From Trueperaceae bacterium (lineage in GTDB: Bacteria; Deinococcota; Deinococci; Deinococcales; Trueperaceae): a stretch of DNA of 64,000 nt. Both the position numbers and the translations under genes were made by a program. Below the pieces are notes generated by a model. The model did no database searches, was not told the origin of the DNA, and saw only the letters and a program-made list of their open reading frames with translations. This document shows positions 1 through 64,000 of the stretch, piece after piece (the first letter of the stretch is position 1; each line of letters opens with the position of its first letter). The stretch covers positions 31,305-95,304 of the forward strand of contig DASVDQ010000014.1 in the NCBI GenBank assembly GCA_036381035.1. The letters are read 5' to 3'.

Positions 1-205
1 CCCGCCTCCTTATCTCGGCGAGCGTGACCGGCGGCTCGTCGGCGCCGGTCGACGCCGTGGGCGCCCCGGCCCCGCGCCCCTGCCCGGCGGAGCGCCCCGT
101 CCCCGGACGCGTGCGACCCCGTCCGCCCCTCCGCGCCCCCGAGAACAGCGGGAGCACGACGAAGACGACGAAGAACAGGACGCCGAGGATCGTGTCGAGG
201 TCCAT
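1..205 (-). CDS. Small membrane protein, third gene of nfeD-floA operon (partial)
   Basis: The reading frame starts with ATG at 205, four bases after the floA stop, and runs off the left edge of the window, so the C-terminus is missing. The 68 visible residues begin with a short acidic start (MDLDT), one hydrophobic segment at about residues 6-22 (ILGVLFFVVFVVLPLF), then a basic Gly/Arg/Pro-rich linker and a segment containing PPVTLAEI. The likely form is a single-pass membrane protein with a cytoplasmic tail. Its position directly behind floA suggests translational coupling and a role with the flotillin. In Bacillus a small third gene (yqfB) also follows nfeD-floA, but I see no clear sequence similarity and make no functional claim. 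Confidence 0.6.
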   Translation of the reverse strand, partial: MDLDTILGVLFFVVFVVLPLFSGARRGGRGRTRPGTGRSAGQGRGAGAPTASTGADEPPVTLAEIRRR

Positions 206-209
206 GGCC

Positions 210-1181
210 TCAGGCGCCGTCCTCTTCGGCGGCGCGGGCGATGTTCCCGCGCATCGTCGTGTCGGACTGGATGTTCTGTAGCTGGTAGTAGTCCATCACG
301 CCGATGTTCCCGGAGCGGAACGCCTCGGCGATCGCCAGCGGCACCTGCGCCTCGGCCTCCACGACCTTGGCGCGCATCTCCTCGACGCGGGCCCTGTTCT
401 CCTGCTCGGCGGCGACGGCCATGGCGCGGCGCTCCTCGGCCTTGGCCTGGGCCACGCGCTTGTCGGCCTCGGCCTGGTCGGTCTGGAGCTGGGCGCCGAT
501 GTTGCGCCCGACGTTCACGTCGGCGATGTCGATCGAGAGGATCTCGAACGCCGTGCCCGAGTCGAGGCCCTTGGCCAGCACGGTCTTCGAGATGATGTCT
601 GGGTTCTCCAGCACGCCCTTGTGCGACAGCGTCGAGCCGATCGACGAGACGACGCCCTCGCCGACGCGCGCGATGATCGTCTCCTCGCCGGCGCCGCCGA
701 CCAGGCGCTCGAGGTTCGCGCGCACCGTGATGCGCGCGGTGGCGATGAGCTCGATGCCGTCCTTGGCGACGGCCGAGACGTTCGGCGTCTGGATCACCCG
801 CGGGTTCACGGAGACGCGCACGGCGTCGAGCACGTCGCGTCCCGCGAGGTCGATGGCCGCGGCCCTGTCGAACGGCAGGGCGATGCGCGCCTTGTCGGCG
901 GCGATGAGCGCGTCGACGACCCTGTCGACGTTGCCGCCCGCCAGGTAGTGGGCCTCGAGCTGGTTCTGGCTGACCTCGATGCCCGCCTTGTCGGCCTTGA
1001 TGAGCGGCAGGATGATCCGATGCGGCGGCACGCGCCGCAGGCGCATGGCCACCAGGCTGACGAGGCTCACCTTGACGCCGGCGGCGATCGCCGATATCCA
1101 CAGCCCGATCGGGATGATCGAGAAGAGGATGATGAAGAAGAGGATTATGGCGCCGGCTAGGATGATCAGCGGTACGTCCAT
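210..1181 (-). CDS. floA: Flotillin-like protein FloA
   Basis: This 323-residue protein matches the FloA (YqfA/UPF0365) family in length and sequence. The N-terminus (residues 4-35) is a hydrophobic membrane hairpin. It is followed by the SPFH/band-7-like region with the family-typical stretches [35 protein letters not shown] and [19 protein letters not shown]. The C-terminal third (about residues 225-300) is rich in Ala/Glu/Arg heptads and predicted to be coiled coil. FloA proteins assemble in functional membrane microdomains and influence membrane fluidity and signalling complexes. The ATG overlaps the nfeD stop as TGATG, so the pair is translationally coupled. Family identity is secure; the partners here are inferred from B. 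subtilis. Confidence 0.93.
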
Positions 1182-2620
1182 CAGCTCTCCTCACGGCCCG
1201 GTCCGGCCGGGTCTGAGTCTGCGGCGAGCGAGTCGCCGCCTTCAGCGGTGGCAGCGCCGCCCGAGGCGGCCTGGTCCGCGTCCACAGCACGCACGGTCAC
1301 GCGGTTGCCCTCGACGCGCAGCACCCTGATGCGGCTCCCCGCGGGCACGTAGTCGCCCTCCGAGACGACGTCGACCCGCGACGAGCCGAACCGGGCCACG
1401 CCGGCCGGCCGCAGGTCGGACAGCGCGGTGCCGACCGCTCCCAGGAGGTCGGGGACGTCCTCGGCGATGACCGTGGGCCCGGTAGGCGTGGCGAGGCGCG
1501 TCGACAGCCTGAACGCCGACGCCACCCGGCTGTTGGGCAGCATCCACAGCAGGACGGCCAGCAGCACGCCGCCCATCAGCGCGCCGTAGCCGATCACCGA
1601 GAGGCTGTTCTCCTCGAAGATGCGCACGACGGCGAAGACCATCGCGACGAGCCCCAGCACCCCGGCCAGGCCGAACCCGGGCAGCACCAGCACCTCGACG
1701 GCCAGCAGCACGACGCCGGCCACGAGCAGCAGCAGGTCGACGGGTCCGGCGGGCGTGGCCACGAACGCCGAGTAGGCGAAGGCCGCCAGGGCGACGACGC
1801 CGATCGCGCCCGGCACGCCGAAGCCGGGGGAGAAGATCTCGATGAGGAGCCCGCCGATCCCGACCACGAGCAGCACGGCGGCGAGCAGGGGCCGGGAGAG
1901 GAAGGCGCCGAGGCGCTCGCCGAAGGTCGGCTCGAGGCGCTGCACGGGCACGCCGCCGTAGCCGAAGCTCTCGAGGGCCTCGGGCACGGTGGCGGCCTCG
2001 ACGTCGGCGATGCCGTGCTCGACGGCCTGCCTGGCCGTCAGCGTCACGAGCTCGGTGGCGGTGGAGAGCCCGGGGATCACGACGCTCTCGTCGACCATGC
2101 CCTCGGCCACCGTGGCGTTGCGGCCGCGGGCCTCGGCCACGCTGCGGAACTCGCCCCGCAGCGCCGACGTGAACTTCTCGTCGACGGGCGCGATGCCCGT
2201 GGGCGTGGCGAGGATGGGCAGCGCGGCGCCGATCGAGGAGCCGGGCAGCATCGCCAGGCGCTCTGCGGCCATGGCGATGAGCGCGCCGGCGCTGAAGGCG
2301 TTCTGCACGACGGCGATCGTGGGCACCTGCGCCTCGTGGAGGATCAGTCCGACGATGTCCTGCATCGCGTCGACGGAGCCCCCCGGCGTGTCGATGTAGA
2401 ACGCCAGGGCGAGCGGCCGCTGGTCGTTCGCGCGCGCGACCCTGGTGCGGACGATCGCCGTCGTGGCGGTAGTGATCTCGCCCTCGATGGGGACGAGCCA
2501 CACCTCCCCCAGGACGCCGGCGGGCGGCGGCTGCGCCACCGCGGGCGGAAGCGCGAGGAGGGCCAGCAGCGTCAGCGCGGCCACGAGGGCGCGCGGCGCC
2601 GGACCCGGGGTTCGCATCAC
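1181..2620 (-). CDS. NfeD-family membrane protein with ClpP-class serine protease domain
   Basis: The protein is about 479 residues. It has an N-terminal signal peptide ([20 protein letters not shown]), then a ClpP/crotonase-like protease domain with [20 protein letters not shown] and the probable nucleophile region [14 protein letters not shown]. About four transmembrane helices follow (roughly residues 240-370), and then a C-terminal OB-fold NfeD domain ([20 protein letters not shown]). This is the long NfeD1b type that pairs with SPFH proteins and may cleave stomatin-like partners. A TANNNT -10 box (TATCTT on the minus strand) ends six bases before GTG at 2620, so I use that leaderless start. 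ATG at 2617 is the next codon and an equally possible start. Confidence 0.88.
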
Positions 2621-2626
2621 GCGGTC

Positions 2627-2632
2627 AAGATA
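2627..2632 (-). promoter_or_regulatory. -10 element of nfeD-floA (leaderless)
   Basis: Minus-strand TATCTT ends six bases before the GTG at 2620, implying that transcription starts at or next to the start codon. Confidence 0.55.
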
Positions 2633-2746
2633 CCACCCCTCGCGTCCCGAACGGCCTCCGCGGGGCGTCAGCGCGCGGCCCCGTCGGGGCGTGGCCACGG
2701 ACGCTCGACAGGCCGGCGGGTCCCTGGCCGGCCCACGATGGGGAAC

Positions 2747-2772
2747 GGCGCCCCCCGAGGACGGGGAGCGCC
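2747..2772 (-). terminator. Hairpin after tRNA-Trp
   Basis: A GC-rich interrupted inverted repeat (GGCGC-CCCC pairing with GGGG-GCGCC across one mismatch) lies 11 bases beyond the 3' end of tRNA-Trp. It has no obvious U tract, as is common in this window. Confidence 0.45.
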
Positions 2773-2782
2773 GTGCAGCACG

Positions 2783-2858
<76 letters not shown>

Positions 2859-2896
2859 GCGGGCGGTCGCGCGCCGCTACCGGCGGCCGAAGACAG

Positions 2897-2902
2897 AGTA
2901 TA
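2897..2902 (-). promoter_or_regulatory. -10 element of tRNA-Trp
   Basis: Minus-strand TATACT lies 38 bases before the tRNA 5' end. No strong -35 is visible. Confidence 0.45.
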
Positions 2903-2988
2903 CCCCGCGCCCGCCGGCACGTGTGGCGGCCAAGGGGGTCGTCGCCGAGGAGAACCCCGCGACGGAGGACGCCCCGCGAGGCGTGCTA

Positions 2989-2994
2989 TAAGTT
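2989..2994 (+). promoter_or_regulatory. -10 element of the A-type carrier gene (leaderless)
   Basis: TAAGTT, within TATAAGTT, ends five bases before the ATG at 3000. There is no Shine-Dalgarno sequence, which fits a leaderless transcript. Confidence 0.55.
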
Positions 2995-2999
2995 CCGGC

Positions 3000-3389
3000 A
3001 TGCAGGCTGGCACCGAGGTACTCGAGCGCGTCACCTTCACCGAGGCCGGCGCCCGCCGCGCCCGCGAGCTCCTCGCCGGCAGCGGCCTCCCCGGCGCGGC
3101 CGTGCGCATCTTCGTGAAGTCGGGCGGCTGCAGCGGCTACCAGTACGGCATGAAGATCGACGACAAGCGCCTGGAGGGCGACAGGGAGTTCGAGTCGAAC
3201 GGCGTGCAGCTGGTCGTCGACCAACGCTCCTGGCCGCTCCTCCGCGGCAGCGAGGTCGACTTCGTCGAGAACCTCATGGGCGGGGGCTTCAGCGTGCGCA
3301 ACCCCAACGCCTCGTCCGAGTGCGGCTGCGGGCACAGCTTCCGCACCGACGGCGCCCCTCCGCCCGCCGAGGGCGGCAGCTGCGGCTAG
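3000..3389 (+). CDS. erpA: A-type iron-sulfur cluster carrier (IscA/ErpA/SufA family)
   Basis: This 129-residue protein carries the three conserved cluster-ligating cysteines of A-type carriers: Cys44 in SGGCSGYQY, and Cys108 and Cys110 in ECGCGHSF. Upstream of the C-x-C pair is the family motif [18 protein letters not shown]. These proteins accept Fe-S clusters from a scaffold and deliver them to apo-enzymes in the cytosol. The C-terminus extends past the normal family end by about 15 residues in a Pro/Gly-rich tail that ends with one more cysteine (Cys128). The gene is monocistronic and converges with the glycine cleavage operon. ErpA, IscA and SufA cannot be told apart from sequence alone, so the symbol is provisional. 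Confidence 0.9.
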
Positions 3390-3412
3390 GGCCGAGCGCC
3401 GGAGAAGGACCA

Positions 3413-3434
3413 GGGGCGCCCCGCCGGGCGCCCC
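3413..3434. terminator. Bidirectional terminator hairpin between erpA and gcvPB
   Basis: A perfect 9-bp stem (GGGGCGCCC with GGGCGCCCC) with a 4-base loop sits between two convergent stop codons. It is flanked by gagaagg on the left and ccttctc on the right, which extend the dyad. Confidence 0.7.
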
Positions 3435-3466
3435 TTCTCGTGCACGCGTCGCGTGGGCGCGCCTCA

Positions 3467-4918
3467 TCAGGCGGCCTCGTCCTCCGGGAAGCGGTAGCGC
3501 AGCACCGGCTGCCTCGCGGCCTTGACCTCGTCGAGGCGCCTCACCGGCGTGTCGTACGGCGCGCCGTGCAGGTAGTCGGGGTCCCGCGCCGCGCGCTCCA
3601 GCACCTGACGCAGGGCCTCCACGTAGGCGTCGAGCGTCTCGAGCGGCTCCGTCTCGGTCGGCTCGATCATCATGGCCTCCTTGACCGTCAGCGGGAAGTA
3701 GACGGTCATCGGGTGCATGCCGTGATCGAGCAGGGCCTTGGCGACGTCGAGCGTCCGCAGGCCCTCGGGGGGCTGCGCCACGAACTCGTGCATGTTCACG
3801 CGGTCGAAGGGCACCCTGAAGCCGAGCTGTTTCAACCTCACGCGCAGGTAGTTCGCGTTCAGGACGGCGTAGCCGCTGACCTGCCTCAGGCCCTCGCGGC
3901 CCAGGGCCCTGATGTAGGCGTAGGCGCGCACGAGGTTCCCGAAGTTCCCGAAGTGGCTGCGCATGCGGCCGATGGAGCGCGGGCGGTCCTCGACGGCCAC
4001 GTACTCGTCGCCACGCCTCTCGATCACGGGGACGGGCAGGAACTCCGCGAGGCGCGCCTTCACGCCCACGGGCCCTGTGCCGGGCCCGCCGCCGCCGTGG
4101 GGCGTCGTGAACGTCTTGTGCAGGTTGAGGTGCACGACGTCGAAGCCCATGTCGCCGGGCCGCACGCGGCCGAGGATCGCGTTGAGGTTGGCGCCGTCGT
4201 AGTAGAGGAGGGCGCCGGCGGCGTGAGCGACGCGGGCGAGGTCGAGGATGCGCCGCTCGAACAGCCCTAGCGTGTTCGGGTTCGTGAGCATCACGGCCGC
4301 CACGTGGGGGCCCATCTCAGCCTCGTAGGCCTCCAGGTCCACCTCGCCCCCGGGGCCGGTGGGCACCTCGCGCACCTCGTAGCCGGCCATCGCCGCCGTG
4401 GCGGGGTTGGTGCCGTGGGCGCTGTCCGGCACCAGCACGACGCGCCGCTGCTCGCCCTCGCCGCGCGACTCGTGGTAGGCGCGGATCATCAGCACCCCGG
4501 CGAGCTCGCCGTGCGCGCCGGCGGCGGGCTGGAGGCTGAAGGCGTCCATGCCGGTGATCGCGCACAGGTCGCGCTGGAGCTCGTACATCAGCTGCAGCGC
4601 GCCCTGGGCGGTCTCCGGCGCCTGGTAGGGATGAAGGTCGGAGAAGAGCTTCGCGGCCTCCTCGTTGACCTTGGGGTTGTACTTCATCGTGCAGGAGCCG
4701 AGCGGGTAGAAGTTGGCGTCGATCGAGAACTGCCGGTGCGCGAGCTGGGTGTAGTGGCGCACGAGGTCGAGCTCGGAGACCTCCGGCAGCCGGGGCGGCG
4801 CCTCGCGCAGGTTCTCCTCGCCCAGGGCGCCGGCCAGGTCGAACCGGCGCGGGGCGGGCGGCTGGGCGCCGCGGCGGCCGGCCTTCGACCGCTCGTAGAC
4901 GAGGGGGAAGTCAGCCAC
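3467..4918 (-). CDS. gcvPB: Glycine dehydrogenase (decarboxylating) subunit 2
   Basis: This is the C-terminal half of the split P-protein, 483 residues, which is the usual size. It carries the pyridoxal-phosphate site HLNLHKTFTTPHGGGGPG with Lys268 as the likely Schiff-base lysine, and SCTMKYNP and DSAHGTNPATAA as further family motifs. With GcvPA it decarboxylates glycine and passes the aminomethyl group to the lipoyl arm of GcvH. The GTG start at 4918 overlaps the gcvPA stop by eight bases, so the two subunits are translationally coupled. It is the last gene of the gcvT-gcvH-gcvPA-gcvPB operon and ends at a strong hairpin. Confidence 0.97.
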   Translation of the reverse strand: MADFPLVYERSKAGRRGAQPPAPRRFDLAGALGEENLREAPPRLPEVSELDLVRHYTQLAHRQFSIDANFYPLGSCTMKYNPKVNEEAAKLFSDLHPYQAPETAQGALQLMYELQRDLCAITGMDAFSLQPAAGAHGELAGVLMIRAYHESRGEGEQRRVVLVPDSAHGTNPATAAMAGYEVREVPTGPGGEVDLEAYEAEMGPHVAAVMLTNPNTLGLFERRILDLARVAHAAGALLYYDGANLNAILGRVRPGDMGFDVVHLNLHKTFTTPHGGGGPGTGPVGVKARLAEFLPVPVIERRGDEYVAVEDRPRSIGRMRSHFGNFGNLVRAYAYIRALGREGLRQVSGYAVLNANYLRVRLKQLGFRVPFDRVNMHEFVAQPPEGLRTLDVAKALLDHGMHPMTVYFPLTVKEAMMIEPTETEPLETLDAYVEALRQVLERAARDPDYLHGAPYDTPVRRLDEVKAARQPVLRYRFPEDEAA

Positions 4919-6260
4919 GGGCCACCGCCGCGGGGCGGCGCGCGCCCACCTCGTCGAGGGCCGCCACCAGGGCGTCGATGTCCGCGTCGCTCACGCGCTC
5001 CGTGGCCGCGAGCAGCACGGCGTCGCCGAGCCCGAACTCCTCCGGCACCGGCACGCCGGCGTGGACGCCGCGCTGCGCCAGCGCCGCGCGCACCTCGTCG
5101 GCGGGCCCGGCCACGGGCAGGACGAACTCGGCGAAGAAGCGGCTGCCCGTGAGCGGCGCGAAGCCGGCCGCGGTGAGCCGCTCCGCGAGCGCGTGCGCGC
5201 GCTCGACGGTGCCGGCCGCGACCTCGCGCAGGCCCTCGGGGCCCAGTGCCGCCACGTTCACGGTGGCCATCAGCGCCGTGAGCTGGTGGTTCGTGCAGAT
5301 GTTCGACTTCGCCTTGCTGCGGCGGATGTGCTGCTCGCGCGCCTGCAGGGTGAGCACGAACGCCCGCCGGCCGTCGACGTCGGTGGTCTGGCCGACGATG
5401 CGGCCGGGGAACTGACGCAGCAGCTCCTCGCGCACGACCATGAAGCCGAACGTGGGGCCGCCGAAGGAGGGCGGGTTGCCGAGGGTCTGCCCGTCGCCGA
5501 CGGCGACATCGGCGCCGTAGGCGCCCGGCGGCGCGAGCAGGGCCAGCGAGAGCGGGTCGACGACGGCGACCATCAGCGCCCCCGCCGCGTGGGCGGCGTC
5601 GGTGAGGCGACGCATCTCCTCGAGGTAGCCGAGGAAGTTCGGCTGCTGCACCAGCACGCCGGCGACGTCGTCGCCGAGGGGCAGGTCCGCGGTCGTGAGG
5701 GGGGAGAGGTCGGCGACGTCGATGCGGACCCCGAGCGGCCGCAGGTACGTCTCGACGACGGCGCGCGTCTCGGGATGCACGCCGCGGCTGACGACGACGC
5801 GGTCCCGGCGGGTGTGCCGCACGGCCAGCAGCGCCGCCTCCGCCGTGGCCGACGCCCCGTCGTACATCGAGGCGTTGCTGACGTCGAGCCCCGTGAGCTC
5901 GCACATCATCGTCTGGTACTCGAAGGTCGCCTGCAGGATGCCCTGCGAGACCTCGGGCTGGTACGGCGTGTAGGCCGTGACGAACTCGCTCTGCAGGGCC
6001 AGGTGGGGCGTGACGCTGGGGATGAAGTGCCGCCTGACGCCGCCGCCCAGGAAGTCGGGCCCGCGGGTGCGGTTCCTCTCGGCCAGGGAGCGCATGTGCT
6101 CGAGCAGCGCGGCCTCGTCCATGCCGGGCGGGAGGTCGATCTCCGGGTCGCGCAGCTCGGCGGGCAGGTCGTCGAACAGCTCCCCGATGGAGCCCGCGCC
6201 GATGGCCTCCAGCGCCCTGCGCTCGTCCTCCGGCGTGTGCGGGTGGTAGCGCACGCTCAC
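4911..6260 (-). CDS. gcvPA: Glycine dehydrogenase (decarboxylating) subunit 1
   Basis: This is the N-terminal half of the split P-protein, 449 residues from the GTG at 6260. Family signatures include [20 protein letters not shown] near residues 115-135, the glycine-rich [18 protein letters not shown] and SNICTNHQL. Like other GcvPA subunits it has the fold of a PLP enzyme but no lysine anchor; it forms the dimer interface and structural half of the active site with GcvPB. The start was chosen because GTG at 6260 overlaps the gcvH stop as GTGA and gives the usual family N-terminus, shortly before [14 protein letters not shown] second GTG two codons downstream is possible. Confidence 0.96.
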
Positions 6261-6643
6261 CCCTCGGCCAGGGTGGCGGCGTAGGCCTGGGCGTCGAGGA
6301 GCCCCTCGTACTCGTCCTCTGCCGACGGCGCGAGGCTGAACAGCCAGCCGTCCTCGTACGGGCTCTCGTTGATCGCCTCCGGCCTGGTCTCGAGCGCGGA
6401 GTTCACGGCGACGACCTCGCCGCTCACCGGGGCGTAGATGTCGGAGGCGGTCTTCACGGACTCGATCACGGCCACCGCGTCGCCCTTGGCGACCTTGCGC
6501 CCGACCTCTGGCAGCTCGACGAAGACGACGTCGCCCAGCTGGTCCTGGGCGTAGTCGGTGACGCCCACGACGACGGTGCCGTCGTCGTCCTTCCGCGCCC
6601 ACTCGTGGGTCTCGGCGTAGCGAAGGTCGTCTGGCGTTCTCAT
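6257..6643 (-). CDS. gcvH: Glycine cleavage system H protein
   Basis: This 128-residue lipoyl-carrier protein has the lipoylation motif [10 protein letters not shown] with Lys64 as the predicted modified lysine, and the typical N-terminal RYAETHEWA. GcvH carries the aminomethyl intermediate between the P-, T- and L-proteins. The ATG at 6643 is preceded by GGAGGAGC at good Shine-Dalgarno spacing, so this internal operon gene is ribosome-site dependent, unlike the leaderless first gene. It lies 50 bases behind gcvT and overlaps gcvPA by four bases. No gcvL (lipoamide dehydrogenase) gene is present, which is normal because that subunit is shared. Confidence 0.96.
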
Positions 6644-6693
6644 GCTGCTGCTCCTCCAAGCCGCGCTCGCCTCCGCGGCGCGCGCCGTGCTCG

Positions 6694-7755
6694 TCACCTC
6701 TGGTGGAACGGCGGCTTCACGACGACGGCGCCCATGGGCCGGCCGCGCACCTCGACCCAGAGACGGCTGCCAGGCTCCGCGTGGGCGGCGTCCACCCAGG
6801 CGAAGCCGATGCTCTCGCGCGTGAGCGGCGAGAGCGTCCCGGAGCTGACCTCGCCGACGGTGTTCCTGTCCCTGTCGAGGACCCGGTAGCCCTGGCGGGG
6901 TATGGCCCTGTCGACCATCCTGATGCCCACCAGGCGCCGACGGCACTCGCTGCCCCACATGGCCTCGCGTCCGTGGAAGGGCTTGTCCTTCACGACCCAG
7001 GCGAAGTCGGTGCACAGGGGGTTCGTGCTCTCGGTCAGCTCGTGACCGTATAGGGGGAACCCGGCCTCGAGGCGCAGCGTGTCGCGCGCGCCCAGGCCGC
7101 ACGGCGTGGCGCCGGCGCCGACGACCACGTCCCACACCGCCGCGGCGTCGTCCGGCCGCACGAAGACCTCGAAGCCGTCCTCGCCCGTGTAACCGGTGCG
7201 GCTGAGCCTCACCGGGACCCCTGACACCGCGGCGTCGACGGTAGCGTTGCGCTTCACCTCGGTCAGGTCGGGCTCCACGAGCCTGTCGAGCAGCAGGGCC
7301 GCGCTGGGGCCCTGCACCGCTATCAGCGCCCACGCGTCGCTCTCGTCCTCCACGGCGACGTCCCGCCCTTCGGCCAGGCGCCGCAGGTGCGACACCACGG
7401 CGTGGCGGTTCGCGGCGTTGGCGACGATCAGGTACTCGTCCTCGCCCTCGCGGTAGACGTACAGGTCGTCGACGACGCCTCCGGAGTCGTTCGGCAGCAT
7501 GCTGTACTGGCCGCGGCCCGCCCTCAGCCTGGCCGGGTCGTTGAGCGTGGCGTAGGAGAGGAACGCCGTGGCCTCGGGCCCGGAGACCCTGACCTCGGCC
7601 ATGTGCGAGACGTCGAAGGCGCCCACGCCGCTCCTGACCGCGAGGTGCTCCTCGTTGATGCCGCCCTGGTAGTGGAGCGGCATCTCGTACCCCGCGAACT
7701 CCACCAGCCTGGCGCCCAGCTCGAGGTGCTTCTGGTGGAGGGGCGTGCGGAGCAT
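6694..7755 (-). CDS. gcvT: Aminomethyltransferase (glycine cleavage T protein)
   Basis: This 353-residue T-protein transfers the one-carbon unit from GcvH to tetrahydrofolate. It begins with [28 protein letters not shown] (first part quoted only for identity: [12 protein letters not shown]), and contains [11 protein letters not shown], the folate-binding [11 protein letters not shown] and [18 protein letters not shown], all diagnostic. A -10 box (TATCCT on the minus strand) lies seven bases before the ATG, so the operon mRNA appears leaderless. That leaves no room for the glycine riboswitch that controls gcvT operons in many bacteria. It is the first gene of the gcvTHPAPB operon. Confidence 0.96.
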
Positions 7756-7762
7756 CGGCGCG

Positions 7763-7768
7763 AGGATA
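7763..7768 (-). promoter_or_regulatory. -10 element of gcv operon (leaderless)
   Basis: Minus-strand TATCCT ends seven bases before the gcvT ATG. Confidence 0.55.
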
Positions 7769-7936
7769 TCACGCCCCTGCGGGCGCTCCCGGAGCCGCGG
7801 GCGGCGGGGGAGAGCCCGCGGCAGAGCCCGACGGGCCTCACCGCTGTGGCCCGTCTAGGACCCGCGAGGCCGCCCGGCGAGACCCGGCAGCGAGGCCGGT
7901 CGGGACCACGCGGGACGGTCTGTCGTGAACGAGCGG

Positions 7937-8523
<587 letters not shown>

Positions 8524-8527
<4 letters not shown>

Positions 8528-9024
8528 CGTTCCCTCGTCCCGAACAGCCCGTCGAGCAGGGCGGCGGTGGAGTCCGACCACTCCTTGTCGAACTCCACGG
8601 CGGGCGGCGCCTCCTGGGAGGCCTCGATGACGGCGCGGATCTCCGCGGCCGCCAGCTTGGTCGCCATCTTCACCCTACCGAGCTGGGCGCCGGAGTCGAA
8701 GACGGTCACGAGCAGGGCCTCCTCACCCAGCTCCTCGAGGTAGGTCCCCACCTCTTCGCCCTGCTGCACCGTCTCCTTGAAGCCCTCCTCGCCGAACAGC
8801 TGCGCGATGGCGCGGTTGGCGGAGTAGTTGGAGGCGATGAGCGTGGCGAACGAGTCGAGGGACGGCGGCTTCGGCGCCCACAGCGCCCGCTGGTGCGCCA
8901 GCACGAAGCCCTTGCGGTCGATGATCATGGCGTAGCGAGCGCGGCTCTTGGCCAGGAGCTCGCGCAGCAGGCCGTCGACGCGGTCGAACGTCTCGCCGTA
9001 GAGGTCGAGCGACGGCTCCAGCAT
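8524..9024 (-). CDS. mglB: Roadblock/LC7 protein MglB (GAP for MglA)
   Basis: The protein is 166 residues and begins with a helix, followed by the Roadblock/LC7 core containing [38 protein letters not shown] and [17 protein letters not shown]. Such proteins dimerise and stimulate GTP hydrolysis by MglA. It is the first gene of the pair, and its last four bases overlap the mglA start. The ATG at 9024 is preceded by TAGCAT at six bases spacing and no Shine-Dalgarno, again a leaderless arrangement. Assignment as MglB rather than a generic Roadblock protein rests on the direct coupling to mglA. Confidence 0.88.
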
Positions 9025-9030
9025 CGCGTC

Positions 9031-9036
9031 ATGCTA
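9031..9036 (-). promoter_or_regulatory. -10 element of mglB-mglA (leaderless)
   Basis: Minus-strand TAGCAT ends six bases before the ATG at 9024. Confidence 0.5.
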
Positions 9037-9115
9037 GCAGCGTCCGGGTCCCCGTCGGCGTTGAAGAGGCCACTCGGGGCGCGGGACACGCGTGAGCATC
9101 GTCGGCAGGTAGAAG

Positions 9116-9149
9116 GCCGGTGCCGGCCGTGGGCGCGGCCGGCACCGGC
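9116..9149 (-). terminator. Hairpin behind the DUF805 gene
   Basis: A perfect 13-bp inverted repeat (GCCGGTGCCGGCC and its complement) with an 8-base loop lies 22 bases past the DUF805 stop codon and before mglB. It would stop read-through into the mglB promoter. Confidence 0.7.
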
Positions 9150-9171
9150 GCGGTCGAGGGGCTGCGTCGCT

Positions 9172-9543
9172 TCAGGCGGTGGTCGCCGCCTGGGCGTGCT
9201 CGTCGCGGACGCCGAAGCGGTTCGCGCCGGGCGTGCCGGGACCGAACAGGAGGATGAGGCCGAGCACGACGTTCGCCAGCGGCACGAAGGAGAGGAGGTA
9301 CCACCAGCCGCTCTTGTCGAGGTCGTGCAGGCGCCTCACGCCGTAGCTGACGGTGGCCACGACATAGACGAGGAAGAGGAGCCAGAAGGACGCGCTGCCC
9401 GCGGCCGACAGGCCGCTCATCGACGCGCTGAGGCCCAGGGCCATGGCGACGACCGTCAGCAGCACTCCCCAGATGACCGAGAAACCGAAGTACTGCAGGC
9501 GTCCGATACGCCCGTCGAACCGGAAGGGGTTGAACGTGTTCAT
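9172..9543 (-). CDS. DUF805 membrane protein
   Basis: This 123-residue protein shows the DUF805 signature: the N-terminal FDGRIGRLQYFGFSVIW, the central RRLHDLDKSGWWYLLSFVPL, and the C-terminal PGTPGANRFG. Four hydrophobic segments are visible at roughly residues 18-38, 48-68, 80-90 and 92-104. The biochemical function of the family is unknown. The ATG at 9543 has a good ribosome site (GAGGAGGCGAG). It is a single gene bounded downstream by a strong hairpin. Confidence 0.85.
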   Translation of the reverse strand: MNTFNPFRFDGRIGRLQYFGFSVIWGVLLTVVAMALGLSASMSGLSAAGSASFWLLFLVYVVATVSYGVRRLHDLDKSGWWYLLSFVPLANVVLGLILLFGPGTPGANRFGVRDEHAQAATTA

Positions 9544-9682
9544 CTCGCCTCCTCACGAAGTGAGTGGACGCGATGATGCAGACCGGCCTCTCACGGGACT
9601 GTCACGGTGGTGCGGTGGTTTCGTCACAACGGTGAGGTGCGATGCCATACCGCTCGACCGTGCCGACGCGGTCTGCGACGAG

Positions 9683-9712
9683 TTGCAGGGCAGGCGGCGC
9701 GTACGCGATAAT
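9683..9712 (+). promoter_or_regulatory. Promoter of tRNA(CAT)
   Basis: TTGCAG (9683-9688) and GATAAT (9707-9712) are separated by 18 bases and precede the tRNA by 31 bases. Both hexamers are close to the sigma-70 consensus. Confidence 0.65.
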
Positions 9713-9743
9713 CTCTAGGCTCGAGCGCGAGCTCGGCCCTCGC

Positions 9744-9820
9744 GGCGATGTAGCTCAGCCGGTTAGAGCGCACGACTCATAATCGTGAGGTCCGGGGTTC
9801 AAGTCCCCGCATCGCTACCA
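9744..9820 (+). tRNA. tRNA with CAT anticodon (elongator Met or lysidine-Ile)
   Basis: A complete 77-nt cloverleaf can be drawn. Acceptor GGCGATG pairs with CATCGCT (G1-U72 wobble), the D arm starts GCTCAGCCGG, the anticodon loop is CTCATAA, the T loop is GTTCAAGTC, and CCA is encoded. The CAT anticodon fits elongator methionine or the isoleucine tRNA modified to lysidine. The anticodon stem ending in GAC/TCG and the TTCAAGTCC T loop resemble tRNA-Ile2, so identity is left open. It lacks the features expected of an initiator. Confidence 0.93.
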
Positions 9821-9825
9821 CGTCT

Positions 9826-9855
9826 AGGACGCGGCTCCTGTTGGGGCCGCGTCCT
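9826..9855 (+). terminator. tRNA(CAT) terminator
   Basis: A 13-bp stem (AGGACGCGGCTCC with GGGGCCGCGTCCT, one G-T wobble) with a 4-base loop starts six bases after the tRNA. Confidence 0.7.
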
Positions 9856-10051
9856 GCGCGTCTCGACGCGGGAGCGGCCGCGCCGGCCGGCTGGAGCGCG
9901 GCGGCGTGCCTGGAGGCCCCACCTCCCTTTCACTTCCTTTTCATGGCGCTTCGGGCTATAAGGTCGGGTGCGAAGGCAAGGGACGGCCGGCGAAGGCCAG
10001 CGGGTGCGGTCGCCATCGTAGTCACAGGGCACCCGCGGTCAGGGGTCTCAC

Positions 10052-12391
10052 TTGGAGCGCACCCGAGGCGATCCCGCCCCACAGGAGGTCGGTGAGGGAC
10101 GGGGCGGGGAGCTACCCGGAGAGGCTGACGGACCGGGAGCCGCAGCGGCGGGCGACCGTGCGCCCGCTGGCGGTGTGCCGGTCGTCGGCCGCGCCGCCGG
10201 CCCACCTCTGGACCCCGCCGCGCTCTTCGACGCTTCCCCCGTGCCCTGCGTGGTGCTCGCGCCGCGCGGCTTCACGATCGTGGCGGTGAACGAGGCCGTG
10301 CTGCGGGCTACGGGTGCCGGGCGAGAGGAGCTCGTCGGGCGGCCGTTGTTCGCCTTGTTCCCGGCGAACCCCGCCGACCCGCTCCACGGCGAGCGGACGC
10401 GGCTGCGCGCCGCCCTCAGGTCCGTGACGAGGTCGAAGGAGCCCGCGGTCCTGCCGGCGGTGCGCTACGACGTCCCGGCGACGAGCGCCCCGCAAGGCTT
10501 CGAGGAGCGTTGGTGGTCGCCCGTCGTCGCCCCGGTCCTGGGTGCCGCGGGCGAGCTCGAGTACTTGGTCGTCCAGGTCGAGGACGTCACGTCCACGATG
10601 CGGCCGGCCGCGTCAGGCGGCGGCGCCCCCGAGCACGAGGCGACGATCGCGCGCCTCCGCCAGAGCAACCTGGCCCTGGCCCGCGAGACCGAGATGAGGA
10701 GGCGCTCGGAGGAGCAGCTCCGCCGCGCGGCCGCCCTCGACGCGTACCGGGTGCGGCTGGACGACGCCCTGAGCCGGTGCAGCGAGCCCGCGACCGCCCT
10801 GGCCACGGCGCTCGAGGTCATGGCCGAGCGGCTGGGCGTGGACGTCGCCTACTTCGGCGAGGTCGACCACGAGTCGGGCAGCTACGTCGTGGACCACGGC
10901 ATCTGGCGGGACGGCCACGTCAGCCCCCTCGGCCGCTACCGGCTCGGCGACTACCCGGCCGCCACCGAGCGCCTGGGGCGCGGCGAGGACCTGGTGGTGG
11001 AAGACGCCGGCTCGGACCCCGACCTCGACGAGCGGGTCAGGACCGCGATGCTGTCGCACGGCTTCTGGTCGCTCGTCGCGGCCCCCCTCGTGAGGTCGGG
11101 CCGCTGGGTCGGGATCATGACCGCGCTCGGGGGCGAGCCGCGCGCGTGGCGGCCAGACGAGGTCGCTCTCGTCGCGGAGACGGCGCAGAGGGCGTGGACG
11201 GCGGCGGAGGCGCTCCGCGCGGAGCGGCTCCTGCGGCAGAGCGCGGAGACGTTCGAGAGCCTCGTCGTCAACGCGCCCTTCGGCGTGTACGTGGTCGACT
11301 CGGACCTCCGCATCGCCCTGGCGAGCCGGACCGCGCACGAGGCGTTCGGCTCGCCGCCCGAGGTCGTCGGCCGCCGCCTCGAGGACGTGCTGAGCGCGCG
11401 GTGGAGCCCCGAGGTCGTCGCATTCACGGCAGAGACGTTCGAGCGGACGCTCGAGACCGGGGAGCCGTTCAGGTCGAAGGACACCGTCCAGCGTCGCGCC
11501 GACCGCGACGACGTGGAGGCGTACGACTGGCGCCTCGAGCGGGTGGTGCTGCCGAACGGTCGCCCCGGCGTCGTCTGCTACTTCTACGAGCTCACCGAGC
11601 GCCAGCGGCTCGAGGACCTGCTGAGGCAGCGCGAGGAGGAGCTGAGGCGGCTCAACGCGTCCCTCGAGCGCGAGGTCGCCGCGGGCACCGAGGAGCTGCG
11701 CCACAGCGAGGCCCGCTTCAGGCACGCCTTCGCCGACGGACCCGTGGCCGCCTGCATCGCCACCCTCGAGGACGACAGGCTCCTCGAGGTGAACCTGGCC
11801 TTCGAGCGGCTCACCGGCTACGCGGCCGCCGAGGCCGTCGGCCGCCCGGCGGCGGAGCTGGGCCTGTGGTCGAGCCCCGAGGACGCGGCCCGCATCGCCG
11901 CGGCGCTGGAGGGCGCCGACGGCTACAGGGACCTCGAGCTGAAGGTGACGAGGAAGGACGGCGAGGTCATCGACGTCCTGGCGTCGGCCTCGCTGATCAA
12001 CTGGGGCGGCGAGCCGGTGCGGCTGAAGATGTTCATCGACAACACCGCGAACAAGCGCGCCCAGGAGCAGGTGAGCAGGGCGATCAAGGACGTCATCGCC
12101 GAGGCGGCGTGGTTCAGCAGGAACGTCGTAGAGAGGCTCTCTCGCGCCGGGGACACGGGCAGGCGGCTCGAGCCCACCCCGGAGCTCACGCCGCGGGAGC
12201 AGCAGGTGCTGGCGCGCATCGCGCTGGGCATGACGGACAGGGCCATCGCCGAGGAGCTGGGCGTGACGCACCAGACGGTGCGCAACCACGTCGCGCGCAT
12301 CTACGCGAAGATCAAGGTCCACTCGCGCTCGCAGGCCGTCGTGTGGGCGCGGGAGAAGGGGATACCCGGCTCGGCGATCGCGCCGACGTGA
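10052..12391 (+). CDS. PAS-GAF-PAS-PAS sensor with C-terminal LuxR-type DNA-binding domain
   Basis: This large soluble one-component regulator of about 779 residues has a PAS domain at roughly 55-170 (LFDASPVPCVVLAP), a short coiled coil, and a GAF domain at about 225-385 (ALATALEVMAERLGVDVAYFG). A second PAS follows at 390-515, a coiled coil at 520-555, a third PAS at 555-670, and a LuxR/FixJ helix-turn-helix at about 705-770 (LTPREQQVLARIALGMTDRA, VTHQTVRNHVARIYAKI). There is no histidine kinase or receiver domain, so the sensor regions probably control DNA binding directly. TTG at 10052 is preceded by AGGGG; GTG at 10175 is an alternative start that removes a poorly conserved 41-residue leader. 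The signal is unknown. Confidence 0.88.
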   Translation: MERTRGDPAPQEVGEGRGGELPGEADGPGAAAAGDRAPAGGVPVVGRAAGPPLDPAALFDASPVPCVVLAPRGFTIVAVNEAVLRATGAGREELVGRPLFALFPANPADPLHGERTRLRAALRSVTRSKEPAVLPAVRYDVPATSAPQGFEERWWSPVVAPVLGAAGELEYLVVQVEDVTSTMRPAASGGGAPEHEATIARLRQSNLALARETEMRRRSEEQLRRAAALDAYRVRLDDALSRCSEPATALATALEVMAERLGVDVAYFGEVDHESGSYVVDHGIWRDGHVSPLGRYRLGDYPAATERLGRGEDLVVEDAGSDPDLDERVRTAMLSHGFWSLVAAPLVRSGRWVGIMTALGGEPRAWRPDEVALVAETAQRAWTAAEALRAERLLRQSAETFESLVVNAPFGVYVVDSDLRIALASRTAHEAFGSPPEVVGRRLEDVLSARWSPEVVAFTAETFERTLETGEPFRSKDTVQRRADRDDVEAYDWRLERVVLPNGRPGVVCYFYELTERQRLEDLLRQREEELRRLNASLEREVAAGTEELRHSEARFRHAFADGPVAACIATLEDDRLLEVNLAFERLTGYAAAEAVGRPAAELGLWSSPEDAARIAAALEGADGYRDLELKVTRKDGEVIDVLASASLINWGGEPVRLKMFIDNTANKRAQEQVSRAIKDVIAEAAWFSRNVVERLSRAGDTGRRLEPTPELTPREQQVLARIALGMTDRAIAEELGVTHQTVRNHVARIYAKIKVHSRSQAVVWAREKGIPGSAIAPT

Positions 12392-12417
12392 GGTCGCCGG
12401 GCGACCGGGAGCCGGTC
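12392..12417 (+). terminator. Possible terminator hairpins after the PAS/LuxR gene
   Basis: Two small perfect dyads follow the stop: GGTCGC/GCGACC at 12392-12406 and GACCGG/CCGGTC at 12403-12417. They overlap and would be mutually exclusive. Confidence 0.35.
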
Positions 12418-12472
12418 CTCGCGACGCGGCCGGTCGCAGGGAAGCGCGACGGCGCCGCGGGTACGCTCTTCG

Positions 12473-12724
12473 CTACACGGCCAGCTCGGAGACCAGCCCG
12501 CGCCAACCGCACGAGGGGCAGCTGGCCTCGTCGGCGTCCTCCCAGCCCGCCTCGGCGAGCTTCTCGTCGACGACGACGAGCTCGACGGGGACGTTGGCCG
12601 CCTCCACCTCGTACTCCACGTCGACGCGCGACCTGATCTGGACGCGCACCGACCGGCAGGCCGGGCAGAGTCCGTGGCGTTGCTCGCGGGGCGGGTCGGA
12701 GGGGGAGACGGTAAGCGACGCCAT
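12473..12724 (-). CDS. Small zinc-ribbon protein
   Basis: This 83-residue protein has two CPxC knuckles, CPAC near residue 20 and CPSC near residue 70. A beta-rich acidic middle separates them (VDVEYEVEAANVPVELVVVDE). The arrangement suggests a single four-cysteine zinc site. It is a plausible gene because codon third positions are strongly GC and both knuckles are intact. I do not recognise a named family. It converges with the PAS/LuxR gene and stands alone. A TAGCGT box lies nine bases before the ATG, further than in other leaderless genes here. Confidence 0.7.
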   Translation of the reverse strand: MASLTVSPSDPPREQRHGLCPACRSVRVQIRSRVDVEYEVEAANVPVELVVVDEKLAEAGWEDADEASCPSCGWRGLVSELAV

Positions 12725-12857
12725 ACGGCGGTGACGCTACAGCCGCGGCTCTTACGGGTTTCTGAGCGGCGGGGACCGCGGCGGTACGCCCCGCGAGGGC
12801 TCCGGGCCCGCCGCCGGGCGCGGGTCGCCCGCCTCGGCGGCAGCCGCGACGCCCGGT

Positions 12858-12863
12858 TACGAT
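12858..12863 (+). promoter_or_regulatory. -10 element of tRNA-Leu
   Basis: TACGAT lies 19 bases before the tRNA 5' end. The -35 is not distinct. Confidence 0.45.
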
Positions 12864-12882
12864 GTGCGGCGGCCAGGCCCTC

Positions 12883-12970
12883 GCCGGGATGGCGGAACCG
12901 GTAGACGCAGCAGACTTAAAATCTGCCGGCCTTGGCGGCCATGCGGGTTCGAGCCCCGCTCCCGGCACCA
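12883..12970 (+). tRNA. tRNA-Leu (TAA)
   Basis: This 88-nt class II tRNA has acceptor GCCGGGA paired with TCCCGGC, anticodon loop CTTAAAA with TAA, a long variable arm (CCGGCCTTGGCGGC region), T arm GGTTCGAGCC, discriminator A and encoded CCA. Confidence 0.96.
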
Positions 12971-13001
12971 CGTACGCGTCGGCGTTCCTCGGACCCGACC
13001 A

Positions 13002-13016
13002 GGCCCGAGCCGGGCC
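13002..13016 (+). terminator. Possible tRNA-Leu terminator
   Basis: GGCCCG/CGGGCC forms a 6-bp stem with a 3-base loop, 31 bases after the tRNA. There is no U tract. Confidence 0.35.
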
Positions 13017-13040
13017 CGGCCTGGGACAGTCAAGGCGGGC

Positions 13041-14621
13041 TCAACGCGCGGGGCCAGCGTCCCAGCCCTTCGCCCTCTCCACCGCCTCGGCCCAGCGCGA
13101 GCGCATCGCCTCGCGCTCCGTCTCCGGCAGCCGCGGCTCGAAGCGCCTCTCCTCGCGCCACAGGGACGCGACCTCGTCCTCGCCGCCCCACACGCCCACG
13201 GCCAGGCCGGCGAGGAACGCGGCGCCGAGTGCGGTCGTCTCGGTCACGGCGGGACGCACCACGGTCACCCCGGCCAGGTCGGCCTGGAGCTGCATGAGCA
13301 GGTCGTTGCGGGCGGCGCCGCCGTCGACCCTCAGCTCGGTGAGCGGCAGGCCGCTGTCGCGCCGCATGGCGTCGATCACGTCGGCCACCTGCAGCGCGAC
13401 GCCCTCGAGGGCCGCCCGCGCCACGTGCGCCGCCGTCGTGCCCCTGGTGACGCCGACGATGGCCCCGCGGGCGTAGGGGTCCCAGTGGGGTGCGCCGAGC
13501 CCGGTCAAGGCCGGCACGAAGCAGACGCCCCCCGAGTCCGGCACGCTGGCGGCGAGGCCCTCGACCTCGGCGGCGCCCTCTATCACGCCCAGGCCGTCGC
13601 GGAGCCACTGCACGACCGCGCCGGCCGTGAACACGCTCCCCTCGAGCGCGTAGGTGACGGGGCCTGCCGTCGCGGCGTCCGCACCCCGGAGCGCGGCGCC
13701 GGCGGGGCGTGCGCCGGGAAGGCCGGCGGCCGCGCGGCCGCCGTTCGCGCGCTGCCAGCCGACGGTCGCGAGGAGGCGGTGGCGCGACTCCCGCGGCTCG
13801 CCGCCGGTGTTGAGCACGAGGAAGCAGCCGGTGCCGTAGGTGCTCTTCGCCTGGCCCGGCGCGAAGCACGCCTGGCCGAACGTCGCGGCCTGCTGGTCGC
13901 CGGCCAGCGCGGCCAGCGGCACGCCAGCGAGCGGGCCGACGCTCACCGCGGCGATCACGCCCGAGGTCGGCACGACCTCAGGCAGCACGGCGCGCGGCAC
14001 GCGGAACGCCTCCAGCAGGTCGTCGGACCACTGGAGCTCGCGGATGTCGAAGAGCAGCGTCCGGGAGGCGTTGCTGACGTCGGTGACGTGGGCCGCACCG
14101 CCGGTGAGCTTGGCGGCCAGCCAGGCGTCGACCGTGCCGAAGGCGACCTCGCCGGCCTCGGCGCGGGCGCGCAGCTCGGGGGCGCCGTTGAGCAGCCAGG
14201 CGACCTTCGTGGCGGAGAAGTAGGGGTCGAGGAGCAGGCCCGTGAGGCGGCTGACCATGGGCTCGACGCCCCCGTCGCGCAGCCTCTCGACCTCCGGCGC
14301 CGTGCGCCTGTCCTGCCAGACGATCGCGTTGCCCACGGGCTCGAGGGTGCGCCTGTCCCACAGCAGCGTGGTCTCGCGCTGGTTCGCGATGCCCACGGCG
14401 GCGAGGTCCTCGGGCGCGAGCCCCGCGCGCGCCAGCGCCTCGGCGGCGACGCCGACCTGGCTCGACCAGATGTCGAGGGGGTCGTGCTCCACCCAGCCCG
14501 GCTGCGGGTAGTGCTGCGCGAACTCCTGCTGGGCTACCGAGACGACCTCGCCGCGGGCGTCGAAGACGATCGCCCGGGAGCTAGTCGTGCCCTGGTCGAG
14601 CGCCAGGACGTGCCTGCTCAC
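13041..14621 (-). CDS. glpK: Glycerol kinase with a 27-residue insertion
   Basis: This FGGY-family kinase of 526 residues phosphorylates glycerol to sn-glycerol 3-phosphate. Diagnostic motifs are the N-terminal [59 protein letters not shown] and [19 protein letters not shown]. It is about 25 residues longer than typical GlpK because an Ala/Gly/Arg-rich segment (about 13655-13765) is inserted between LLATVGW and YALEGSVF. The GTG start overlaps the upstream gene's stop as GTGA. No glpF or glpD is nearby; instead it follows an AdoMetDC-like gene and a sugar-binding protein, suggesting use of imported or lipid-derived glycerol. Confidence 0.96.
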
Positions 14622-15118
14622 AGCTTGAGCGGCTCGGTCAGCCGGACCCTGGCGTAGTCGCGCTCGCCCGCCAGCTGGGCGGATAGCGTGTCGCGGCGCA
14701 GGGCCATCGTCCTGAAGCGGGCCGTGATGTGCGTCTGGTGCCGGCCGACCTTGAACGCCTCGACGAACGCCCGCCTGACCTCGTCCACGGCCACGGTGCG
14801 GCTGGACACGAGGCGCATGGTGAGGCGCTCGAGGTCCGTGAAGGTGTGGACCATCACGCCGGTCTCTCCCGAGCGCGCCACGGCGCTCACGCCCGGACCC
14901 GCGCCGTCCCCCTCCAGCACGACCACGAGCGGCTCGTCGCCGTTCTCCAGGAGCCTCAGCGTCTCGCGCACGAAGCCCTCGGCCAGCTCGCGCGAGCCGA
15001 GCCGTGCGGCGTCGGCGAGGCGCCCGTCCATCACGACCTGGGTGCCGTAAGCGAGGAGGTCGCGGCGCTGCTCGTCGTGCTCGCCGGCGGCGTCGGGCGC
15101 CTTGCCTGGCTCTGTCAT
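14618..15118 (-). CDS. AdoMet decarboxylase-like protein lacking the pyruvoyl serine
   Basis: The protein is 166 residues. Its overall pattern resembles prokaryotic S-adenosylmethionine decarboxylase (SpeD/SpeH): [18 protein letters not shown] resembles the start of that fold, and [12 protein letters not shown] at 84-95 aligns with the processing-site motif ES-HLSIHTWPE. If that alignment is right, the self-cleaving serine is Thr86, the catalytic histidine is retained as His91, and the catalytic cysteine position is Ser106, so it should not be an ordinary decarboxylase. ATG at 15118 is chosen for AGGGGG at suitable spacing; GTG at 15127 is possible. It overlaps glpK by four bases and follows the binding-protein gene by 15. 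The remote homology is my own reading and not verified. Confidence 0.5.
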
Positions 15119-15133
15119 CTCCACCACACCCCC

Positions 15134-16321
15134 TCAGCGGTCGAGGATGTCGTCGACGGCCCGGCTCAGCGTGGCGGCGACGTCGGCGTCCTCGTTCTTC
15201 AGGATGGCGGCGAGCGCGCTGCCCATCGGCTGCCATACGCGGCCCATCTCGGGCACGTTCGGTATCGGCTCCGCGTCGAGCAGGGCGGCGCCGAAGCCCG
15301 AGACGATCGGGTCGTCGCGCACCTGCTCGAGGGCGGACAGCGAGACCGGGATGCGGCCGGAGAGCCGGGCGAGGGAGACCTGGGCCTCGCTGCGCGTCAC
15401 CCACTTGGCGAAGTTCGCCGCCTCCAGCGCTAGGTCGCTGAAGCCGTTGACCACCGCGCCATGCACCTCCATGAAGCCCGAGAACGGCGTGCCGTCCGCG
15501 AGCGGGGGCACGGGGACCACCGTGACGTGCAGGCCGGCCGCGCGGTACTCGGGGATCGACCACGGTCCCGTGTAGATCATCGCCAGCGCGCCGTCGGCGA
15601 AGAGGTCGTTGGCGATCTCGTAGTCGGTGTCCGAGGGGATCAGGTCCCTGTCGAAGTGCAGCTCGCGCAGCGCCTCGGCGCCGGCCACGGCGCCCTCGTT
15701 CGCCAGGCCCACGTCGCCGGGGTCGATGGAGCCGCTGCCGTCGCGGCCGAAGACGTAGCCCCCGAAGGTCCTGAGCCAGGCGTAGGCGAAGTAGAAGTTC
15801 GCGTCGTCGAACATGAAGCCGAAGGTGTCTGGGGTCGTCAGCGCCTCCGCCGCGGCCAGCATCTCGTCGTACGTCCGCGGCACCTCGGCGACGAGGTCGG
15901 TGTTGACGACCAGGGCGGGCCCCTCGACCGACATCGGCAGCCCGTAGAGGCGCCCGCCCACGGTGAAGCCCAGCCTGGCCTGGTCGGAGAGGTCCTCCAC
16001 GTAGGCGGACGTGGCGTAGGCGGTCATGTCGAGCGGGATGCCCACGGCGATCATCTCGCCGAGCTGTTCGTGAGGGACGCCCACGAAGACGTCGCCCGCC
16101 TCGCCCTCCGGCGCGCCCACCAGCGCCCGCTGCTTGAGCTCGTTGACGTCGAAGCGCACGATCTCGACGTCCACGCCGAAGCCATCGCTGAAGGATGCCG
16201 CCTGCTCCCTGAGCCAGTCGAGGGAGAGGTCTTGGAAAGTCGTCCAGACCGTCAGCGTCTGGCCGTACGCCGCGCCGGCCATCGCCAGAGCGGCGGAGAG
16301 CGTGAGAACGAGCCTCTTCAA
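15134..16321 (-). CDS. Extracellular carbohydrate-binding protein of an ABC transporter (MalE-like)
   Basis: This secreted solute-binding protein of 395 residues starts at TTG 16321, after AAGGGAG. A signal peptide covers residues 1-20 ([18 protein letters not shown]). The mature part starts [10 protein letters not shown] and shows the maltose/maltodextrin-binding signature: [47 protein letters not shown] and [13 protein letters not shown]. Cluster 1 carbohydrate-binding proteins deliver sugars to MalFG-like permeases. Here no permease or ATPase gene is present, so it is an orphan that must use components encoded elsewhere. It heads the three-gene unit with the AdoMetDC-like protein and glpK. 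Confidence 0.9.
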
Positions 16322-16429
16322 GTCGCACTCCCTTCGGTCCTCGGCGGCGCAGCCTCGGCTCACCGAGGGTCGGGGTCGCGCGGCGACCCTGCGCTCTGAG
16401 GATAAGCGCCTGGCGGCCGGCACCGGGGC

Positions 16430-17752
16430 TCACCCCTGCCGAGGCGCGGGGCGGCCGGCCAGGGCGGTGGCGCGGTAGCGACCGTCGTCGCCCTTGGTGA
16501 GGCAGCCAGCCACCTCGAGCCGCACGAGGCAGCCGGCCAGCTCGGCGGGGGTCGGACGCCGCCGCACGCCCGAGCGCGTGAGGCGCGCCAGCAGGCCGTC
16601 GAACGAGGCGTCGCCGTCGCGCGCGAGCACGGCCAGGACCCGCAGGCACCCGTGGCCGGGCGGCCGGGGCGGCGCCGGCGCGTCCGCGTCCTCGCGGTCG
16701 GAACCGGTCGCCGCGCGGCGCGGGCTCGGCGCGTCGGGGAACGGGCCCGGCGGTGCCGCGTCGCGCGGGTCCACCCCGGACCGAGGCTTCGCTGCGCCCT
16801 CCCCGTCGCGGGCGCGCCTGCCGCCGGCGGCCATCGCCTCCAGGGCCGCCGCGACGCTCTCCGGCGACCAGACGTGCGCGGCCAGGTCGGAGGTGTCGAC
16901 GAGCACCTTCGCGCCGCCGCGGAGGAGGCCGAGGTTGCCGGCGCGCCGCCTGTCGGTCGGGCGCGCCGGGACCGTGAGGACGTCCCTGCCGATCCTGGCG
17001 GCGTGGTCGGCGGTGTTTAGCGCCCCAGAGCGCTCGCCGGCCTCGACGACGACGAGGACCCGCGACAGCCCCGCGATGACCCTGTTGCGGTGGAGGAAGA
17101 GGTGCGGCTGCGGGTGCGTGCCGGGCGGATGCTCGCTGACGACGGCCCCGCCGCCCGCCACGATCGCCTCGGCGAGCGCCTCGTGGGCCTTGGGGTGCAG
17201 CCGGTCGTGGGCGCCGCCGAGGACCGCCACGGTGGGCGCGGCCCGCGGGTCCGCGCGGCGGGCATCGAGGGCGCCGCGGTGCGCGGCCCCATCGATGCCG
17301 AGGGCCAGCCCCGAGACGACGACGGCGCCGGCGGCGGCCAGGGCCGAGCCGAGGTAGCGCGCCTCGGCGAGGCCGTCGGCGGTGGCCTTCCTGGTGCCCA
17401 CCACGCCGGCCGAGGCCAGGCCGAACAGGTCGGGCGCCAGGAGCTGCCGCGGGAGGCTGCCCCTCACGAACAGCACGGGAGGGGGCGGCAGGAGCGCGTC
17501 CTTCAGCAGGGGCGGGTAGCCGTCGTCCTGGAACGTCAGCACCTCCAGGCCGCTCTCCACCGCCGCCGCTACGGCCGCCTCGCAGGCCGGCAGCGCGTCG
17601 GCCAGCAGCGGCGCCGCGCCTCGCCGCGCGGCGATCGCAGACCACGCCCCCTCGACGCTGCGGGCCCTCCCGTACTCGTCCCACACCGCCCGCGCTCCCA
17701 CGCCGGGCAGGCCCAGCAGCGCGAGCAGCCGCGCGGCGCGCCGTAGCTTCAC
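16430..17752 (-). CDS. dprA: DNA-processing protein DprA
   Basis: At 440 residues this is a full-length DprA. An N-terminal helical SAM-like domain ([20 protein letters not shown]) precedes the Rossmann-like core with [57 protein letters not shown] and [18 protein letters not shown]. An Arg/Pro-rich linker (about 325-370) leads to a C-terminal winged helix ([20 protein letters not shown]). DprA protects incoming single strands and loads RecA during natural transformation, in line with competence in Deinococcota. It starts with GTG and lies on the same strand as cysS and the downstream operon, with gaps of 191 and 108 bases, so co-transcription is uncertain. Confidence 0.95.
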
Positions 17753-17943
17753 GTCGCCCAGGCTGACCCCGCCGGGCGCGAGGACGTCCGACGGCTAGGC
17801 CGCTGCCGAGCGCCGCTCGTCAGCGGTCCGCGACGCGGGCGGCGCCGTCGGCGGCGGAAGGCGCCGACGCGGCGTCGGGAGAGGGCGTACCGCCCGCTAC
17901 CGCCCTGTCGGGCCCCACGCCCGGCGCCGGGACCGGCCGGCGC

Positions 17944-19386
17944 TCAGGCGCTCACCAGCCGCCACCGGCTGCCCTCGGGGCCGTCCTCGACCGCGATGCC
18001 GAGCTCCGCGAGGCGGTCGCGCAGCCTGTCGGCGGCGGCGAAGTCGCGCCTGGCCCTGGCGCGCTGGCGCTCCTCGAGGAGCAGCGCGACCACGCCCTCG
18101 AGCGCCCGGCGCGCCTCCCCGCCGTCGGCGGCGGAGGCGAGGGGCACGCCGAGCACGCCGTCGAGGAGCTCCTCGAACAGCGCCGCGGCGCCGGCCGCGT
18201 AGGCGGCGCCGGCGCCCTCGTCGAGGCCCTTGCGCACCTCGCGCGCCGCGTCGAACAGCGCCGCGATGGCGCGCGGCGTGTTGAGGTCGTCGTTGAGCGC
18301 CGCGGCGAAGTCGGAGCGGAACTGCAGGAACGCCGTCGCGTCGGGCTCGACGTCGCTCCCGGCGGCCTCGACCGCCTCCTTGGCCGCCGCGTAGGCCTCG
18401 CGCAGGCGCTTCAGGCCCTGAGCCGAGGAGACGAGGCTCTCGTCGGAGAAGTCGGAGACGCTGCGGTAGTGCGACCTGAGGAGGTGGAAGCGCACGGCGA
18501 CGGGGTCGTAGCGCTCGAAGAGCTGGGCCAGCGTGACGAAGTGGTCCTTCGACTTCGCCATCTTCTCGCCCTGCAGCGTGATCATGTTCCAGTGGATCCA
18601 GGTGCGTGCGAAGGGCTTGCCCACGGCCCGCGCCTGCGCCAGCTCGCACTCGTGGTGGGGGAAGACGAGGTCGAGGCCGCCGCCGTGGATGTCGAACTCG
18701 TCGCCCAGGTACTTCGTGCTCATGACCGTGCACTCGAGGTGCCAGCCGGGGAAGCCGGGTCCCCACGGGCTGTTCCAGCGCATGATGTGGCCCGGCTCCG
18801 CCTCCTTCCACACGGCGAAGTCGCGAGGGTCGTCCTTGTCGGCGCGCACCTCGACGCGCGCGCCCTCGACCAGCTCGTCGGGGTCGCGGCCGGAGAGCTC
18901 GCCGTAGGGCTCGTAGCTGGAGACGTCGAAGTAGACGTTGCCGCCGCGCTCGTAGGCGTGCCCGGCGCCGAGGAGCTCCTGGACCAGCTCGATCTGCTCG
19001 CCGATGTGCCCGGACGCGCGCGGCACGATGCTGGGACGGCGCACGTTCATGGCGGCCATGGCGTCGAAGTAGCTCCAGAAGTACTTCTCGGCCACCTCCA
19101 TCGGCTCGAGGCGCTCGAGCTTCGCGCGCCTCTCGAGCTTGTCCTCGCCCTCCTCGTCGTCGGTGAGGTGCCCGACGTCGGTGATGTTCGTGACGAGGCG
19201 GACCACGAAGCCCTCGTGCTCGAGCCAGCGCCTGAGCACGTCGAAGACCACGGGGCCGCGCGCGTGTCCGAGGTGCGGCTCGGAGTAGACGGTCGGCCCG
19301 CACATGTACATGCCGACGCGTCCGGGGACGACGGGTACGAACTGTTCCTTCTGCCTGGTCAGGGTGTTGTAGAGCTCGAGGGCCAT
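17944..19386 (-). CDS. cysS: Cysteinyl-tRNA synthetase
   Basis: This 480-residue class I synthetase has the HIGH-type motif HLGH at residues 38-41, the zinc-binding Cys29 in MYMCGPTVY, later zinc ligands in GWHLECTVMS and FPHHECELAQA, and a KMSKS variant KMAKS in GEKMAKSKDHF. The C-terminal DALR-like helical domain ends with FAAADRLRDRLAELGIAVED. It attaches cysteine to tRNA-Cys; such a tRNA gene lies at 41.3 kb. The ATG is preceded by GGAGAG at good spacing. The leader upstream is unusually long for this genome (about 180-200 bases). Confidence 0.97.
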   Translation of the reverse strand: MALELYNTLTRQKEQFVPVVPGRVGMYMCGPTVYSEPHLGHARGPVVFDVLRRWLEHEGFVVRLVTNITDVGHLTDDEEGEDKLERRAKLERLEPMEVAEKYFWSYFDAMAAMNVRRPSIVPRASGHIGEQIELVQELLGAGHAYERGGNVYFDVSSYEPYGELSGRDPDELVEGARVEVRADKDDPRDFAVWKEAEPGHIMRWNSPWGPGFPGWHLECTVMSTKYLGDEFDIHGGGLDLVFPHHECELAQARAVGKPFARTWIHWNMITLQGEKMAKSKDHFVTLAQLFERYDPVAVRFHLLRSHYRSVSDFSDESLVSSAQGLKRLREAYAAAKEAVEAAGSDVEPDATAFLQFRSDFAAALNDDLNTPRAIAALFDAAREVRKGLDEGAGAAYAAGAAALFEELLDGVLGVPLASAADGGEARRALEGVVALLLEERQRARARRDFAAADRLRDRLAELGIAVEDGPEGSRWRLVSA

Positions 19387-19576
19387 GGCGACTCTCCAGG
19401 GGGCGCGGCGGCGCGGGCCGGCGCGTGGCGGGCTATCAGCCCACTGTGGGCTGCGTCTCGGCTGCCTAGGGTGTGGGGGGACTCGCTGGGCCGGACGGGC
19501 CGGGCCTCAGGCCCCGGCGCAGCTGTGACATCGTGCGGCCAGGAGCTGCATGGTTGCGGCACTCTAGCACGGGCGC
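19387..19576 (-). other. Long GC-rich leader of cysS with hairpins
   Basis: Between the cysS ATG and a possible TAGAGT -10 near 19562 (minus strand) there is a leader of about 180 bases, unusual among the leaderless genes here. It contains GCCGGGGCC/GGCCCGGC- and CAGCCCAC/GGGCTG-type dyads. No T-box core or anti-terminator consensus is recognisable. Confidence 0.3.
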
Positions 19577-19582
19577 TAACGT
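19577..19582 (+). promoter_or_regulatory. -10 element of the IMPACT-family gene (leaderless)
   Basis: TAACGT ends seven bases before the GTG at 19590, which supports that start codon. Confidence 0.5.
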
Positions 19583-19589
19583 CGCGGGC

Positions 19590-20201
19590 GTGGCCGGGGA
19601 GAGGGTCACCGTCGCGCGCGAGGCGGAGCACGAGGACGTCGTCGACGGCTCGCGCTTCATCGCGCGCGTGCGGCCGGTGCGCAGCGCCGCCGAGGCCGAG
19701 GAGCTGATCGCGTCGGCCCGGCGCGACCACCCCGACGCCACGCACCACTGCTGGGCCTACAAGGTCGGGGAGGCCGTCCGCTTCTCGGACGACGGCGAGC
19801 CGGGCGGCACCGCGGGCCGGCCGATGCTCGAGGTCATGCTCAAGCGCGGGCTGGACGGCTGCGCCGCGGTCGTGATCAGGTACTTCGGCGGCAGGAAGCT
19901 CGGCGCCGGCGGGCTGGTGAGGGCCTACGGCGCCGCCGTCGCGCGCGCCCTGGACGCGGCCGGCGTGCGCACGCTCACCGCCTACCACAGGCTGCGCGTG
20001 CGGGCGCCCTTCGCGAGCGCCGACGCCGTCCTGCGGGAGCTGGGCCCCGGCGCGACCCCCGGCTTCGACGAGCGCGGGCTCGTCGCCGAGGTCGCCGTGC
20101 CGGCGGCGGAGGCGGGCGCCATGACCGACAGGCTGGCCGCGCTCACCAGGGGAGCGGCCGAGGTCGAGTTCGTCGGCACCGAGGAGGGGCCGTCCGCGTG
20201 A
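19590..20201 (+). CDS. IMPACT/YigZ family protein
   Basis: This 203-residue protein matches the YigZ/UPF0029 (IMPACT) family. The N-terminal domain contains SRFIARVRPVRSAAEAEELI, ATHHCWAYKVG, FSDDGEPGGTAGRPMLEV and the signature VIRYFGGRKLGAGGLVRAYG. A second ferredoxin-like DUF1949-type domain follows (about residues 135-203). The bacterial protein's role is not settled; the eukaryotic relative inhibits GCN2. The GTG start is supported by a -10 box seven bases upstream and by the family N-terminus. It is divergent from cysS and followed by a non-coding stretch. Confidence 0.92.
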   Translation: MAGERVTVAREAEHEDVVDGSRFIARVRPVRSAAEAEELIASARRDHPDATHHCWAYKVGEAVRFSDDGEPGGTAGRPMLEVMLKRGLDGCAAVVIRYFGGRKLGAGGLVRAYGAAVARALDAAGVRTLTAYHRLRVRAPFASADAVLRELGPGATPGFDERGLVAEVAVPAAEAGAMTDRLAALTRGAAEVEFVGTEEGPSA

Positions 20202-20431
20202 AGGCGGACCCGCCGGCGCCGGCGCCCGGCGAAGGAGGGCCGCTCCCGCACCGCGCCGCTCCCGGCACCCCAGCGCCGTCGCCGCGCGGACGGCACCGGG
20301 CCCGTCGGCCTTCAGCGGGTCTTCATCCCGACGGCACCACGCCCACGCAGCGTGACAGCATGAGGGGAGCACGCGGCCCGGCACGACCGGCCGGGGCCGC
20401 GCCCGCGGCGCAGCCGCCTGGAGGTCCCGAG
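20202..20431 (+). other. Intergenic region, 230 bases
   Basis: The region holds GC-rich dyads near 20210-20225 and no convincing gene. A promoter for the downstream lipoprotein should lie here, but I cannot point to a clear -35/-10 pair. Confidence 0.4.
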
Positions 20432-21094
20432 ATGTCCCACGCCGAGGCGCCGGCGAAGGAAGCCCCCACCCGCTCGCCCGTGCGGCGCGCGACCGCTCTC
20501 GCGCTCGCCGCCCTGCTGTCCGCCCTCGCGCTCGTGGCCTGCGCGCCGAGCGCCCGCGACGAGACGCGTCCGCTGGTGGCGATCATGAACGCCCCGGCCC
20601 AGTCGGCCGTGAGGGGCGCCGCCGAGATCGTGCAGGACGTGCTGTTCGCCGACGAGGGGCGGACCTTCGACCTCGTCAGCTCCTTCACGATGCGCTTCCT
20701 CGAGTCGCACACGGACCTCTTCCACAGCCAGGCGGCGCCGTCGGCGGCGCGGATCGCCCGCAACCAGGGCGCCGACCTGGCGGTGATGGTCGGCGCGCCC
20801 GTGCTCGAGCGCGACGTCTCGCTGTCGCGCGACGAGGCGTCGCGGCGGGTCGACGTCTCCCTGGCCCTCGAGGCCCAGGTCGTCGACCCCGAGACGGCGG
20901 CGGTCGTGCAGACGCTGCGCACGCGCACGCACCAGGGCTCGCGCGTCGAGGCGAACGACGTGCCCCTGCCCGACCCGTCGGACGACATCACGGTGCAGGC
21001 GCTCCTCGAGGACGCCGCGCCCGAGCTGGCCCGCTCGCTGGCCGCCGAGCTGCCGTTCCTCTTCCGCGAGCTCCTCATCGACACCGGGGACTAG
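20432..21094 (+). CDS. Predicted lipoprotein of unknown function
   Basis: The protein is 220 residues, starting at an ATG behind GGAGG. A hydrophobic segment ends in the lipobox LVAC with Cys37 as the predicted lipidated residue, so it should be membrane anchored on the outside. The mature part is acidic with alternating helices and strands. PLVAIMNAPAQSAVRGAAEI at the front and a final helix rich in Leu/Glu/Ala (LARSLAAELPFLFRELLI) stand out, and DLAVMVGAPVLERDVSL in the middle resembles outer-membrane lipoproteins that bind nucleotides or assemble secretion rings, without a firm match. It converges with the membrane operon on the other strand. Confidence 0.8.
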   Translation: MSHAEAPAKEAPTRSPVRRATALALAALLSALALVACAPSARDETRPLVAIMNAPAQSAVRGAAEIVQDVLFADEGRTFDLVSSFTMRFLESHTDLFHSQAAPSAARIARNQGADLAVMVGAPVLERDVSLSRDEASRRVDVSLALEAQVVDPETAAVVQTLRTRTHQGSRVEANDVPLPDPSDDITVQALLEDAAPELARSLAAELPFLFRELLIDTGD

Positions 21095-21135
21095 GCGCCG
21101 GCGGACGCCACCGGGCCACTCCACCGTGACGCGCC

Positions 21136-22560
21136 CTACCTGAAGTAGCGCCTGATGACCTCTTGGTAGGCGAGCGGGAGGTCGCCCTCGGTCAGGGCCT
21201 CCTCGGCGGCGGCCTGGTACTCGGTCGGCGCCCGGCCCGGCGGCAGGTACACCTCGGTGTCGCCGGGCAGCCTCACGGTGCCGGCGGGGTTCTCCGGTCC
21301 GTCCTGCAGCACGCCGGGCAGCAGCTCCGGCGCGCGCGCCTGGCCGGGCGCCACCCCCGCCTCTGCCTCGGGACCCACGCCCGCGCCGGCGCCGGTCGGG
21401 TCGTCCGGGTTCGGTGCCTGCGAGCCGTCGTCTGGCATGAGCCCCCGCTCCGAGTCGCCGCCCTCGCCCTCGCCGGCCTCCCCGCCGGCCTCGGGCGTCT
21501 CGCCGCCCTGGCCGCCGGGCTGCTGCGAGGGGCTCGGCTCCCCGCCCTGCTCGCCGCCCTCGCCGTCGCCGCCCTCGCCCTGTCGGCGTCCCTGCTCGTC
21601 ACCCTGCCCCTCGCCCTGGCCGTCGCCGTCCTCGCCCTGGTCGCCCGGCTGTCCCGCGCCGTCGTCGCCCTCTGACGGACCGCCCTCGCCCTGCCGGCCC
21701 TGCGGCTGGTCCCGGCGGTCGAGCTGGACGCGCTCGGGCTGGCCCTGTCCGTCTGACGGTGACGCCGGCCCGTCGGCGCGCGGCGGCTGCGCCCCGGGCT
21801 GCCCGGGGGACCCGGGCCTGTCGGGGGGCGGCGAGCTGTCGGGGCGCTCGCGCAGGGAGTCGAGGAAGCGCGACAGCGGCGCCGCGGACGACCCCTCGCC
21901 CCCCGGAGGCGCCGCGGCTGGACCCTCGGCGGCGTCGTCCTCGTCGCGGCGCTCCGGCGCGGCGCCCTCGTCGGCGCGGCCCGGCGCGGCGTCCGGCGGC
22001 GTGGGCACCTGCTCCTCGCGCTCGTCGGCGGGGGCGGCCTCGGGCGCCGGCGGCACCTGGCCGCCGGGCCGCGCGCCGCCGCCGCTGCCGGCGTCCCCCG
22101 GCCCGCCGTACGGGCCGGCGAGGCTGAACAGCACGAGCCCCAGCGCCACGGCCAGGGCCGGCAGCCACCAGGCGGGCGCCGGCTCGGGCCGGACGTCCCT
22201 CACCGCCAGCCGGGCGCGCTCCACCACAGAGGAGCGCAGGCCGAACTCGTCCTCGGCGCCGGTCTGCACGACGTCCAGCGCGGTCTCGTAGGAGAGGCCG
22301 GCGCGCCCGCGGATGTAGGCGAGCGCCTCCTCGCGCGCGCCGCGCACCGGCACCGCGGCGCCGGCGGCCAGGCCCAGCGCGACGGCCAGCAGGTGGGTCG
22401 TGACGTCGGCGCCCCAGGCCAGCGCCAGCACCGAGGCGACCAGCGCGAGGACGGCGCCGCGCCGCAGGCGCACCGACAGCGCGGCGCGCGCCGCGAGGGC
22501 CTCGTGCAGCCTGAACGCGTCGCCCCGCTCGCTGCGGCGCCGGCGCGAGGCGGCGATCAC
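21136..22560 (-). CDS. Membrane protein with long disordered Gly/Gln/Glu/Asp region (third gene of operon)
   Basis: The protein is 474 residues, starting with GTG overlapping the previous stop (GTGA). Two hydrophobic segments lie near residues 30-65 and a third at about 128-147 (WWLPALAVALGLVLFSLAG). From roughly 150 to 420 the sequence is low complexity, dominated by Gly, Pro, Asp, Glu and Gln with repeats such as GEGGDGEGGEQGG and GQGEGQGDEQG. The last 45 residues regain structure (LPGDTEVYLPPGRAPTEYQA, LPLAYQEVIRRYFR). Between the first helices is a short helical motif (AYIRGRAGLSYETALDV). I do not recognise the family; the architecture suggests a membrane anchor with a long flexible surface or cytoplasmic tail. 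Confidence 0.8.
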   Translation of the reverse strand: MIAASRRRRSERGDAFRLHEALAARAALSVRLRRGAVLALVASVLALAWGADVTTHLLAVALGLAAGAAVPVRGAREEALAYIRGRAGLSYETALDVVQTGAEDEFGLRSSVVERARLAVRDVRPEPAPAWWLPALAVALGLVLFSLAGPYGGPGDAGSGGGARPGGQVPPAPEAAPADEREEQVPTPPDAAPGRADEGAAPERRDEDDAAEGPAAAPPGGEGSSAAPLSRFLDSLRERPDSSPPPDRPGSPGQPGAQPPRADGPASPSDGQGQPERVQLDRRDQPQGRQGEGGPSEGDDGAGQPGDQGEDGDGQGEGQGDEQGRRQGEGGDGEGGEQGGEPSPSQQPGGQGGETPEAGGEAGEGEGGDSERGLMPDDGSQAPNPDDPTGAGAGVGPEAEAGVAPGQARAPELLPGVLQDGPENPAGTVRLPGDTEVYLPPGRAPTEYQAAAEEALTEGDLPLAYQEVIRRYFR

Positions 22561-23228
22561 GGCGCGACCTCGCGGACCGGCCGAGCGGCCCACAGGGCCA
22601 GCACCGCGCCCGCCGACATCACCGCCGCGTAGAGCGGCGATGCCTCGAACGTCGCGAACCAGGGGCTCGCCAGACGCAGTCCCAGGGCGACGTCGAGCCA
22701 GGCCGTGGCGGCCAGGAGCGCCGGCACGGCCAGGGGCAGCAGCGCGCCGAGGCGGGCCACGCGCAGGGCCCGCCCCAGACCGAGGCCGATCCCGAAGTAG
22801 CCGGCGGTGGCGAGGAAGGGGGAGAGCAGCGACCAGCCCAGGCTCGTGCTCGGGTAGGCGGCGGCGTGGCTGAGGACGTCGAAGGGGAGGGTGATCACGA
22901 CCATCGAGAGCAGCGCGACCATGGTGGCCGCCACCTCCCGCCGCCAGGCGGGCTCGCCATGGGGCGGCGCCTCCGGCGGGGGGACGAACGAGGCGCCCAG
23001 CTCGGCTCGGCGCGGGCGCGCGCCGACGGCGGCGCCCCAGGCCAGGGCGGCGAGCGCCAGCATCACGGCGCGGACGGGCGCGACGACCGACCAGGAGTCG
23101 TTGACGACGGCGCTGCCGGCGGGCCAGCTCATGGCGAGCACCAGGCAGAGCGCGGCCAGCATGCCCGTGAGGCCCTGGAGCATGTCCTGGCGGCTCAAGC
23201 GGGCCGCGGCGGAGCCGAGGAGGCTCAC
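22557..23228 (-). CDS. Six-helix integral membrane protein of unknown function (second gene of operon)
   Basis: The protein is 223 residues, starting at GTG 23228 overlapping the upstream stop by four bases. Six hydrophobic segments are visible: MLAALCLVLAMSW, VVAPVRAVMLALAALAWG, ATMVALLSMVVITL, LSPFLATAGYFGIGLGLG, LLPLAVPALLAATAWL and YAAVMSAGAVLALWAA. A soluble loop of about 30 residues, rich in Pro and charged residues, separates helices two and three. No transporter signature is visible. It is sandwiched between genes 23225-24679 and 21136-22560 with GTGA overlaps on both sides, so the three products are probably made in fixed ratio and work together. Confidence 0.8.
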   Translation of the reverse strand: MSLLGSAAARLSRQDMLQGLTGMLAALCLVLAMSWPAGSAVVNDSWSVVAPVRAVMLALAALAWGAAVGARPRRAELGASFVPPPEAPPHGEPAWRREVAATMVALLSMVVITLPFDVLSHAAAYPSTSLGWSLLSPFLATAGYFGIGLGLGRALRVARLGALLPLAVPALLAATAWLDVALGLRLASPWFATFEASPLYAAVMSAGAVLALWAARPVREVAP

Positions 23229-24679
23229 AGCTCCTCCACGACACCGGCGTCGAGGAGCGCCGGCGCCAGCCACACGGTGCAGCCGACCTCGCAGCCCGAC
23301 ACGGCCACGACGCTCCCCACGGGCAGCAACGGCAGCAGGGAGGCGTACGCCTCGTGCGGCGGGCCGTCCTCGCCGCGCAGCGGGGAGGACGCGGCGCCCG
23401 GCGCCAGGTCGCCCTGCGGCCCGAGGCCGACCACGAGCACGTCGCTGAGCGGCGCGGCGCCGCGGTTCACGAGCCGGCCGTCCTCCAGCGCGAGCGGCGC
23501 GTCGACGAGCTCCGGCGCCATGACCAGCACGACGGAGCGCCAGCCGGGCAGGTCGAGGTGGAGGCCGGCGTCGTCGACGAGGTAGGGGCGCGCGTCGAGC
23601 GGGTGCGCCAGTGCAGGGACCTCGACGGTCGTCGCGGGCAGCGTGTAGCGCTCCTCCAGCCGCGTGGCCAGCGCCAGCTCGCCGCCGACCACGGCGACGG
23701 TGCGCGAGCCGACGACCTGAGGCTCGCCCGGCCGCGCGTAGAGCCACGCCGCGCCGGACACCAGGCCGGCGAGCAGCAGCGCCGAGGCCAGGCCGGGCGC
23801 CCCGAACAGGCGCGTGACCGTGACGGCCAGGGCGGAGAAGGCCACCGCGGCCGCGACGACGAGCTGCTGCCGCAGCGGCGCCGGCGGCGCGACGAGCGGA
23901 CGCGCCGCGGCGGCGGCGACGAGCTCCTGGCGGGGCGGACGCGTCTCGGCGAAGCGCTCGACGGCCACGGCGACGTCGGCCGGCGAGCCGTCCACGACCA
24001 GCACCGCGCCGGCGCCCAGGGGCCGGCGCGGCCGAGAGGCGAGGAGCAGCACCTCGGCGTGGCTGGCCGGCATCTCGCCGTGCACCACCACCGCGGCCCC
24101 GGCGGCAGCGGCGGCGGCCAGCGCCTCGAGCCGCGGCGGGGCGGCGCTGCCGTCGACGATCACGCTCCGCACGCCGTCGTAGGCCTCGGGCGTGAGGGGG
24201 AGCTCGGCCGCGCTGACGTCGACCACGCGCGCGTCAGGCCCGAAGGCAGCGGAGTAGGCGCCGCTCTGCCTGCTCAGCACGACGTCGAGCTCGCGGGAGT
24301 CCTGGTCGCGCCCGGGGATGCCGCCGCTGGCGATCACGCCTCCCTCGCTCACGAGGGCCCAGGTCACGCTCGCGAACGGCCTGACGAACACCGTGTGCTC
24401 CACGACGGAGAGCCCGGGGCCGCCGGAGACCGGGAGCTGCAGGCGGAAGGGCACGGCGCCGGAGCGCAGCGAGCCCTGGTCGAAGGTGACCTCGAGGAGG
24501 CTGCCGAGCGGCACGTCGCGGGCGACGACGCGCAGCGGGTTCCAGGCGCCGACGACGACGTTGCCGCCGATGCCGATCTGGAGGTCCACGCCCGGCTGCG
24601 CCAGCGCCGTGGGGAGCGCTGCGAGCAGGGCCAGCAGCAGCGGGGCCGCCGACCGCGTGGCGCGGGGGAGCCGGTTCAC
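23225..24679 (-). CDS. Secreted/membrane protein of unknown function (first gene of operon)
   Basis: The protein is 484 residues, starting with GTG at 24679 six bases after a TATACT -10 box. A signal peptide covers about residues 1-27 (LLLALLAALPTALAQ). A beta-rich domain follows to about 145 (NVVVGAWNPLRVVARDVPLG), then a Rossmann-like part with VVVHGEMPASHAEVLLLAS (about 150-235). Two transmembrane helices lie near 270-315, and a second alpha/beta region covers 325-484 with VVLVMAPELVDAPL. The layout (outside domain, two helices, alpha/beta domain) recalls proteins encoded beside MoxR/DUF58 genes, but no such gene is here. Function is unknown. Confidence 0.8.
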   Translation of the reverse strand: MNRLPRATRSAAPLLLALLAALPTALAQPGVDLQIGIGGNVVVGAWNPLRVVARDVPLGSLLEVTFDQGSLRSGAVPFRLQLPVSGGPGLSVVEHTVFVRPFASVTWALVSEGGVIASGGIPGRDQDSRELDVVLSRQSGAYSAAFGPDARVVDVSAAELPLTPEAYDGVRSVIVDGSAAPPRLEALAAAAAAGAAVVVHGEMPASHAEVLLLASRPRRPLGAGAVLVVDGSPADVAVAVERFAETRPPRQELVAAAAARPLVAPPAPLRQQLVVAAAVAFSALAVTVTRLFGAPGLASALLLAGLVSGAAWLYARPGEPQVVGSRTVAVVGGELALATRLEERYTLPATTVEVPALAHPLDARPYLVDDAGLHLDLPGWRSVVLVMAPELVDAPLALEDGRLVNRGAAPLSDVLVVGLGPQGDLAPGAASSPLRGEDGPPHEAYASLLPLLPVGSVVAVSGCEVGCTVWLAPALLDAGVVEEL

Positions 24680-24685
24680 GGCGCG

Positions 24686-24691
24686 AGTATA
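24686..24691 (-). promoter_or_regulatory. -10 element of the three-gene membrane operon (leaderless)
   Basis: Minus-strand TATACT, a strong box, ends six bases before the GTG at 24679. Confidence 0.6.
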
Positions 24692-24848
24692 GCGGCGGGC
24701 CCCGTGACGCCGCCGCCGCGGTGGGCACGAACCGACCGGCGTCGTGGCCCGGTCGGAGGCGGCGTCTGCCGCCGCTGCGGGACGCCGTGGACCGCCGTGC
24801 GAGGGGCGCGCCGCGACCGACGAGGGTGAGCGTCCCGCGCGCGCCGGG

Positions 24849-26414
24849 TCAGCGGCCCTCGGGCAGGAAGACGATCGCGCTCACGACGCGCCGTTCGGTG
24901 CGGCGGTTCACGACGTCGCCGTCGAGGACGAGGGTGGTGCTGCTGCCGCTGTCGAGTCGCATGGCGTCGGAGGCGCCGAGGGCCAGGAACAGGCCCACCA
25001 GGTCGCGCGCCCGCATCGTCTCGGCGACGACGAGCAGCGTCGTGCCGTCCGGCCGCACGCCGATCGCCGCCTGCTGGGTGAGCCCGTCGAGGATCCTCTC
25101 GCCCGTGGGGAAGCCCTCGACCGCCGGCTCGTAAGCGGGCACGCCGTCCTTCAGGAGCAGCGGACCGGCCTCGACCGCCCAGCGCGCGCTGCTGAAGCCG
25201 GGCGGGTCGATGCGGGCCTCGATCGTCACCCTGTCGCCGGTGTCGAGGAGGGCGATGTCGCGGTTCGTCGGCGGGTAGACGAGGGCGTAGGCGTCGCCGT
25301 CGGGCACCTCGCGGGGGCCGACCTTGTTCTCGACGACGACGCCGTCCTTGACGACGAGCACGCCCATGTCCGGCCGGCCGGCCAGCGCGCCCGGCGTCGA
25401 CACCACGCCCACGCCGTCCTGCACGGGGCCGACCTCGACGACCCCGCGCGGGGTGTGGAGGCGCACCGAGGCCTTGACCCTGTCGATGACGGGCTTGCCC
25501 GCGCCGAAGGCCACGCTGGCGCGCCCGCGGCTGGGCAGCGACAGCAGGCCGTGGTCGACCAGCAGGTAGCCGATCGCCTCGAACGTCGCCGTGTCGAAGT
25601 AGCCGGCGTTGAGGGCCACGAGCGCGCCGTCGGCGAGCTGCGAGACCGTGCGCGGCACCTTGCTCTCGCCCACGACGCGGAACTGGCCGCTGCCCGGCGC
25701 GATGCTCACGACGTGCACGACGGAGCCGCCGCCGGCCGTGCGGTAGTTGAAGCGGCGGTAGTCGACGCCGGGGGCCAGGGCCCGGGAGATCTCGGGCTGG
25801 TCGAGGACGCGCCGCGGGACCACGTCCACGACGACGCGGGTCGGCGCGGTCAGGGCGAAGTACTCGTAGGTGAACGCCGGGCCGGTGAGGCGCAGGGACG
25901 TGCCGTCGGGGTCGGCGGCGAGGCTCACCTCCACGCCGCCCAGCTCCTCCGGCTCCGCGGCGGGCAGGACCAACGGCGGCAGGCGCAGCTCCAGCGCCTG
26001 CCCCTCGGCGATCGCGCCCTGGCCGGAGAAGCCGGCGAGGGCGGCGGGGTCGAGGTCGGGCACGTCGAGGACGATGCGCACCTCGGCGTCGCCCGAGGTC
26101 CGCACGGCCTCCACGCGCGGGGTCGTGACCCCGAGGGCCTCGAGCGTCTCGCCGTCGACGAGCACGTCGGAGCCGGACACCACCGGGGCCGCGAACGGGG
26201 CGCCGGTGAGCCAGCCCAGCCCCGCGACGTAGACGAGCTCCTCGCCGCGGTACGCGATCGTCACGGCGTCGCCGTCGACGGTGGCCGTGGCCCCGGGCAG
26301 GCGGTAGAGCGGCCCCTGGGCCGCGGCGAGCTGCTCCTGCGCCGAGGCCGCGCCCACGGCCAGGGCGATGGCCCAGAGCGCGGCGCGTGCGGCGAGACGT
26401 GCTGCTGCCGGCAT
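24849..26414 (-). CDS. Secreted phosphodiester glycosidase family protein (NAGPA-like)
   Basis: The protein is 521 residues. It has a signal peptide (about 1-25), then an N-terminal region with a copper-amine-oxidase-like or AMIN-like beta fold to about residue 215 (VDVVPRRVLDQPEISRALAP marks its end). The C-terminal NAGPA/DUF2233 domain follows, with GALVALNAGYFDTATFEAIG, WAVEAGPLLLKDGVP, QQAAIGVRPDGTTLLVVAET and AMRLDSGSSTTLVLDG. Family members cleave phosphodiester-linked sugars, and bacterial ones are linked to cell-wall or exopolysaccharide turnover. The ATG at 26414 follows a weak TAAGACT element. It is monocistronic. Confidence 0.9.
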   Translation of the reverse strand: MPAAARLAARAALWAIALAVGAASAQEQLAAAQGPLYRLPGATATVDGDAVTIAYRGEELVYVAGLGWLTGAPFAAPVVSGSDVLVDGETLEALGVTTPRVEAVRTSGDAEVRIVLDVPDLDPAALAGFSGQGAIAEGQALELRLPPLVLPAAEPEELGGVEVSLAADPDGTSLRLTGPAFTYEYFALTAPTRVVVDVVPRRVLDQPEISRALAPGVDYRRFNYRTAGGGSVVHVVSIAPGSGQFRVVGESKVPRTVSQLADGALVALNAGYFDTATFEAIGYLLVDHGLLSLPSRGRASVAFGAGKPVIDRVKASVRLHTPRGVVEVGPVQDGVGVVSTPGALAGRPDMGVLVVKDGVVVENKVGPREVPDGDAYALVYPPTNRDIALLDTGDRVTIEARIDPPGFSSARWAVEAGPLLLKDGVPAYEPAVEGFPTGERILDGLTQQAAIGVRPDGTTLLVVAETMRARDLVGLFLALGASDAMRLDSGSSTTLVLDGDVVNRRTERRVVSAIVFLPEGR

Positions 26415-26467
26415 CGGGTCGGAGTCTTACCTTCCGGCGCCCGCGATGGTGAGACCAGCGGCCACTT

Positions 26468-27247
26468 TCAGATGGCGTGGAAGAGCGACATGAGCGGCTC
26501 GATGCCCACGGGCCCGCCGAGTACCTGGCTGAGGCCGAGCTCGAGCCGGTAGGCCTCGACGTCGCGGCGGTTGAACGTCAAGGAGCCCGAGGCCATCGCC
26601 TGCCGCCGGAGCGGCGAGACGACGTCGGGGACGAGGTCGACGAGCGTGAGGTGGGGGCCGAGCAGGTCGGGCGGGACCGTGACGCTCTCGTCGAGGCGCA
26701 GCACGAGGTCGGCCTGCTCGAGCACCGTGCGCACGATCGGGTCCGCGGCCGCGCGCGCCAGCAGCGCCGTGCCGGCCGCGCCCTGCGGCAGGACGCCCTC
26801 GGCGGCCACCCTGTCCCTGGCGAGCACCGCCAGCGAGCCGGCGCCCATGCTGACCGCCTCGCGCGCCAGGGAGCGCGCCGCGGTGCCGGCGCCGAGGACC
26901 ACGACCCTCGCCCCGGCTCCGTCCCAGCGGTGGGCGGCGAGCATCGCGGCCAGCGCGCGGCCGAGGCAGTGGTCGGCCATCACGCCGGCCTGCGTCACCG
27001 TGAGCGTGTCCGCCGCCCCCAGCTCCTGGGCGTCGAGCGAGCTGCGGTCGGCGAGCCGCTGGGCCTCGGCCTGGCGCGACTCGTCGAGTACCATCGCGCC
27101 GGCGAAGTCGAGGCGCTTGAGGCCGACGATGACGTCGGCCATGGGCCCGGGTGGGACGGGGTGGAGGTGGAAGCGCCCGGCGGCGTCCCGGAACGAGCGC
27201 ACGGCGTGGGCCACGTCGTCGTCGCACAGGCAGGCAACGAGGTGCAC
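26468..27247 (-). CDS. Shikimate dehydrogenase-like protein with degenerate active site
   Basis: The protein is 259 residues. The C-terminal half has a NAD(P)-binding Rossmann pattern (VVVLGAGTAARSLAREAVSMGA) followed by DLVLRLDESVTVPPDLLGPH and TLVDLVPDVVSPLRRQAMASG, the order expected in AroE. The N-terminal substrate domain keeps the AroE-like order (LDAQELGAADTLTV in place of IGAVNT), but the catalytic lysine of the NVTIPHK segment is replaced (GAMVLDESR) and the NTD motif reads MADHC. It is therefore unlikely to reduce 3-dehydroshikimate normally. Another AroE may exist elsewhere. GTG at 27247 lies five bases after a TATCCT box. Confidence 0.75.
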   Translation of the reverse strand: MHLVACLCDDDVAHAVRSFRDAAGRFHLHPVPPGPMADVIVGLKRLDFAGAMVLDESRQAEAQRLADRSSLDAQELGAADTLTVTQAGVMADHCLGRALAAMLAAHRWDGAGARVVVLGAGTAARSLAREAVSMGAGSLAVLARDRVAAEGVLPQGAAGTALLARAAADPIVRTVLEQADLVLRLDESVTVPPDLLGPHLTLVDLVPDVVSPLRRQAMASGSLTFNRRDVEAYRLELGLSQVLGGPVGIEPLMSLFHAI

Positions 27248-27252
27248 GGCTG

Positions 27253-27258
27253 AGGATA
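27253..27258 (-). promoter_or_regulatory. -10 element of the AroE-like gene (leaderless)
   Basis: Minus-strand TATCCT ends five bases before the GTG at 27247. Confidence 0.55.
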
Positions 27259-27326
27259 ACCCGCGCGTCCGCCGGCCCCGCTGCGGCCGGCGGCCGGCAC
27301 GTCGCCGGGGACGCGGCTCCCGGGGC

Positions 27327-27332
27327 TATACT
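27327..27332 (+). promoter_or_regulatory. -10 element of thrS
   Basis: TATACT lies 21 bases before the thrS GTG, leaving a short leader that carries the GAGGTGA ribosome site. Confidence 0.5.
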
Positions 27333-27353
27333 CACGCTCCTGAGGTGACGAAC

Positions 27354-29339
27354 GTGCGAGTAGTGCTACCCGACGGCAAGGACCTCGAGCTGCGAGCCGG
27401 CGCCACCGGCGCCGAGCTGGCGGCCGCGATCGGTCCCGGGCTGGCCAAGGCGGCCCTGGGCGTGAAGGTGGACGGCAGGCTTTCTGACCTGCAGTCGACG
27501 GTCCCGGACGGCGCCCAGGTCACGGTCGTCACCCGCAAGGACCCCGACGCGATCCGCCTCCAGCGGCACACGCTGGCCCACGTGCTGGCGCAGGCCGTGC
27601 GCGAGCTGATGGTCGCCGAGGGCTACCCGGCGTCGTCCGTGAAGATGGGCGTGGGCCCGGTCATCGAGAACGGCTTCTACTACGACTTCGACCTGCCGCG
27701 CAGCCTTACCCCGGACGACCTCGAGCGGCTCGAGGCGCGCATGCGCGAGATCGTCGCCGCCGACCTGCCGCTGCGGAAGTACGCCCTGCCGCGCGAGGAG
27801 GCCCTCGCGCGCTACGAGCGGCAGGGCGACCCTTACAAGCTCGAGCTGATCAGGGACCTGCCGGAGGGCGAGCAGATCACCTTCTACGAGCAGGGCGGGG
27901 AGGAGGGCTTCACCGACCTCTGCCGCGGGCCGCACGTGCCCTCGACGGGCGCCGTGACGCCCCACTTCAAGCTGATGAGCGTGGCGGGGGCGTACTGGCG
28001 CGGCGACGAGTCCCGGCCCATGCTCCAACGCGTCTACGGGGTGGCCTTCGCGACGAGGGAGGAGCTCGAGCACCACCTGTGGCAGCTCGAGGAGGCGAAG
28101 AAGCGCGACCACCGGCGCCTCGGCGCGGACCTCGACATCTTCGTCCTCGACGAGGACGTGGGCCCCGGGCTGCCGCTGTGGCTGCCGCGCGGGGCGGTGA
28201 TGGTGGAGGAGATCGAGCGCCTCGCCAAGGAGGTCGAGCTCGAGGCCGGCTACGAGCGCGTGCGCTCGCCGCACCTCGCCAAGCAGCGCCTCTACGAGAT
28301 CTCGGGACACCTGGCGCACTACCACGACTCGATGTACCCGCCCATGGAGCTCGACGACGGCGAGCGGTACTACGTCAAGCCCATGAACTGCCCGTTCCAC
28401 CACAAGATCTACGCGGCCCGGCCGCGGAGCTACCGCGACCTGCCGCTGCGCCTGGCCGAGTACGGCACCTGCTACCGCTACGAGGACTCCGGCGCGCTGA
28501 TGGGCCTGCTGCGCGTGCGCTCGATGCAGATGAACGACGCCCACATCTACTGCACCGAGGAGCAGTTCGAGCAGGAGTTCCTCGGGGTCGTCGACCTCTA
28601 CCTGCGCTACTTCGAGCTCTTCGGCATCGAGAGCTACGAGATGCGCCTCTCGAAGCACGCGCCCGCGGAGCTGGGCAAGAAGTACGTGGACGAGCCCGAG
28701 CTGTGGGTGAGGACCGAGGACATGGTCAGGGACGTGCTGACCAAGGCCGGGGTGCCGTTCGTCGAGGAGGAGGACGAGGCGGCGTTCTACGGGCCGAAGA
28801 TCGACGTGCAGATCAGGAGCGCGATCGGCCGCGAGTTCACGCTGGCCACGAACCAGGTCGACTTCGCGCAGCCCTCGCGCTTCGGCCTCACCTACGTCGA
28901 CGAGAACAACGAGCGCAAGGTGCCGCTCTGCCTCCACCGCGCGCCGCTCTCGACGCACGAGCGCCTCATCGGGTTCCTCATCGAGCACTTCGCCGGCGAC
29001 TTCCCGGTCTGGCTCGCGCCCGAGCAGGTGCGCCTGGTGCCCATCGCCGACAGGCACGTGCCCTACGCCAGGAGCCTGAGGGAGCGCATGCTCGCCGCCG
29101 GCCTCCGCGCCGAGGTCGACGAGAGCAACGAGCGCATGAACGCGAAGATCCGCGACGCCGAGCTCTACAAGGTGCCGTACATCGCCGTCGTGGGCGACGC
29201 GGAGGAGGGGGCGGGCACCGTGTCGTTCCGCAGCCGCCGGGAGCCGGAGCGCAAGGGCGTGCCGGCCGAGGCGTTCATCGCCCACCTCCAGGACGCGCAC
29301 AGGCGCCGCCTGCTGCAGGTCGAGCCGATAGCGGTCTGA
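27354..29339 (+). CDS. thrS: Threonyl-tRNA synthetase
   Basis: This 661-residue class II synthetase has an N-terminal TGS domain (VVLPDGKDLELRAGATGAEL), the editing second domain (RHTLAHVLAQAVRELMV, VIENGFYYDFDLP), a catalytic core with motif 2 region EYGTCYRYEDSGALMGLLRVR and zinc ligands in YYVKPMNCPFHHKIY, and a C-terminal anticodon-binding domain (QVRLVPIADRHVPYARSLRE). It attaches threonine to tRNA-Thr and hydrolyses Ser-tRNA-Thr. GTG at 27354 is preceded by GAGGTGA at five bases spacing. The length is at the long end of the usual range. Confidence 0.97.
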   Translation: MRVVLPDGKDLELRAGATGAELAAAIGPGLAKAALGVKVDGRLSDLQSTVPDGAQVTVVTRKDPDAIRLQRHTLAHVLAQAVRELMVAEGYPASSVKMGVGPVIENGFYYDFDLPRSLTPDDLERLEARMREIVAADLPLRKYALPREEALARYERQGDPYKLELIRDLPEGEQITFYEQGGEEGFTDLCRGPHVPSTGAVTPHFKLMSVAGAYWRGDESRPMLQRVYGVAFATREELEHHLWQLEEAKKRDHRRLGADLDIFVLDEDVGPGLPLWLPRGAVMVEEIERLAKEVELEAGYERVRSPHLAKQRLYEISGHLAHYHDSMYPPMELDDGERYYVKPMNCPFHHKIYAARPRSYRDLPLRLAEYGTCYRYEDSGALMGLLRVRSMQMNDAHIYCTEEQFEQEFLGVVDLYLRYFELFGIESYEMRLSKHAPAELGKKYVDEPELWVRTEDMVRDVLTKAGVPFVEEEDEAAFYGPKIDVQIRSAIGREFTLATNQVDFAQPSRFGLTYVDENNERKVPLCLHRAPLSTHERLIGFLIEHFAGDFPVWLAPEQVRLVPIADRHVPYARSLRERMLAAGLRAEVDESNERMNAKIRDAELYKVPYIAVVGDAEEGAGTVSFRSRREPERKGVPAEAFIAHLQDAHRRRLLQVEPIAV

Positions 29340-29429
29340 GGTCCCGCGGCCGCGGGGCGGTCCGCGACGCGCCGGGACCTGCTGGGCGCCACGTGCCCCG
29401 GGCCCCCGAGCCCGGCGCCGACGCGGCGC

Positions 29430-30005
29430 TCAGGCCCGCGCGGCCAGGATCGTGACCCTCTCCATCACGTCGGGTTCTGGACCGAACGGTCTAGCCGGGT
29501 CGATGCGCTGGATCCTGTCGAGCACGTCCTCGCCCTCGATGACGCGGCCGAAGACGGTGTGCTTGCCGTCGAGCCACGGCGTGGGCACGAACGTGATGAA
29601 GAACTGCGAGCCGTTCGTGCCGGGGCCGGCGTTGGCCATGCTGACGACGCCCTTGCCGTCGTGGCGCAGGTGGTCCCTGAACTCGTCGGCGAACTCGTAG
29701 CCGGGCCCGCCGGTCCCCGTGCCGGTCGGGTCGCCGGTCTGGGCCATGAAGTCCTCGAGCACGCGGTGGAACCGCACGCCGTCGTAGTAGCCGTTGAGCG
29801 CCAGGAACACGAAGCTGTTCACCGTCACGGGCACGTCGTCCTGGAACAGGTCGATGACCAGGCGGCCCTTGCTGGTGTCGATGACCGCTCGGTAGTCGAC
29901 GCCGGGCTCGAGCACCTGCTCGGCCCCGGGGAAGCGCGTGCGCCTCTCGGGCGAGAGGCGCTCCACGGGCTCGTAGCCGGACGCGCCGGCGCTGCTGTCG
30001 GTCAT
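29430..30005 (-). CDS. Peptidyl-prolyl isomerase, cyclophilin type (cytosolic copy)
   Basis: The protein is 191 residues without a signal peptide. The cyclophilin fold is shown by [59 protein letters not shown] and [15 protein letters not shown], which include the catalytic Arg of FHRV and the FMAQTGD and GSQFFIT motifs. It catalyses cis-trans isomerisation of X-Pro bonds. The ATG has an excellent AGGAGGAGG ribosome site and lies 28 bases after a second, membrane-anchored cyclophilin gene, so the two form a probable operon and a recent-looking duplication. Confidence 0.94.
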
Positions 30006-30033
30006 GCCGTCCTCCTCCTGTGGGCGCGGCGGG

Positions 30034-30981
30034 TCACTCCGTCGCGGGCTTCGCGCCCACGACGACCTCCTCGATCATGTCGGGCTGCGGGTAGAACCCG
30101 TACGCCGGACGCTCGCCCACCGCACCGAGGACCCCGCGGTAGCCGGCTATCGAGAACGACTGGCCGGCCACGGGCTCGGTGCCGAGAGCCTCCTCGACCG
30201 CGTCGCCGACGGTCTGGCCCGCGTCGCCGGGTAGCTCGATGCCCTTCTCGGCGAGGCTCTCCAGCGTGTCGTCGGGGTAGGCGATGGCGTCGGGACGCTG
30301 CGGGTCGATGCGGGTGATGGCGTCGAGGACCTCGTCGCCCGCGAGGACGTGCCCGAAGATCGTGTGCGCGCCGTCGAGCCAGGGGGTGGCGTCGAACGTG
30401 ATGAAGAACTGCGAGCCGTTGGTGCCAGGCCCCGCGTTCGCCATCGCGAGCACCCCGCGTCCGTCGAAGGTCAGGTCGTCGACGATCTCGTCCTCGAACG
30501 TGTAGCCGGGCCCGCCCATGCCGGTGCCCGACGGGTCGCCGGTCTGCGCCATGAAGCCGTCGATCACGCGGTGGAAGGGCACGCCCTCGTAGTAGCGGTT
30601 GAGGGCGAGGAAGACGAAGTTGTTCACCGTCACCGGCGTCCGGTCCTCGTAGAGGTCGACGAGGATGTCGCCCTTCGTCGTGCGGATCAGCGCCACGTAG
30701 TCGAGGCCGTCCTCGAGCGCGTCGCCGGCCGCCTCGAAGACGCGGCGCGGCTCCTCGCTGACGAAGCCGACCTGCTCGAAGCCCTCCGGCAGCGCGACGC
30801 CCGCCTGCTCCTCCTCGGCGGGCGGGGCCGCGGCGGCGTCCTCGCCCAGGGGCGCGCCCTGCTGAGCGGCCACCTGCGCGGCGACGAGGTCGGCCCTGGC
30901 CTGGGCGGAGCGGTTGCGGGCCACCCAGAAGCCGCTGACCACGATCAGCGCGGTGGTCAGCAGCAGGGCGATCACCCGCAC
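30034..30981 (-). CDS. Peptidyl-prolyl isomerase, cyclophilin type (membrane-anchored copy)
   Basis: The protein is about 315 residues. After a short basic start comes one transmembrane helix ([19 protein letters not shown]), an Ala/Glu-rich linker, and the cyclophilin domain ([55 protein letters not shown]). A family-atypical C-terminal extension of about 90 residues follows (from [13 protein letters not shown]). The domain should face outside. I start at GTG 30981; in-frame TTG at 31065 would add a basic stretch whose codons (GAT, AGA, CCT, TCA) do not fit the genome, so the shorter start is preferred. It is upstream of the cytosolic copy in the same probable operon. Confidence 0.88.
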
Positions 30982-31153
30982 GCCGGCCGCCCCCGCCTCG
31001 TGAGGTGCCCGCCGGCGCGCGCGCCGGCGGCGTGAAGCTGCTCTAGGTCTCTCGGCATCGGCCAAGTGTACTCGCCACCGGCCACGCGAGCCCCGGCGCC
31101 GCGACACCGGGACACGCCGCGGGCACGCTCGGGCCGGCGGACCCTCCCCGCCG

Positions 31154-31192
31154 CGTAAGAGCGCCGTAAGAATGGGGCGAGAGCGCCGTAAG
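31154..31192 (+). promoter_or_regulatory. Phased CGTAAG direct repeats upstream of pilT
   Basis: Three exact CGTAAG copies at 31154-31159, 31165-31170 and 31187-31192 are spaced 11 and 22 bases apart, one and two helical turns. The last two are part of a longer 12-base repeat GAGCGCCGTAAG. The last copy ends 11 bases before the pilT -10 box, a typical place for an activator or repressor. Confidence 0.55.
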
Positions 31193-31203
31193 TCCCGCGA
31201 AGT

Positions 31204-31209
31204 TAGGTT
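31204..31209 (+). promoter_or_regulatory. -10 element of pilT (leaderless)
   Basis: TAGGTT ends six bases before the ATG at 31216. Confidence 0.55.
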
Positions 31210-31215
31210 CGCCAC

Positions 31216-32352
31216 ATGCGCTTCAACGACCTACTGAAGCAGGCGGTGGACGCCGGCGCGTCCGACGTGCACCTGCACGTGCCGCTGCCCGTGATGATGC
31301 GTGTCAGCGGCCGCCTCAAGCCCATGAACGACGTGGGGCTGACGCCACGGGCGACCGAGGCATTGCTCGACCTGATGTGCAACGAGCAGCAGCGCGCCCA
31401 GTTCGACGCGAAGCAGCAGGTCGACCTGGCCTACAGCGTCCCCGGCCTCGGCCGCTTCCGCGTGAACCTGTTCAGGCAGCGCGGCTCCGTGAGCGCGGTG
31501 CTGCGCATCATCAACTCGGACGAGAAGGCCCTCCAGGTCGTCAACCTCCCGCAGGACACCATCGACTACTTCAAGAACCAGGAGAAGGGCCTCGTCCTCG
31601 TGACCGGCCCGACCGGCTCGGGCAAGTCGACCACCCTCGCCCGCATCCTCGACGAGATCAACTCGACCCACGCGAAGATGATCGTGACGGTCGAGGACCC
31701 GATCGAGTACCTGCACCGCGCCAAGCGCTCGATCGTAGTGCAGCGCGAGCTGGGCATGGACGCGCCGTCGTTCTCGGAGTCGCTCGTCGCCGCGATGCGC
31801 CAGGACCCCGACGTGATCATGATCGGCGAGATCCGCGACCACGCCACTGCGGCCGCGGCGCTGTCGGCGGCCCAGACCGGGCACCTCGTCTTCAGCACGC
31901 TCCACACGCAGGACTCGGTGCGGACCATCAACAGGATGATCGAGCTGTTCCCGCCGCACGAGCGCGAGACGGCCCGGATCCTGTTCGCCGAGTCCCTAGT
32001 CGGCATCGTCTCGCAGCGCCTGCTGCCGCGCGTGGGCGGCGGGCGCGTGGCGGCCACCGAGATCCTCAAGGGCACGCTGCGCGTCAAGGACCTCATACGC
32101 GACGAGGAGCGCACGCCCGAGCTCTACGACGTGCTCAAGGAGGCGCGCCTCGACGGCATGCAGTCCTTCGACGACCACCTCGCCGAGCTCTACGCCCAGG
32201 GCATCATCGACTACGAGACCGGCTACACCGCCGCGACGAGCAGCCAGGCCTTCAAGATGGCCGCCACCCAGGTGGAGGTCATGCGGCAGACGCAGACCGA
32301 GGCGACGCGGCAGACGCAGGCCGAGGGAGCGCGCCACACCCAGGCGTCGTGA
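31216..32352 (+). CDS. pilT: Type IV pilus retraction ATPase PilT
   Basis: This 378-residue secretion ATPase has an N-terminal PAS-like domain ([20 protein letters not shown]), Walker [10 protein letters not shown] at 131-139, the Asp box and Walker B in [13 protein letters not shown], and the histidine box [11 protein letters not shown]. The C-terminal region contains [19 protein letters not shown], as in PilT. The end is extended by a short repeat (RQTQTEA-, RQTQAEG-, RHTQAS) not typical of the family. PilT disassembles pili to power twitching and DNA uptake. The gene is alone, divergent from the cyclophilin operon, with phased repeats in its promoter. The AIRNLIRE motif of PilT is not obvious, so a PilT-like paralogue is possible. 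Confidence 0.93.
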
Positions 32353-32451
32353 CCCTCGCCCGGCCGGCGAGCGCCAAGCGGTACGCCGGCCCCCGCCCCC
32401 AGGGCGGCAGCGACAGATAGGCCCCTAGCGCCTACCGGGGGGTGACGCGCT

Positions 32452-35400
32452 TCAGAAGGGCACCTCGACCGGCGCCTCCCTGGCGGAGCGCCGGTCGAGG
32501 CCGTTCCTGGGCCGGTGCGCGATCAGCGCGTGCTTGTCGACGGTGAGCGTGGCCCTGAGCCACGGGCAGGTGGCCCTCAGCTCCTCGAGGCGCGAGGCGT
32601 CGACCGACGCGCCGTCGACCTGGTAGAGGTAGCGCCCGTCGTCGGTGGCGACCTCGAGCCGCACCGGCGTGCGTCCGCCGAGCTCGTCGAGCGCCGAGCG
32701 CAGCTCGAGCAGCTGGTGCTCGGCGACGCCGCCCAGCTCGAACGACACGACGGCCACCTCCGGCACCGCCGCTCCGGCCTCTCCGCGCTTGTCCCAGCGC
32801 ACGACGCGCTCGGCAACGAGGCGCGTGGCGTCGCCGTCCTCGGAGACCTCGGCGACGAGCACCACCGGCGCGTCCTCCTCGAGCAGGGGAGCGACCTCGT
32901 CGTAGGAGCGGCCGAACGCGAGGACCTCGCGGCTCGCCGTCTCGTCGGCGATCTCGAACCGGGCCATCATCGTGCCCTTGCGCGTGGGGCGCTTCACGAC
33001 GTTCTGCACGAGCCCCGCCAGCGCGACGCGCACCCGACCCCCGTGCCCCTGCGCCCTGGCGTCGGCGAGGTGGGCGTCGACGTCGGCGACGCTGCAGGTG
33101 GCCGCCTCGGCCAGGCCGGGGTAGGAGGCCATGGGGTGGGCCGAGAGGTAGATGCCCAGCGCCTCCTTCTCGTGCCTGAGCATCTCCAGCTCGCTATATT
33201 CGCCGGGCGCCTGCAGCGCGGGGGGCAGCATCTCGGCGTCCCCGAACAGCCCGAGCTGGCCGCCCGCCGCCTGCTCGCGCTTGGCCGCGCCCCATTTCAC
33301 GGCGACGTCGACGTTCGCCAGCAGCGCCGCCCTGGCGCGCAGCGCCGCGCCGCGGTCGATGACCTCCCCGGGGCCGGCACCGAGCGCGACGTGGTCGAAG
33401 GCCCCCGCCTTGACGAGGAACTCCACGGCGCGCTTGTTCACCAGCGCCGTGTCGACGCGCGCGCAGAAGTCGAAGAGGTCCTTGAACGGCCCGCCGCGCT
33501 GGCGCTCGGCCAGCACGTGGTCCACGGCGGCCTCGCCGACGTTCTTGATGCCGTAGAGGCCGAAGCGCACGACGTCGCCGTCGGGCGTGAAGTCGGCCCG
33601 CGAGAGGTTGATGTCGGGCGGCAGGACCTCCACGCCCATGTGCCTGGCGTCGGAGACGTACTGCGCGACCTTGTCGGAGTCGCCGCGCTCGACGGTGAGC
33701 AGGGCGGCGGCGAACTCCACGGGGTAGTGCGCCTTGAGGTAGGCCGTCTGGTAGGAGAGCAGCACGTACGCCGCGGCGTGCGACTTGTTGAAGCCGTAGC
33801 TGGCGAAGCGCTCGAGCAGGTCGAAGATCCTGTCGGCCTCGGCCCTGTCGATGCCGTTCTTCGCCGCCCCCTCGCGGAACACCGCCCGCTGGCGCTCCAT
33901 CTCGTCGGCCTTCTTCTTGCCCATCGCCCGGCGCATGATGTCGGCCTGACCGAGCGTGTAGCCCGCGACGGCCTGGACGATCTGCATCACCTGCTCCTGG
34001 TAGACGGGGATGCCGTAGGTCTCGTCGAGGATGGGCGCGAGCAGGTGGCGGGACCGCGGGAAGTCGGAGTAGTCCACCTCCTCCAGGCCGTGGTGCCGCC
34101 TGATGTAGACGGGGATGTTCTCCATCGGCCCGGGGCGGTAGAGCGAGTTGACGGCGATGAGGTCCTCGATGCGGCGGGGCTTGAGCTTGCGCAGGGTGTC
34201 GACCATCCCCGCGCCCTCGAACTGGAACACGCCGGCGGCGTCGCCCTGCGAGAGCATCTCGAAGACCTTGGGGTCGTCCTGCGGGAACGAGTCGGGATCG
34301 AGGTCCAGCCCGCGCGACTCCTTGACGATGCGCACCGCCGCCTCGATGAACGACAGCGTGCGCAGGCCGAGGAAGTCCATCTTGATGAACCCCAGCTCCT
34401 CGACCGAGCTCATGTCGTACTGCACGACGATCGGCCCGTCGCCGGCCCGGAACACCGGCGCCAGGTCGGTGACGCGGTCCCTGGCGATGACGACGCCGGC
34501 GGCGTGCACGGAGGCGTGGCGCGTCAGGCCCTCGAGCGCGCGCGCGACGTCGATGTAGCTCCTGGCGCCCTGCTCGTAGAGCTCGCGCAGCTCGGGCACG
34601 TCCCGCAGCGCGTCGTCGATCTTCACGCTGCGGCCCATGACCACCGGGACGAGCTTGCTGACCCTGTCCGACTCGGCGAAGGGCACGTCGAGGACCCTGG
34701 CGGCGTCCTTGATGGCCGCGCGCGACGCCATGGTCCCGAACGTGGCGATGTGCGCCACGCGGTCGTCCCCGTACTTCTCGCGCACGTAGTCGATGACCTC
34801 GCCGCGTCTGACGTCGGAGAAGTCGATGTCGAAGTCGGGCATGCTGATGCGCTCGGGGTTCAGGAAGCGCTCGAACAGCAGGCCGAACCGCAGCGGGTCG
34901 ATGTTCGTGATGCCGATGCAGTAGGCGACGATCGAGCCGGCGCCGGAGCCGCGGCCCGGCCCGACGCTGATGCCCTGGCCCTTGGCCCAGTTGATGAAGT
35001 CGGCGACGATCAGGTAGTAGTCGGCGAAGCCCATCGAGATGATGACGGCCAGCTCGTACTCGCAGCGCGAGAGCACCGTGTAGGCGTCGGCGTCCTCGCC
35101 GGGGCGCGAACCGGCGTCCGGCAGCCTCGCGCGCAGGCCCTCCAGGTGCGTGTAGACGTAGCCGCCGCGCCGCCGCAGCGCCGCGCCGTCCTCGCCGGCG
35201 AGCTCCTCGTCGCTCAGCCGGCACAGCTCGCCGGCGCGCGCGAGGGCCAGCAGCACGTCGTCCAGGGGCGCCGTCTCCGGCGTGGTGCCCTGCGGCAACG
35301 ACGCCAGCGCCGCCCGCGTGCCCTCGTCATCCGCCGCCTCCGCCAGGTAGGCGCGCATCACGTCCTCGGTGAGGGAGGCGTAGCGCTGCATCGCGCCGCG

Positions 35401-36348
35401 GTAGGTCTGCACGCGGAGCTGGTCGGCCAGGGTCATCCCCTCGGGGACCCGGATCTCCGGCATCTGGTAGACGCGCCTCTTGCCGATGGGCAGCTCGCAC
35501 GTGACCATGTCGGCGATCGCGTTCGTGTTCGAGATCGCGCCGGGGTACTCGCTCTCGGGAACGGCGGCGGCCATCTCCTCGGGCGTCTTGACGTAGAACT
35601 CGTCGCAGGGGAACCGCATGCGGTCCTCGCTGGCGACCATCTCCTTCGTCTGGATCGCCAGCAGCACGTCGTGGGCGCGCGCGTCCTCGCGGCGGACGTA
35701 GTGGCCGTCGTTGGTGGCGACCATGCCGACGCCGTAGCGGTCGGCCAGCTCCCTGAGCACCGGGTTCAGGCGCTTCTGCTCCTCGAGGCCGTGGTCCTGG
35801 ATCTCGACGAAGAAGTTCTCGCCGAAGATGTCGAGGTGCTCCTTGAACAGCCGCTCGCCCTCCTCGGGGCCGATGTCGAGGATCGCCCGCGGGATCTGCG
35901 CGCCGAGGCAGCCGGAGAGCGCGATCACGCCCCGCGAGTGCTCGCGCAGCAGCTCCAGGTCGACGCGCGGCTTCATGTAGAAGCCCTCGAGGTAGGAGCG
36001 GCTCGAGAGCCGGCAGAGGTTCTGGTAGCCCTCGAAGTCCCTCGCCAGGAGCGTGAGGTGGTAGTAGCCGCCGTCGAGCTTCGCCGAGCCGCGGCGCTTC
36101 TCGAACCGCGAGCCAGGCGCCACGTAGGCCTCGATGCCGAGGATGGGCTTAACGCCCTCGGCCACGCAGGCCTTGTAGAACTCCACGGCGCCGTGCATGT
36201 TGCCGTGGTCCGTGATGGCGACGGCGGGGTCGTCGGGGGAGACCTCCTTGACCCACCTGACCAGCTCGGATATGCGCGCGGCCCCGTCCAGGAGGCTGTA
36301 AGCGGTGTGCTGATGGAGGTGGGCGAAGCGCTTGACCTGGCCGGGCAT
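32452..36348 (-). CDS. dnaE: DNA polymerase III alpha subunit
   Basis: This 1298-residue C-family replicative polymerase carries the N-terminal PHP domain (FAHLHQHTAYSLLDGAARIS, AITDHGNMHGAVEFYK), the palm catalytic aspartates in MPDFDIDFSDVRR, GPGRGSGAGSIVAYC, the thumb and fingers (FQFEGAGMVDTLRKLKPRRI), a tandem helix-hairpin-helix region, an OB-fold (GRVRVALAGLVQNVVKRPTR) and a C-terminal domain. No intein or split is visible. Length and order are typical of DnaE1. The ATG at 36348 lies six bases after a TAGACT box on the minus strand, so translation is probably leaderless. It converges with pilT. Confidence 0.98.
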   Translation of the reverse strand: MPGQVKRFAHLHQHTAYSLLDGAARISELVRWVKEVSPDDPAVAITDHGNMHGAVEFYKACVAEGVKPILGIEAYVAPGSRFEKRRGSAKLDGGYYHLTLLARDFEGYQNLCRLSSRSYLEGFYMKPRVDLELLREHSRGVIALSGCLGAQIPRAILDIGPEEGERLFKEHLDIFGENFFVEIQDHGLEEQKRLNPVLRELADRYGVGMVATNDGHYVRREDARAHDVLLAIQTKEMVASEDRMRFPCDEFYVKTPEEMAAAVPESEYPGAISNTNAIADMVTCELPIGKRRVYQMPEIRVPEGMTLADQLRVQTYRGAMQRYASLTEDVMRAYLAEAADDEGTRAALASLPQGTTPETAPLDDVLLALARAGELCRLSDEELAGEDGAALRRRGGYVYTHLEGLRARLPDAGSRPGEDADAYTVLSRCEYELAVIISMGFADYYLIVADFINWAKGQGISVGPGRGSGAGSIVAYCIGITNIDPLRFGLLFERFLNPERISMPDFDIDFSDVRRGEVIDYVREKYGDDRVAHIATFGTMASRAAIKDAARVLDVPFAESDRVSKLVPVVMGRSVKIDDALRDVPELRELYEQGARSYIDVARALEGLTRHASVHAAGVVIARDRVTDLAPVFRAGDGPIVVQYDMSSVEELGFIKMDFLGLRTLSFIEAAVRIVKESRGLDLDPDSFPQDDPKVFEMLSQGDAAGVFQFEGAGMVDTLRKLKPRRIEDLIAVNSLYRPGPMENIPVYIRRHHGLEEVDYSDFPRSRHLLAPILDETYGIPVYQEQVMQIVQAVAGYTLGQADIMRRAMGKKKADEMERQRAVFREGAAKNGIDRAEADRIFDLLERFASYGFNKSHAAAYVLLSYQTAYLKAHYPVEFAAALLTVERGDSDKVAQYVSDARHMGVEVLPPDINLSRADFTPDGDVVRFGLYGIKNVGEAAVDHVLAERQRGGPFKDLFDFCARVDTALVNKRAVEFLVKAGAFDHVALGAGPGEVIDRGAALRARAALLANVDVAVKWGAAKREQAAGGQLGLFGDAEMLPPALQAPGEYSELEMLRHEKEALGIYLSAHPMASYPGLAEAATCSVADVDAHLADARAQGHGGRVRVALAGLVQNVVKRPTRKGTMMARFEIADETASREVLAFGRSYDEVAPLLEEDAPVVLVAEVSEDGDATRLVAERVVRWDKRGEAGAAVPEVAVVSFELGGVAEHQLLELRSALDELGGRTPVRLEVATDDGRYLYQVDGASVDASRLEELRATCPWLRATLTVDKHALIAHRPRNGLDRRSAREAPVEVPF

Positions 36349-36354
36349 GGGGCG

Positions 36355-36360
36355 AGTCTA
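36355..36360 (-). promoter_or_regulatory. -10 element of dnaE (leaderless)
   Basis: Minus-strand TAGACT ends six bases before the ATG at 36348. Confidence 0.55.
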
Positions 36361-36401
36361 TCGCGCCCCCGCGCCCCGGCCTGGCAGCGGGGAGTCGGGT
36401 C

Positions 36402-36437
36402 CCGGGGGCCCGCCGCCGGCGCGGCCGGGGCCCCCGG
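36402..36437 (-). terminator. Hairpin behind the amine oxidase gene
   Basis: A perfect 10-bp stem (CCGGGGGCCC with GGGCCCCCGG) with a 16-base loop that can itself fold lies between the amine oxidase stop and the dnaE promoter. Confidence 0.6.
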
Positions 36438-36482
36438 CGGGCGCGGTGGCGGCCCGGCGACGACGCCCGCGACGGGCCCGAC

Positions 36483-36545
36483 GCGCTCCGGGTCGGGCGG
36501 CCGGAACGGGCTCGGGGCGCTCCGGGTCAGGCGGCCGCGACGGGC
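36483..36545. repeat. Tandem 34-bp-period direct repeat over the amine oxidase stop
   Basis: Two copies of a 29-base unit (36483-36511 and 36517-36545) differ at only a few positions. The second copy contains the gene's stop codon (complement of TCA at 36527-36529), the first carries TCG there instead. This looks like a small local duplication. Confidence 0.6.
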
Positions 36546-37966
36546 ACGGCGGCCTGCCTGACCGGCGCCGACAGCGCCGACTCCACCTCGCGAGCGGCGC
36601 GCTCGCCGGAGCGCACGGCGCCCTCCAAGTAGCCGTTCCACACGGCCGAGGTCTCGCTGCCGGCCCAGTGCACGCGGCCGACGGGCTCGCGCAGCGCGGC
36701 CCCGAAGCGCGTCCACTGGCCGGCGCCGAAGCAGGCGCCGTAGCCGCCGCGCGACCAGGCGTCGGCGGACCAGTCCTTGTCGAGGTACGCCGGCCTGTCG
36801 AGAGCGGCGCGCCCGAACCAGGCGCCGAGGCAGGCGAGGACCTCCTCGCGCCTGGCGGCCGACCGCGGGCCCGCGAAGCGCCGGGCGTCGCCGCCCTCGA
36901 AGAACCCGACGAGCACGCCGGCGGTCGCGCCGGGCGGAGAGTCGTCGTAGACCGTGTGGACGGGGCCCCTGACGCTGAACACCTGGCCGGTGAGGCCCTC
37001 CTCGCGCCAGAACGGCCGCGGGTAGACGACGGCGAACTTGACGACGGCGCCGAGGCGCAGGCGCGCGTGGAGGAGGGCGCGGGCCGGGGGCAGCCGCGGC
37101 GCGAACGCGATGCCGGCCGCCAGTGGAGGCGGCACGGCCACCACGACCCGCTCGGCGCGGGCGGTGAGGCCTGGGGCGCGCGCAGAAGCGCCGGCCGCCT
37201 CCTGCTCGATGGCCCTCACCGGGACCCCGAGCAGGCAGCGCTCCCCGAGGCTCTCGGCGAGCGACCGCGCCACGGCCTGGGCACCCTGGGCCACGACCGC
37301 GTGCTGCGCCCCGCCGGTGCTGCTCGCCAGGCTGGCGTGACCGCCGCCGGAGGCCAGGTAGAAGGCGGCGTGCAGCACCGACACGTCTCCAGGCTCGGCG
37401 GCCACGAACCCGCTCATCTCGGCGGCGAAGCAGCGCCTGGCGTCGGCGTCCGGCAGGCGGCGCGCCAGCCAGGCCGCCAGCGTCGTGGCGTCGAGCTCGC
37501 TGGCCCGCGGGTGGCTGTGGGGCGCCTCGAGGTCGAGCTCCGCCCCGATCTCCTCGAGCTCGCGCCACGCCTCGGCGACCCCGGGCGCCTCCGCCAGGGG
37601 CAGGCTGGCTCCGCCGAAGGTCCCGGCGCTCACGCGCGTGCGCGTGCCGCCCTCGCAGATCAGGTGGTGGCCCTCGGAGTCGACGGGGCGCACGGCCAGC
37701 CCCAGCTCGGCGCAGAGCCGCTCCAGGCGCTCCTGGCCCACGCCGAGCCACTGGGCGCCGAGCGACACCCGCGTCTCGCCGCGGTGCCAGGCGTCGAGCG
37801 CCCTGCCGCCGACGCGGTGCTGCGCCTCCAGCACCAGGACGTCACGCCCCGCGGCGGCCAGGCGCCGCGCCGCCACCAGCCCAGCGAGGCCCGCGCCGAC
37901 GACCGCGACCTCGCACCTGAGGACCTCGTCTCGACCGCCTCCGCCGACGAACCGACCTCTCCGCAT
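36527..37966 (-). CDS. FAD-dependent amine oxidase (monoamine oxidase family)
   Basis: The protein is 479 residues. An N-terminal dinucleotide fold (CEVAVVGAGLAGLVAARRLA, then LEAQHRVGGRALD) and the C-terminal FAD motif VHWAGSETSAVWNGYLEGAV identify the flavin amine oxidase family. The middle has EVAEAWRELEEIGAELDLEA-like helices and a substrate domain with LTGQVFSVRGPVHTVYDDSP. Members oxidise primary amines or polyamines to aldehydes with release of ammonia and peroxide; the substrate here cannot be told. The ATG has a strong GAGGAGG ribosome site. It lies 70 bases behind the large SARP-like regulator on the same strand, with 11-bp-spaced direct repeats in between, so it is the likely target. 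Confidence 0.92.
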   Translation of the reverse strand: MRRGRFVGGGGRDEVLRCEVAVVGAGLAGLVAARRLAAAGRDVLVLEAQHRVGGRALDAWHRGETRVSLGAQWLGVGQERLERLCAELGLAVRPVDSEGHHLICEGGTRTRVSAGTFGGASLPLAEAPGVAEAWRELEEIGAELDLEAPHSHPRASELDATTLAAWLARRLPDADARRCFAAEMSGFVAAEPGDVSVLHAAFYLASGGGHASLASSTGGAQHAVVAQGAQAVARSLAESLGERCLLGVPVRAIEQEAAGASARAPGLTARAERVVVAVPPPLAAGIAFAPRLPPARALLHARLRLGAVVKFAVVYPRPFWREEGLTGQVFSVRGPVHTVYDDSPPGATAGVLVGFFEGGDARRFAGPRSAARREEVLACLGAWFGRAALDRPAYLDKDWSADAWSRGGYGACFGAGQWTRFGAALREPVGRVHWAGSETSAVWNGYLEGAVRSGERAAREVESALSAPVRQAAVPVAAA

Positions 37967-38007
37967 GACCGCACCTCCTCGTGGTGTGCGGCCAGCCTCT
38001 TCGGCCG

Positions 38008-38027
38008 GCGTTTCAGCAGCGTTTCAG
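38008..38027 (-). promoter_or_regulatory. SARP-like direct repeat between regulator and amine oxidase
   Basis: GCGTTTCAG occurs twice (38008-38016 and 38019-38027), an exact 9-base repeat with 11-bp period. SARP activators are known to bind direct repeats of about 7 bases with 11-bp spacing. It lies 41-61 bases upstream of the amine oxidase start. A clear -10 is not visible behind it. Confidence 0.5.
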
Positions 38028-38036
38028 GGGCGTGCC

Positions 38037-41000
38037 TCAGTCGCCGGGCGCCGCCTGCCGCGCCGCCCGCGGGCTGCGCTCCAGCCGCCGCGAGAGCTCG
38101 GCCAGCAGCTCGACCTCGTCGGCCACGACCCGCCTCAGGTCCCAGGCGGCCGCCGCGGCGGCTACGCGGCCCGCCTTCGCCGGCGGCAGACGCGCACGCC
38201 TCTCCTCGAGGACCTCCGCGTTGAGCCTCCGGACGGGCGCCTGCGTCAGCGGCTCGGCCAGCAGGTACTCGGAGAGCGCGTAGGCGCGCTCGTGCTCGCC
38301 GACGTCGGCGTGCAGCTTGGCCACCATCGACAGGCCCTGCGCGATCGACCGGTTCACAGGCTCCGTCTCGAGCGCCGCGGCGAAGGCCTGCGAGTAGGCG
38401 CGCGCCGACTCCAGGTGCTCCCCCCGCAGCCGCGCGTTCTCGCCCAGGAGGCAGAGCGTCCCCTCGACGGAACCGCGGGCGCCCACCCGGCGGCAGAGGG
38501 CGAGCGAGCCGAGCAGGAGCTCGTGCGCCTCCGCGAGCGCGCCGTGACGGTTCAGGTGGCCGGCGAGGTTGTTGCGCCCGGTGATGACGTGGTGAAGGTT
38601 CCCGAGCCGCTCCCCGACGGCCAACGACTCGCGGTAGAGGGCCTCCGCGGCCGCCGGGTCGCCGCGTTCGCCGGCGACGACCGAGGCGTGGTTGAGGGCC
38701 GCGCCCCGCACCCTGTCGTCGCCCAGGCGCCGCGCCTCGGCCAGCGCCGCGTCGACCACGGCCTCGGCACCGTCCAGGTCGCCGAGGTCCCGCATCGACA
38801 CCCGCGCCACCTTCAGGTCGGCGTAGATCGCGTCGACGAGGTCGCCGTCCGCGCGCCTCATCGCCGCGCAGCGCTGGGCCGTGGCCAGCGCCGCCGCGGC
38901 CTCGCCCGCCTCCTCCTGCACGTCCGAGAGCACGCTCAGGGCGTCGGCGAGCTCGGCGGCCGAGCCGCCCGCCTCGGCCCGCGCCAGCGCGCGCTCGGCG
39001 TAGCGCCGCGCCTCCTCGAGGTCGCCGAGCAGCCGCGCCGTCGTCGACGCCCAGCACAGCGCGGACCTCAGGGGCGGCGCGTCGTGCTCCTCGAGGACGG
39101 GCAGGGCGGCGCGCAGTACCTCCCAGCCCTCGGCGATGCGCCCGGCGCCGAAGAGCATGCGGGCCTGGCTGGCGCGCGCCCGCGCCGCCAGCACGGCGTC
39201 GCCGGCGGACTCGAACCCCTCCGCGAGGCGGGCGAAGAGGCCGACGCCCAGGCCCGACTCGCCCAGGTAGCTGAGCGCGGCGTCGAGCGGGCCCATGGCG
39301 TCGGCGATCGCGGCGACGTCGGCTCGCGCGGCGAGCTCGACGGCGTGGCGCAGGTTCGGCATCTCCGCCGTGAGCACGCGCCGCGCCGCGGCGTGCCCCG
39401 CGCCCCGCAGGGCCCGGCGCTGCTCGCGCAGCAGCTCGAGGTAGTACGCGACGTAGCTGGCCTCGAGCGCCCGCCGCTCCGCGGGATCCAGACCACCTAG
39501 GGCCTGCCTCCTGACGAGCTCGTGCATGACGAAGGGCCCGGCCTCGGTGCGGCGGACGAGGGCCGCCTTGGCGAGGCCCTGCAGCAGGGCGGGGTGGACG
39601 TCGGCCACCTCCTCGGCGGCGGTCGCGGTGAACCCGCCGGGGAAGAGCGCCAGCCGGGGCAGGGCCGCCCTCTCCCGCGCGTCCAGCGCGTCCGTGGCCT
39701 CCGCGAGCAGCGCGAGGAGGCTGCGGTGCCGCTCCGGCACGTCGGCAGCGTCGGTCGTGAGCACGCCCAGGCCCTCCTCGAGCCGGGCCAGCAGCTCCTG
39801 CGCCGAGAGGGTGCGGGCGGCGCTGGCCGCCAGCTCCAGCGCCAGCGGCATGCCGTCGACGCGCCTCGCCAGCTCCGCGGCGGCCGCCAGGTCGTCGCGG
39901 CCCAGGCGGGCGCCGGCGGTGCGGGCGGCGACCCTGTCGGCGAACAGGCGGACGGCGTCGTAGGCGAGGGGGTCGGCGTCCTCGCGCGGCGGCACCGCCA
40001 GGCCGCCGAGGGGGAAGAGCGTCTCGACGCTGAGGCCCAGCGCCACCCGGGAGGTGACGAGCAGCCTCAGGCCCGTTGCGGCGGCGAGCAGCTCGGCGAG
40101 GGACCGCGCCTCCGCCGCCACGCCCTCGCACGAGTCGAGCACCAGCAGGCCAGGCTGCAGCACGAGGCGGTCGAACACCTGCGCCTCCAGCGGACGCGGT
40201 CCCGAGGAGGCGAGCCCCAGGGCGTCGGCGATCGCCGCGAACAGCGCCTCCCGCGTCGTGACGGAGCCGAGCGGCACGTACCATGCCGGCTGCGGGTGGT
40301 CGCGGAGGTGGCGCCGCGCCGCCTCGAGGGCGAGCCTGGTCTTGCCCACGCCGCCCAGTCCGTTCACCGTCACGAGGCGCACGTCGTCGCGGCCGAGCAG
40401 GCCCACCAGCGCCCCCAGCTCGTCGCTCCGCCCCACGAAGCGGGTCAGCGCCCGCGGCAGCCCGGGAGCGTCCCGCACCCGCCAGGCCGGCGTCGCCGCG
40501 CCCGCGGAGAGGGCCTCGAAGAGGCGCGTCGTCTCCCTGTCCGGCTCGGCGTCGAGCTCGCTGCGCAGCGCGTCGGCGAAGGCGGTGTAGGCCTCGGCGG
40601 CGGCCTGGCGCTCGCCAGCGGCGAACAGCGCCGCGAGGAGGGCGCAGAGGGCCTCCTCGTCGAGCGGGTCGTCGCGCAGCAGGCGGCGCAGCCAGCCGGC
40701 CGCCGACGCGTGCTCCCCTCGCTCGCCGAGGCTCGCCGCTAGCCCCAGGGCGCAGGCGCGCCACCGCCTCCTCAGGTCGGCGCGCTCGGCGTCGAGCCAG
40801 GAGCCGTAGGCGGGGGCGTCGTGCACCTCGACGCCCGCGAGGAACTCCCCGCGGTAGAGACCAAGCGCCGCCTCCCAGTCGCCGCGGGCAGCGGCGTCGG
40901 CGAACGCGGCCACGTCGGTGTCCACGACGTACCTGAGGCGCGCCTTCTCGACGACGAGCTCGCCGGGCCAGCCGCGCGAGCGCGCGCGGTGCAAGATCAC

Positions 41001-41192
41001 GCGCACGTTGCCCAGCGCCACCTCCTCGGGGGCGTCGGGCCTATAGAGGTAGGCGAGCTCGCTCCGCGTCACCCAGCCGCCACGGCTCGCGAGGTAGTAG
41101 AGGAGGGACGCCGGCTTGTCGACGGGCAGGTCCCGGGCTCCCTCCGGCGCGTGGACGGCAGGCGACCCGAGCAGCCTCAGGCTGGCCTCCAC
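38037..41192 (-). CDS. SARP/AfsR-like transcriptional activator with NB-ARC and TPR domains
   Basis: The protein is 1051 residues. It opens with a winged helix (SLRLLGSPAVHAPEGARDLP, LASRGGWVTRSELAYLY) and a BTAD domain (about 95-245, EVHDAPAYGSWLDAERADLR). A STAND/NB-ARC ATPase follows with Walker A GLGGVGKTRLALEAA near residue 278, LLVLDSCEGVAAEA as Walker B, and GMPLALELAASAARTL. A long series of TPR-like helical repeats runs from about 560 to the end. Such proteins act as ATP-gated activators after binding a ligand or partner. GTG at 41192 lies six bases behind a TATCAT box. The downstream amine oxidase is its most likely target. Confidence 0.92.
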   Translation of the reverse strand: MEASLRLLGSPAVHAPEGARDLPVDKPASLLYYLASRGGWVTRSELAYLYRPDAPEEVALGNVRVILHRARSRGWPGELVVEKARLRYVVDTDVAAFADAAARGDWEAALGLYRGEFLAGVEVHDAPAYGSWLDAERADLRRRWRACALGLAASLGERGEHASAAGWLRRLLRDDPLDEEALCALLAALFAAGERQAAAEAYTAFADALRSELDAEPDRETTRLFEALSAGAATPAWRVRDAPGLPRALTRFVGRSDELGALVGLLGRDDVRLVTVNGLGGVGKTRLALEAARRHLRDHPQPAWYVPLGSVTTREALFAAIADALGLASSGPRPLEAQVFDRLVLQPGLLVLDSCEGVAAEARSLAELLAAATGLRLLVTSRVALGLSVETLFPLGGLAVPPREDADPLAYDAVRLFADRVAARTAGARLGRDDLAAAAELARRVDGMPLALELAASAARTLSAQELLARLEEGLGVLTTDAADVPERHRSLLALLAEATDALDARERAALPRLALFPGGFTATAAEEVADVHPALLQGLAKAALVRRTEAGPFVMHELVRRQALGGLDPAERRALEASYVAYYLELLREQRRALRGAGHAAARRVLTAEMPNLRHAVELAARADVAAIADAMGPLDAALSYLGESGLGVGLFARLAEGFESAGDAVLAARARASQARMLFGAGRIAEGWEVLRAALPVLEEHDAPPLRSALCWASTTARLLGDLEEARRYAERALARAEAGGSAAELADALSVLSDVQEEAGEAAAALATAQRCAAMRRADGDLVDAIYADLKVARVSMRDLGDLDGAEAVVDAALAEARRLGDDRVRGAALNHASVVAGERGDPAAAEALYRESLAVGERLGNLHHVITGRNNLAGHLNRHGALAEAHELLLGSLALCRRVGARGSVEGTLCLLGENARLRGEHLESARAYSQAFAAALETEPVNRSIAQGLSMVAKLHADVGEHERAYALSEYLLAEPLTQAPVRRLNAEVLEERRARLPPAKAGRVAAAAAAWDLRRVVADEVELLAELSRRLERSPRAARQAAPGD

Positions 41193-41198
41193 TCCGGG

Positions 41199-41204
41199 AT
41201 GATA
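41199..41204 (-). promoter_or_regulatory. -10 element of the SARP-like regulator (leaderless)
   Basis: Minus-strand TATCAT ends six bases before the GTG at 41192. Confidence 0.55.
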
Positions 41205-41260
41205 GACGCTCGCGCCGTCGCGGACGGCGGCGGCGCGTCACCGCCAACCCGTCGCCGTCG

Positions 41261-41291
41261 TTGACACCGTTCCGAAGGCCCGTGGTAGACT
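41261..41291 (+). promoter_or_regulatory. Promoter of tRNA-Cys
   Basis: TTGACA (41261-41266) and TAGACT (41286-41291), preceded by TGG, lie 19 bases apart, 12 bases before the tRNA. The -35 matches the consensus exactly. Confidence 0.65.
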
Positions 41292-41303
41292 TCTTGTCGC
41301 CTT

Positions 41304-41378
<75 letters not shown>

Positions 41379-41427
41379 ACCTTCTCCCAGAGGCGCCCAA
41401 GGCCACGGCGAGAGGCACACGGTTCGC

Positions 41428-41502
41428 AGGCGCGTAGCTCAGTGGGAGAGCGCTACATTGACACTGTAGAGGTCGGCAGTTCAATCCTGCCCGCGCCTAC
41501 CA
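41428..41502 (+). tRNA. tRNA-Val (GAC)
   Basis: This 75-nt cloverleaf has acceptor AGGCGCG paired with CGCGCCT, D arm GCTCAGTGGG, anticodon loop TTGACAC with GAC, T loop GTTCAATCC, discriminator A and encoded CCA. The first pair is A1-U72 rather than the usual G1-C72. It is likely co-transcribed with tRNA-Cys 49 bases upstream. Confidence 0.94.
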
Positions 41503-41506
41503 AGCA

Positions 41507-41533
41507 AGGACCCCCGCGCGCAGCGGGGGTCCT
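41507..41533 (+). terminator. Terminator of the tRNA-Cys/tRNA-Val unit
   Basis: A perfect 11-bp stem (AGGACCCCCGC and its complement) with a 5-base loop begins four bases after tRNA-Val. Confidence 0.75.
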
Positions 41534-41746
41534 CGTCTGCGGGACGCTCGCGCCGCGGTAGTCGGGTCGCCGCGGGCGGGGACGGCGGACCTCCCCAGCG
41601 GCCGCGGCTCCCCCGTGTCCGCGGCGACGATCGGCGCCCACCGCGACCCCGAGCGCTCGGCATCTCCCGTCGCCCGACGCCCAGCCGTGGTAACAGATGG
41701 TACGGGGAGTCCGCGAGAGGCGGACCGCGATGGGGTGCCTCACGAC
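41534..41746 (+). other. Intergenic region before the hotdog-like gene
   Basis: The region is 213 bases with no gene. It holds a small dyad GTCCGC/GCGGAC near 41709-41725 and two TGGTA copies 10 bases apart (41688 and 41698). No clear promoter pair is seen. Confidence 0.35.
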
Positions 41747-42616
41747 ATGACCTTGCCGAGCCTCAACGTCTCGCGACGGCTCAGCCGCGTCCACGAGTCG
41801 GACCTGCTCTCGCGCATCTGCGTGCGCCCGCCCTACTTCGCCCTGGAGGACCTGACCCTCGACGGCCTCGAGCTGCACGCGACGGCCCGAGCCGAGTCTC
41901 CGGCGGCGCTCGAGGTCGGGCCGATGCCCGCCGCCGAGCTCGGCAGGCACGCCGCGATCGTCGGGCTCTCGCTCGCCGCCCTCTCGCAGGCAGACGAGGC
42001 CCGCCGGTACTACCTGGCGCGGCGCGCGGAGTGCCGCTACGTGCCCAACGCGGCGCCCTACGGCTCGCCGGTGCGCTTCGTGGCGCGACTTCTCGGGCTC
42101 GACAAGCGCACGGCGAGAGCCGCCGTCGCTGCCACGGCCGCGGGGGCGCGGCTCGCCTCCTTCGAGATCGACTACACGGTCCTCACCGAGTCGGCCTTCG
42201 AGCGGCTCTTCCGGATCCGCGCGATGACCACCCCCGCCGGACCCAGCCCGTACGGCTCGCTGCTGGCCACGGAGTGGCGCGCCACGGAGGGCGGCGGCGA
42301 GCAGGTCGTCGCGGAGGTGCCCGCCAGCGCGTGCGTCGGGCACTTCGACGGCTACCCGGCGCTGCCGGTCGCCGTGGTCATGGGCCAGCTCTCGTACCTC
42401 GCCGGGCGCGTGCACGGCGAGCCGTACCGGGTGCTGCGCGGCGAGGTGGAGGCCAGCGACCTCGTCTGGGCGGGCGAGCGCGCCGTGTTCAGCGCGGCGC
42501 GCGCCGGCGTGGGAGGGCATCCCGACGTGCCCGGAGCGCATCGCTACCGCTGCCAGGCGGCGGCGGGGGACCGGGTCGTGGGCGCCATGACCCTGTGGCT
42601 CGAGTCAGTTGACTAG
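41747..42616 (+). CDS. Predicted double-hotdog protein of unknown function
   Basis: The protein is about 289 residues from the ATG at 41747 and soluble. The C-terminal half contains VGHFDGYPALPVAVVMGQLS, reminiscent of the central-helix motif of FabA/FabZ/thioesterase hotdog folds (HFxGxPxxPxVxxGE-like). The N-terminal half has an analogous GPMPAAELGRHAAIVGLSLA followed by RYYLARRAECRYVPNAAPYG, suggesting two hotdog units in one chain. The start is unsure: GTG four codons earlier is also open, and neither has a clear ribosome site. It is monocistronic and overlaps the convergent GGDEF-EAL gene by 12 bases. A dehydratase or thioesterase role is inference only. Confidence 0.65.
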   Translation: MTLPSLNVSRRLSRVHESDLLSRICVRPPYFALEDLTLDGLELHATARAESPAALEVGPMPAAELGRHAAIVGLSLAALSQADEARRYYLARRAECRYVPNAAPYGSPVRFVARLLGLDKRTARAAVAATAAGARLASFEIDYTVLTESAFERLFRIRAMTTPAGPSPYGSLLATEWRATEGGGEQVVAEVPASACVGHFDGYPALPVAVVMGQLSYLAGRVHGEPYRVLRGEVEASDLVWAGERAVFSAARAGVGGHPDVPGAHRYRCQAAAGDRVVGAMTLWLESVD

Positions 42617-44581
42617 GGTGTCGCGGACCGGCCGGGGCTTGCCCGGCGTCAGCGGCAGGGACGGCTGCACCTCGGCCGCCGGCAGGGGGCGCGAGAACAG
42701 GAAGCCCTGGCCGAGCTGACAGCCGAGGTCGCGTAGCACCCGGCGCTGGGCCTCGGTCTCGATGCCCTCGGCGACGATCACGAGGTCGAGGTGCTTCGCG
42801 ACGTGGGTGATCGCCTCGACGAGCGCCAGCGCGAAGTGCGGGGCGTGCAGGGGAGAGCCGAGGTCCTTGACGAAGCTCTTGTCGATCTTCACGGTGTCGA
42901 TGGGCAGGTCTCGCAGGTAGGCGAACGAGGAGTAGCCGGTCCCGAAGTCGTCGATCGCGATCCTGACCCCGAGGCGTTGCAGGCGCTGGAGCGTCTCGGT
43001 CACGTGGTCGACGCCGTGCATGACGATGCCCTCGGTCAGCTCGATCTCGAGCAGCTCGGGCAGCAGCGCGTGGTCCTCGAGGGCGGCCTCGACGGTGCGG
43101 AAGAAGCCGGGGTGCGCGAACTGCATAGCCGAGACGTTCACCGAGACGACGACGCCCTGACCGGACAGCGCCTCCCACGCCTTCGCCTGGCGGCAGGCCT
43201 CGCGCAGCACCCGCTCGCCCAGGGAGACGATGAGGCCGCTCCGCTCGGCGATGGGGATGAACTCGTGCGGCGGGACGTGGCCCCACTTCGGGTGATACCA
43301 GCGCGCCAGCGCCTCGACCTTCCTCAGCTCCCCGGTCTCGAGGTCGTGGATCGACTGGTAGACGACGGTGAGCTGGCCGTCGTCCGCGCTGAGCCCGGTC
43401 CTCAGCTCGCGCTCGAGGCTCCGCTGGCGCTCGACGAGCGCGTCGGAGTCGGCGCGGTAGCGCTGCACGCCGTTCTTGCCCGAGCGCTTGACCCGGTACA
43501 TCGCCGAGTCGGCGTGGCGCAGGAGCGTCGGCCCGTCTGGCGCGTCGTCCGGGTAGAGGCAGATCCCGATGCTGGCCGTGACGTGGTGCGAGAGGTCGTG
43601 CAGGTCGAAGGGCTTCACCAGGGCCGCCTGCAGCTTGCGCGCCGCGAACATCGCGGCCTGGGGGCTCTCGACGTCGCCGAGGATGATGACGAACTCGTCG
43701 CCGCTTATGCGCGCCATGACGTCGTCCGGCCCGAGCTCGTCCTGCAGGCGCCGCGACACCGAGCGGAGCAGCTCGTCGCCGGCCTCGTGGCCGAGCGTGT
43801 CGTTCACGACCTTGAAGCCGTCGACGTCGAGGTAGAGCACCGCGACCCGCCCGCCGGACGACCGCGCCCTGTCCAGGCGCCTCTCGAGCTCGTCGTCGAG
43901 GCGGAGGCGGTTCGCGAGCCCCGTGAGCGCGTCGTGGTAGGCCTGCCGCTCGGCCTCCTCCATGCGTGCGCGCGTGCGCGTGTAGCTCTCCTTGAACTGG
44001 ATGAACACCGAGGTGAGGACGAGGAGCACGGTGTTGGCCAGGTTCAGCTCGATGAGCGCGTAGGCGACGCCCCAGTCGACCGCGCCGGCGATCGCCCCGG
44101 GGACCGTGTAGACGCCAGCGAGCAGGAGCACCCCGGCGGTGAACGCGCGCACCGCCAGCTGGCCCAGCCGGCCCTCCTCGAGGATGAAGGAGAGGAGGTA
44201 GACGACAGGGATCCAGAAGAGGGTCTCGGTGAACTGCGCCTGGACGTCGGTGCCGGCGGGGGCGAGGAAGAGCAGCCAGCCGAGCTTGAGGAAGAAGAAC
44301 GAGCTGGCGCCGACGATGATCGTCATCACGACGAGCGGGAGTGTGCGGCGACCGAACGCCAGGACCGCCTCGAGCAGCAGCAGGAAGCCCCCCATGAGGG
44401 GGTAGAGCACGAGGTCGAAGCCGGTGGCCTGGCCGCTGGGAACCTCGAGCGCCAGGCCGACGAGGAAGGCCAGCGCGCCTATGGGGATGAACGCCAGCAG
44501 TATCCGCCGCCACATCGCCTCGTAGCGAGTGCCGGAGCTACGCAGGTCTGCCGCCTCCAGCAGGCGGTGAGCCCACTCCAC
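42605..44581 (-). CDS. Membrane GGDEF-EAL protein (cyclic di-GMP turnover)
   Basis: The protein is 658 residues. About six transmembrane helices lie within residues 25-195 (MASE-type sensor), then a short coiled coil, a GGDEF domain at 210-380 with the active-site loop RISGDEFVII (S293-F297, the common SGDEF variant), and an EAL domain at about 395-645 beginning KVEALARWYHPKWG, with FIPIAERSGLI, IELTEGIVMHG and IDDFGTGYSSFAYLR. Key catalytic residues appear intact in both, so it may synthesise and degrade cyclic di-GMP. GTG at 44581 lies seven bases after a TAAGGT box. Cyclic di-GMP usually controls pili and exopolysaccharide, both encoded in this window. Confidence 0.94.
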   Translation of the reverse strand: MEWAHRLLEAADLRSSGTRYEAMWRRILLAFIPIGALAFLVGLALEVPSGQATGFDLVLYPLMGGFLLLLEAVLAFGRRTLPLVVMTIIVGASSFFFLKLGWLLFLAPAGTDVQAQFTETLFWIPVVYLLSFILEEGRLGQLAVRAFTAGVLLLAGVYTVPGAIAGAVDWGVAYALIELNLANTVLLVLTSVFIQFKESYTRTRARMEEAERQAYHDALTGLANRLRLDDELERRLDRARSSGGRVAVLYLDVDGFKVVNDTLGHEAGDELLRSVSRRLQDELGPDDVMARISGDEFVIILGDVESPQAAMFAARKLQAALVKPFDLHDLSHHVTASIGICLYPDDAPDGPTLLRHADSAMYRVKRSGKNGVQRYRADSDALVERQRSLERELRTGLSADDGQLTVVYQSIHDLETGELRKVEALARWYHPKWGHVPPHEFIPIAERSGLIVSLGERVLREACRQAKAWEALSGQGVVVSVNVSAMQFAHPGFFRTVEAALEDHALLPELLEIELTEGIVMHGVDHVTETLQRLQRLGVRIAIDDFGTGYSSFAYLRDLPIDTVKIDKSFVKDLGSPLHAPHFALALVEAITHVAKHLDLVIVAEGIETEAQRRVLRDLGCQLGQGFLFSRPLPAAEVQPSLPLTPGKPRPVRDTLVN

Positions 44582-45040
44582 GGTCCGGACCTTAGGGGAG
44601 ACCCGCTCACGGGAACCTTACGTGGTCCGCGCCCCTCCGGGACGGCAGACATCCTGACCGTCGGCAGCAACGGCCCCGGCGAGCCGGGTGCGGACGGGTC
44701 GCCCACCAGGGAGGCGAGCGTCGCGGGGCCAGACCCCTCGCCCCTAGTGACCTACGAGATGTCGCCCGACGGCACGTTCGTCGTCATCGGGTCCTCCGGG
44801 AACCCACTGTGGGGCGGGCTCGTCATGAAGGCCGAGCTCGACCTCCCGGCATGGGCAGTCGCGCAGCGCTGCGTAGGCGGTTGCGCCGATGAACCGGGCG
44901 CGGCACGCGCCGCACCATCGCACCACGCCGCGGCCGCGGTGGGGCCAGAAGCGCCCTGCCCTCCACGCGCACGCGTAGCGAGCGCGGCCCGCGAACGGGT
45001 CGCGAGCTCGGCCGGGCCGCGGCGGGGAAGGAGCCGACCT
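44582..45040 (+). other. 459-base gap with a coding-like stretch
   Basis: The gap lies between divergent genes. From about 44640 to 44860 the plus strand reads without stops and with GC-rich third positions in the rhodanese frame; a GTG at 44747 would give VTYEMSPDGTFVVIGSSG and more. After about 44865 the sequence looks non-coding, ending with the GGGGAAGGAG ribosome site of rhodanese. The first part might be a gene remnant or a small unrecognised gene. The promoter of the GGDEF-EAL gene sits at the left end. Confidence 0.4.
44589..44594 (-). promoter_or_regulatory. -10 element of the GGDEF-EAL gene (leaderless)
   Basis: Minus-strand TAAGGT ends seven bases before the GTG at 44581. Confidence 0.5.
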
Positions 45041-45433
45041 ATGCCTGGAGTCATGGAGCTGGTGAACCGGGCCAAGGAGGAGGTCGAGAACCTCTCGCCG
45101 AGCGCGGTGGCCCGCGAGCTGGGGCGGGGCGACGTCGTGATCGTCGACATAAGGGAGCCGCACGAGACGCGTCAGGGGATGATCCCGGGGGCGATCAGGG
45201 CGCCGCGGGGCATGCTCGAGTTCAACGCCGACCCCACGACCCAGTACCACATCGCCGCGCTGCAGCCGGACCGGCGCGTGATCCTCTACTGCTCCGCCGG
45301 CTCGCGGTCGGCGCTGGGGGCAAAGGCGCTGAAGGAGCTGGGCTACCGGGACGTCGCCCACCTCGAGGGCGGCTTCCGCGCCTGGCAGGCGGAGGGCCGG
45401 GAGGTAGAGGTGCCGCGGGACCTCGCCGCCTGA
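45041..45433 (+). CDS. Rhodanese-like sulfurtransferase
   Basis: This 130-residue single-domain rhodanese has the active-site loop CSAGSRS with the catalytic cysteine, DVVIVDIREPHETRQGMIPG at the front and HLEGGFRAWQAEG at the end. These proteins transfer sulfane sulfur as a persulfide. The ATG at 45041 has a strong GGAAGGAG site, and a GTG-initiated upstream extension in the same frame is much less likely. It stands alone between the GGDEF-EAL gene (divergent) and the MalT-like gene (convergent). Confidence 0.94.
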   Translation: MPGVMELVNRAKEEVENLSPSAVARELGRGDVVIVDIREPHETRQGMIPGAIRAPRGMLEFNADPTTQYHIAALQPDRRVILYCSAGSRSALGAKALKELGYRDVAHLEGGFRAWQAEGREVEVPRDLAA

Positions 45434-45505
45434 CGGCGGCAGCGAGGGCTGCTCCGTCCGCGGGATCGGTCGCCGCGTCGGCGCCGGACGCCCGCCCGCG
45501 GGCCG

Positions 45506-48250
45506 CTAGCGCCCCTTGGGCGGCACGTCTACGAGGCCGAGGCGGTACGCCTCCGCTATCGCCTCGGCCCGGGACCGCACCCCCAGCTTGGCGAGCACCG
45601 CCGAGACCTGGTGGTCGACGGTGCGCGTGCTGACCCGGTTGCGCCGGGCGATCTCGGCGTTGCGGAGGCCCGCGGCGACGAGCTCGAGCACCTGCCGCTC
45701 GCGGTGCGTCAGCCCGAGCGGGTGCGCTCGCGTCGACGGCTGCGGACCCCGCGGGATCCCGCGCACGCCGCGGGACCTGAGGCGCCTCGCGACGTCGGCC
45801 AGCGCCGGACGCGCGCCGAGCTCCTCGAACGACCGGCGCGCCTCGACCAGGTCCTCCACGTCGTCGGACTCCGCGAGCGCCGCCGCGCGCTCGTACGGGC
45901 ACCCCAGCCTGGCCCAGCGCCGGGCGGCCTGCCGCGCCCTGCCCCGCACCTGCAGCGCGAAGGGCCCGCGGGCGTGCGCCGACAGGCGCGGGTCGCCGCC
46001 GGCCTTCCAGACCCAGTAGGCGAGCTGGGCGACGTGCCAGGCGCTGCCCTCCTCGCGGGCGCGGTCGTACGCGTGCCTCGCCTCCGCCAGCGCTGCCTGA
46101 TGGTCGCCACGCGCCAACGCGGCTTCGGCGAGCGCGGCGCGCATGGCGACCACGACGGCGAGCCGCGGTGAGCTCCTCGCGTGCTCCTCGAGCCGCTCCA
46201 GCGCCTCGCCGGGGTCGTGGTCACCGAGGCGCACGCGCAGGAGCACCCGCACGAGGGTCGCCCAGACGAGGGCCGTGGGCGACTGGTGCGGGCGCTCCAG
46301 CACCCAGGTCGCCGCCGCCTCGGCCTCGGACCACCGCCCCATGCGCAGGTGCGTGAGGGCCCGCAGCGCGAAGGTGGGGTGCAGCAGGCCCTCGAAGCCG
46401 CCGCGCCGCGCCAGGTCCTCGGCGCGGTCGAGCAGGACCTCGGCCTGTCGGCACCGGAACGTCTCGAGGAGCGCAGAGGCGACCTGGTCGTGCCCGACCA
46501 CCGCCAGGTCGGCGTCGGGTCCGGTGGCGAGCGCCACGGCCCCGGCCAGCTCGTGCCTGGCCGCCGCCACGCGCTCGTTCGCCCCCAGCGCCATGGCCGC
46601 GATCGTCTTGGCGCGGACCAGGACGTGGGGGTTGCTGCCGCGCCGCGCCCGCTCCTCGGCCTCGCGCGCGAGGCGCAGCCCGGTCTCCCCGCGGGCGTAG
46701 CTGCGCCAGCCGCGGAGGAAGTAGATGTAGGCCTGGACGGGCGACCCCGGCCTGCCGTCCAGCGCGGCGCTGGCCTCCGCCAGGGCGTGCTCGGCCTCGT
46801 CGTCGCGCAGCATCGAGCAGAGGGTCCAGGTGAGCTGGCTGAGTAGCCTGGCCCGGCGCTCGGCGTGCTCGGGGCCCGCGAGCAGGTCGGCGGCGGCCCT
46901 CCTCGACGCGGCCGCCTCCTCGTTGTGGCCCGTGTAGCCGCAGGCGGTGGCGTGCAGCTCGAGGAGCGTGGCGCGCTCCTCGGGGTCGAGGCGTCCCGCG
47001 TGGCGCAGCGACCGCGCGAACTGCTCCCGCGCCTCGCGGTAGGCGCCCAGCCTCAGCGCCAGCCGTCCCGCCTCGGGCGCGTAGCGGATGACCGCGTCGC
47101 CGTCGCCGGCCATGTAGGCGTGGTGCGCCAGCACCGCCAGGGGCGTATCTGACGCCCCCGCTCCCACGCCGTGCGGCGAAGGCGCCCCCGCGCTCGCGCC
47201 GTCGCCCACCGGCGTGGGTCCGTCTGCGGACCCCGCGGCGGCGCCTCCCTCACGCGTGGCCGCCGCCGTAGCCGCCGCGCGCCGCCGCTCTAGCGCCGCC
47301 AGGACCGCGGCGTGCGTCCGCTCGCGGCGCGTGGCCGGGATCGACTCGAGCACCGCCTGCCTGGCGAGGTCGTGCCTGAAGCTCAGCGAGCCGCGCCGGC
47401 TGACGAGCAGGCCGGCCGCGACGCACTCGTCGAGGCAGCCCGGCGCGACGCCGAGCTCGGCGAGCAGCGACGCCGCGGCGTTCTGACCCACGACGCTCGC
47501 CACCTCCAGTGCGGCGATCGCCGGTGCGGAGAGGCGCGAGACGCGGGCCATGACCGCGTCGCCCACCTTCGCGGGCACGCCCTCGCCGCCCGCCGCCAGC
47601 ACCTCGGTCACGAAGAACGCGTTGCCGCCGGTACTGCGGTACAGGGCCTCGGGGTCGACGCCGCTGCCCGCCGCCAGCTCGGCCACGGCCGCGGACGAGA
47701 GCCTCGGCACCTCGAGCCGGTGCACGGGGGGCGCGCCCGCCAGGTCGCCGAGGAGGCGCCGCAGGGGGTGCGACGGCGCCAGCTCGTCCTCGCGGTAGGT
47801 GGCGACGACCAGCGCCCTCGCGTCACCGACGCGCCTGCCCAGGTAGCGCAGGAGGTCGAGCGTCGCGTCGTCGGCCCAGTGGACGTCCTCGACGATGAGC
47901 AGGCGGGGGCGCTGGCCGGCGCGGAGCCTGTCGAGCAGCGCCGTGAACAGTCGCCGAGGCGCCGGGTCAGCCTCGACGAGACGAGCGAACCCGTCGTCGA
48001 GCTCCATCGCGAAGTCGAGGACCGGGCCCAGCGGCTGAGGCGCGGTCATCGCCTCGCAGGCGCCCGTCAGCACGACCGCGTCCCCCGAGTGCCGCCGGCG
48101 GAACGTCTCCACCAGGGCGCTCTTGCCCACGCCCGCCTCGCCGCCGACGAACACGAGGCGGCCCTCGCCACGCGACGCCGCCGCGGCGTGGCCCTTCAGC
48201 AGCTCGAGGAGGTCCTCCCGCTCAAGCAGCGCGTGGTCGCCCATGGGCAC
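45506..48250 (-). CDS. MalT-like LuxR-family regulator with AAA ATPase and TPR repeats (LAL type)
   Basis: The protein is 914 residues. The N-terminal STAND/AAA ATPase has Walker A VGGEAGVGKSALVE near residue 37 and Walker B RLLIVEDVHWADDATLDLLR. A winged-helix region follows, then an Ala/Gly/Pro-rich linker (about 315-365, GAAAGSADGPTPVGDGASAG). A long TPR-like helical region follows, then a C-terminal LuxR helix-turn-helix (LTHRERQVLELVAAGLRNAE, VSTRTVDHQVSAVLAKLG). ATP and an unknown inducer probably drive oligomerisation. GTG at 48250 lies five bases after a TATAGT box; ATG at 48244 is an alternative. The target is unknown because the neighbours are divergent or convergent. Confidence 0.93.
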   Translation of the reverse strand: MPMGDHALLEREDLLELLKGHAAAASRGEGRLVFVGGEAGVGKSALVETFRRRHSGDAVVLTGACEAMTAPQPLGPVLDFAMELDDGFARLVEADPAPRRLFTALLDRLRAGQRPRLLIVEDVHWADDATLDLLRYLGRRVGDARALVVATYREDELAPSHPLRRLLGDLAGAPPVHRLEVPRLSSAAVAELAAGSGVDPEALYRSTGGNAFFVTEVLAAGGEGVPAKVGDAVMARVSRLSAPAIAALEVASVVGQNAAASLLAELGVAPGCLDECVAAGLLVSRRGSLSFRHDLARQAVLESIPATRRERTHAAVLAALERRRAAATAAATREGGAAAGSADGPTPVGDGASAGAPSPHGVGAGASDTPLAVLAHHAYMAGDGDAVIRYAPEAGRLALRLGAYREAREQFARSLRHAGRLDPEERATLLELHATACGYTGHNEEAAASRRAAADLLAGPEHAERRARLLSQLTWTLCSMLRDDEAEHALAEASAALDGRPGSPVQAYIYFLRGWRSYARGETGLRLAREAEERARRGSNPHVLVRAKTIAAMALGANERVAAARHELAGAVALATGPDADLAVVGHDQVASALLETFRCRQAEVLLDRAEDLARRGGFEGLLHPTFALRALTHLRMGRWSEAEAAATWVLERPHQSPTALVWATLVRVLLRVRLGDHDPGEALERLEEHARSSPRLAVVVAMRAALAEAALARGDHQAALAEARHAYDRAREEGSAWHVAQLAYWVWKAGGDPRLSAHARGPFALQVRGRARQAARRWARLGCPYERAAALAESDDVEDLVEARRSFEELGARPALADVARRLRSRGVRGIPRGPQPSTRAHPLGLTHRERQVLELVAAGLRNAEIARRNRVSTRTVDHQVSAVLAKLGVRSRAEAIAEAYRLGLVDVPPKGR

Positions 48251-48255
48251 CGGCG

Positions 48256-48261
48256 ACTATA
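48256..48261 (-). promoter_or_regulatory. -10 element of the MalT-like gene (leaderless)
   Basis: Minus-strand TATAGT ends five bases before the GTG at 48250. Confidence 0.55.
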
Positions 48262-48309
48262 GCGGCTCGCCCCGCGGTCCTCGCGCAGCACGCGGCGGGG
48301 GAGACGCGT

Positions 48310-48315
48310 TACCAT
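48310..48315 (+). promoter_or_regulatory. -10 element of the AlkZ-like gene
   Basis: TACCAT ends eight bases before the ATG at 48324, back to back with the MalT-like promoter. Confidence 0.5.
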
Positions 48316-48323
48316 CTGGCCCC

Positions 48324-49484
48324 ATGGCCGGCGGAGGGAGAAGGCGTCTCAGCGCGCGCGACCTGAACAGGGCCACGCTAGCCAGGCAGCTGCTGCTCGC
48401 CCGGGAGCCGCTGCCCGCCGCCGTGGGCGTGCGGCGGGTCCTGGCGTTGCAGGCGCAGGAGCCCGTCGGCCCCTACCTTGCCCTCACCGCCCGCCTGGAA
48501 GGCTTCGCGCCGGAGGACCTCGACGCTGCATACGCCGCCGGCGCGGTCGCGCGCTCGACACTGCTGCGGATGACGATCCACGCCGTGAGCGCCGAGGACT
48601 ACCCGACGCTCTACGGCACCATGCACAAGCGCCTGCGCGGCGCTCGTCTCGGCGACCCGCGTTTCACCAAGACCGGCGTGCCTGCCGCGGCCGCGCTCGA
48701 GGCGCTCCCAGAGCTGCTCGAGCACCTGACCGTGCCGCGCTCGAAGGACGAGATCGACGACTGGCTGGGCGAGCGCTTGGGCGTGCGTCACGAGCGGGTG
48801 TTCTGGGCGCTGCGGTCTTTCGCGCCGTTCTGGCACGTGCCGAACGGCGGCCCCTGGTCGTTCGCGCGGGGCCACGCCTTCCGCGCGGCGCCCGAGCCGA
48901 TGCGCGAGCCGTGGGAGGAGGCCGCCGCGGCGGCGCTGCGTCGCTACCTGCGGGCCTTCGGCCCGGCGACGGTGAAGGACTTCGCCCGCTTCACGTTGCT
49001 GACGCGCGAGATGGCCCGCGAGGCCGTGGCGGCGGCTGGCGATACGATCGTCGGGTACGAGGGTCCGGACGGGTCCGAGCTCTTCGACGTGCCCGGCGCG
49101 CCCCTGCCCGACGGGGACACGCCGGCCCCACCGCGCCTGCTGCCGATGTGGGACAGCGCGCTGATGGCGCACGAGGTGCCCGGCCGCCTGCTGGACGACG
49201 GACTCAGGCCGCTCGTCGTGAAGCGCAACGGCGACGTGCTGCCGACCGTGCTGCTGGACGGACGCGTGGCCGGCGTGTGGCGCCCCGCCGAGAGGGGCGT
49301 GGAGGTGAGCGCGTTCCGGAAGCTCACGCGGGACGAATGGGACGGCTTGGCAGCGGAGGCCGAGCGCCTAGCCCCCCTCGCGGAGCGCGGTCCGCTGCTC
49401 CACGCCCGTTTCCTCAACTGGTGGCGGGACCTGGAGGCCGCCGAGGTGCGCCTGCTGCCCTACGCGACGACCTCGGTGAGGTAG
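48324..49484 (+). CDS. Winged-helix DNA glycosylase of the AlkZ/HTH_42 family
   Basis: The protein is 386 residues. It follows the family layout of three winged helices and a beta-barrel. Near the N-terminus it has ALQAQEPVGPYLAL with Gln43 and Gln45, matching the QxQ catalytic motif of AlkZ/YcaQ enzymes that unhook interstrand crosslinks and remove alkylated bases. Further conserved parts are STLLRMTIHAVSAEDYP, RRYLRAFGPATVKDFARF and LLPMWDSALMAHE. HTH_42 members of this kind are frequent in actinobacteria and Deinococcota. The gene is divergent from the MalT-like regulator and its last 25 bases overlap the convergent nnrE gene. The catalytic claim rests on motif only. Confidence 0.88.
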   Translation: MAGGGRRRLSARDLNRATLARQLLLAREPLPAAVGVRRVLALQAQEPVGPYLALTARLEGFAPEDLDAAYAAGAVARSTLLRMTIHAVSAEDYPTLYGTMHKRLRGARLGDPRFTKTGVPAAAALEALPELLEHLTVPRSKDEIDDWLGERLGVRHERVFWALRSFAPFWHVPNGGPWSFARGHAFRAAPEPMREPWEEAAAAALRRYLRAFGPATVKDFARFTLLTREMAREAVAAAGDTIVGYEGPDGSELFDVPGAPLPDGDTPAPPRLLPMWDSALMAHEVPGRLLDDGLRPLVVKRNGDVLPTVLLDGRVAGVWRPAERGVEVSAFRKLTRDEWDGLAAEAERLAPLAERGPLLHARFLNWWRDLEAAEVRLLPYATTSVR

Positions 49485-50170
49485 CCGGGCAGCTCGACGG
49501 GCTCGATCCGCAGCGCCTCGAAGAGCGGCGCCGGCAGGGACAGGTCCCCGACGACGAGGCGGCCGACGTTCCCGCCGGGCTTCACGCCCACCTTCGGCAG
49601 CGCGATGGCCATGGTGATGTCGGCCTTCACGACGTCGCCCGGGGTCTCGCCGGTGTCGGCGACCATGCCGGTGGGGACGTCGAGCGAGATCACGCAGCAG
49701 TCGGCGTCGGAGTGGTTGAGCACGGTGATCACGTCGAGCGTGCGCCCCCTGGGCGGACCCTCGAGGTTCGTCCCGATGGCGGCGTCGATGATCACCGCGA
49801 ACTTCATCTTGGGGAGGCTGTTGCGCACCTTGACGCGCTCGAAGTGCTTGAGGTGCTCGAGCTGCTCCTTCGGGGTGCCGGAGTAGTTCTCGGCCTCGTG
49901 GGTGGGCACGACCCATACCCGCCGACCGCGGGCGGCGAGCAGGCGCGCGGCGGCCAGGCCGCCCGAGCCGTTGTTGCCGCGTCCGGCGACGACGAGGACC
50001 GGTCCGTCCGACCCGACCTCGTCGATGAGGCTGACGAGGTTGCGCGCCGTGTGCTCGACCAGGACGCGGTTGTCGAGGCCGAACTTGCCCGTGGCCAGCA
50101 TGATGAGCTGCTGCATCTGCGAGGCCGTGATGGCCGGCAGGTCGTCCCACTTGACCGTTGGAAAGCCCAT
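49460..50170 (-). CDS. nnrE: NAD(P)H-hydrate epimerase (YjeF N-terminal domain)
   Basis: This 236-residue protein is a YjeF_N domain without the dehydratase half. Motifs are VLVVAGRGNNGSGGLAAARLL, AVIIDAAIGTNLEGPPRG and VISLDVPTGMVADTGETPGD, covering the substrate and potassium sites. It interconverts R and S forms of hydrated NAD(P)H so that the dehydratase can repair them. The ATG has a GGAGAGG site and lies 19 bases behind yebC, so the two are co-transcribed. Its 3' end overlaps the convergent AlkZ-like gene by 25 bases. Confidence 0.92.
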   Translation of the reverse strand: MGFPTVKWDDLPAITASQMQQLIMLATGKFGLDNRVLVEHTARNLVSLIDEVGSDGPVLVVAGRGNNGSGGLAAARLLAARGRRVWVVPTHEAENYSGTPKEQLEHLKHFERVKVRNSLPKMKFAVIIDAAIGTNLEGPPRGRTLDVITVLNHSDADCCVISLDVPTGMVADTGETPGDVVKADITMAIALPKVGVKPGGNVGRLVVGDLSLPAPLFEALRIEPVELPGYLTEVVA

Positions 50171-50189
50171 CCAGCACCCTCTCCTGGGT

Positions 50190-50918
50190 CTAGCCGACGA
50201 GCTCGACAGCGTCGAGGTCGGCGGTGGAGTAGACGTTCTGCACGTCGTCGAGGTCCTCTAGCGCTTCCATGAGGTTGAGCACCTTGCGGGCGTCCTCGCT
50301 CGGCACCGGGGTGAGGCTCTGGGGCACGCGCGTGAGCTGCGCCACGGCGGGCTCGACGCCGCGCGCCTGCAGGCCCTCGACGACCTCGTAGAGGTCGCCC
50401 GGCGCGGTGTAGACGGTCAGGGCGCCGTCCTCGAGCTCGATGTCCTCGGCGCCGAGGTCGATCGCGACGTCCTCGAGGCCCTCGGCCGGCTCCTCGACCA
50501 CGATCATGCCCTTCGTGTCGAACTGCCAGGCCGTGGAGCCGGAGAGGTTGCCGCCGTGCTTGCTGAACACGTGCCTGACCTCGCCGACCGTGCGGTTGCG
50601 GTTGTCGGTGAGGGCCTCCACGAGCATGGCGACGCCGCCGGGGCCGTAGCCCTCGTAGAGGACCTCCTCGAAGCTGCCGCCCTCGCCGCCGCCCAGGGCC
50701 CTCTCGATGGCCCGCTCGATGTTGTCGAGCGGCACGTTGTCCGTCTTCGCCGCGGCCAGCGCGTTCTTCAGCGCCAGGTTGACGCTGGGGTCACCGCTGC
50801 CGCCCGAGCGCACGGCGGACTGGATGGCGCGGATGTGCTTGCTTATGACCTTGCCGCGCTGACGGTCCAGCACCGCCTTCTTGCGCTTGATCTGGGCCCA
50901 TTTGCTGTGTCCTGCCAA
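50190..50918 (-). CDS. yebC: YebC/PmpR family protein
   Basis: This 242-residue protein has the family opening [20 protein letters not shown] and [13 protein letters not shown], then [37 protein letters not shown] and [20 protein letters not shown] [14 protein letters not shown]. YebC proteins were described as transcription regulators and more recently as factors relieving ribosome stalling at proline stretches. TTG at 50918 is chosen for the GGAGGA site seven bases upstream and because it matches the family start exactly. It heads the yebC-nnrE unit. Confidence 0.95.
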
Positions 50919-51025
50919 GGGAGAGTCCTCCAGCCGGCGGAGCGAGCTTCGCACCGCCGCACCGGACCACATTCTACCCCAAGGCGCCGCCAGCGCGGTT
51001 CGCGGCCTCCGGAGGCGTCAGGCGG

Positions 51026-51526
51026 TCAGTAGATGTACAGGTGGGTCTCCGCGACGTCCCTCACCTGGTAGGAGCGCAGCTCGAGCTCGATGGCCGCCGA
51101 CCACTCGGCGTCGCCGCGCCGCCCGCGGTAGACGACCGTCCCCGAGGTCGGCTCGCCGGTGAAGCTGGCGCGCACCCGGTGCAGGCCGCGCGGCGGGGCC
51201 GCGTTGTAGACGACCCGCTGCTCCCGGGTCGGGAGGACCACGCTGCCGCCCGGCACGTACACGTTGCGCGACAGCAGGTAGACGGTGCCGTCCGGGTCGA
51301 TGGCCGTGAGCGTCACGTAGCCGGCGCGCCGGGTCGTGATCAGGAACTCGATGCGGTCGCCGACGCGGTAGGTGTGGCCGACGCCCATCGTCGGACGGAA
51401 GTCGGTGATCTCGTCGCTCAGCGTGATCTGGACGCCGGGCGAGGGCGTGATCGTGATGGTGCAGGCGGAGAGCAGCAGCCCGCAGGCCGCGATCGCCTGG
51501 ACGAAGGGCAGGCGGATGGTTCTCAC
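51026..51526 (-). CDS. DUF4384-type lipoprotein
   Basis: The protein is 166 residues from GTG 51526, which has a strong GAGGAGG site. The signal ends in the lipobox LLLSAC with Cys22. The rest is a beta-rich domain of DUF4384 type (VGDRIEFLITTRRAGYVTLT, DGTVYLLSRNVYVPGGSVVL), common in cell-envelope proteins of Deinococcota. An upstream in-frame ATG at 51547 would place the ribosome site inside the coding sequence and is rejected. A second lipoprotein gene lies 135 bases upstream on the same strand; the two may form one transcription unit. Confidence 0.85.
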   Translation of the reverse strand: MRTIRLPFVQAIAACGLLLSACTITITPSPGVQITLSDEITDFRPTMGVGHTYRVGDRIEFLITTRRAGYVTLTAIDPDGTVYLLSRNVYVPGGSVVLPTREQRVVYNAAPPRGLHRVRASFTGEPTSGTVVYRGRRGDAEWSAAIELELRSYQVRDVAETHLYIY

Positions 51527-51661
51527 AACTGTCCTCCTCGTGGCCATCAGGCTACTCCAGCGCGAGAGGTCCGCCGTTAACCGAACATTCAGCGCTCGGG
51601 GGGACGCCTCGCCCCCGCGGCCGGACCCTACGGAGGCGAGCCGCGACGTCGGGCGCGACGC

Positions 51662-52000
51662 CTACTGCGCCTCCGCGGCCGGCTCGGCCTCGAGGTCGTA
51701 CGACGTGAGGATGTAGGGGAGGTCCGTCTGGTGGTAGCGGCCGCGCTCGTCGTACCAGAAGATGTAGGCGCCCTGTGCCTCGCCGCCAGAGCCCTCCGGG
51801 GCGGTACCCGAGCGGGTGACCTTGCCGTCGACGATGCCGCGGAAGACCGGCTTCCCGTCGTACGAGTAGATCGTTATGTACATCCGCGTCGCCGTGAAGT
51901 CCTGGATGCTGCGGCGGATGCGGTTCTGCGTCTCGTTGCGGCAGCCGGCCAAGAGTAGCACCAGCGCCACGACTAGCAAGAGGGTCAGGCTCCTGCGCAC
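51662..52000 (-). CDS. Small predicted lipoprotein
   Basis: The protein is 112 residues from a GTG behind GGAGGTGGGAA. The signal (SLTLLLVVALVLLLAGC) ends at Cys20. The mature part is short and carries RIRRSIQDFTATRMYITIYS, then YIFWYDERGRYHQTDLPYIL. No family is recognised. The mRNA probably starts near 52042, so its 5' end would be a stem-loop that includes part of the ribosome site, which may set a low or regulated level. Confidence 0.75.
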   Translation of the reverse strand: MRRSLTLLLVVALVLLLAGCRNETQNRIRRSIQDFTATRMYITIYSYDGKPVFRGIVDGKVTRSGTAPEGSGGEAQGAYIFWYDERGRYHQTDLPYILTSYDLEAEPAAEAQ

Positions 52001-52009
52001 TTCCCACCT

Positions 52010-52044
52010 CCTACGGGGCGCGCGCCCGGAGGGCGCCTCGTAGG
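52010..52044 (-). promoter_or_regulatory. 5'-terminal stem-loop of the small lipoprotein mRNA
   Basis: CCTACG (52010-52015) pairs with CGTAGG (52039-52044), with a GC-rich inner extension. The ribosome site (complement of CCTCC at 52007-52011) shares two bases with the stem. Confidence 0.4.
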
Positions 52045-52048
52045 GGGA

Positions 52049-52054
52049 ATCCTA
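52049..52054 (-). promoter_or_regulatory. -10 element of the small lipoprotein gene
   Basis: Minus-strand TAGGAT lies 48 bases before the GTG at 52000, giving a leader of about 40 bases. Confidence 0.45.
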
Positions 52055-52250
52055 GCGCGCCGCCGCGGCCCCACCGTATCGGCCGAAGGTATGACACGCG
52101 GGGTCAGGTCGGGCGTTCAGCGCCGCGACCTGCCGCCCCCGGCTGCCGGCGCGGACCGGGCGGCGCGGGCCGCGGCACGCCGGAGCCGTCGGGGGCCGCC
52201 GCGCACGACGGGCCGCTGCACAGGGTTTAGTCGGTCAGGCTCAGGTAATG

Positions 52251-52256
52251 TACCAT
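52251..52256 (+). promoter_or_regulatory. -10 element of dnaJ-hspR (leaderless)
   Basis: TACCAT ends six bases before the GTG at 52263. No HspR-type inverted repeat is evident nearby. Confidence 0.55.
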
Positions 52257-52262
52257 CGTCCC

Positions 52263-53282
52263 GTGACGGCTGCGAAGCGCGACCCATACGAGGTGCTCGG
52301 CGTGCCGCGCGACGCCGACCTGGAGGCGATCAAGAGCGCCTACAGGCGGCAGGCCATGCGCTACCACCCCGACAGGAACCCCGGCGACGCGGCGGCCGAG
52401 GAGCGCTTCAAGGAGCTGTCCGAGGCGTACGCGCTGCTGCGCGACCCCGAGGCGCGCGCCCGCTACGACCGCTACGGTCACCCGTCGGCGGGTGGCTTCA
52501 CGACGCCGACGTACACGGCCGAGCAGTGGCGGGAGGTGTTCCGCGAGGCGGACGTGCCGATCGACTGGTCGCGGGTCACCGCGTTCGGGTCGACTGGCAA
52601 CGCCCTGTTCGACGCGCTCTTCGGGATGGTCGCCGGCATGCTCCGCGGCAGCGGGCTGCTGCCGGGGGAGACGCGCGAGGTGCGCCTCGACCTGACGCTC
52701 GGCGAGGCCGTGAACGGCGCCACGCGGCGGGTGCGCGTGCCCGGGCCGAGCACCTGCGCGCTGTGCCGCGGCACGGGCCGGGCCGCGCTGGGGGCGGCCG
52801 CGGAGGGCGTCGCGGCGCGCACGGGTCCGTTCGACGTGGCCACGTCCGGCGGCGTCTGCCCGGCGTGCGGCGGCAGGGGCGTGCGCCGCGGCACGGCCCT
52901 CGTCGACGTGAAGGTGCCGAAGGGCACCACCAGCAGCACGAAGCTGAGGCTCAGGGGCCTGGGCGGACCGGGCTCGCCTCCCGGCGACCTCCTCGTGGAC
53001 GTCGAGGTCGCCCTGCCGCCCACCGCCGCGGTGCGGGGCCGCGACGTCCACGACCGCCTGCCCCTGCTGCCCTGGCAAGCCGCGGGCGGAGCCAGGGTCG
53101 ACTACGAGGGGGTCACGGTGGACGTGCCGCCTGGCTCGGCGGCCGGCAGCACCCTCGTGGTCCCCGGCGCCGGCCTGGGCGGCGGCGACCTCCACCTGAC
53201 CGTCGACGTCGACCTGGTCGGCGGAGCCCTGCGCGCCGCCCGCGGGTGGTTGCGTAAGCTTGCCTCCGGAGGGACGGCTTGA
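52263..53282 (+). CDS. dnaJ: DnaJ-type co-chaperone with reduced zinc centre
   Basis: The protein is 339 residues. The J domain at 6-70 has the HPD motif in [10 protein letters not shown]. The Gly/Phe region is poorly developed. The cysteine-rich region has only two CxxCxGxG-type repeats (CALCRGTGR and CPACGGRG) instead of four, enough for one zinc site. A C-terminal substrate domain follows ([40 protein letters not shown]). DnaJ stimulates the ATPase of DnaK, which is not encoded here. GTG at 52263 follows a TACCAT box, so it is probably leaderless. It is co-transcribed with hspR, whose TTG overlaps the dnaJ stop. Confidence 0.9.
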
Positions 53283-53695
53283 AGGACACGCACGACGACA
53301 AGCGCGAGCGCGAGGCCGAGCGCGACGACAAGGAGATCGACCGCGACAAGCCGCTCTACGTCATCAGCATCGCCGCCGAGCTCGTCGACATGCACCCGCA
53401 GACGCTGCGGCTCTACGAGCGCAAGGGGCTCATAGAGCCCAGCCGCAGCTCGGGCAAGACGCGCCTCTACTCGCAGCGCAACATCGAGCAGCTCCGCGAG
53501 ATCAGGCGCCTGACGCAGGAGCTCGGCGTGAACCTCGCCGGCGTGGAGGAGATCATCAGGCTCAGGCAGCGCCTCGACGAGCTGCAGCGCAGCATGGAGG
53601 AGCGCATCGCCAGCCTCCAGGCGCAGCTCAGCGGCAGGTCGGCCGCCACGAAGAGCCTGCCGTCGGCCGCGGAAGAGGGCGACGACGAGGGCTGA
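53279..53695 (+). CDS. hspR: MerR-family heat-shock repressor HspR
   Basis: The protein is 138 residues. After a highly charged 25-residue leader comes the MerR winged helix: [40 protein letters not shown] and [20 protein letters not shown], followed by a helical coiled coil ([20 protein letters not shown]). HspR represses dnaK operons with DnaK as co-repressor. Its start TTG at 53279 overlaps the dnaJ stop as TTGA, so repressor and chaperone are coupled. Here the usual dnaK and grpE are missing from the operon. Confidence 0.92.
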
Positions 53696-53769
53696 GGGCT
53701 AGCGGGTCGCCGGCGCGGGCGCCCCGGAGCCGACGACGCGGGGGCCCGGGCCCCCGCCCCCCTGCGGGT

Positions 53770-53775
53770 TATCTT
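53770..53775 (+). promoter_or_regulatory. -10 element of smc-birA (leaderless)
   Basis: TATCTT ends five bases before the GTG at 53781. Confidence 0.55.
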
Positions 53776-53780
53776 GCGGC

Positions 53781-56700
53781 GTGCGGATCGCCTCCCTGAC
53801 ACTGCAGGGCTTCAAGAGCTTCGGGGACCGCACCACCATCGAGTTCTCCCCGGGCGTCACGGCCATCGTCGGCCCCAACGGCTCCGGCAAGTCGAACATC
53901 ATCGACGCCCTGCGCTGGACGACCGGCGGCGGCAGGGCTTCCGCCTTCAGGGCCGAGGACAAGACCGACCTGATCTTCCACGGGGCCAGCGGCAAGCGCT
54001 CCGTGAGCCTCGCCGAGGTCGAGGTCGAGCTCGTCGGCCCGCGCGGCGGCGTGAAGGTGTGGCGCAGCCTCGACCGCGACGGCAACACGCGCCTGCGCCT
54101 CAACGGCAGGAACGCGCGGTTCCTCGACGTCGAGGAGGCGCTGGCCGGCTCGGGCCTCGGCCGCTCGGGCCTGGCCGTCATCGGCCAGGGCGAGGTCAGC
54201 CAGGTGCTCATGGCCGACCCCGAGCGGCTGCTCGCCTACGTCTCGGAGGCGGCCGGCGCCGCCCGCCTCGCCACCCGCCGCGACCAGGCCGCCGAGCGGC
54301 TGGCGGCCGCCGACAGGCACCTCGAGAGGCTGCAGGAGCTGCTCGCGAGCCTACAGGAGCGCGAGCGGGTGCTGACCGAGGAGGCCGAGGGCGCGCGCCG
54401 TCACGCCGCGCTCACGGCCGAGGCGCTGCGGCTGCGCTACACGGCAGCGGTGCTGCGCCGCGACGCCCTCCTGGCCGAGCTGGCGGCCCTCGACAGGCGG
54501 CGCGGCGAGGACGAGCAGCGCCTGGCCGAGGGACGCGCCGCCCTGGCCCAGCTCCGCAGCGCGCTCGATGCCGCCAGGCGCGACCACGAGCGGGCGCAGG
54601 AGCGGCTGCGCGCCGCCGCCGCGGACCTCGAGGCGCGGCGCGGCGACGTGCGCGTGGCCGAGGAGCGCGTGGCCGGGCTCAGGGCCAAGGTGGCGGGCCT
54701 CGAGAGGCGCGAGGCCGACCTGCGCGCCGAGTCGGGGCGCCTGGAGGCCGTGACGGCCCCCGCGGCGCCGGACGACACCGTCGAGGCCGCCGACGCGCGC
54801 CTCGCCGCGCTGGTCGCGGCCGCGCGGGAGGCCGCGTCCCGCCACGCCGGCGCCCGCGACGCGGAGGCCGCCGCGTCAGCCGTCCTCGAGGCGGCCCGCC
54901 AGCGGGAGTCGGCACGGCAGCGCGACGCCGCGGCCCGCGGGGCGCGCCTGGCCTCCCTGGCCGAGCAGGAGGCCGAGCTGGCCGCGCGCCTGCGGCGCGC
55001 CGAGGCCGCCGTGGGCGGACGCGAGCTGGCCGCCCTGGAGGCCGCCGCCGAGGCGGCGCGCTCCGCCAGGGACGCCGCGAACGCGGCCCTCGAGCGCGCC
55101 AGGCAGGAGCTGGCCGAGGTGCACGAGCGGCAGGCCCTGGCCGCGGCCGAGGCGATGTCGACGAGGCGGGCCGCCGAGAGGCTGCGCGCCGCCTTCGAGG
55201 CACGCCGCGGCTACGCCCAGGGACCGCGCGCCGCGCTCTCCTCGGGGATCCCGGGCGTGGTCGGCTCGGTGGCCGACCTGCTGCGGGTCGCGCCGGAGCA
55301 CCAGGCCGCGATAGGCGCCGCGCTCGGGCGACGCGCCGAGTACGTGGTCGTGGACACGGCCGCGACCGGCGAGCGCGTGATCGAGCACGTGAAGAGGGCC
55401 GGCGGCTACGTGACCGTGCTGCCCCTCGACCTGATCAGGTCCAGCGCTGCGACGGTCCCGGCCTCCGTGCTGGCCAAGGAAGGCGTGGTGGGTCTCGCCA
55501 CCGGCCTCGTCGCGGTCGACCCCGCCTACGCCGGCGTGCGCGACATGCTCCTCGCCGGCACCGTCGTGACCCGCGACCTGCGCACGGCCACCGCGATCGC
55601 CCGCGCCGAGCGCCACCGCCCCCGGTGCGTGACCCTCGAGGGCGAGGTCCTCGAGGCCTCCGGGGCGATGAGCGGCGGCCGGCGCTCGCAGCAGCAGGGG
55701 AGCGTGCTGGGCCTGGCCGCCGACCTCGAGGACGCCGAGGCCGCGGCCGAGGCGGCGCGGCGCGCCGCGGAGGAGGCCATGGCGGACCTGGAGGCCGCCA
55801 GGCAGACCGTTCGGTCTCGTCAGGAGGAGGCACGCGTCGCCGCGGAGGGGGCCGAGCGCGCCGAGGCCGCAGCCGCCAGGGCGCGGGAGGAGCGCGCCGC
55901 CGCCACACGCCTCGTAGAGGAGCTGACCGAGCGCCTGACGGCGACCCGCACGGCGCTGGCCGCGGCCAGGAGCGAGGCGGCGCGCGAGGAGCCGGACGCA
56001 GAGGCCGACGCCGCCGACCTCGAAGCGGTGCGCGCCGCCTTCGAGGCCGCCCGCGCCGGGCTGGAGGAGGCGCGACGCGCGCACGCGGAGGCCGAGGCGG
56101 CGGTGGCGGGCGCGCGCCACGAGCGCGAGCTCCTGGCCGAGCGCTGGGCGGCGCACGCCGCGGCCCTCGAGCGCCTCCGGCGCGCCAGGGCGAGGCAGGA
56201 GGAGATCGCCGCCGAGCTGGACGTCGTCGCGCGCGAGCGCGAGGCGACGCGCGCGGACCTGGCGCGCGCCGCGGCGCGCCTCGAGGAGGCCACCGCGAGC
56301 CTGCCCGCCGGCGTGGAGGAGGAGGAGCGGGAGGTCGTGCGCGCCCGCGGCGTCGTCATCGAGCTCGAGGAGGAGCTGGGCCGCCGCACCGAGGAGCAGG
56401 CCCGGATCGCCCAGGCGATCGAGGAGGCGAAGGTGCAGTCGGCGCGGCGCGAGACCGCGCTCGAGCTGGTGAACGAGGAGCTCGAGGACTTCCCGCCCGG
56501 CGTGGCCAAGCTGGAGCTCTCGGAGCGCGCCGCCAGGCAGCGGCTGCGCGAGGTCACCGACGCGCTCGAGGCCCTGGGCGCCGTGAACCACCGCGCCGCC
56601 GGCGAGCTCGAGGAGGTGAGGGCCAGGCGCGAGTCGCTCGAGGTCGAGGCCGTGCAGGCGACCCTCGCCGTGGCCGAGCTGCAGTCAGCCCTGGAGCGCA

Positions 56701-57233
56701 TCGACCGCGAGACCAGCGACCTGGTCGACGCCGCCCTGCAGCGCCTGAGGTCGTCGTTCGGGCGGCACGTCCAGCACCTCTTCGGGCCGGACGCCCGCGG
56801 GGCGATCGAGGTCGACACCGACGGGCGCCGACCGACCGGCGTGAAGATCCGTCTCACGCCGCCCGGCAAGCAGACGCAGTCGCTCCACCTGCTCTCTGTG
56901 GGCGAGCGGACCATGGGGGCACTGGCGTTCCTCTTCGCGCTCATGGGGGACGGCTCCACGGGCCTGCCTGTGGCGGTGCTCGACGAGGTTGACGCGCCCC
57001 TCGACGAGGCCAACATCCGCCGCTTCGCCACGTTCCTCACGCGGCTGGCGCGGCACGGCACGCAGTTCATCCTCATCACCCACCAGAAGGCGACGTTCGA
57101 GGTCGCCGACGCGCTGTGGGGCGTCACGACCGAGCGCGGCGTGAGCCGCGTCTTCAGCGTCAGGCGCGCCGACGACCCGCCGCAGGACCAGCGCCCGGGC
57201 GTCGGCGGGCGTCCGGCCGTCGCCGCCGACTGA
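53781..57233 (+). CDS. smc: Chromosome segregation protein SMC
   Basis: The protein is 1150 residues. The N-terminal ATPase lobe has Walker A GPNGSGKSN at 31-39. Long Ala/Glu/Arg-rich coiled coils flank a hinge at about 490-640 (GIPGVVGSVADLLRVAPEHQ, AERHRPRCVTLEGEVLEASG). The C-terminal lobe has the ABC signature LHLLSVGERTMGALAFLFAL and Walker B LPVAVLDEVDAPLDEANIRR. SMC with ScpAB loads at origins and compacts the chromosome. The signature reads LSVGE, not LSGGE. No scpA or scpB lies nearby. The gene is followed eight bases later by birA. Confidence 0.96.
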   Translation: MRIASLTLQGFKSFGDRTTIEFSPGVTAIVGPNGSGKSNIIDALRWTTGGGRASAFRAEDKTDLIFHGASGKRSVSLAEVEVELVGPRGGVKVWRSLDRDGNTRLRLNGRNARFLDVEEALAGSGLGRSGLAVIGQGEVSQVLMADPERLLAYVSEAAGAARLATRRDQAAERLAAADRHLERLQELLASLQERERVLTEEAEGARRHAALTAEALRLRYTAAVLRRDALLAELAALDRRRGEDEQRLAEGRAALAQLRSALDAARRDHERAQERLRAAAADLEARRGDVRVAEERVAGLRAKVAGLERREADLRAESGRLEAVTAPAAPDDTVEAADARLAALVAAAREAASRHAGARDAEAAASAVLEAARQRESARQRDAAARGARLASLAEQEAELAARLRRAEAAVGGRELAALEAAAEAARSARDAANAALERARQELAEVHERQALAAAEAMSTRRAAERLRAAFEARRGYAQGPRAALSSGIPGVVGSVADLLRVAPEHQAAIGAALGRRAEYVVVDTAATGERVIEHVKRAGGYVTVLPLDLIRSSAATVPASVLAKEGVVGLATGLVAVDPAYAGVRDMLLAGTVVTRDLRTATAIARAERHRPRCVTLEGEVLEASGAMSGGRRSQQQGSVLGLAADLEDAEAAAEAARRAAEEAMADLEAARQTVRSRQEEARVAAEGAERAEAAAARAREERAAATRLVEELTERLTATRTALAAARSEAAREEPDAEADAADLEAVRAAFEAARAGLEEARRAHAEAEAAVAGARHERELLAERWAAHAAALERLRRARARQEEIAAELDVVAREREATRADLARAAARLEEATASLPAGVEEEEREVVRARGVVIELEEELGRRTEEQARIAQAIEEAKVQSARRETALELVNEELEDFPPGVAKLELSERAARQRLREVTDALEALGAVNHRAAGELEEVRARRESLEVEAVQATLAVAELQSALERIDRETSDLVDAALQRLRSSFGRHVQHLFGPDARGAIEVDTDGRRPTGVKIRLTPPGKQTQSLHLLSVGERTMGALAFLFALMGDGSTGLPVAVLDEVDAPLDEANIRRFATFLTRLARHGTQFILITHQKATFEVADALWGVTTERGVSRVFSVRRADDPPQDQRPGVGGRPAVAAD

Positions 57234-57241
57234 CCACCGGC

Positions 57242-57949
57242 GTGGGGCGCTTCCGACTGCTGCGGCTCGACAGCGTCGCCTCCACCCAGGACGCGCTCGC
57301 GCAGCGCGCGCGCTCCGGCGAGGACGTGAGCGGCCTGGTCGTGCGCGCGCTGGAGCAGACGAGCGGGCGCGGCCGGCGCGGCACGGCGTGGGCGTCGCCG
57401 CGCGGCGGCAGCTACCAGTCCGTCGGCCTGGGACGCGAGGCGTGGCCGTGGCTGACGCTGGCCCTGGGCGTGGGCGTCGCCGAGGCGCTGAGCGTGGGTG
57501 TCGGGGCCGGCGTGAAGGTGAAGTGGCCGAACGACCTCTACCTGGGGGACGGCAAGCTCGGCGGCATCATCGCCGAGGTCGTGGCGGGCCAGGTGATCGC
57601 GGGCGTGGGCGTGAACGTGGCCAACGCGCCGCCCCCCGGCGGGGCCGCCCTGGCGGGCGCCGAGCCGGAGGCCGTCTCGGACCTCGTGCTGGCCGGGCTG
57701 GAGCGCGGCGTCGCACTGGCGCGGGACGGGGGAGAGGCCGTGCGCGAGCGCTTCGCGTCGGTCGACGCCCTGCGGGGCCGCGAGGTCTCTGTCGTTGTCG
57801 GCGCCGAGCGCGGCGGCGAGGCCCTGACGGGCGTGGCCGTCGGGGTCGACGCCCTCGGCGCCCTGCTAGTCGCGGTGGCCGGCGCGGGCGCCCCCGTGCG
57901 GGTCACCGCCGGGCACGTCACGAGCTTCGGCCGCCCGGCGGGGGCCTGA
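57242..57949 (+). CDS. birA: Biotin-protein ligase (monofunctional BirA)
   Basis: This 235-residue catalytic domain is without the N-terminal DNA-binding helix-turn-helix of E. coli BirA. It has LLRLDSVASTQDALAQRARS, the biotinyl-AMP loop TSGRGRRGTAWASPRGG, VKWPNDLYLGDGKLGGIIAE, and a C-terminal SH3-like domain (FASVDALRGREVSVVVG). It attaches biotin to carboxylases. The start at 57242 lies eight bases after the smc stop. It is likely translated from the same mRNA as smc. It should not act as a repressor because the DNA-binding part is missing. Confidence 0.93.
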   Translation: MGRFRLLRLDSVASTQDALAQRARSGEDVSGLVVRALEQTSGRGRRGTAWASPRGGSYQSVGLGREAWPWLTLALGVGVAEALSVGVGAGVKVKWPNDLYLGDGKLGGIIAEVVAGQVIAGVGVNVANAPPPGGAALAGAEPEAVSDLVLAGLERGVALARDGGEAVRERFASVDALRGREVSVVVGAERGGEALTGVAVGVDALGALLVAVAGAGAPVRVTAGHVTSFGRPAGA

Positions 57950-58071
57950 GGGGAGCCGGCCGGCCGCCGCGCCCCGCTCAAAGTCCCCAGGCCCGCCTCT
58001 TACCTGCCGCGGCGCCACGACCCGCGCGCTCTCATGTGGCTTTGGTCTCGTCGTGGGCGCGAATCCCGGCC

Positions 58072-58077
58072 TAGAGT
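58072..58077 (+). promoter_or_regulatory. -10 element of the receiver/HEAT/GT2 operon (leaderless)
   Basis: TAGAGT ends six bases before the ATG at 58084. Confidence 0.55.
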
Positions 58078-58083
58078 GCCGAC

Positions 58084-58596
58084 ATGCACAACTCGGTCGC
58101 ACGGCCCACGGGGGACCCGAGCGGGGTGGGGGAGCGAGACGATGGCGCCGCGGAAGCGGGGGCCGCCGGCGCGATCTGGGTGGTCGACGACAGCGAGGCG
58201 ATACGCGTGCTGGCGAAGAGCGCCTTCGAGCGCGCGGGCTGGCGCGTGACGGCGTTCGAGGACCTCGCCGGCGCGCGGGACGCGCTGGCCGCCGGGCCGG
58301 CGCCCGACGCCGTGCTCCTCGACATCCACCTGCCTGACGGCAACGGCCTGCACGACATCGGCGCCTTCGCGGCGACCGGGGCGGCCGTGGTGGTGGTGAG
58401 CAACGTGGCCGGGCCCGATCAGGTGGAGGCGGCCTTCGCCGCCGGCGCCGGCGACGTGGTACCCAAGCCCTTCGACCTCAGGAGCCTGCTGGCGCGCGTG
58501 GAGCGCGCGGCGCGGGCGGCGAGGGCGGTGCGGCCTGTGGCTCCCGCCGCGGAGGCGCGGGCAGCCGCGGGGGTCGGCGGGGCAGAGCTAGGCTGA
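58084..58596 (+). CDS. Single-domain response regulator (receiver)
   Basis: The protein is 170 residues. After a 30-residue flexible leader comes a canonical CheY-like domain: IWVVDDSEAIRVLAK with the acidic pair D35/D36, LLDIHLPDGNG with the phospho-accepting Asp80, VVVVSN with the conserved Ser/Thr position, and DVVPKPFDLRSLL with the conserved lysine. The last 30 residues are Ala/Arg-rich and probably disordered. There is no output domain, so it likely acts by protein contact. Its stop overlaps the next ATG (TGATG), placing it at the head of a three-gene operon with a HEAT protein and a glycosyltransferase. The partner kinase is not present. Confidence 0.92.
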   Translation: MHNSVARPTGDPSGVGERDDGAAEAGAAGAIWVVDDSEAIRVLAKSAFERAGWRVTAFEDLAGARDALAAGPAPDAVLLDIHLPDGNGLHDIGAFAATGAAVVVVSNVAGPDQVEAAFAAGAGDVVPKPFDLRSLLARVERAARAARAVRPVAPAAEARAAAGVGGAELG

Positions 58597-59864
58597 TGAG
58601 CGGCGCCGGGCTGGCGCCGCTGTTCGTCGCGATCCTCGTCGTGGCGGCCGCGGTCGGCGCGACGATGTTCGCGATGCTCGTCTGGTTCGTGGCCGGGCAG
58701 GGCACCGCCGGCGCCTGGCGCTCGCTCGTCGTGGCGCTCACCGTCGCCGGCGTCGGCCTGGGCGCCGTGGCCATCGTGCACCTCGCGCTGGTCGCCGTCA
58801 GGCACGAGGCGACGCGGCGGCGCGAGCGCCGCGTCCACGAGTGGACCGGGGCCTGGGCCGAGGTCGCGTCCGGCGGCCGGGTGCCGTTCGTGCCTCCCGA
58901 AGCGCGCCCCGTCGCCTCGGAGGCCGCCGCCCGCGTGATCCAGCAGCTGGCGGGCGAGGGCGCAAAGCGCGTGAGGGCCGGCCTCGCTACCAGCGGCGTG
59001 CTGCCAGCCGAGCTGGCCTCCGCGGCCCGGGGCATCGGCGTGCCGCGCAGCCGCTCCACGGCGGCTCTCGAGCGCCTGGCGTGGATCGCCACGCCCGACG
59101 CCCTGCCGCTGTTCGCCCGCGCGGCCCGCGGCCCCGACGTCAGGAGCGCGCGGGCCGCGCTGCTGGGCATGGCGAGGGTGCTGGCCGAGCAGCATCTGCC
59201 CGACCCCGTCGGACGCGAGCTGGTCTCGGCGATCGAGGACCACCTGGCCAGCGCGCCGGACCCGGCCGGCCTGCGGACGTTCCTGTCGACGGTCCTGCTG
59301 GCGACGGGAGACCACCTGTCCTGGCTGTGCGCCCGCCTGCTGCGCCGCAGCGAGCCGGAGGTGGCGCACGTGGCCGCGCTGGAGGCCATCGGCCTGTCCC
59401 ACCGCCCCGAGGCGCTCGAGCTCGCCACCGAGGCGCTGCTGGGGGCGACCGAGGACGAGACGGCCGCCGCCGCGCTGCGCGCGCTGGCGCGCGTGGGGCA
59501 CGTGCCGGAGAACGCCCACCACGCCGTGCTCGAGGCGACGGAGTCGGCGCACCTCGGCACGCGGGTCCAGGCCGCGCACGCGCTCGTGTGGCTGCCGCCC
59601 GAGGTCGCCCTGCCCGCCCTGTGGACGCTGCTCGGAGACACGGCGTGGGAGGTGCGACGCGCGGCGGCGCAGGCCCTCGCCCGCAGCGGGCCGCCCGGCG
59701 AGGCCGAGCTGCGGCGTGCCGCTGCCTCGCACCCCGACCGGTTCGCCAGGGACATCGCGGGGATCACGCTGGCGGCCTCCCGCGGGGCGAGCGGCGCCGA
59801 GGAGCCGGGACCCCCGCGACCGCCCGCGCGTGCCGCGCTGGCGGCGGCGGAAGGCGCCCCGTGA
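58596..59864 (+). CDS. HEAT-repeat membrane protein
   Basis: The protein is 422 residues. Two hydrophobic segments at about 5-30 and 40-68 anchor it in the membrane. The rest is a helical repeat region with HEAT-type units, clearest in EVAHVAALEAIGLSHRPEAL, ETAAAALRALARVGHVPENA and AWEVRRAAAQALARSGPPGE. Such scaffolds bind partners; the gene is coupled on both sides (TGATG with the receiver gene, GTGA with the glycosyltransferase). I infer that it couples the receiver to the synthase at the membrane. The exact partner is unknown. Confidence 0.85.
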   Translation: MSGAGLAPLFVAILVVAAAVGATMFAMLVWFVAGQGTAGAWRSLVVALTVAGVGLGAVAIVHLALVAVRHEATRRRERRVHEWTGAWAEVASGGRVPFVPPEARPVASEAAARVIQQLAGEGAKRVRAGLATSGVLPAELASAARGIGVPRSRSTAALERLAWIATPDALPLFARAARGPDVRSARAALLGMARVLAEQHLPDPVGRELVSAIEDHLASAPDPAGLRTFLSTVLLATGDHLSWLCARLLRRSEPEVAHVAALEAIGLSHRPEALELATEALLGATEDETAAAALRALARVGHVPENAHHAVLEATESAHLGTRVQAAHALVWLPPEVALPALWTLLGDTAWEVRRAAAQALARSGPPGEAELRRAAASHPDRFARDIAGITLAASRGASGAEEPGPPRPPARAALAAAEGAP

Positions 59865-61249
59865 GCGTCGTCGACGCCCTGCAGCTCGTGGTCCTGGTGG
59901 CCTTCGCGGTCATCAACGGGACGCAGCTCGGCGGGCTGGTGCTGGCGTCGCGCGCGCTGCTCATGCGCGACAGGCGCGCGTCGCGCCTCGAGGAGGTCGC
60001 GCTGGCCAGGGCCGCGACGTACCTGCCGGTCAGCTTCCTCGTGCCCGCCTACAACGAGGAGGCGACGATCGTCGGCAGCGTCCGCAGCCTGCTGGCGATG
60101 CACTACCCGGAGTTCGAGCTGATCGTCGTGAGCGACGGCTCGAAGGACGGCACCATGGCGGTCCTCCACGAGGCGTTCGACCTCGTCCCCGCCGTCGCCA
60201 GCCCGCGCCGCTGCACCCAGCACGCCCGCGTGATCGGCACCTGGCGCAGCGCCACGCACCCGGCCCTGACCGTGATCGAGAAGGAGAACGGCGGACGCTC
60301 CGACGCGCTGAACGCCGCGATCGAGCAGGCGCGCTACCCGATCTGCGTGGTCATCGACGCCGACAGCCTCGTCGACCCCGAGGCCCTGCTCCTGGCGGGC
60401 ACGCGCTTCCTCGACGACCCCACCCTGGTCGCGCTGGGCGGCTCGATCCGCCCCGTGAACGACGCGATCGTCAGCGGCGGCAGCGTGCGCCTGGCCCGCA
60501 CGCCCCGCAACTTCCTGGCCCGCTGGCAGCAGCTCGAGTACGCGCGCGCGTTCACCGCCGCCCGCGTCGCGATGAGCGAGCTGGGCTGCCTGATCCTGAT
60601 CTCCGGCGCCTTCGGGCTGTTCAGGCGCAGCGCCCTCATCGCCGTGGGCGGGTACCGCACCGACACCGTGGGCGAGGACTTCGAGCTGACCGTGCGGCTC
60701 CACCGCTACTTCCGCGACAGGGGAGAGCCCTACCGCATCGAGTACCTCGTCGACCCCGTGTGCTGGACTCAGGTGCCGGAGGAACCGAGGGTCCTGCGCA
60801 ACCAGCGCGACCGCTGGCACCGCGGCCTCTGGGAGGTCCTGTGGGCGCACCGGGACATGCTGTTCAACCCGCGCTACGGCCGCATCGGGTTCTTCGCGCT
60901 GCCCTACATGTGGTTCGTCGAGGGCCTCTCGCCCGTGTTCGAGGTCTCCGGCTACGTGCTCGTCGCCGCCCTGGCGGTCCTCGGCCAGCTCGACGCGGCC
61001 TTCGCCGCGGCGTTCTTCGCCCTGGCGCTGCTCTACGGGCTGCTGGTCAGCCTCGGCACCACGGCCCTGGACGTCGTGCTGCCGCACTCGCCGCGCCGCG
61101 CCGTCGACAGGCTGCGTCTCCTGAACGCCGTGATGACGGAGAGCCTCTGGTACCGACCGTGGCTCGCGTTCGTGAGGCTCGTGGCCACCTTCGGCGTGCG
61201 GAGCAAGCGCGGCAAGTGGGGCACGATGACGCGCCGCAGCTTCGGCTGA
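59861..61249 (+). CDS. Processive family-2 glycosyltransferase (BcsA/PgaC-like)
   Basis: The protein is 462 residues. One N-terminal helix precedes the GT-A domain with VSFLVPAYNEEATIVGSVRS, LIVVSDGSKDGTMA, VIDADSLVDPEA (DxD-like metal site), GGYRTDTVGEDFELTVRLHR (the ED base) and RNQRDRWHRGLWEVLW with the QxxRW motif of processive synthases. Three or four helices follow (about 345-440). No PilZ domain is fused. It probably extrudes a polysaccharide, with product unknown. The GTG overlaps the HEAT stop as GTGA. Confidence 0.93.
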   Translation: MSVVDALQLVVLVAFAVINGTQLGGLVLASRALLMRDRRASRLEEVALARAATYLPVSFLVPAYNEEATIVGSVRSLLAMHYPEFELIVVSDGSKDGTMAVLHEAFDLVPAVASPRRCTQHARVIGTWRSATHPALTVIEKENGGRSDALNAAIEQARYPICVVIDADSLVDPEALLLAGTRFLDDPTLVALGGSIRPVNDAIVSGGSVRLARTPRNFLARWQQLEYARAFTAARVAMSELGCLILISGAFGLFRRSALIAVGGYRTDTVGEDFELTVRLHRYFRDRGEPYRIEYLVDPVCWTQVPEEPRVLRNQRDRWHRGLWEVLWAHRDMLFNPRYGRIGFFALPYMWFVEGLSPVFEVSGYVLVAALAVLGQLDAAFAAAFFALALLYGLLVSLGTTALDVVLPHSPRRAVDRLRLLNAVMTESLWYRPWLAFVRLVATFGVRSKRGKWGTMTRRSFG

Positions 61250-61262
61250 GCCGTCGCGCCGG

Positions 61263-62261
61263 TCACCAGTCCTCGATGTCGTCGCCGATCGCCTCGGCGT
61301 CGATCTTCGCGTAGATGCGAGTCGTCTGGATGTCGGCGTGGCGCAGGTGCGCGGCGACCCGGCCGAGGTCCTTCGTCTGGCGGTAGTAGCGCGTGCCCGC
61401 GCCGTGCCTGAGCCCGTGCACGCCGGCCGTCCCGTAGTCGACGCCGGCGCGCGCGCACAGGCGCCTGAAGCGCCGCCTGGCGTGGTCGGCGGTCCAGGGC
61501 AGCACGTAGGCCTGGTCGCGCTGGCGCTTCTCGCCGGCGCGGTAGTCGGGGTCGGCGGAGAGCTCGCTCAGCGCCTCGCGCAGGCGCCTGGTCATGCGCA
61601 CCGTCGCCGCCTTGCCGCCCTTGCCGGAGCGCACGCGCAGCGTGCTCGTGCCCATGTCGACGTCGTCCCACCTGAGGTCGGCCATCTCGCCGATGCGCAG
61701 CCCGCCGTGCGCGCCCAGGAGCACCATCACCCGCTCCGCGCCGGCCGCATGCCCGAGCAGCGCCTCGACCTCGCCGTCGCGGTACGGCCGGCGCTTCTCC
61801 CACGGCGGCGTCGGGTCCTTGGCGACGCGCACGTCGTCGAACGGCCGCGCCTCGGTCGCCCCGGCCCACCTGAGCGCCTTGTACAGCGTCCTGGCCGCCG
61901 CCAGCTTCACGTTCAGCGTCGCCGGCGACGGCGGCTCGCCGCCCGTCAGCGCTCCGGCCTCGAGGCGCCGCACGTAGACGACGCCGGCGTCGCGCGCCGG
62001 CCGCAGCAGGTTCTCGCCGGCCCAGGCCGCCAGCAGGTCGGCGACGCCGCGGCGGTAGGTGCGCAGCGTGTGCCGGCTGACCCGCGCGCCCTTGGCGCCG
62101 TGCAGGAAGAGGTAGGCTTCGGTGAGCGCCCAGAGCTCCTCGGCGTGGCGCTCGTTCGCGGCCTTGGCCGCGCGGCGCCTCAGCTCGTCGGGCGGCAGGC
62201 CCGCCCAGGTCTCGGCACGCGCCAGCGCGGAGCCGTCGTAGGGGGTGATCTCGGCGGCCAT
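61263..62261 (-). CDS. Tyrosine recombinase of the Xer/integrase family
   Basis: The protein is 332 residues. A SAM-like core-binding domain (about 35-150, ALTEAYLFLHGAKGARVSRH) precedes the catalytic domain with all expected residues: Arg189 in LLGAHGGLRIGEMADLRW, a lysine in RSGKGGKAAT, His282 and Arg285 in VHGLRHGAGT, His308 in HLRHADIQTTRIY and nucleophile Tyr317. It could be the cell's dimer-resolving recombinase or an element integrase. It has GC-rich codons like the host genes. The ATG lies seven bases after a TAAGCT box, and a dif-like palindrome begins 17 bases upstream. Confidence 0.92.
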   Translation of the reverse strand: MAAEITPYDGSALARAETWAGLPPDELRRRAAKAANERHAEELWALTEAYLFLHGAKGARVSRHTLRTYRRGVADLLAAWAGENLLRPARDAGVVYVRRLEAGALTGGEPPSPATLNVKLAAARTLYKALRWAGATEARPFDDVRVAKDPTPPWEKRRPYRDGEVEALLGHAAGAERVMVLLGAHGGLRIGEMADLRWDDVDMGTSTLRVRSGKGGKAATVRMTRRLREALSELSADPDYRAGEKRQRDQAYVLPWTADHARRRFRRLCARAGVDYGTAGVHGLRHGAGTRYYRQTKDLGRVAAHLRHADIQTTRIYAKIDAEAIGDDIEDW

Positions 62262-62268
62262 GCCGGCC

Positions 62269-62274
62269 AGCTTA
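62269..62274 (-). promoter_or_regulatory. -10 element of the tyrosine recombinase gene
   Basis: Minus-strand TAAGCT ends seven bases before the ATG at 62261, just left of the dif-like site. Confidence 0.5.
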
Positions 62275-62277
62275 CAC

Positions 62278-62305
62278 AGGTCTGATAAGACTAGTTATCA
62301 GGCTT
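62278..62305. other. dif-like recombination site
   Basis: This 28-base site has two 11-base arms around a 6-base centre (GACTAG). The inner seven bases of each arm are perfect complements (CTGATAA and TTATCAG); over the full arms nine of 11 positions pair. Xer sites of other bacteria share the 11-6-11 layout and the inner ATAA/TTAT core. It sits 17 bases upstream of the recombinase gene and exactly at a drop in GC content. Whether it is the chromosomal dif, an attachment site or an operator cannot be told from this window. Confidence 0.55.
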
Positions 62306-62393
62306 TTCACATGCGCCCTTCGTGACGGATCCCGACCTTTGGTTCCTACTGTGCCCGTAGGTTCGATGAGAGATCGTGGACCGGGGGAACACC

Positions 62394-62954
62394 ATGACAA
62401 CGAGGCAAGTACTAGGGATCGGCGGTTCGCTGGTTCTCGTAGTCGGCGTCTTCGCGCCGATCGTCAGCGTCCCGATCGTTGGAGACCTTAACTCCTTCCA
62501 GAACGGTCGGGGCGACGGCACCATCGTCCTAGTCCTGGCACTCATATCGCTGTTGCTTGTAATGCGCGGACTCTACAGGGGTCTTTGGGTCACGGGCATC
62601 TTGAGTGCCGCTACTCTGACCATCTTGTTCCTGAACGTTCTAGATGGCATAGGTGACGTGCGGGCACACTTGGAGCGTGAACTCGCTGGAAACCCGTTCC
62701 GCGGGCTTGCCGACGTAGCCATGCAGTCTGTCCAGATCCAGTGGGGCTGGGCGTTGTTGGTAGTCGGGACTCTTGGACTACTTGCCGCTGCGGGCACCCG
62801 CGATGGGGACTCGATCGGAGACCTGGAACAGCTCGATGTGCTCACATGCTTGTCGGTGGTTGCCAGGGGGCAACAACTGGCCCGGGCAGCGAGCGAGTTC
62901 GCGCCGGACTCCAGTGACGGCGGCGCTGCAGACAGCCGAAGTCATGCTCAGTAA
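62394..62954 (+). CDS. Four-helix membrane protein in lower-GC DNA
   Basis: The protein is 186 residues from the ATG at 62394, after GGGGGAAC. Four hydrophobic segments are seen: VLGIGGSLVLVVGVFAPIVS, TIVLVLALISLLLVMRGLY, LWVTGILSAATLTILFLNVL and WGWALLVVGTLGLLAAAG. The tail is acidic and polar. Codon use differs from nearly all other genes here (CTA, TTG, CTT, GTA, ATA occur often), indicating recent acquisition. No family is recognised. An in-frame GTG at 62376 would add six residues. Confidence 0.75.
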   Translation: MTTRQVLGIGGSLVLVVGVFAPIVSVPIVGDLNSFQNGRGDGTIVLVLALISLLLVMRGLYRGLWVTGILSAATLTILFLNVLDGIGDVRAHLERELAGNPFRGLADVAMQSVQIQWGWALLVVGTLGLLAAAGTRDGDSIGDLEQLDVLTCLSVVARGQQLARAASEFAPDSSDGGAADSRSHAQ

Positions 62955-62992
62955 GCCGCCCTATCGGGCGACCTACCACTCATCGATCGGCC

Positions 62993-64000
62993 TCAGACCA
63001 CGCGCCACCAGGGCGAAGCAAGGACGTCCGGCGCCAGCCATCGGGTCTGGTCGCCGGTGTGCAGGAGTAGCCCGGCACGCGCCATGTCACGGTACTCGGT
63101 TCTGAAGCGCCTCAGGTTCGCCGCGTCGCCCAAACGCGGCCGCGCGGTCGCCTTGACCTCTATGGGGAGCAGGTGCCCCCCGGCCTCGACGACGAAGTCG
63201 ACCTCCTCGCCGGCGACCGTGCGCCAGTAGTAGACGTCCGCACGCTCCGATCGTGCGTCACGCCAGGACATCAGGTCGTGGAGGACGAGGTTCTCGAGGT
63301 GCGCGCCACCTGGCTGAGTGCCGCCTGCTAGGTGGAGGGCGAGCCCAGTATCACTCCAATAGAGCTTCGGCGACTTGATGAGGCGCTTGGCTCGATTGAG
63401 CGTGAAAGCAGGAAGCCGCACCAGCACGTAGGACGTCTCCAGCAGGTTGAGCCAGCGGTGGACCGTGGACTGGGGCAGGCCGACGGTCCTACCGAGCTCT
63501 GTCTGGTTCACGACCTGGCCGAGCCTCAGGCTCGCGACTCGCATCAGGCGCGAGAAGTCCGCCAACGAGCTAACCGACGACAGCTCTCTCAGGTCCCGCT
63601 CTAGGTAAGTCCTCACGTACCCGTCGAACCAGATGGACCTGTCTCCGTCGTTCTCCAGCTCGAGGGCCGGCGTCGGGAACCCGCCTCGTTTCGCCTGAGC
63701 CTGCCAATCGGCGGGGCCGGGTCCTGAGGCGAGCAGCTCCGGCCATTCTCTGTCGGGGGTCGAGAGGAGCTCCTCCCACACACCTCCCCGGCCCTCGCCG
63801 AGCTGCTCGCGTCGCGTCATCGGCCACAGCGTCAGGTAGCTCGCCCGGCCAGCGAGGGACTCCGAGACCTGGCGCATCATCAGCAGGTTCGCCGATCCGG
63901 TGATCAGGAACCGTCCAGCCACACGCTCCTTGTCTATCTCTCGCTTGACGGCCTGCAGCAGCTCGGGCGCGCGCTGCACCTCATCGAGCGTGACTGGCTC
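62993..64000 (-). CDS. AAA ATPase with DUF4143 (AAA_14 family), 5' end outside window
   Basis: The visible 335 residues begin inside the ATPase domain with TLDEVQRAPELLQ (Walker B), GRFLITGSANLLMMRQVSES (sensor 1) and RASYLTLWPMTRREQLG. They continue with FDGYVRTYLERDLRELSSV and a winged-helix part (VNQTELGRTVGLPQSTVHRW). The C-terminal DUF4143 nuclease-like fold has VYYWRTVAGEEVDFVVEAGG and LLPIEVKATARP, which fits the D-x(n)-ExK pattern of PD-(D/E)XK folds. The Walker A part lies beyond 64000. Such proteins are common in accessory regions; their role is mostly unknown. It starts 38 bases after the convergent membrane protein stop. Confidence 0.88.
   Translation of the reverse strand, partial: EPVTLDEVQRAPELLQAVKREIDKERVAGRFLITGSANLLMMRQVSESLAGRASYLTLWPMTRREQLGEGRGGVWEELLSTPDREWPELLASGPGPADWQAQAKRGGFPTPALELENDGDRSIWFDGYVRTYLERDLRELSSVSSLADFSRLMRVASLRLGQVVNQTELGRTVGLPQSTVHRWLNLLETSYVLVRLPAFTLNRAKRLIKSPKLYWSDTGLALHLAGGTQPGGAHLENLVLHDLMSWRDARSERADVYYWRTVAGEEVDFVVEAGGHLLPIEVKATARPRLGDAANLRRFRTEYRDMARAGLLLHTGDQTRWLAPDVLASPWWRVV

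Follow-up and report, generated by a model that had tools for sequence, protein, structure and literature searches.

A conserved dif-like palindrome beside an Xer-type recombinase gene in Trueperaceae, probably a one-enzyme system for chromosome dimer resolution

Xer systems that work with a single recombinase are already known as a kind (XerS/difSL, XerH/difH and XerL), and the locus described here lies in a 64,000-nucleotide stretch of Trueperaceae DNA that was analyzed as a whole (the window). As portrayed in passages of two papers (PMC5357621, PMC2731167), the XerH/difH system of Helicobacter and Campylobacter likewise has one recombinase gene linked to a site near the terminus. The window's enzyme, however, appears to belong to a different recombinase lineage: its match to the XerH structure 5jjv (93 bits) is confined to the C-terminal half, at positions 156-324, and ranks after those to XerA and XerD. 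In addition, the arms here are closely symmetric, the site lies in a putative promoter region and the system is known from its sequence. In the XerS/difSL system of streptococci and lactococci the gene is immediately adjacent to the site, as it is here; difSL is described in part of PMC5357621 as 31 bp with an 11-bp center, whereas the present site has 28 bp and a 6-bp center, and the window protein scores 53.0 bits against the NCBIfam XerS model (cut-off 267). XerL of the Legionellales, a system that had escaped notice until recently, also combines a single recombinase with a strongly palindromic site near the terminus; in the account of PMC9765430, as far as its passages go, the genes flanking that dif vary and no linkage to xerL is reported, whereas gene and site are adjacent here. 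Archaeal XerA/dif again has one Xer enzyme and a 28-base site in the terminus region (passages of PMC5357621), but the window protein reaches only 76.9 bits against the archaeal XerA model (cut-off 220), and FtsK with a gamma domain (FtsK_gamma) was found in all 11 genomes tested. The XerCD/dif system agrees with ours in the 28-base site, the 6-base center, the skew-switch position and the FtsK gamma domain; it differs in that here one gene is linked to a near-symmetric site. The window protein falls below the XerC and XerD models as well (78.5 bits, cut-off 335, and 53.8 bits, cut-off 330), and an XerD equivalog above cut-off was found in 0 of 10 genomes, at a strict cut-off that only four of 14 controls passed.

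In the phylum itself dimer resolution has not been pinned down, to go by passages of two Deinococcus radiodurans papers: a 2026 study in which the dif site was not confidently identified (PMC13342612) and an FtsK study in which six recombinases are listed as candidates, with their part at putative dif sites deferred to future work (PMC9764985). The main text of a broad dif prediction (PMC3025954) contains no Deinococcus, Thermus, Truepera or Meiothermus. A search of the open-licence literature found no paper on a Truepera tyrosine recombinase or on XerS or XerH in Deinococcus-Thermus, which is weak evidence that such a system is undescribed for this lineage. Here we present a concrete gene and a 28-base site (Table 1). 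We read them, with a probability of roughly 0.8, as a single-recombinase Xer/dif module that is likely the lineage's chromosome dimer resolution system and whose dif lies inside the promoter region of its own gene. Counterparts occur in the cultivated Truepera radiovictrix, Meiothermus and Calidithermus, so that the question is directly testable.

Table 1. Coordinates of the module and of related or neighboring features (window positions unless a genome and contig are named).
Feature	Position	Strand	Basis or remark
Xer-type tyrosine recombinase gene (group A), 332 aa	61263..62261	-	PF00589 + PF02899; catalytic residues in alignment
Putative -10 box TAAGCT (predicted)	62269..62274	-	same geometry in 15/28 picked loci
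dif-like 28-base dyad, two 11-base arms, 6-base center GACTAG (62289-62294)	62278..62305	.	sequence and conserved place beside orthologues
Perfectly palindromic part, CTGATAA-N6-TTATCAG	62282..62301	.	exact pattern search
smc (context only, not part of the module)	53781..57233	+	SMC_N and SMC_hinge; ~4 kb from recombinase gene
AAA_14/DUF4143 protein beside the site, runs off contig end	62993-64000	-	domain match
Group B paralogues / palindromes	G000:C99:102232-103251, 106108-106959; G019:C15:167705-167726; G036:C67:3880-3901		

The plus strand reads AGGTCTGATAA-GACTAG-TTATCAGGCTT at the site. The dyad with 11-base arms around a 6-base center, as proposed in the first-pass annotation, can thus be read directly: nine of the 11 arm pairs match and the inner seven (CTGATAA/TTATCAG) are perfect. 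It is close to the recombinase start, again as proposed, with 16 bases between it and the start codon (62259-62261, minus strand). For the 14 fixed bases, the number of exact copies expected in the 3.43-Mb genome is ~0.0001 from base composition and 0.00002 from a first-order Markov model; a genome search for further copies, suggested in the same annotation, returned two exact matches, the window's site and a second copy with a different center at C45:1638-1657, and besides these one place at two mismatches. Taken by itself, the palindromicity of the site is modest: 300 first-order Markov resamplings of the upstream region gave P = 0.02, and an equally good score was reached by 9 of 53 background windows, so the case for the site rests on its conserved sequence and place. 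A chance palindrome or a transcription terminator would agree with that moderate score; the conservation of arms and place across genera and the expected copy number of ~0.0001 make this explanation extremely unlikely. The dif-like site is real and conserved.

The adjacent gene encodes a Phage_integrase protein with a SAM-like N-terminal domain. All the catalytic residues of an Xer-type enzyme are there, as the first-pass annotation had it: in an alignment with 20 relatives, R189, K214, H282, R285 and Y317 are invariant and H308 is nearly so. Among solved structures, the best profile matches are an XerC-like archaeal enzyme (4a8e), XerA, XerD, IntI4 and XerH. The description of the recombinase as "lone" was wrong, since the window's genome (G000) holds four Phage_integrase proteins, two of them on contig C99 and 46-47% identical to the window's; further tyrosine recombinase matches turned up in all 11 genomes examined. 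In a quick tree of 55 rows, the window's group (A) and the paralogous group B have SH-aLRT values of 93 and 100, respectively. Relatives of the recombinase are present in 95 of 101 genomes, a count that includes paralogues and weak Thermus matches. Nearly all members of genus g20 (genomes of 2.0-2.4 Mb) give weak matches only (E about 1e-5 to 1e-9), and the module may therefore be missing there.

Absence of the site next to orthologous genes had been named in the first-pass annotation as evidence against it; it is instead present beside orthologues in seven other Trueperaceae genomes. The exact TGATAA-N6-TTATCA pattern is found directly upstream of the orthologue in five of them (G014, G006, G036, G029 and G019), and G025 and G016 carry the site at the same place with one change among the 12 arm bases. 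Across the eight loci including the window, column identity is 98% at the 12 arm positions and 88% in the center, compared with 46% at 31-80 bases upstream and 62-64% after the site; the eight loci are not independent because G036, G029 and G019 are close relatives. The exact pattern occurs in 27 of 61 genomes searched, and part of these occurrences are group B sites. The matches in G001, G007, G009 and G017 are taken to be chance, and in three of these four genomes there are also control matches or a large number of hits.

In other families of the order, orthologues at 32-48% identity often have a palindrome of their own in the corresponding position, built from different arms, as with GGTGATGATAA-ATCCCC-TTATCATCACC in G079, ATTCCCGTTAA-GGGAAA-TTAACGGGAAT in G040 and ATGCGCACTTA-TTTTCC-TAAGTGCGCAT in G100. 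The pattern CACTTA-N6-TAAGTG occurs once in each of four of the 10 Thermaceae genomes searched, always beside the gene, and is absent from the other six. We scored palindromes at 48 loci by 300 first-order Markov resamplings each; the set comprised 34 of the 39 loci from one search (the last five, partial or distant, were left out), the window, 12 chosen loci and T. radiovictrix. At 30 of the 48 loci the palindrome had P <= 0.05, and four of these (L244, L256, L268, L074) are held to be unrelated palindromes. The 18 loci above 0.05 include five that carry the Trueperaceae core (L236, L237, L238, L242, L071) and L245 (P = 0.08); the remaining 12 showed no convincing dyad in the resampling test. 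Generic palindrome scoring misses the five core-bearing loci because their outer arms are unpaired, and exact-arm searches were applied to them. The arms thus vary between clades with palindromy retained, and arms that change by genus, with gene and palindrome staying together, offer a natural series for the co-evolution of an Xer enzyme and its site. At two loci from Planctomycetota metagenome-assembled genomes (L245, L247), a group A-like gene has a GATAA-N6-TTATC dyad at its start; transfer, a binning error or a wider range are possible readings.

Next to conservation, the position of the site on the chromosome was examined. The expectation in the first-pass annotation that the site should lie at the GC-skew switch was borne out in three relatives (G006, G019, G016) and not in T. 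radiovictrix (G012), where the palindrome, at about 1,630.8 kb, is 30-50 kb away from a skew turn located at 1,580-1,600 kb. In the single contig of G006 the site is at 1,309.8 kb, and the maximum of the cumulative skew, computed over 1,280-1,374 kb, falls at 1,310 kb; at greater distances the samples are noisy, and positive and negative values occur on both arms. In G019 (contig C2, 217 kb) the peak is at 80 kb and the site at 79.2 kb, with a second rise beyond 168 kb. Sampled skew in G016 is positive over 2,354-2,569 kb and negative over 2,570-2,720 kb, and the site, at 2,558.8 kb, falls at this turn within the resolution of the sampling; the gene of this genome (a scaffold with N gaps) is only 0.251 of the circle from dnaA, and a paralogue lies at 0.490, yet no skew turn was found there. 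The gene-to-dnaA distance is 0.500 of the circle in G012 and G048, 0.507 in G006, 0.513 in G058, 0.530 in G040 and 0.632 in G099. In G058 the skew left of the site is +0.030 and that to its right -0.004; the local maximum is found 31 kb beyond the site. Of the 16 bins of 4 kb in the window, 11 have positive skew and the one containing the site is negative; the window (G000:C14:31305-95304) reaches to the end of its contig, which breaks off 1.7 kb after the site. KOPS polarity was tried as an additional sign of dif and set aside: GGGNAGGG changes its polarity on passing the site in G006, G019 and G058 (P = 0.0053, 0.00061 and 0.014), and on the window's left side it runs the opposite way (5 against 9); the motif ranks only sixth among 56 patterns of the same composition and hence does not discriminate.

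The region between the dyad and the gene has a recurrent layout. In the window, 7 bases separate the TAAGCT box from the start codon, and the box is 16 bases away from the dyad center. Among 28 picked loci, 19 have TANNNT downstream of the dyad followed after 5-7 bases by ATG or GTG (47 of 1496 background windows do), and in 15 the box starts 16-18 bases from the dyad center; nine, including G006 and T. radiovictrix, have no such box. These loci were chosen for a visible palindrome, and the numbers therefore describe a geometry and not a frequency. As judged from this spacing, the -35 region of a putative leaderless promoter would fall within the dyad, and a recombinase bound there would consequently repress its own gene. 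The constant spacing of dyad and putative -10 box, present at 15 of the 28 loci, would also arise if the palindrome were an operator only, for the recombinase or for another regulator, with the recombination site elsewhere. We consider this unlikely given the skew-switch position in three relatives, the copy in G000 away from any such gene, and the group B sites of the same build that lie 2.5-3 kb from their genes in G019, G036, G025, G010 and G030. The two roles, operator and recombination site, can coexist, and a site placed over the promoter would couple the enzyme level to dimer resolution.

The smc gene adjoins the recombinase gene in G006 too (55.6% identical), and the neighborhood with smc is common to several Trueperaceae. 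In Bacillus subtilis, XerD unloads SMC at dif, as recounted in a passage of PMC13342612. Between the site and the AAA_14/DUF4143 gene lies an ORF (62391-62954) for which no Pfam match was found. The first-pass annotation had offered an element that uses Xer recombination as an alternative to a one-enzyme dimer system, and the conserved smc neighborhood makes that alternative fit the locus less well. More broadly, gene and site could be an integrase with its attachment site, belonging to a mobile element or plasmid-derived module that has no housekeeping role, as the relatives on plasmid records (discussed below) and the additional site copy located in DNA that resembles a phage or plasmid might suggest. 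We regard this as very unlikely: the smc neighborhood is shared by several genera, relatives of the gene occur in nearly all genomes even if that count takes in paralogues and weak Thermus matches, the site lies at the skew switch in three relatives, and the stretches around the gene in G014, G006, G036, G029 and G019 hold a single site. An element flanked by two dif-like sites, the IMEX hallmark, was accordingly not found on these five stretches.

The second copy (L066:1639-1656 for the core) has GCCTGATAA-N6-TTATCAG in common with the window's site. It sits among short mobile-element-like ORFs in the first 3.7 kb of contig C45, one of which looks helix-turn-helix-like; the rest of the contig is chromosomal (Lon protease, proline dehydrogenase). 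A mobile element that relies on the host recombinase could use this copy to resolve its dimers. A short repeated motif around GTATC-GCGGATACAG, seen by eye at about 2.8-3.2 kb of L066, possibly represents iterons of the element. Insertion in a tRNA gene was considered and dropped, since ARAGORN found none in L066, and L300, the one viral relative of the element, has no site at up to two arm mismatches. A search of viral contigs with a 16-base pattern gave 62 stretches, which we judged (without a control) not far from chance.

Taken with the position beside orthologues and at the skew switch in three relatives, the one-enzyme reading put forward in the first-pass annotation gains support. In the module as we propose it, one recombinase protomer would bind each arm, two sites on a chromosome dimer would synapse at the division septum, FtsK, through its gamma domain, would activate the recombinase, and strands would be exchanged at the edges of the 6-base center, splitting the dimer; bound over the -35 region, the recombinase would act as a repressor of its own gene as well. 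For this enzyme we thus predict binding, recombination and self-repression, and that one enzyme may suffice is suggested by the linkage of gene and site and by the symmetric arms.

Relatives of the recombinase are encoded on 71 plasmid records, 67 of them from Deinococcus, and in one strain, QL22, several replicons each carry one. We surveyed 23 of the 71 records for dyads (22 Deinococcus and one Oceanithermus; L363-L385), six of them from QL22. A strong dyad, with no fewer than 9 of 11 pairs, a center of 5-8 bases and a position overlapping the start or at most 18 bases from it, is present in six of the 23: D. aetherius p1 with 11/11, the QL22 201-kb replicon and the Oceanithermus plasmid with 10/11, and the QL22 669-kb replicon, AJ005 p17k and D. 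grandis p3 with 9/11 (P = 0.067 for the last). Three more records have weaker dyads, and in 14, including D. radiodurans chromosome II, no dyad was found at the start. As support for replicon-specific modules these results are mixed. It is possible, and we put it forward only tentatively, that in Deinococcota the chromosomes and megaplasmids each have a self-regulating one-enzyme Xer/dif module of their own, with a private, co-evolved dif in the promoter of the gene. If so, each enzyme would resolve its own replicon only and sense its own abundance at the site, and dimers would be resolved without replicon fusion in these multi-replicon, radiation-resistant bacteria.

Group B has a site of its own, TTTGATAA-N6-TTATCAAA, at the distance from its gene given above for five genomes and farther away elsewhere. 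The B gene of G000 itself has no such site at up to two mismatches. Group B was also considered as the main chromosomal system, and in G019:C15 the skew maximum falls 8 kb past the B site, close to where the contig ends. Genomes of genus g16 have two or three group B-type sites with different centers, as if for two replicons.
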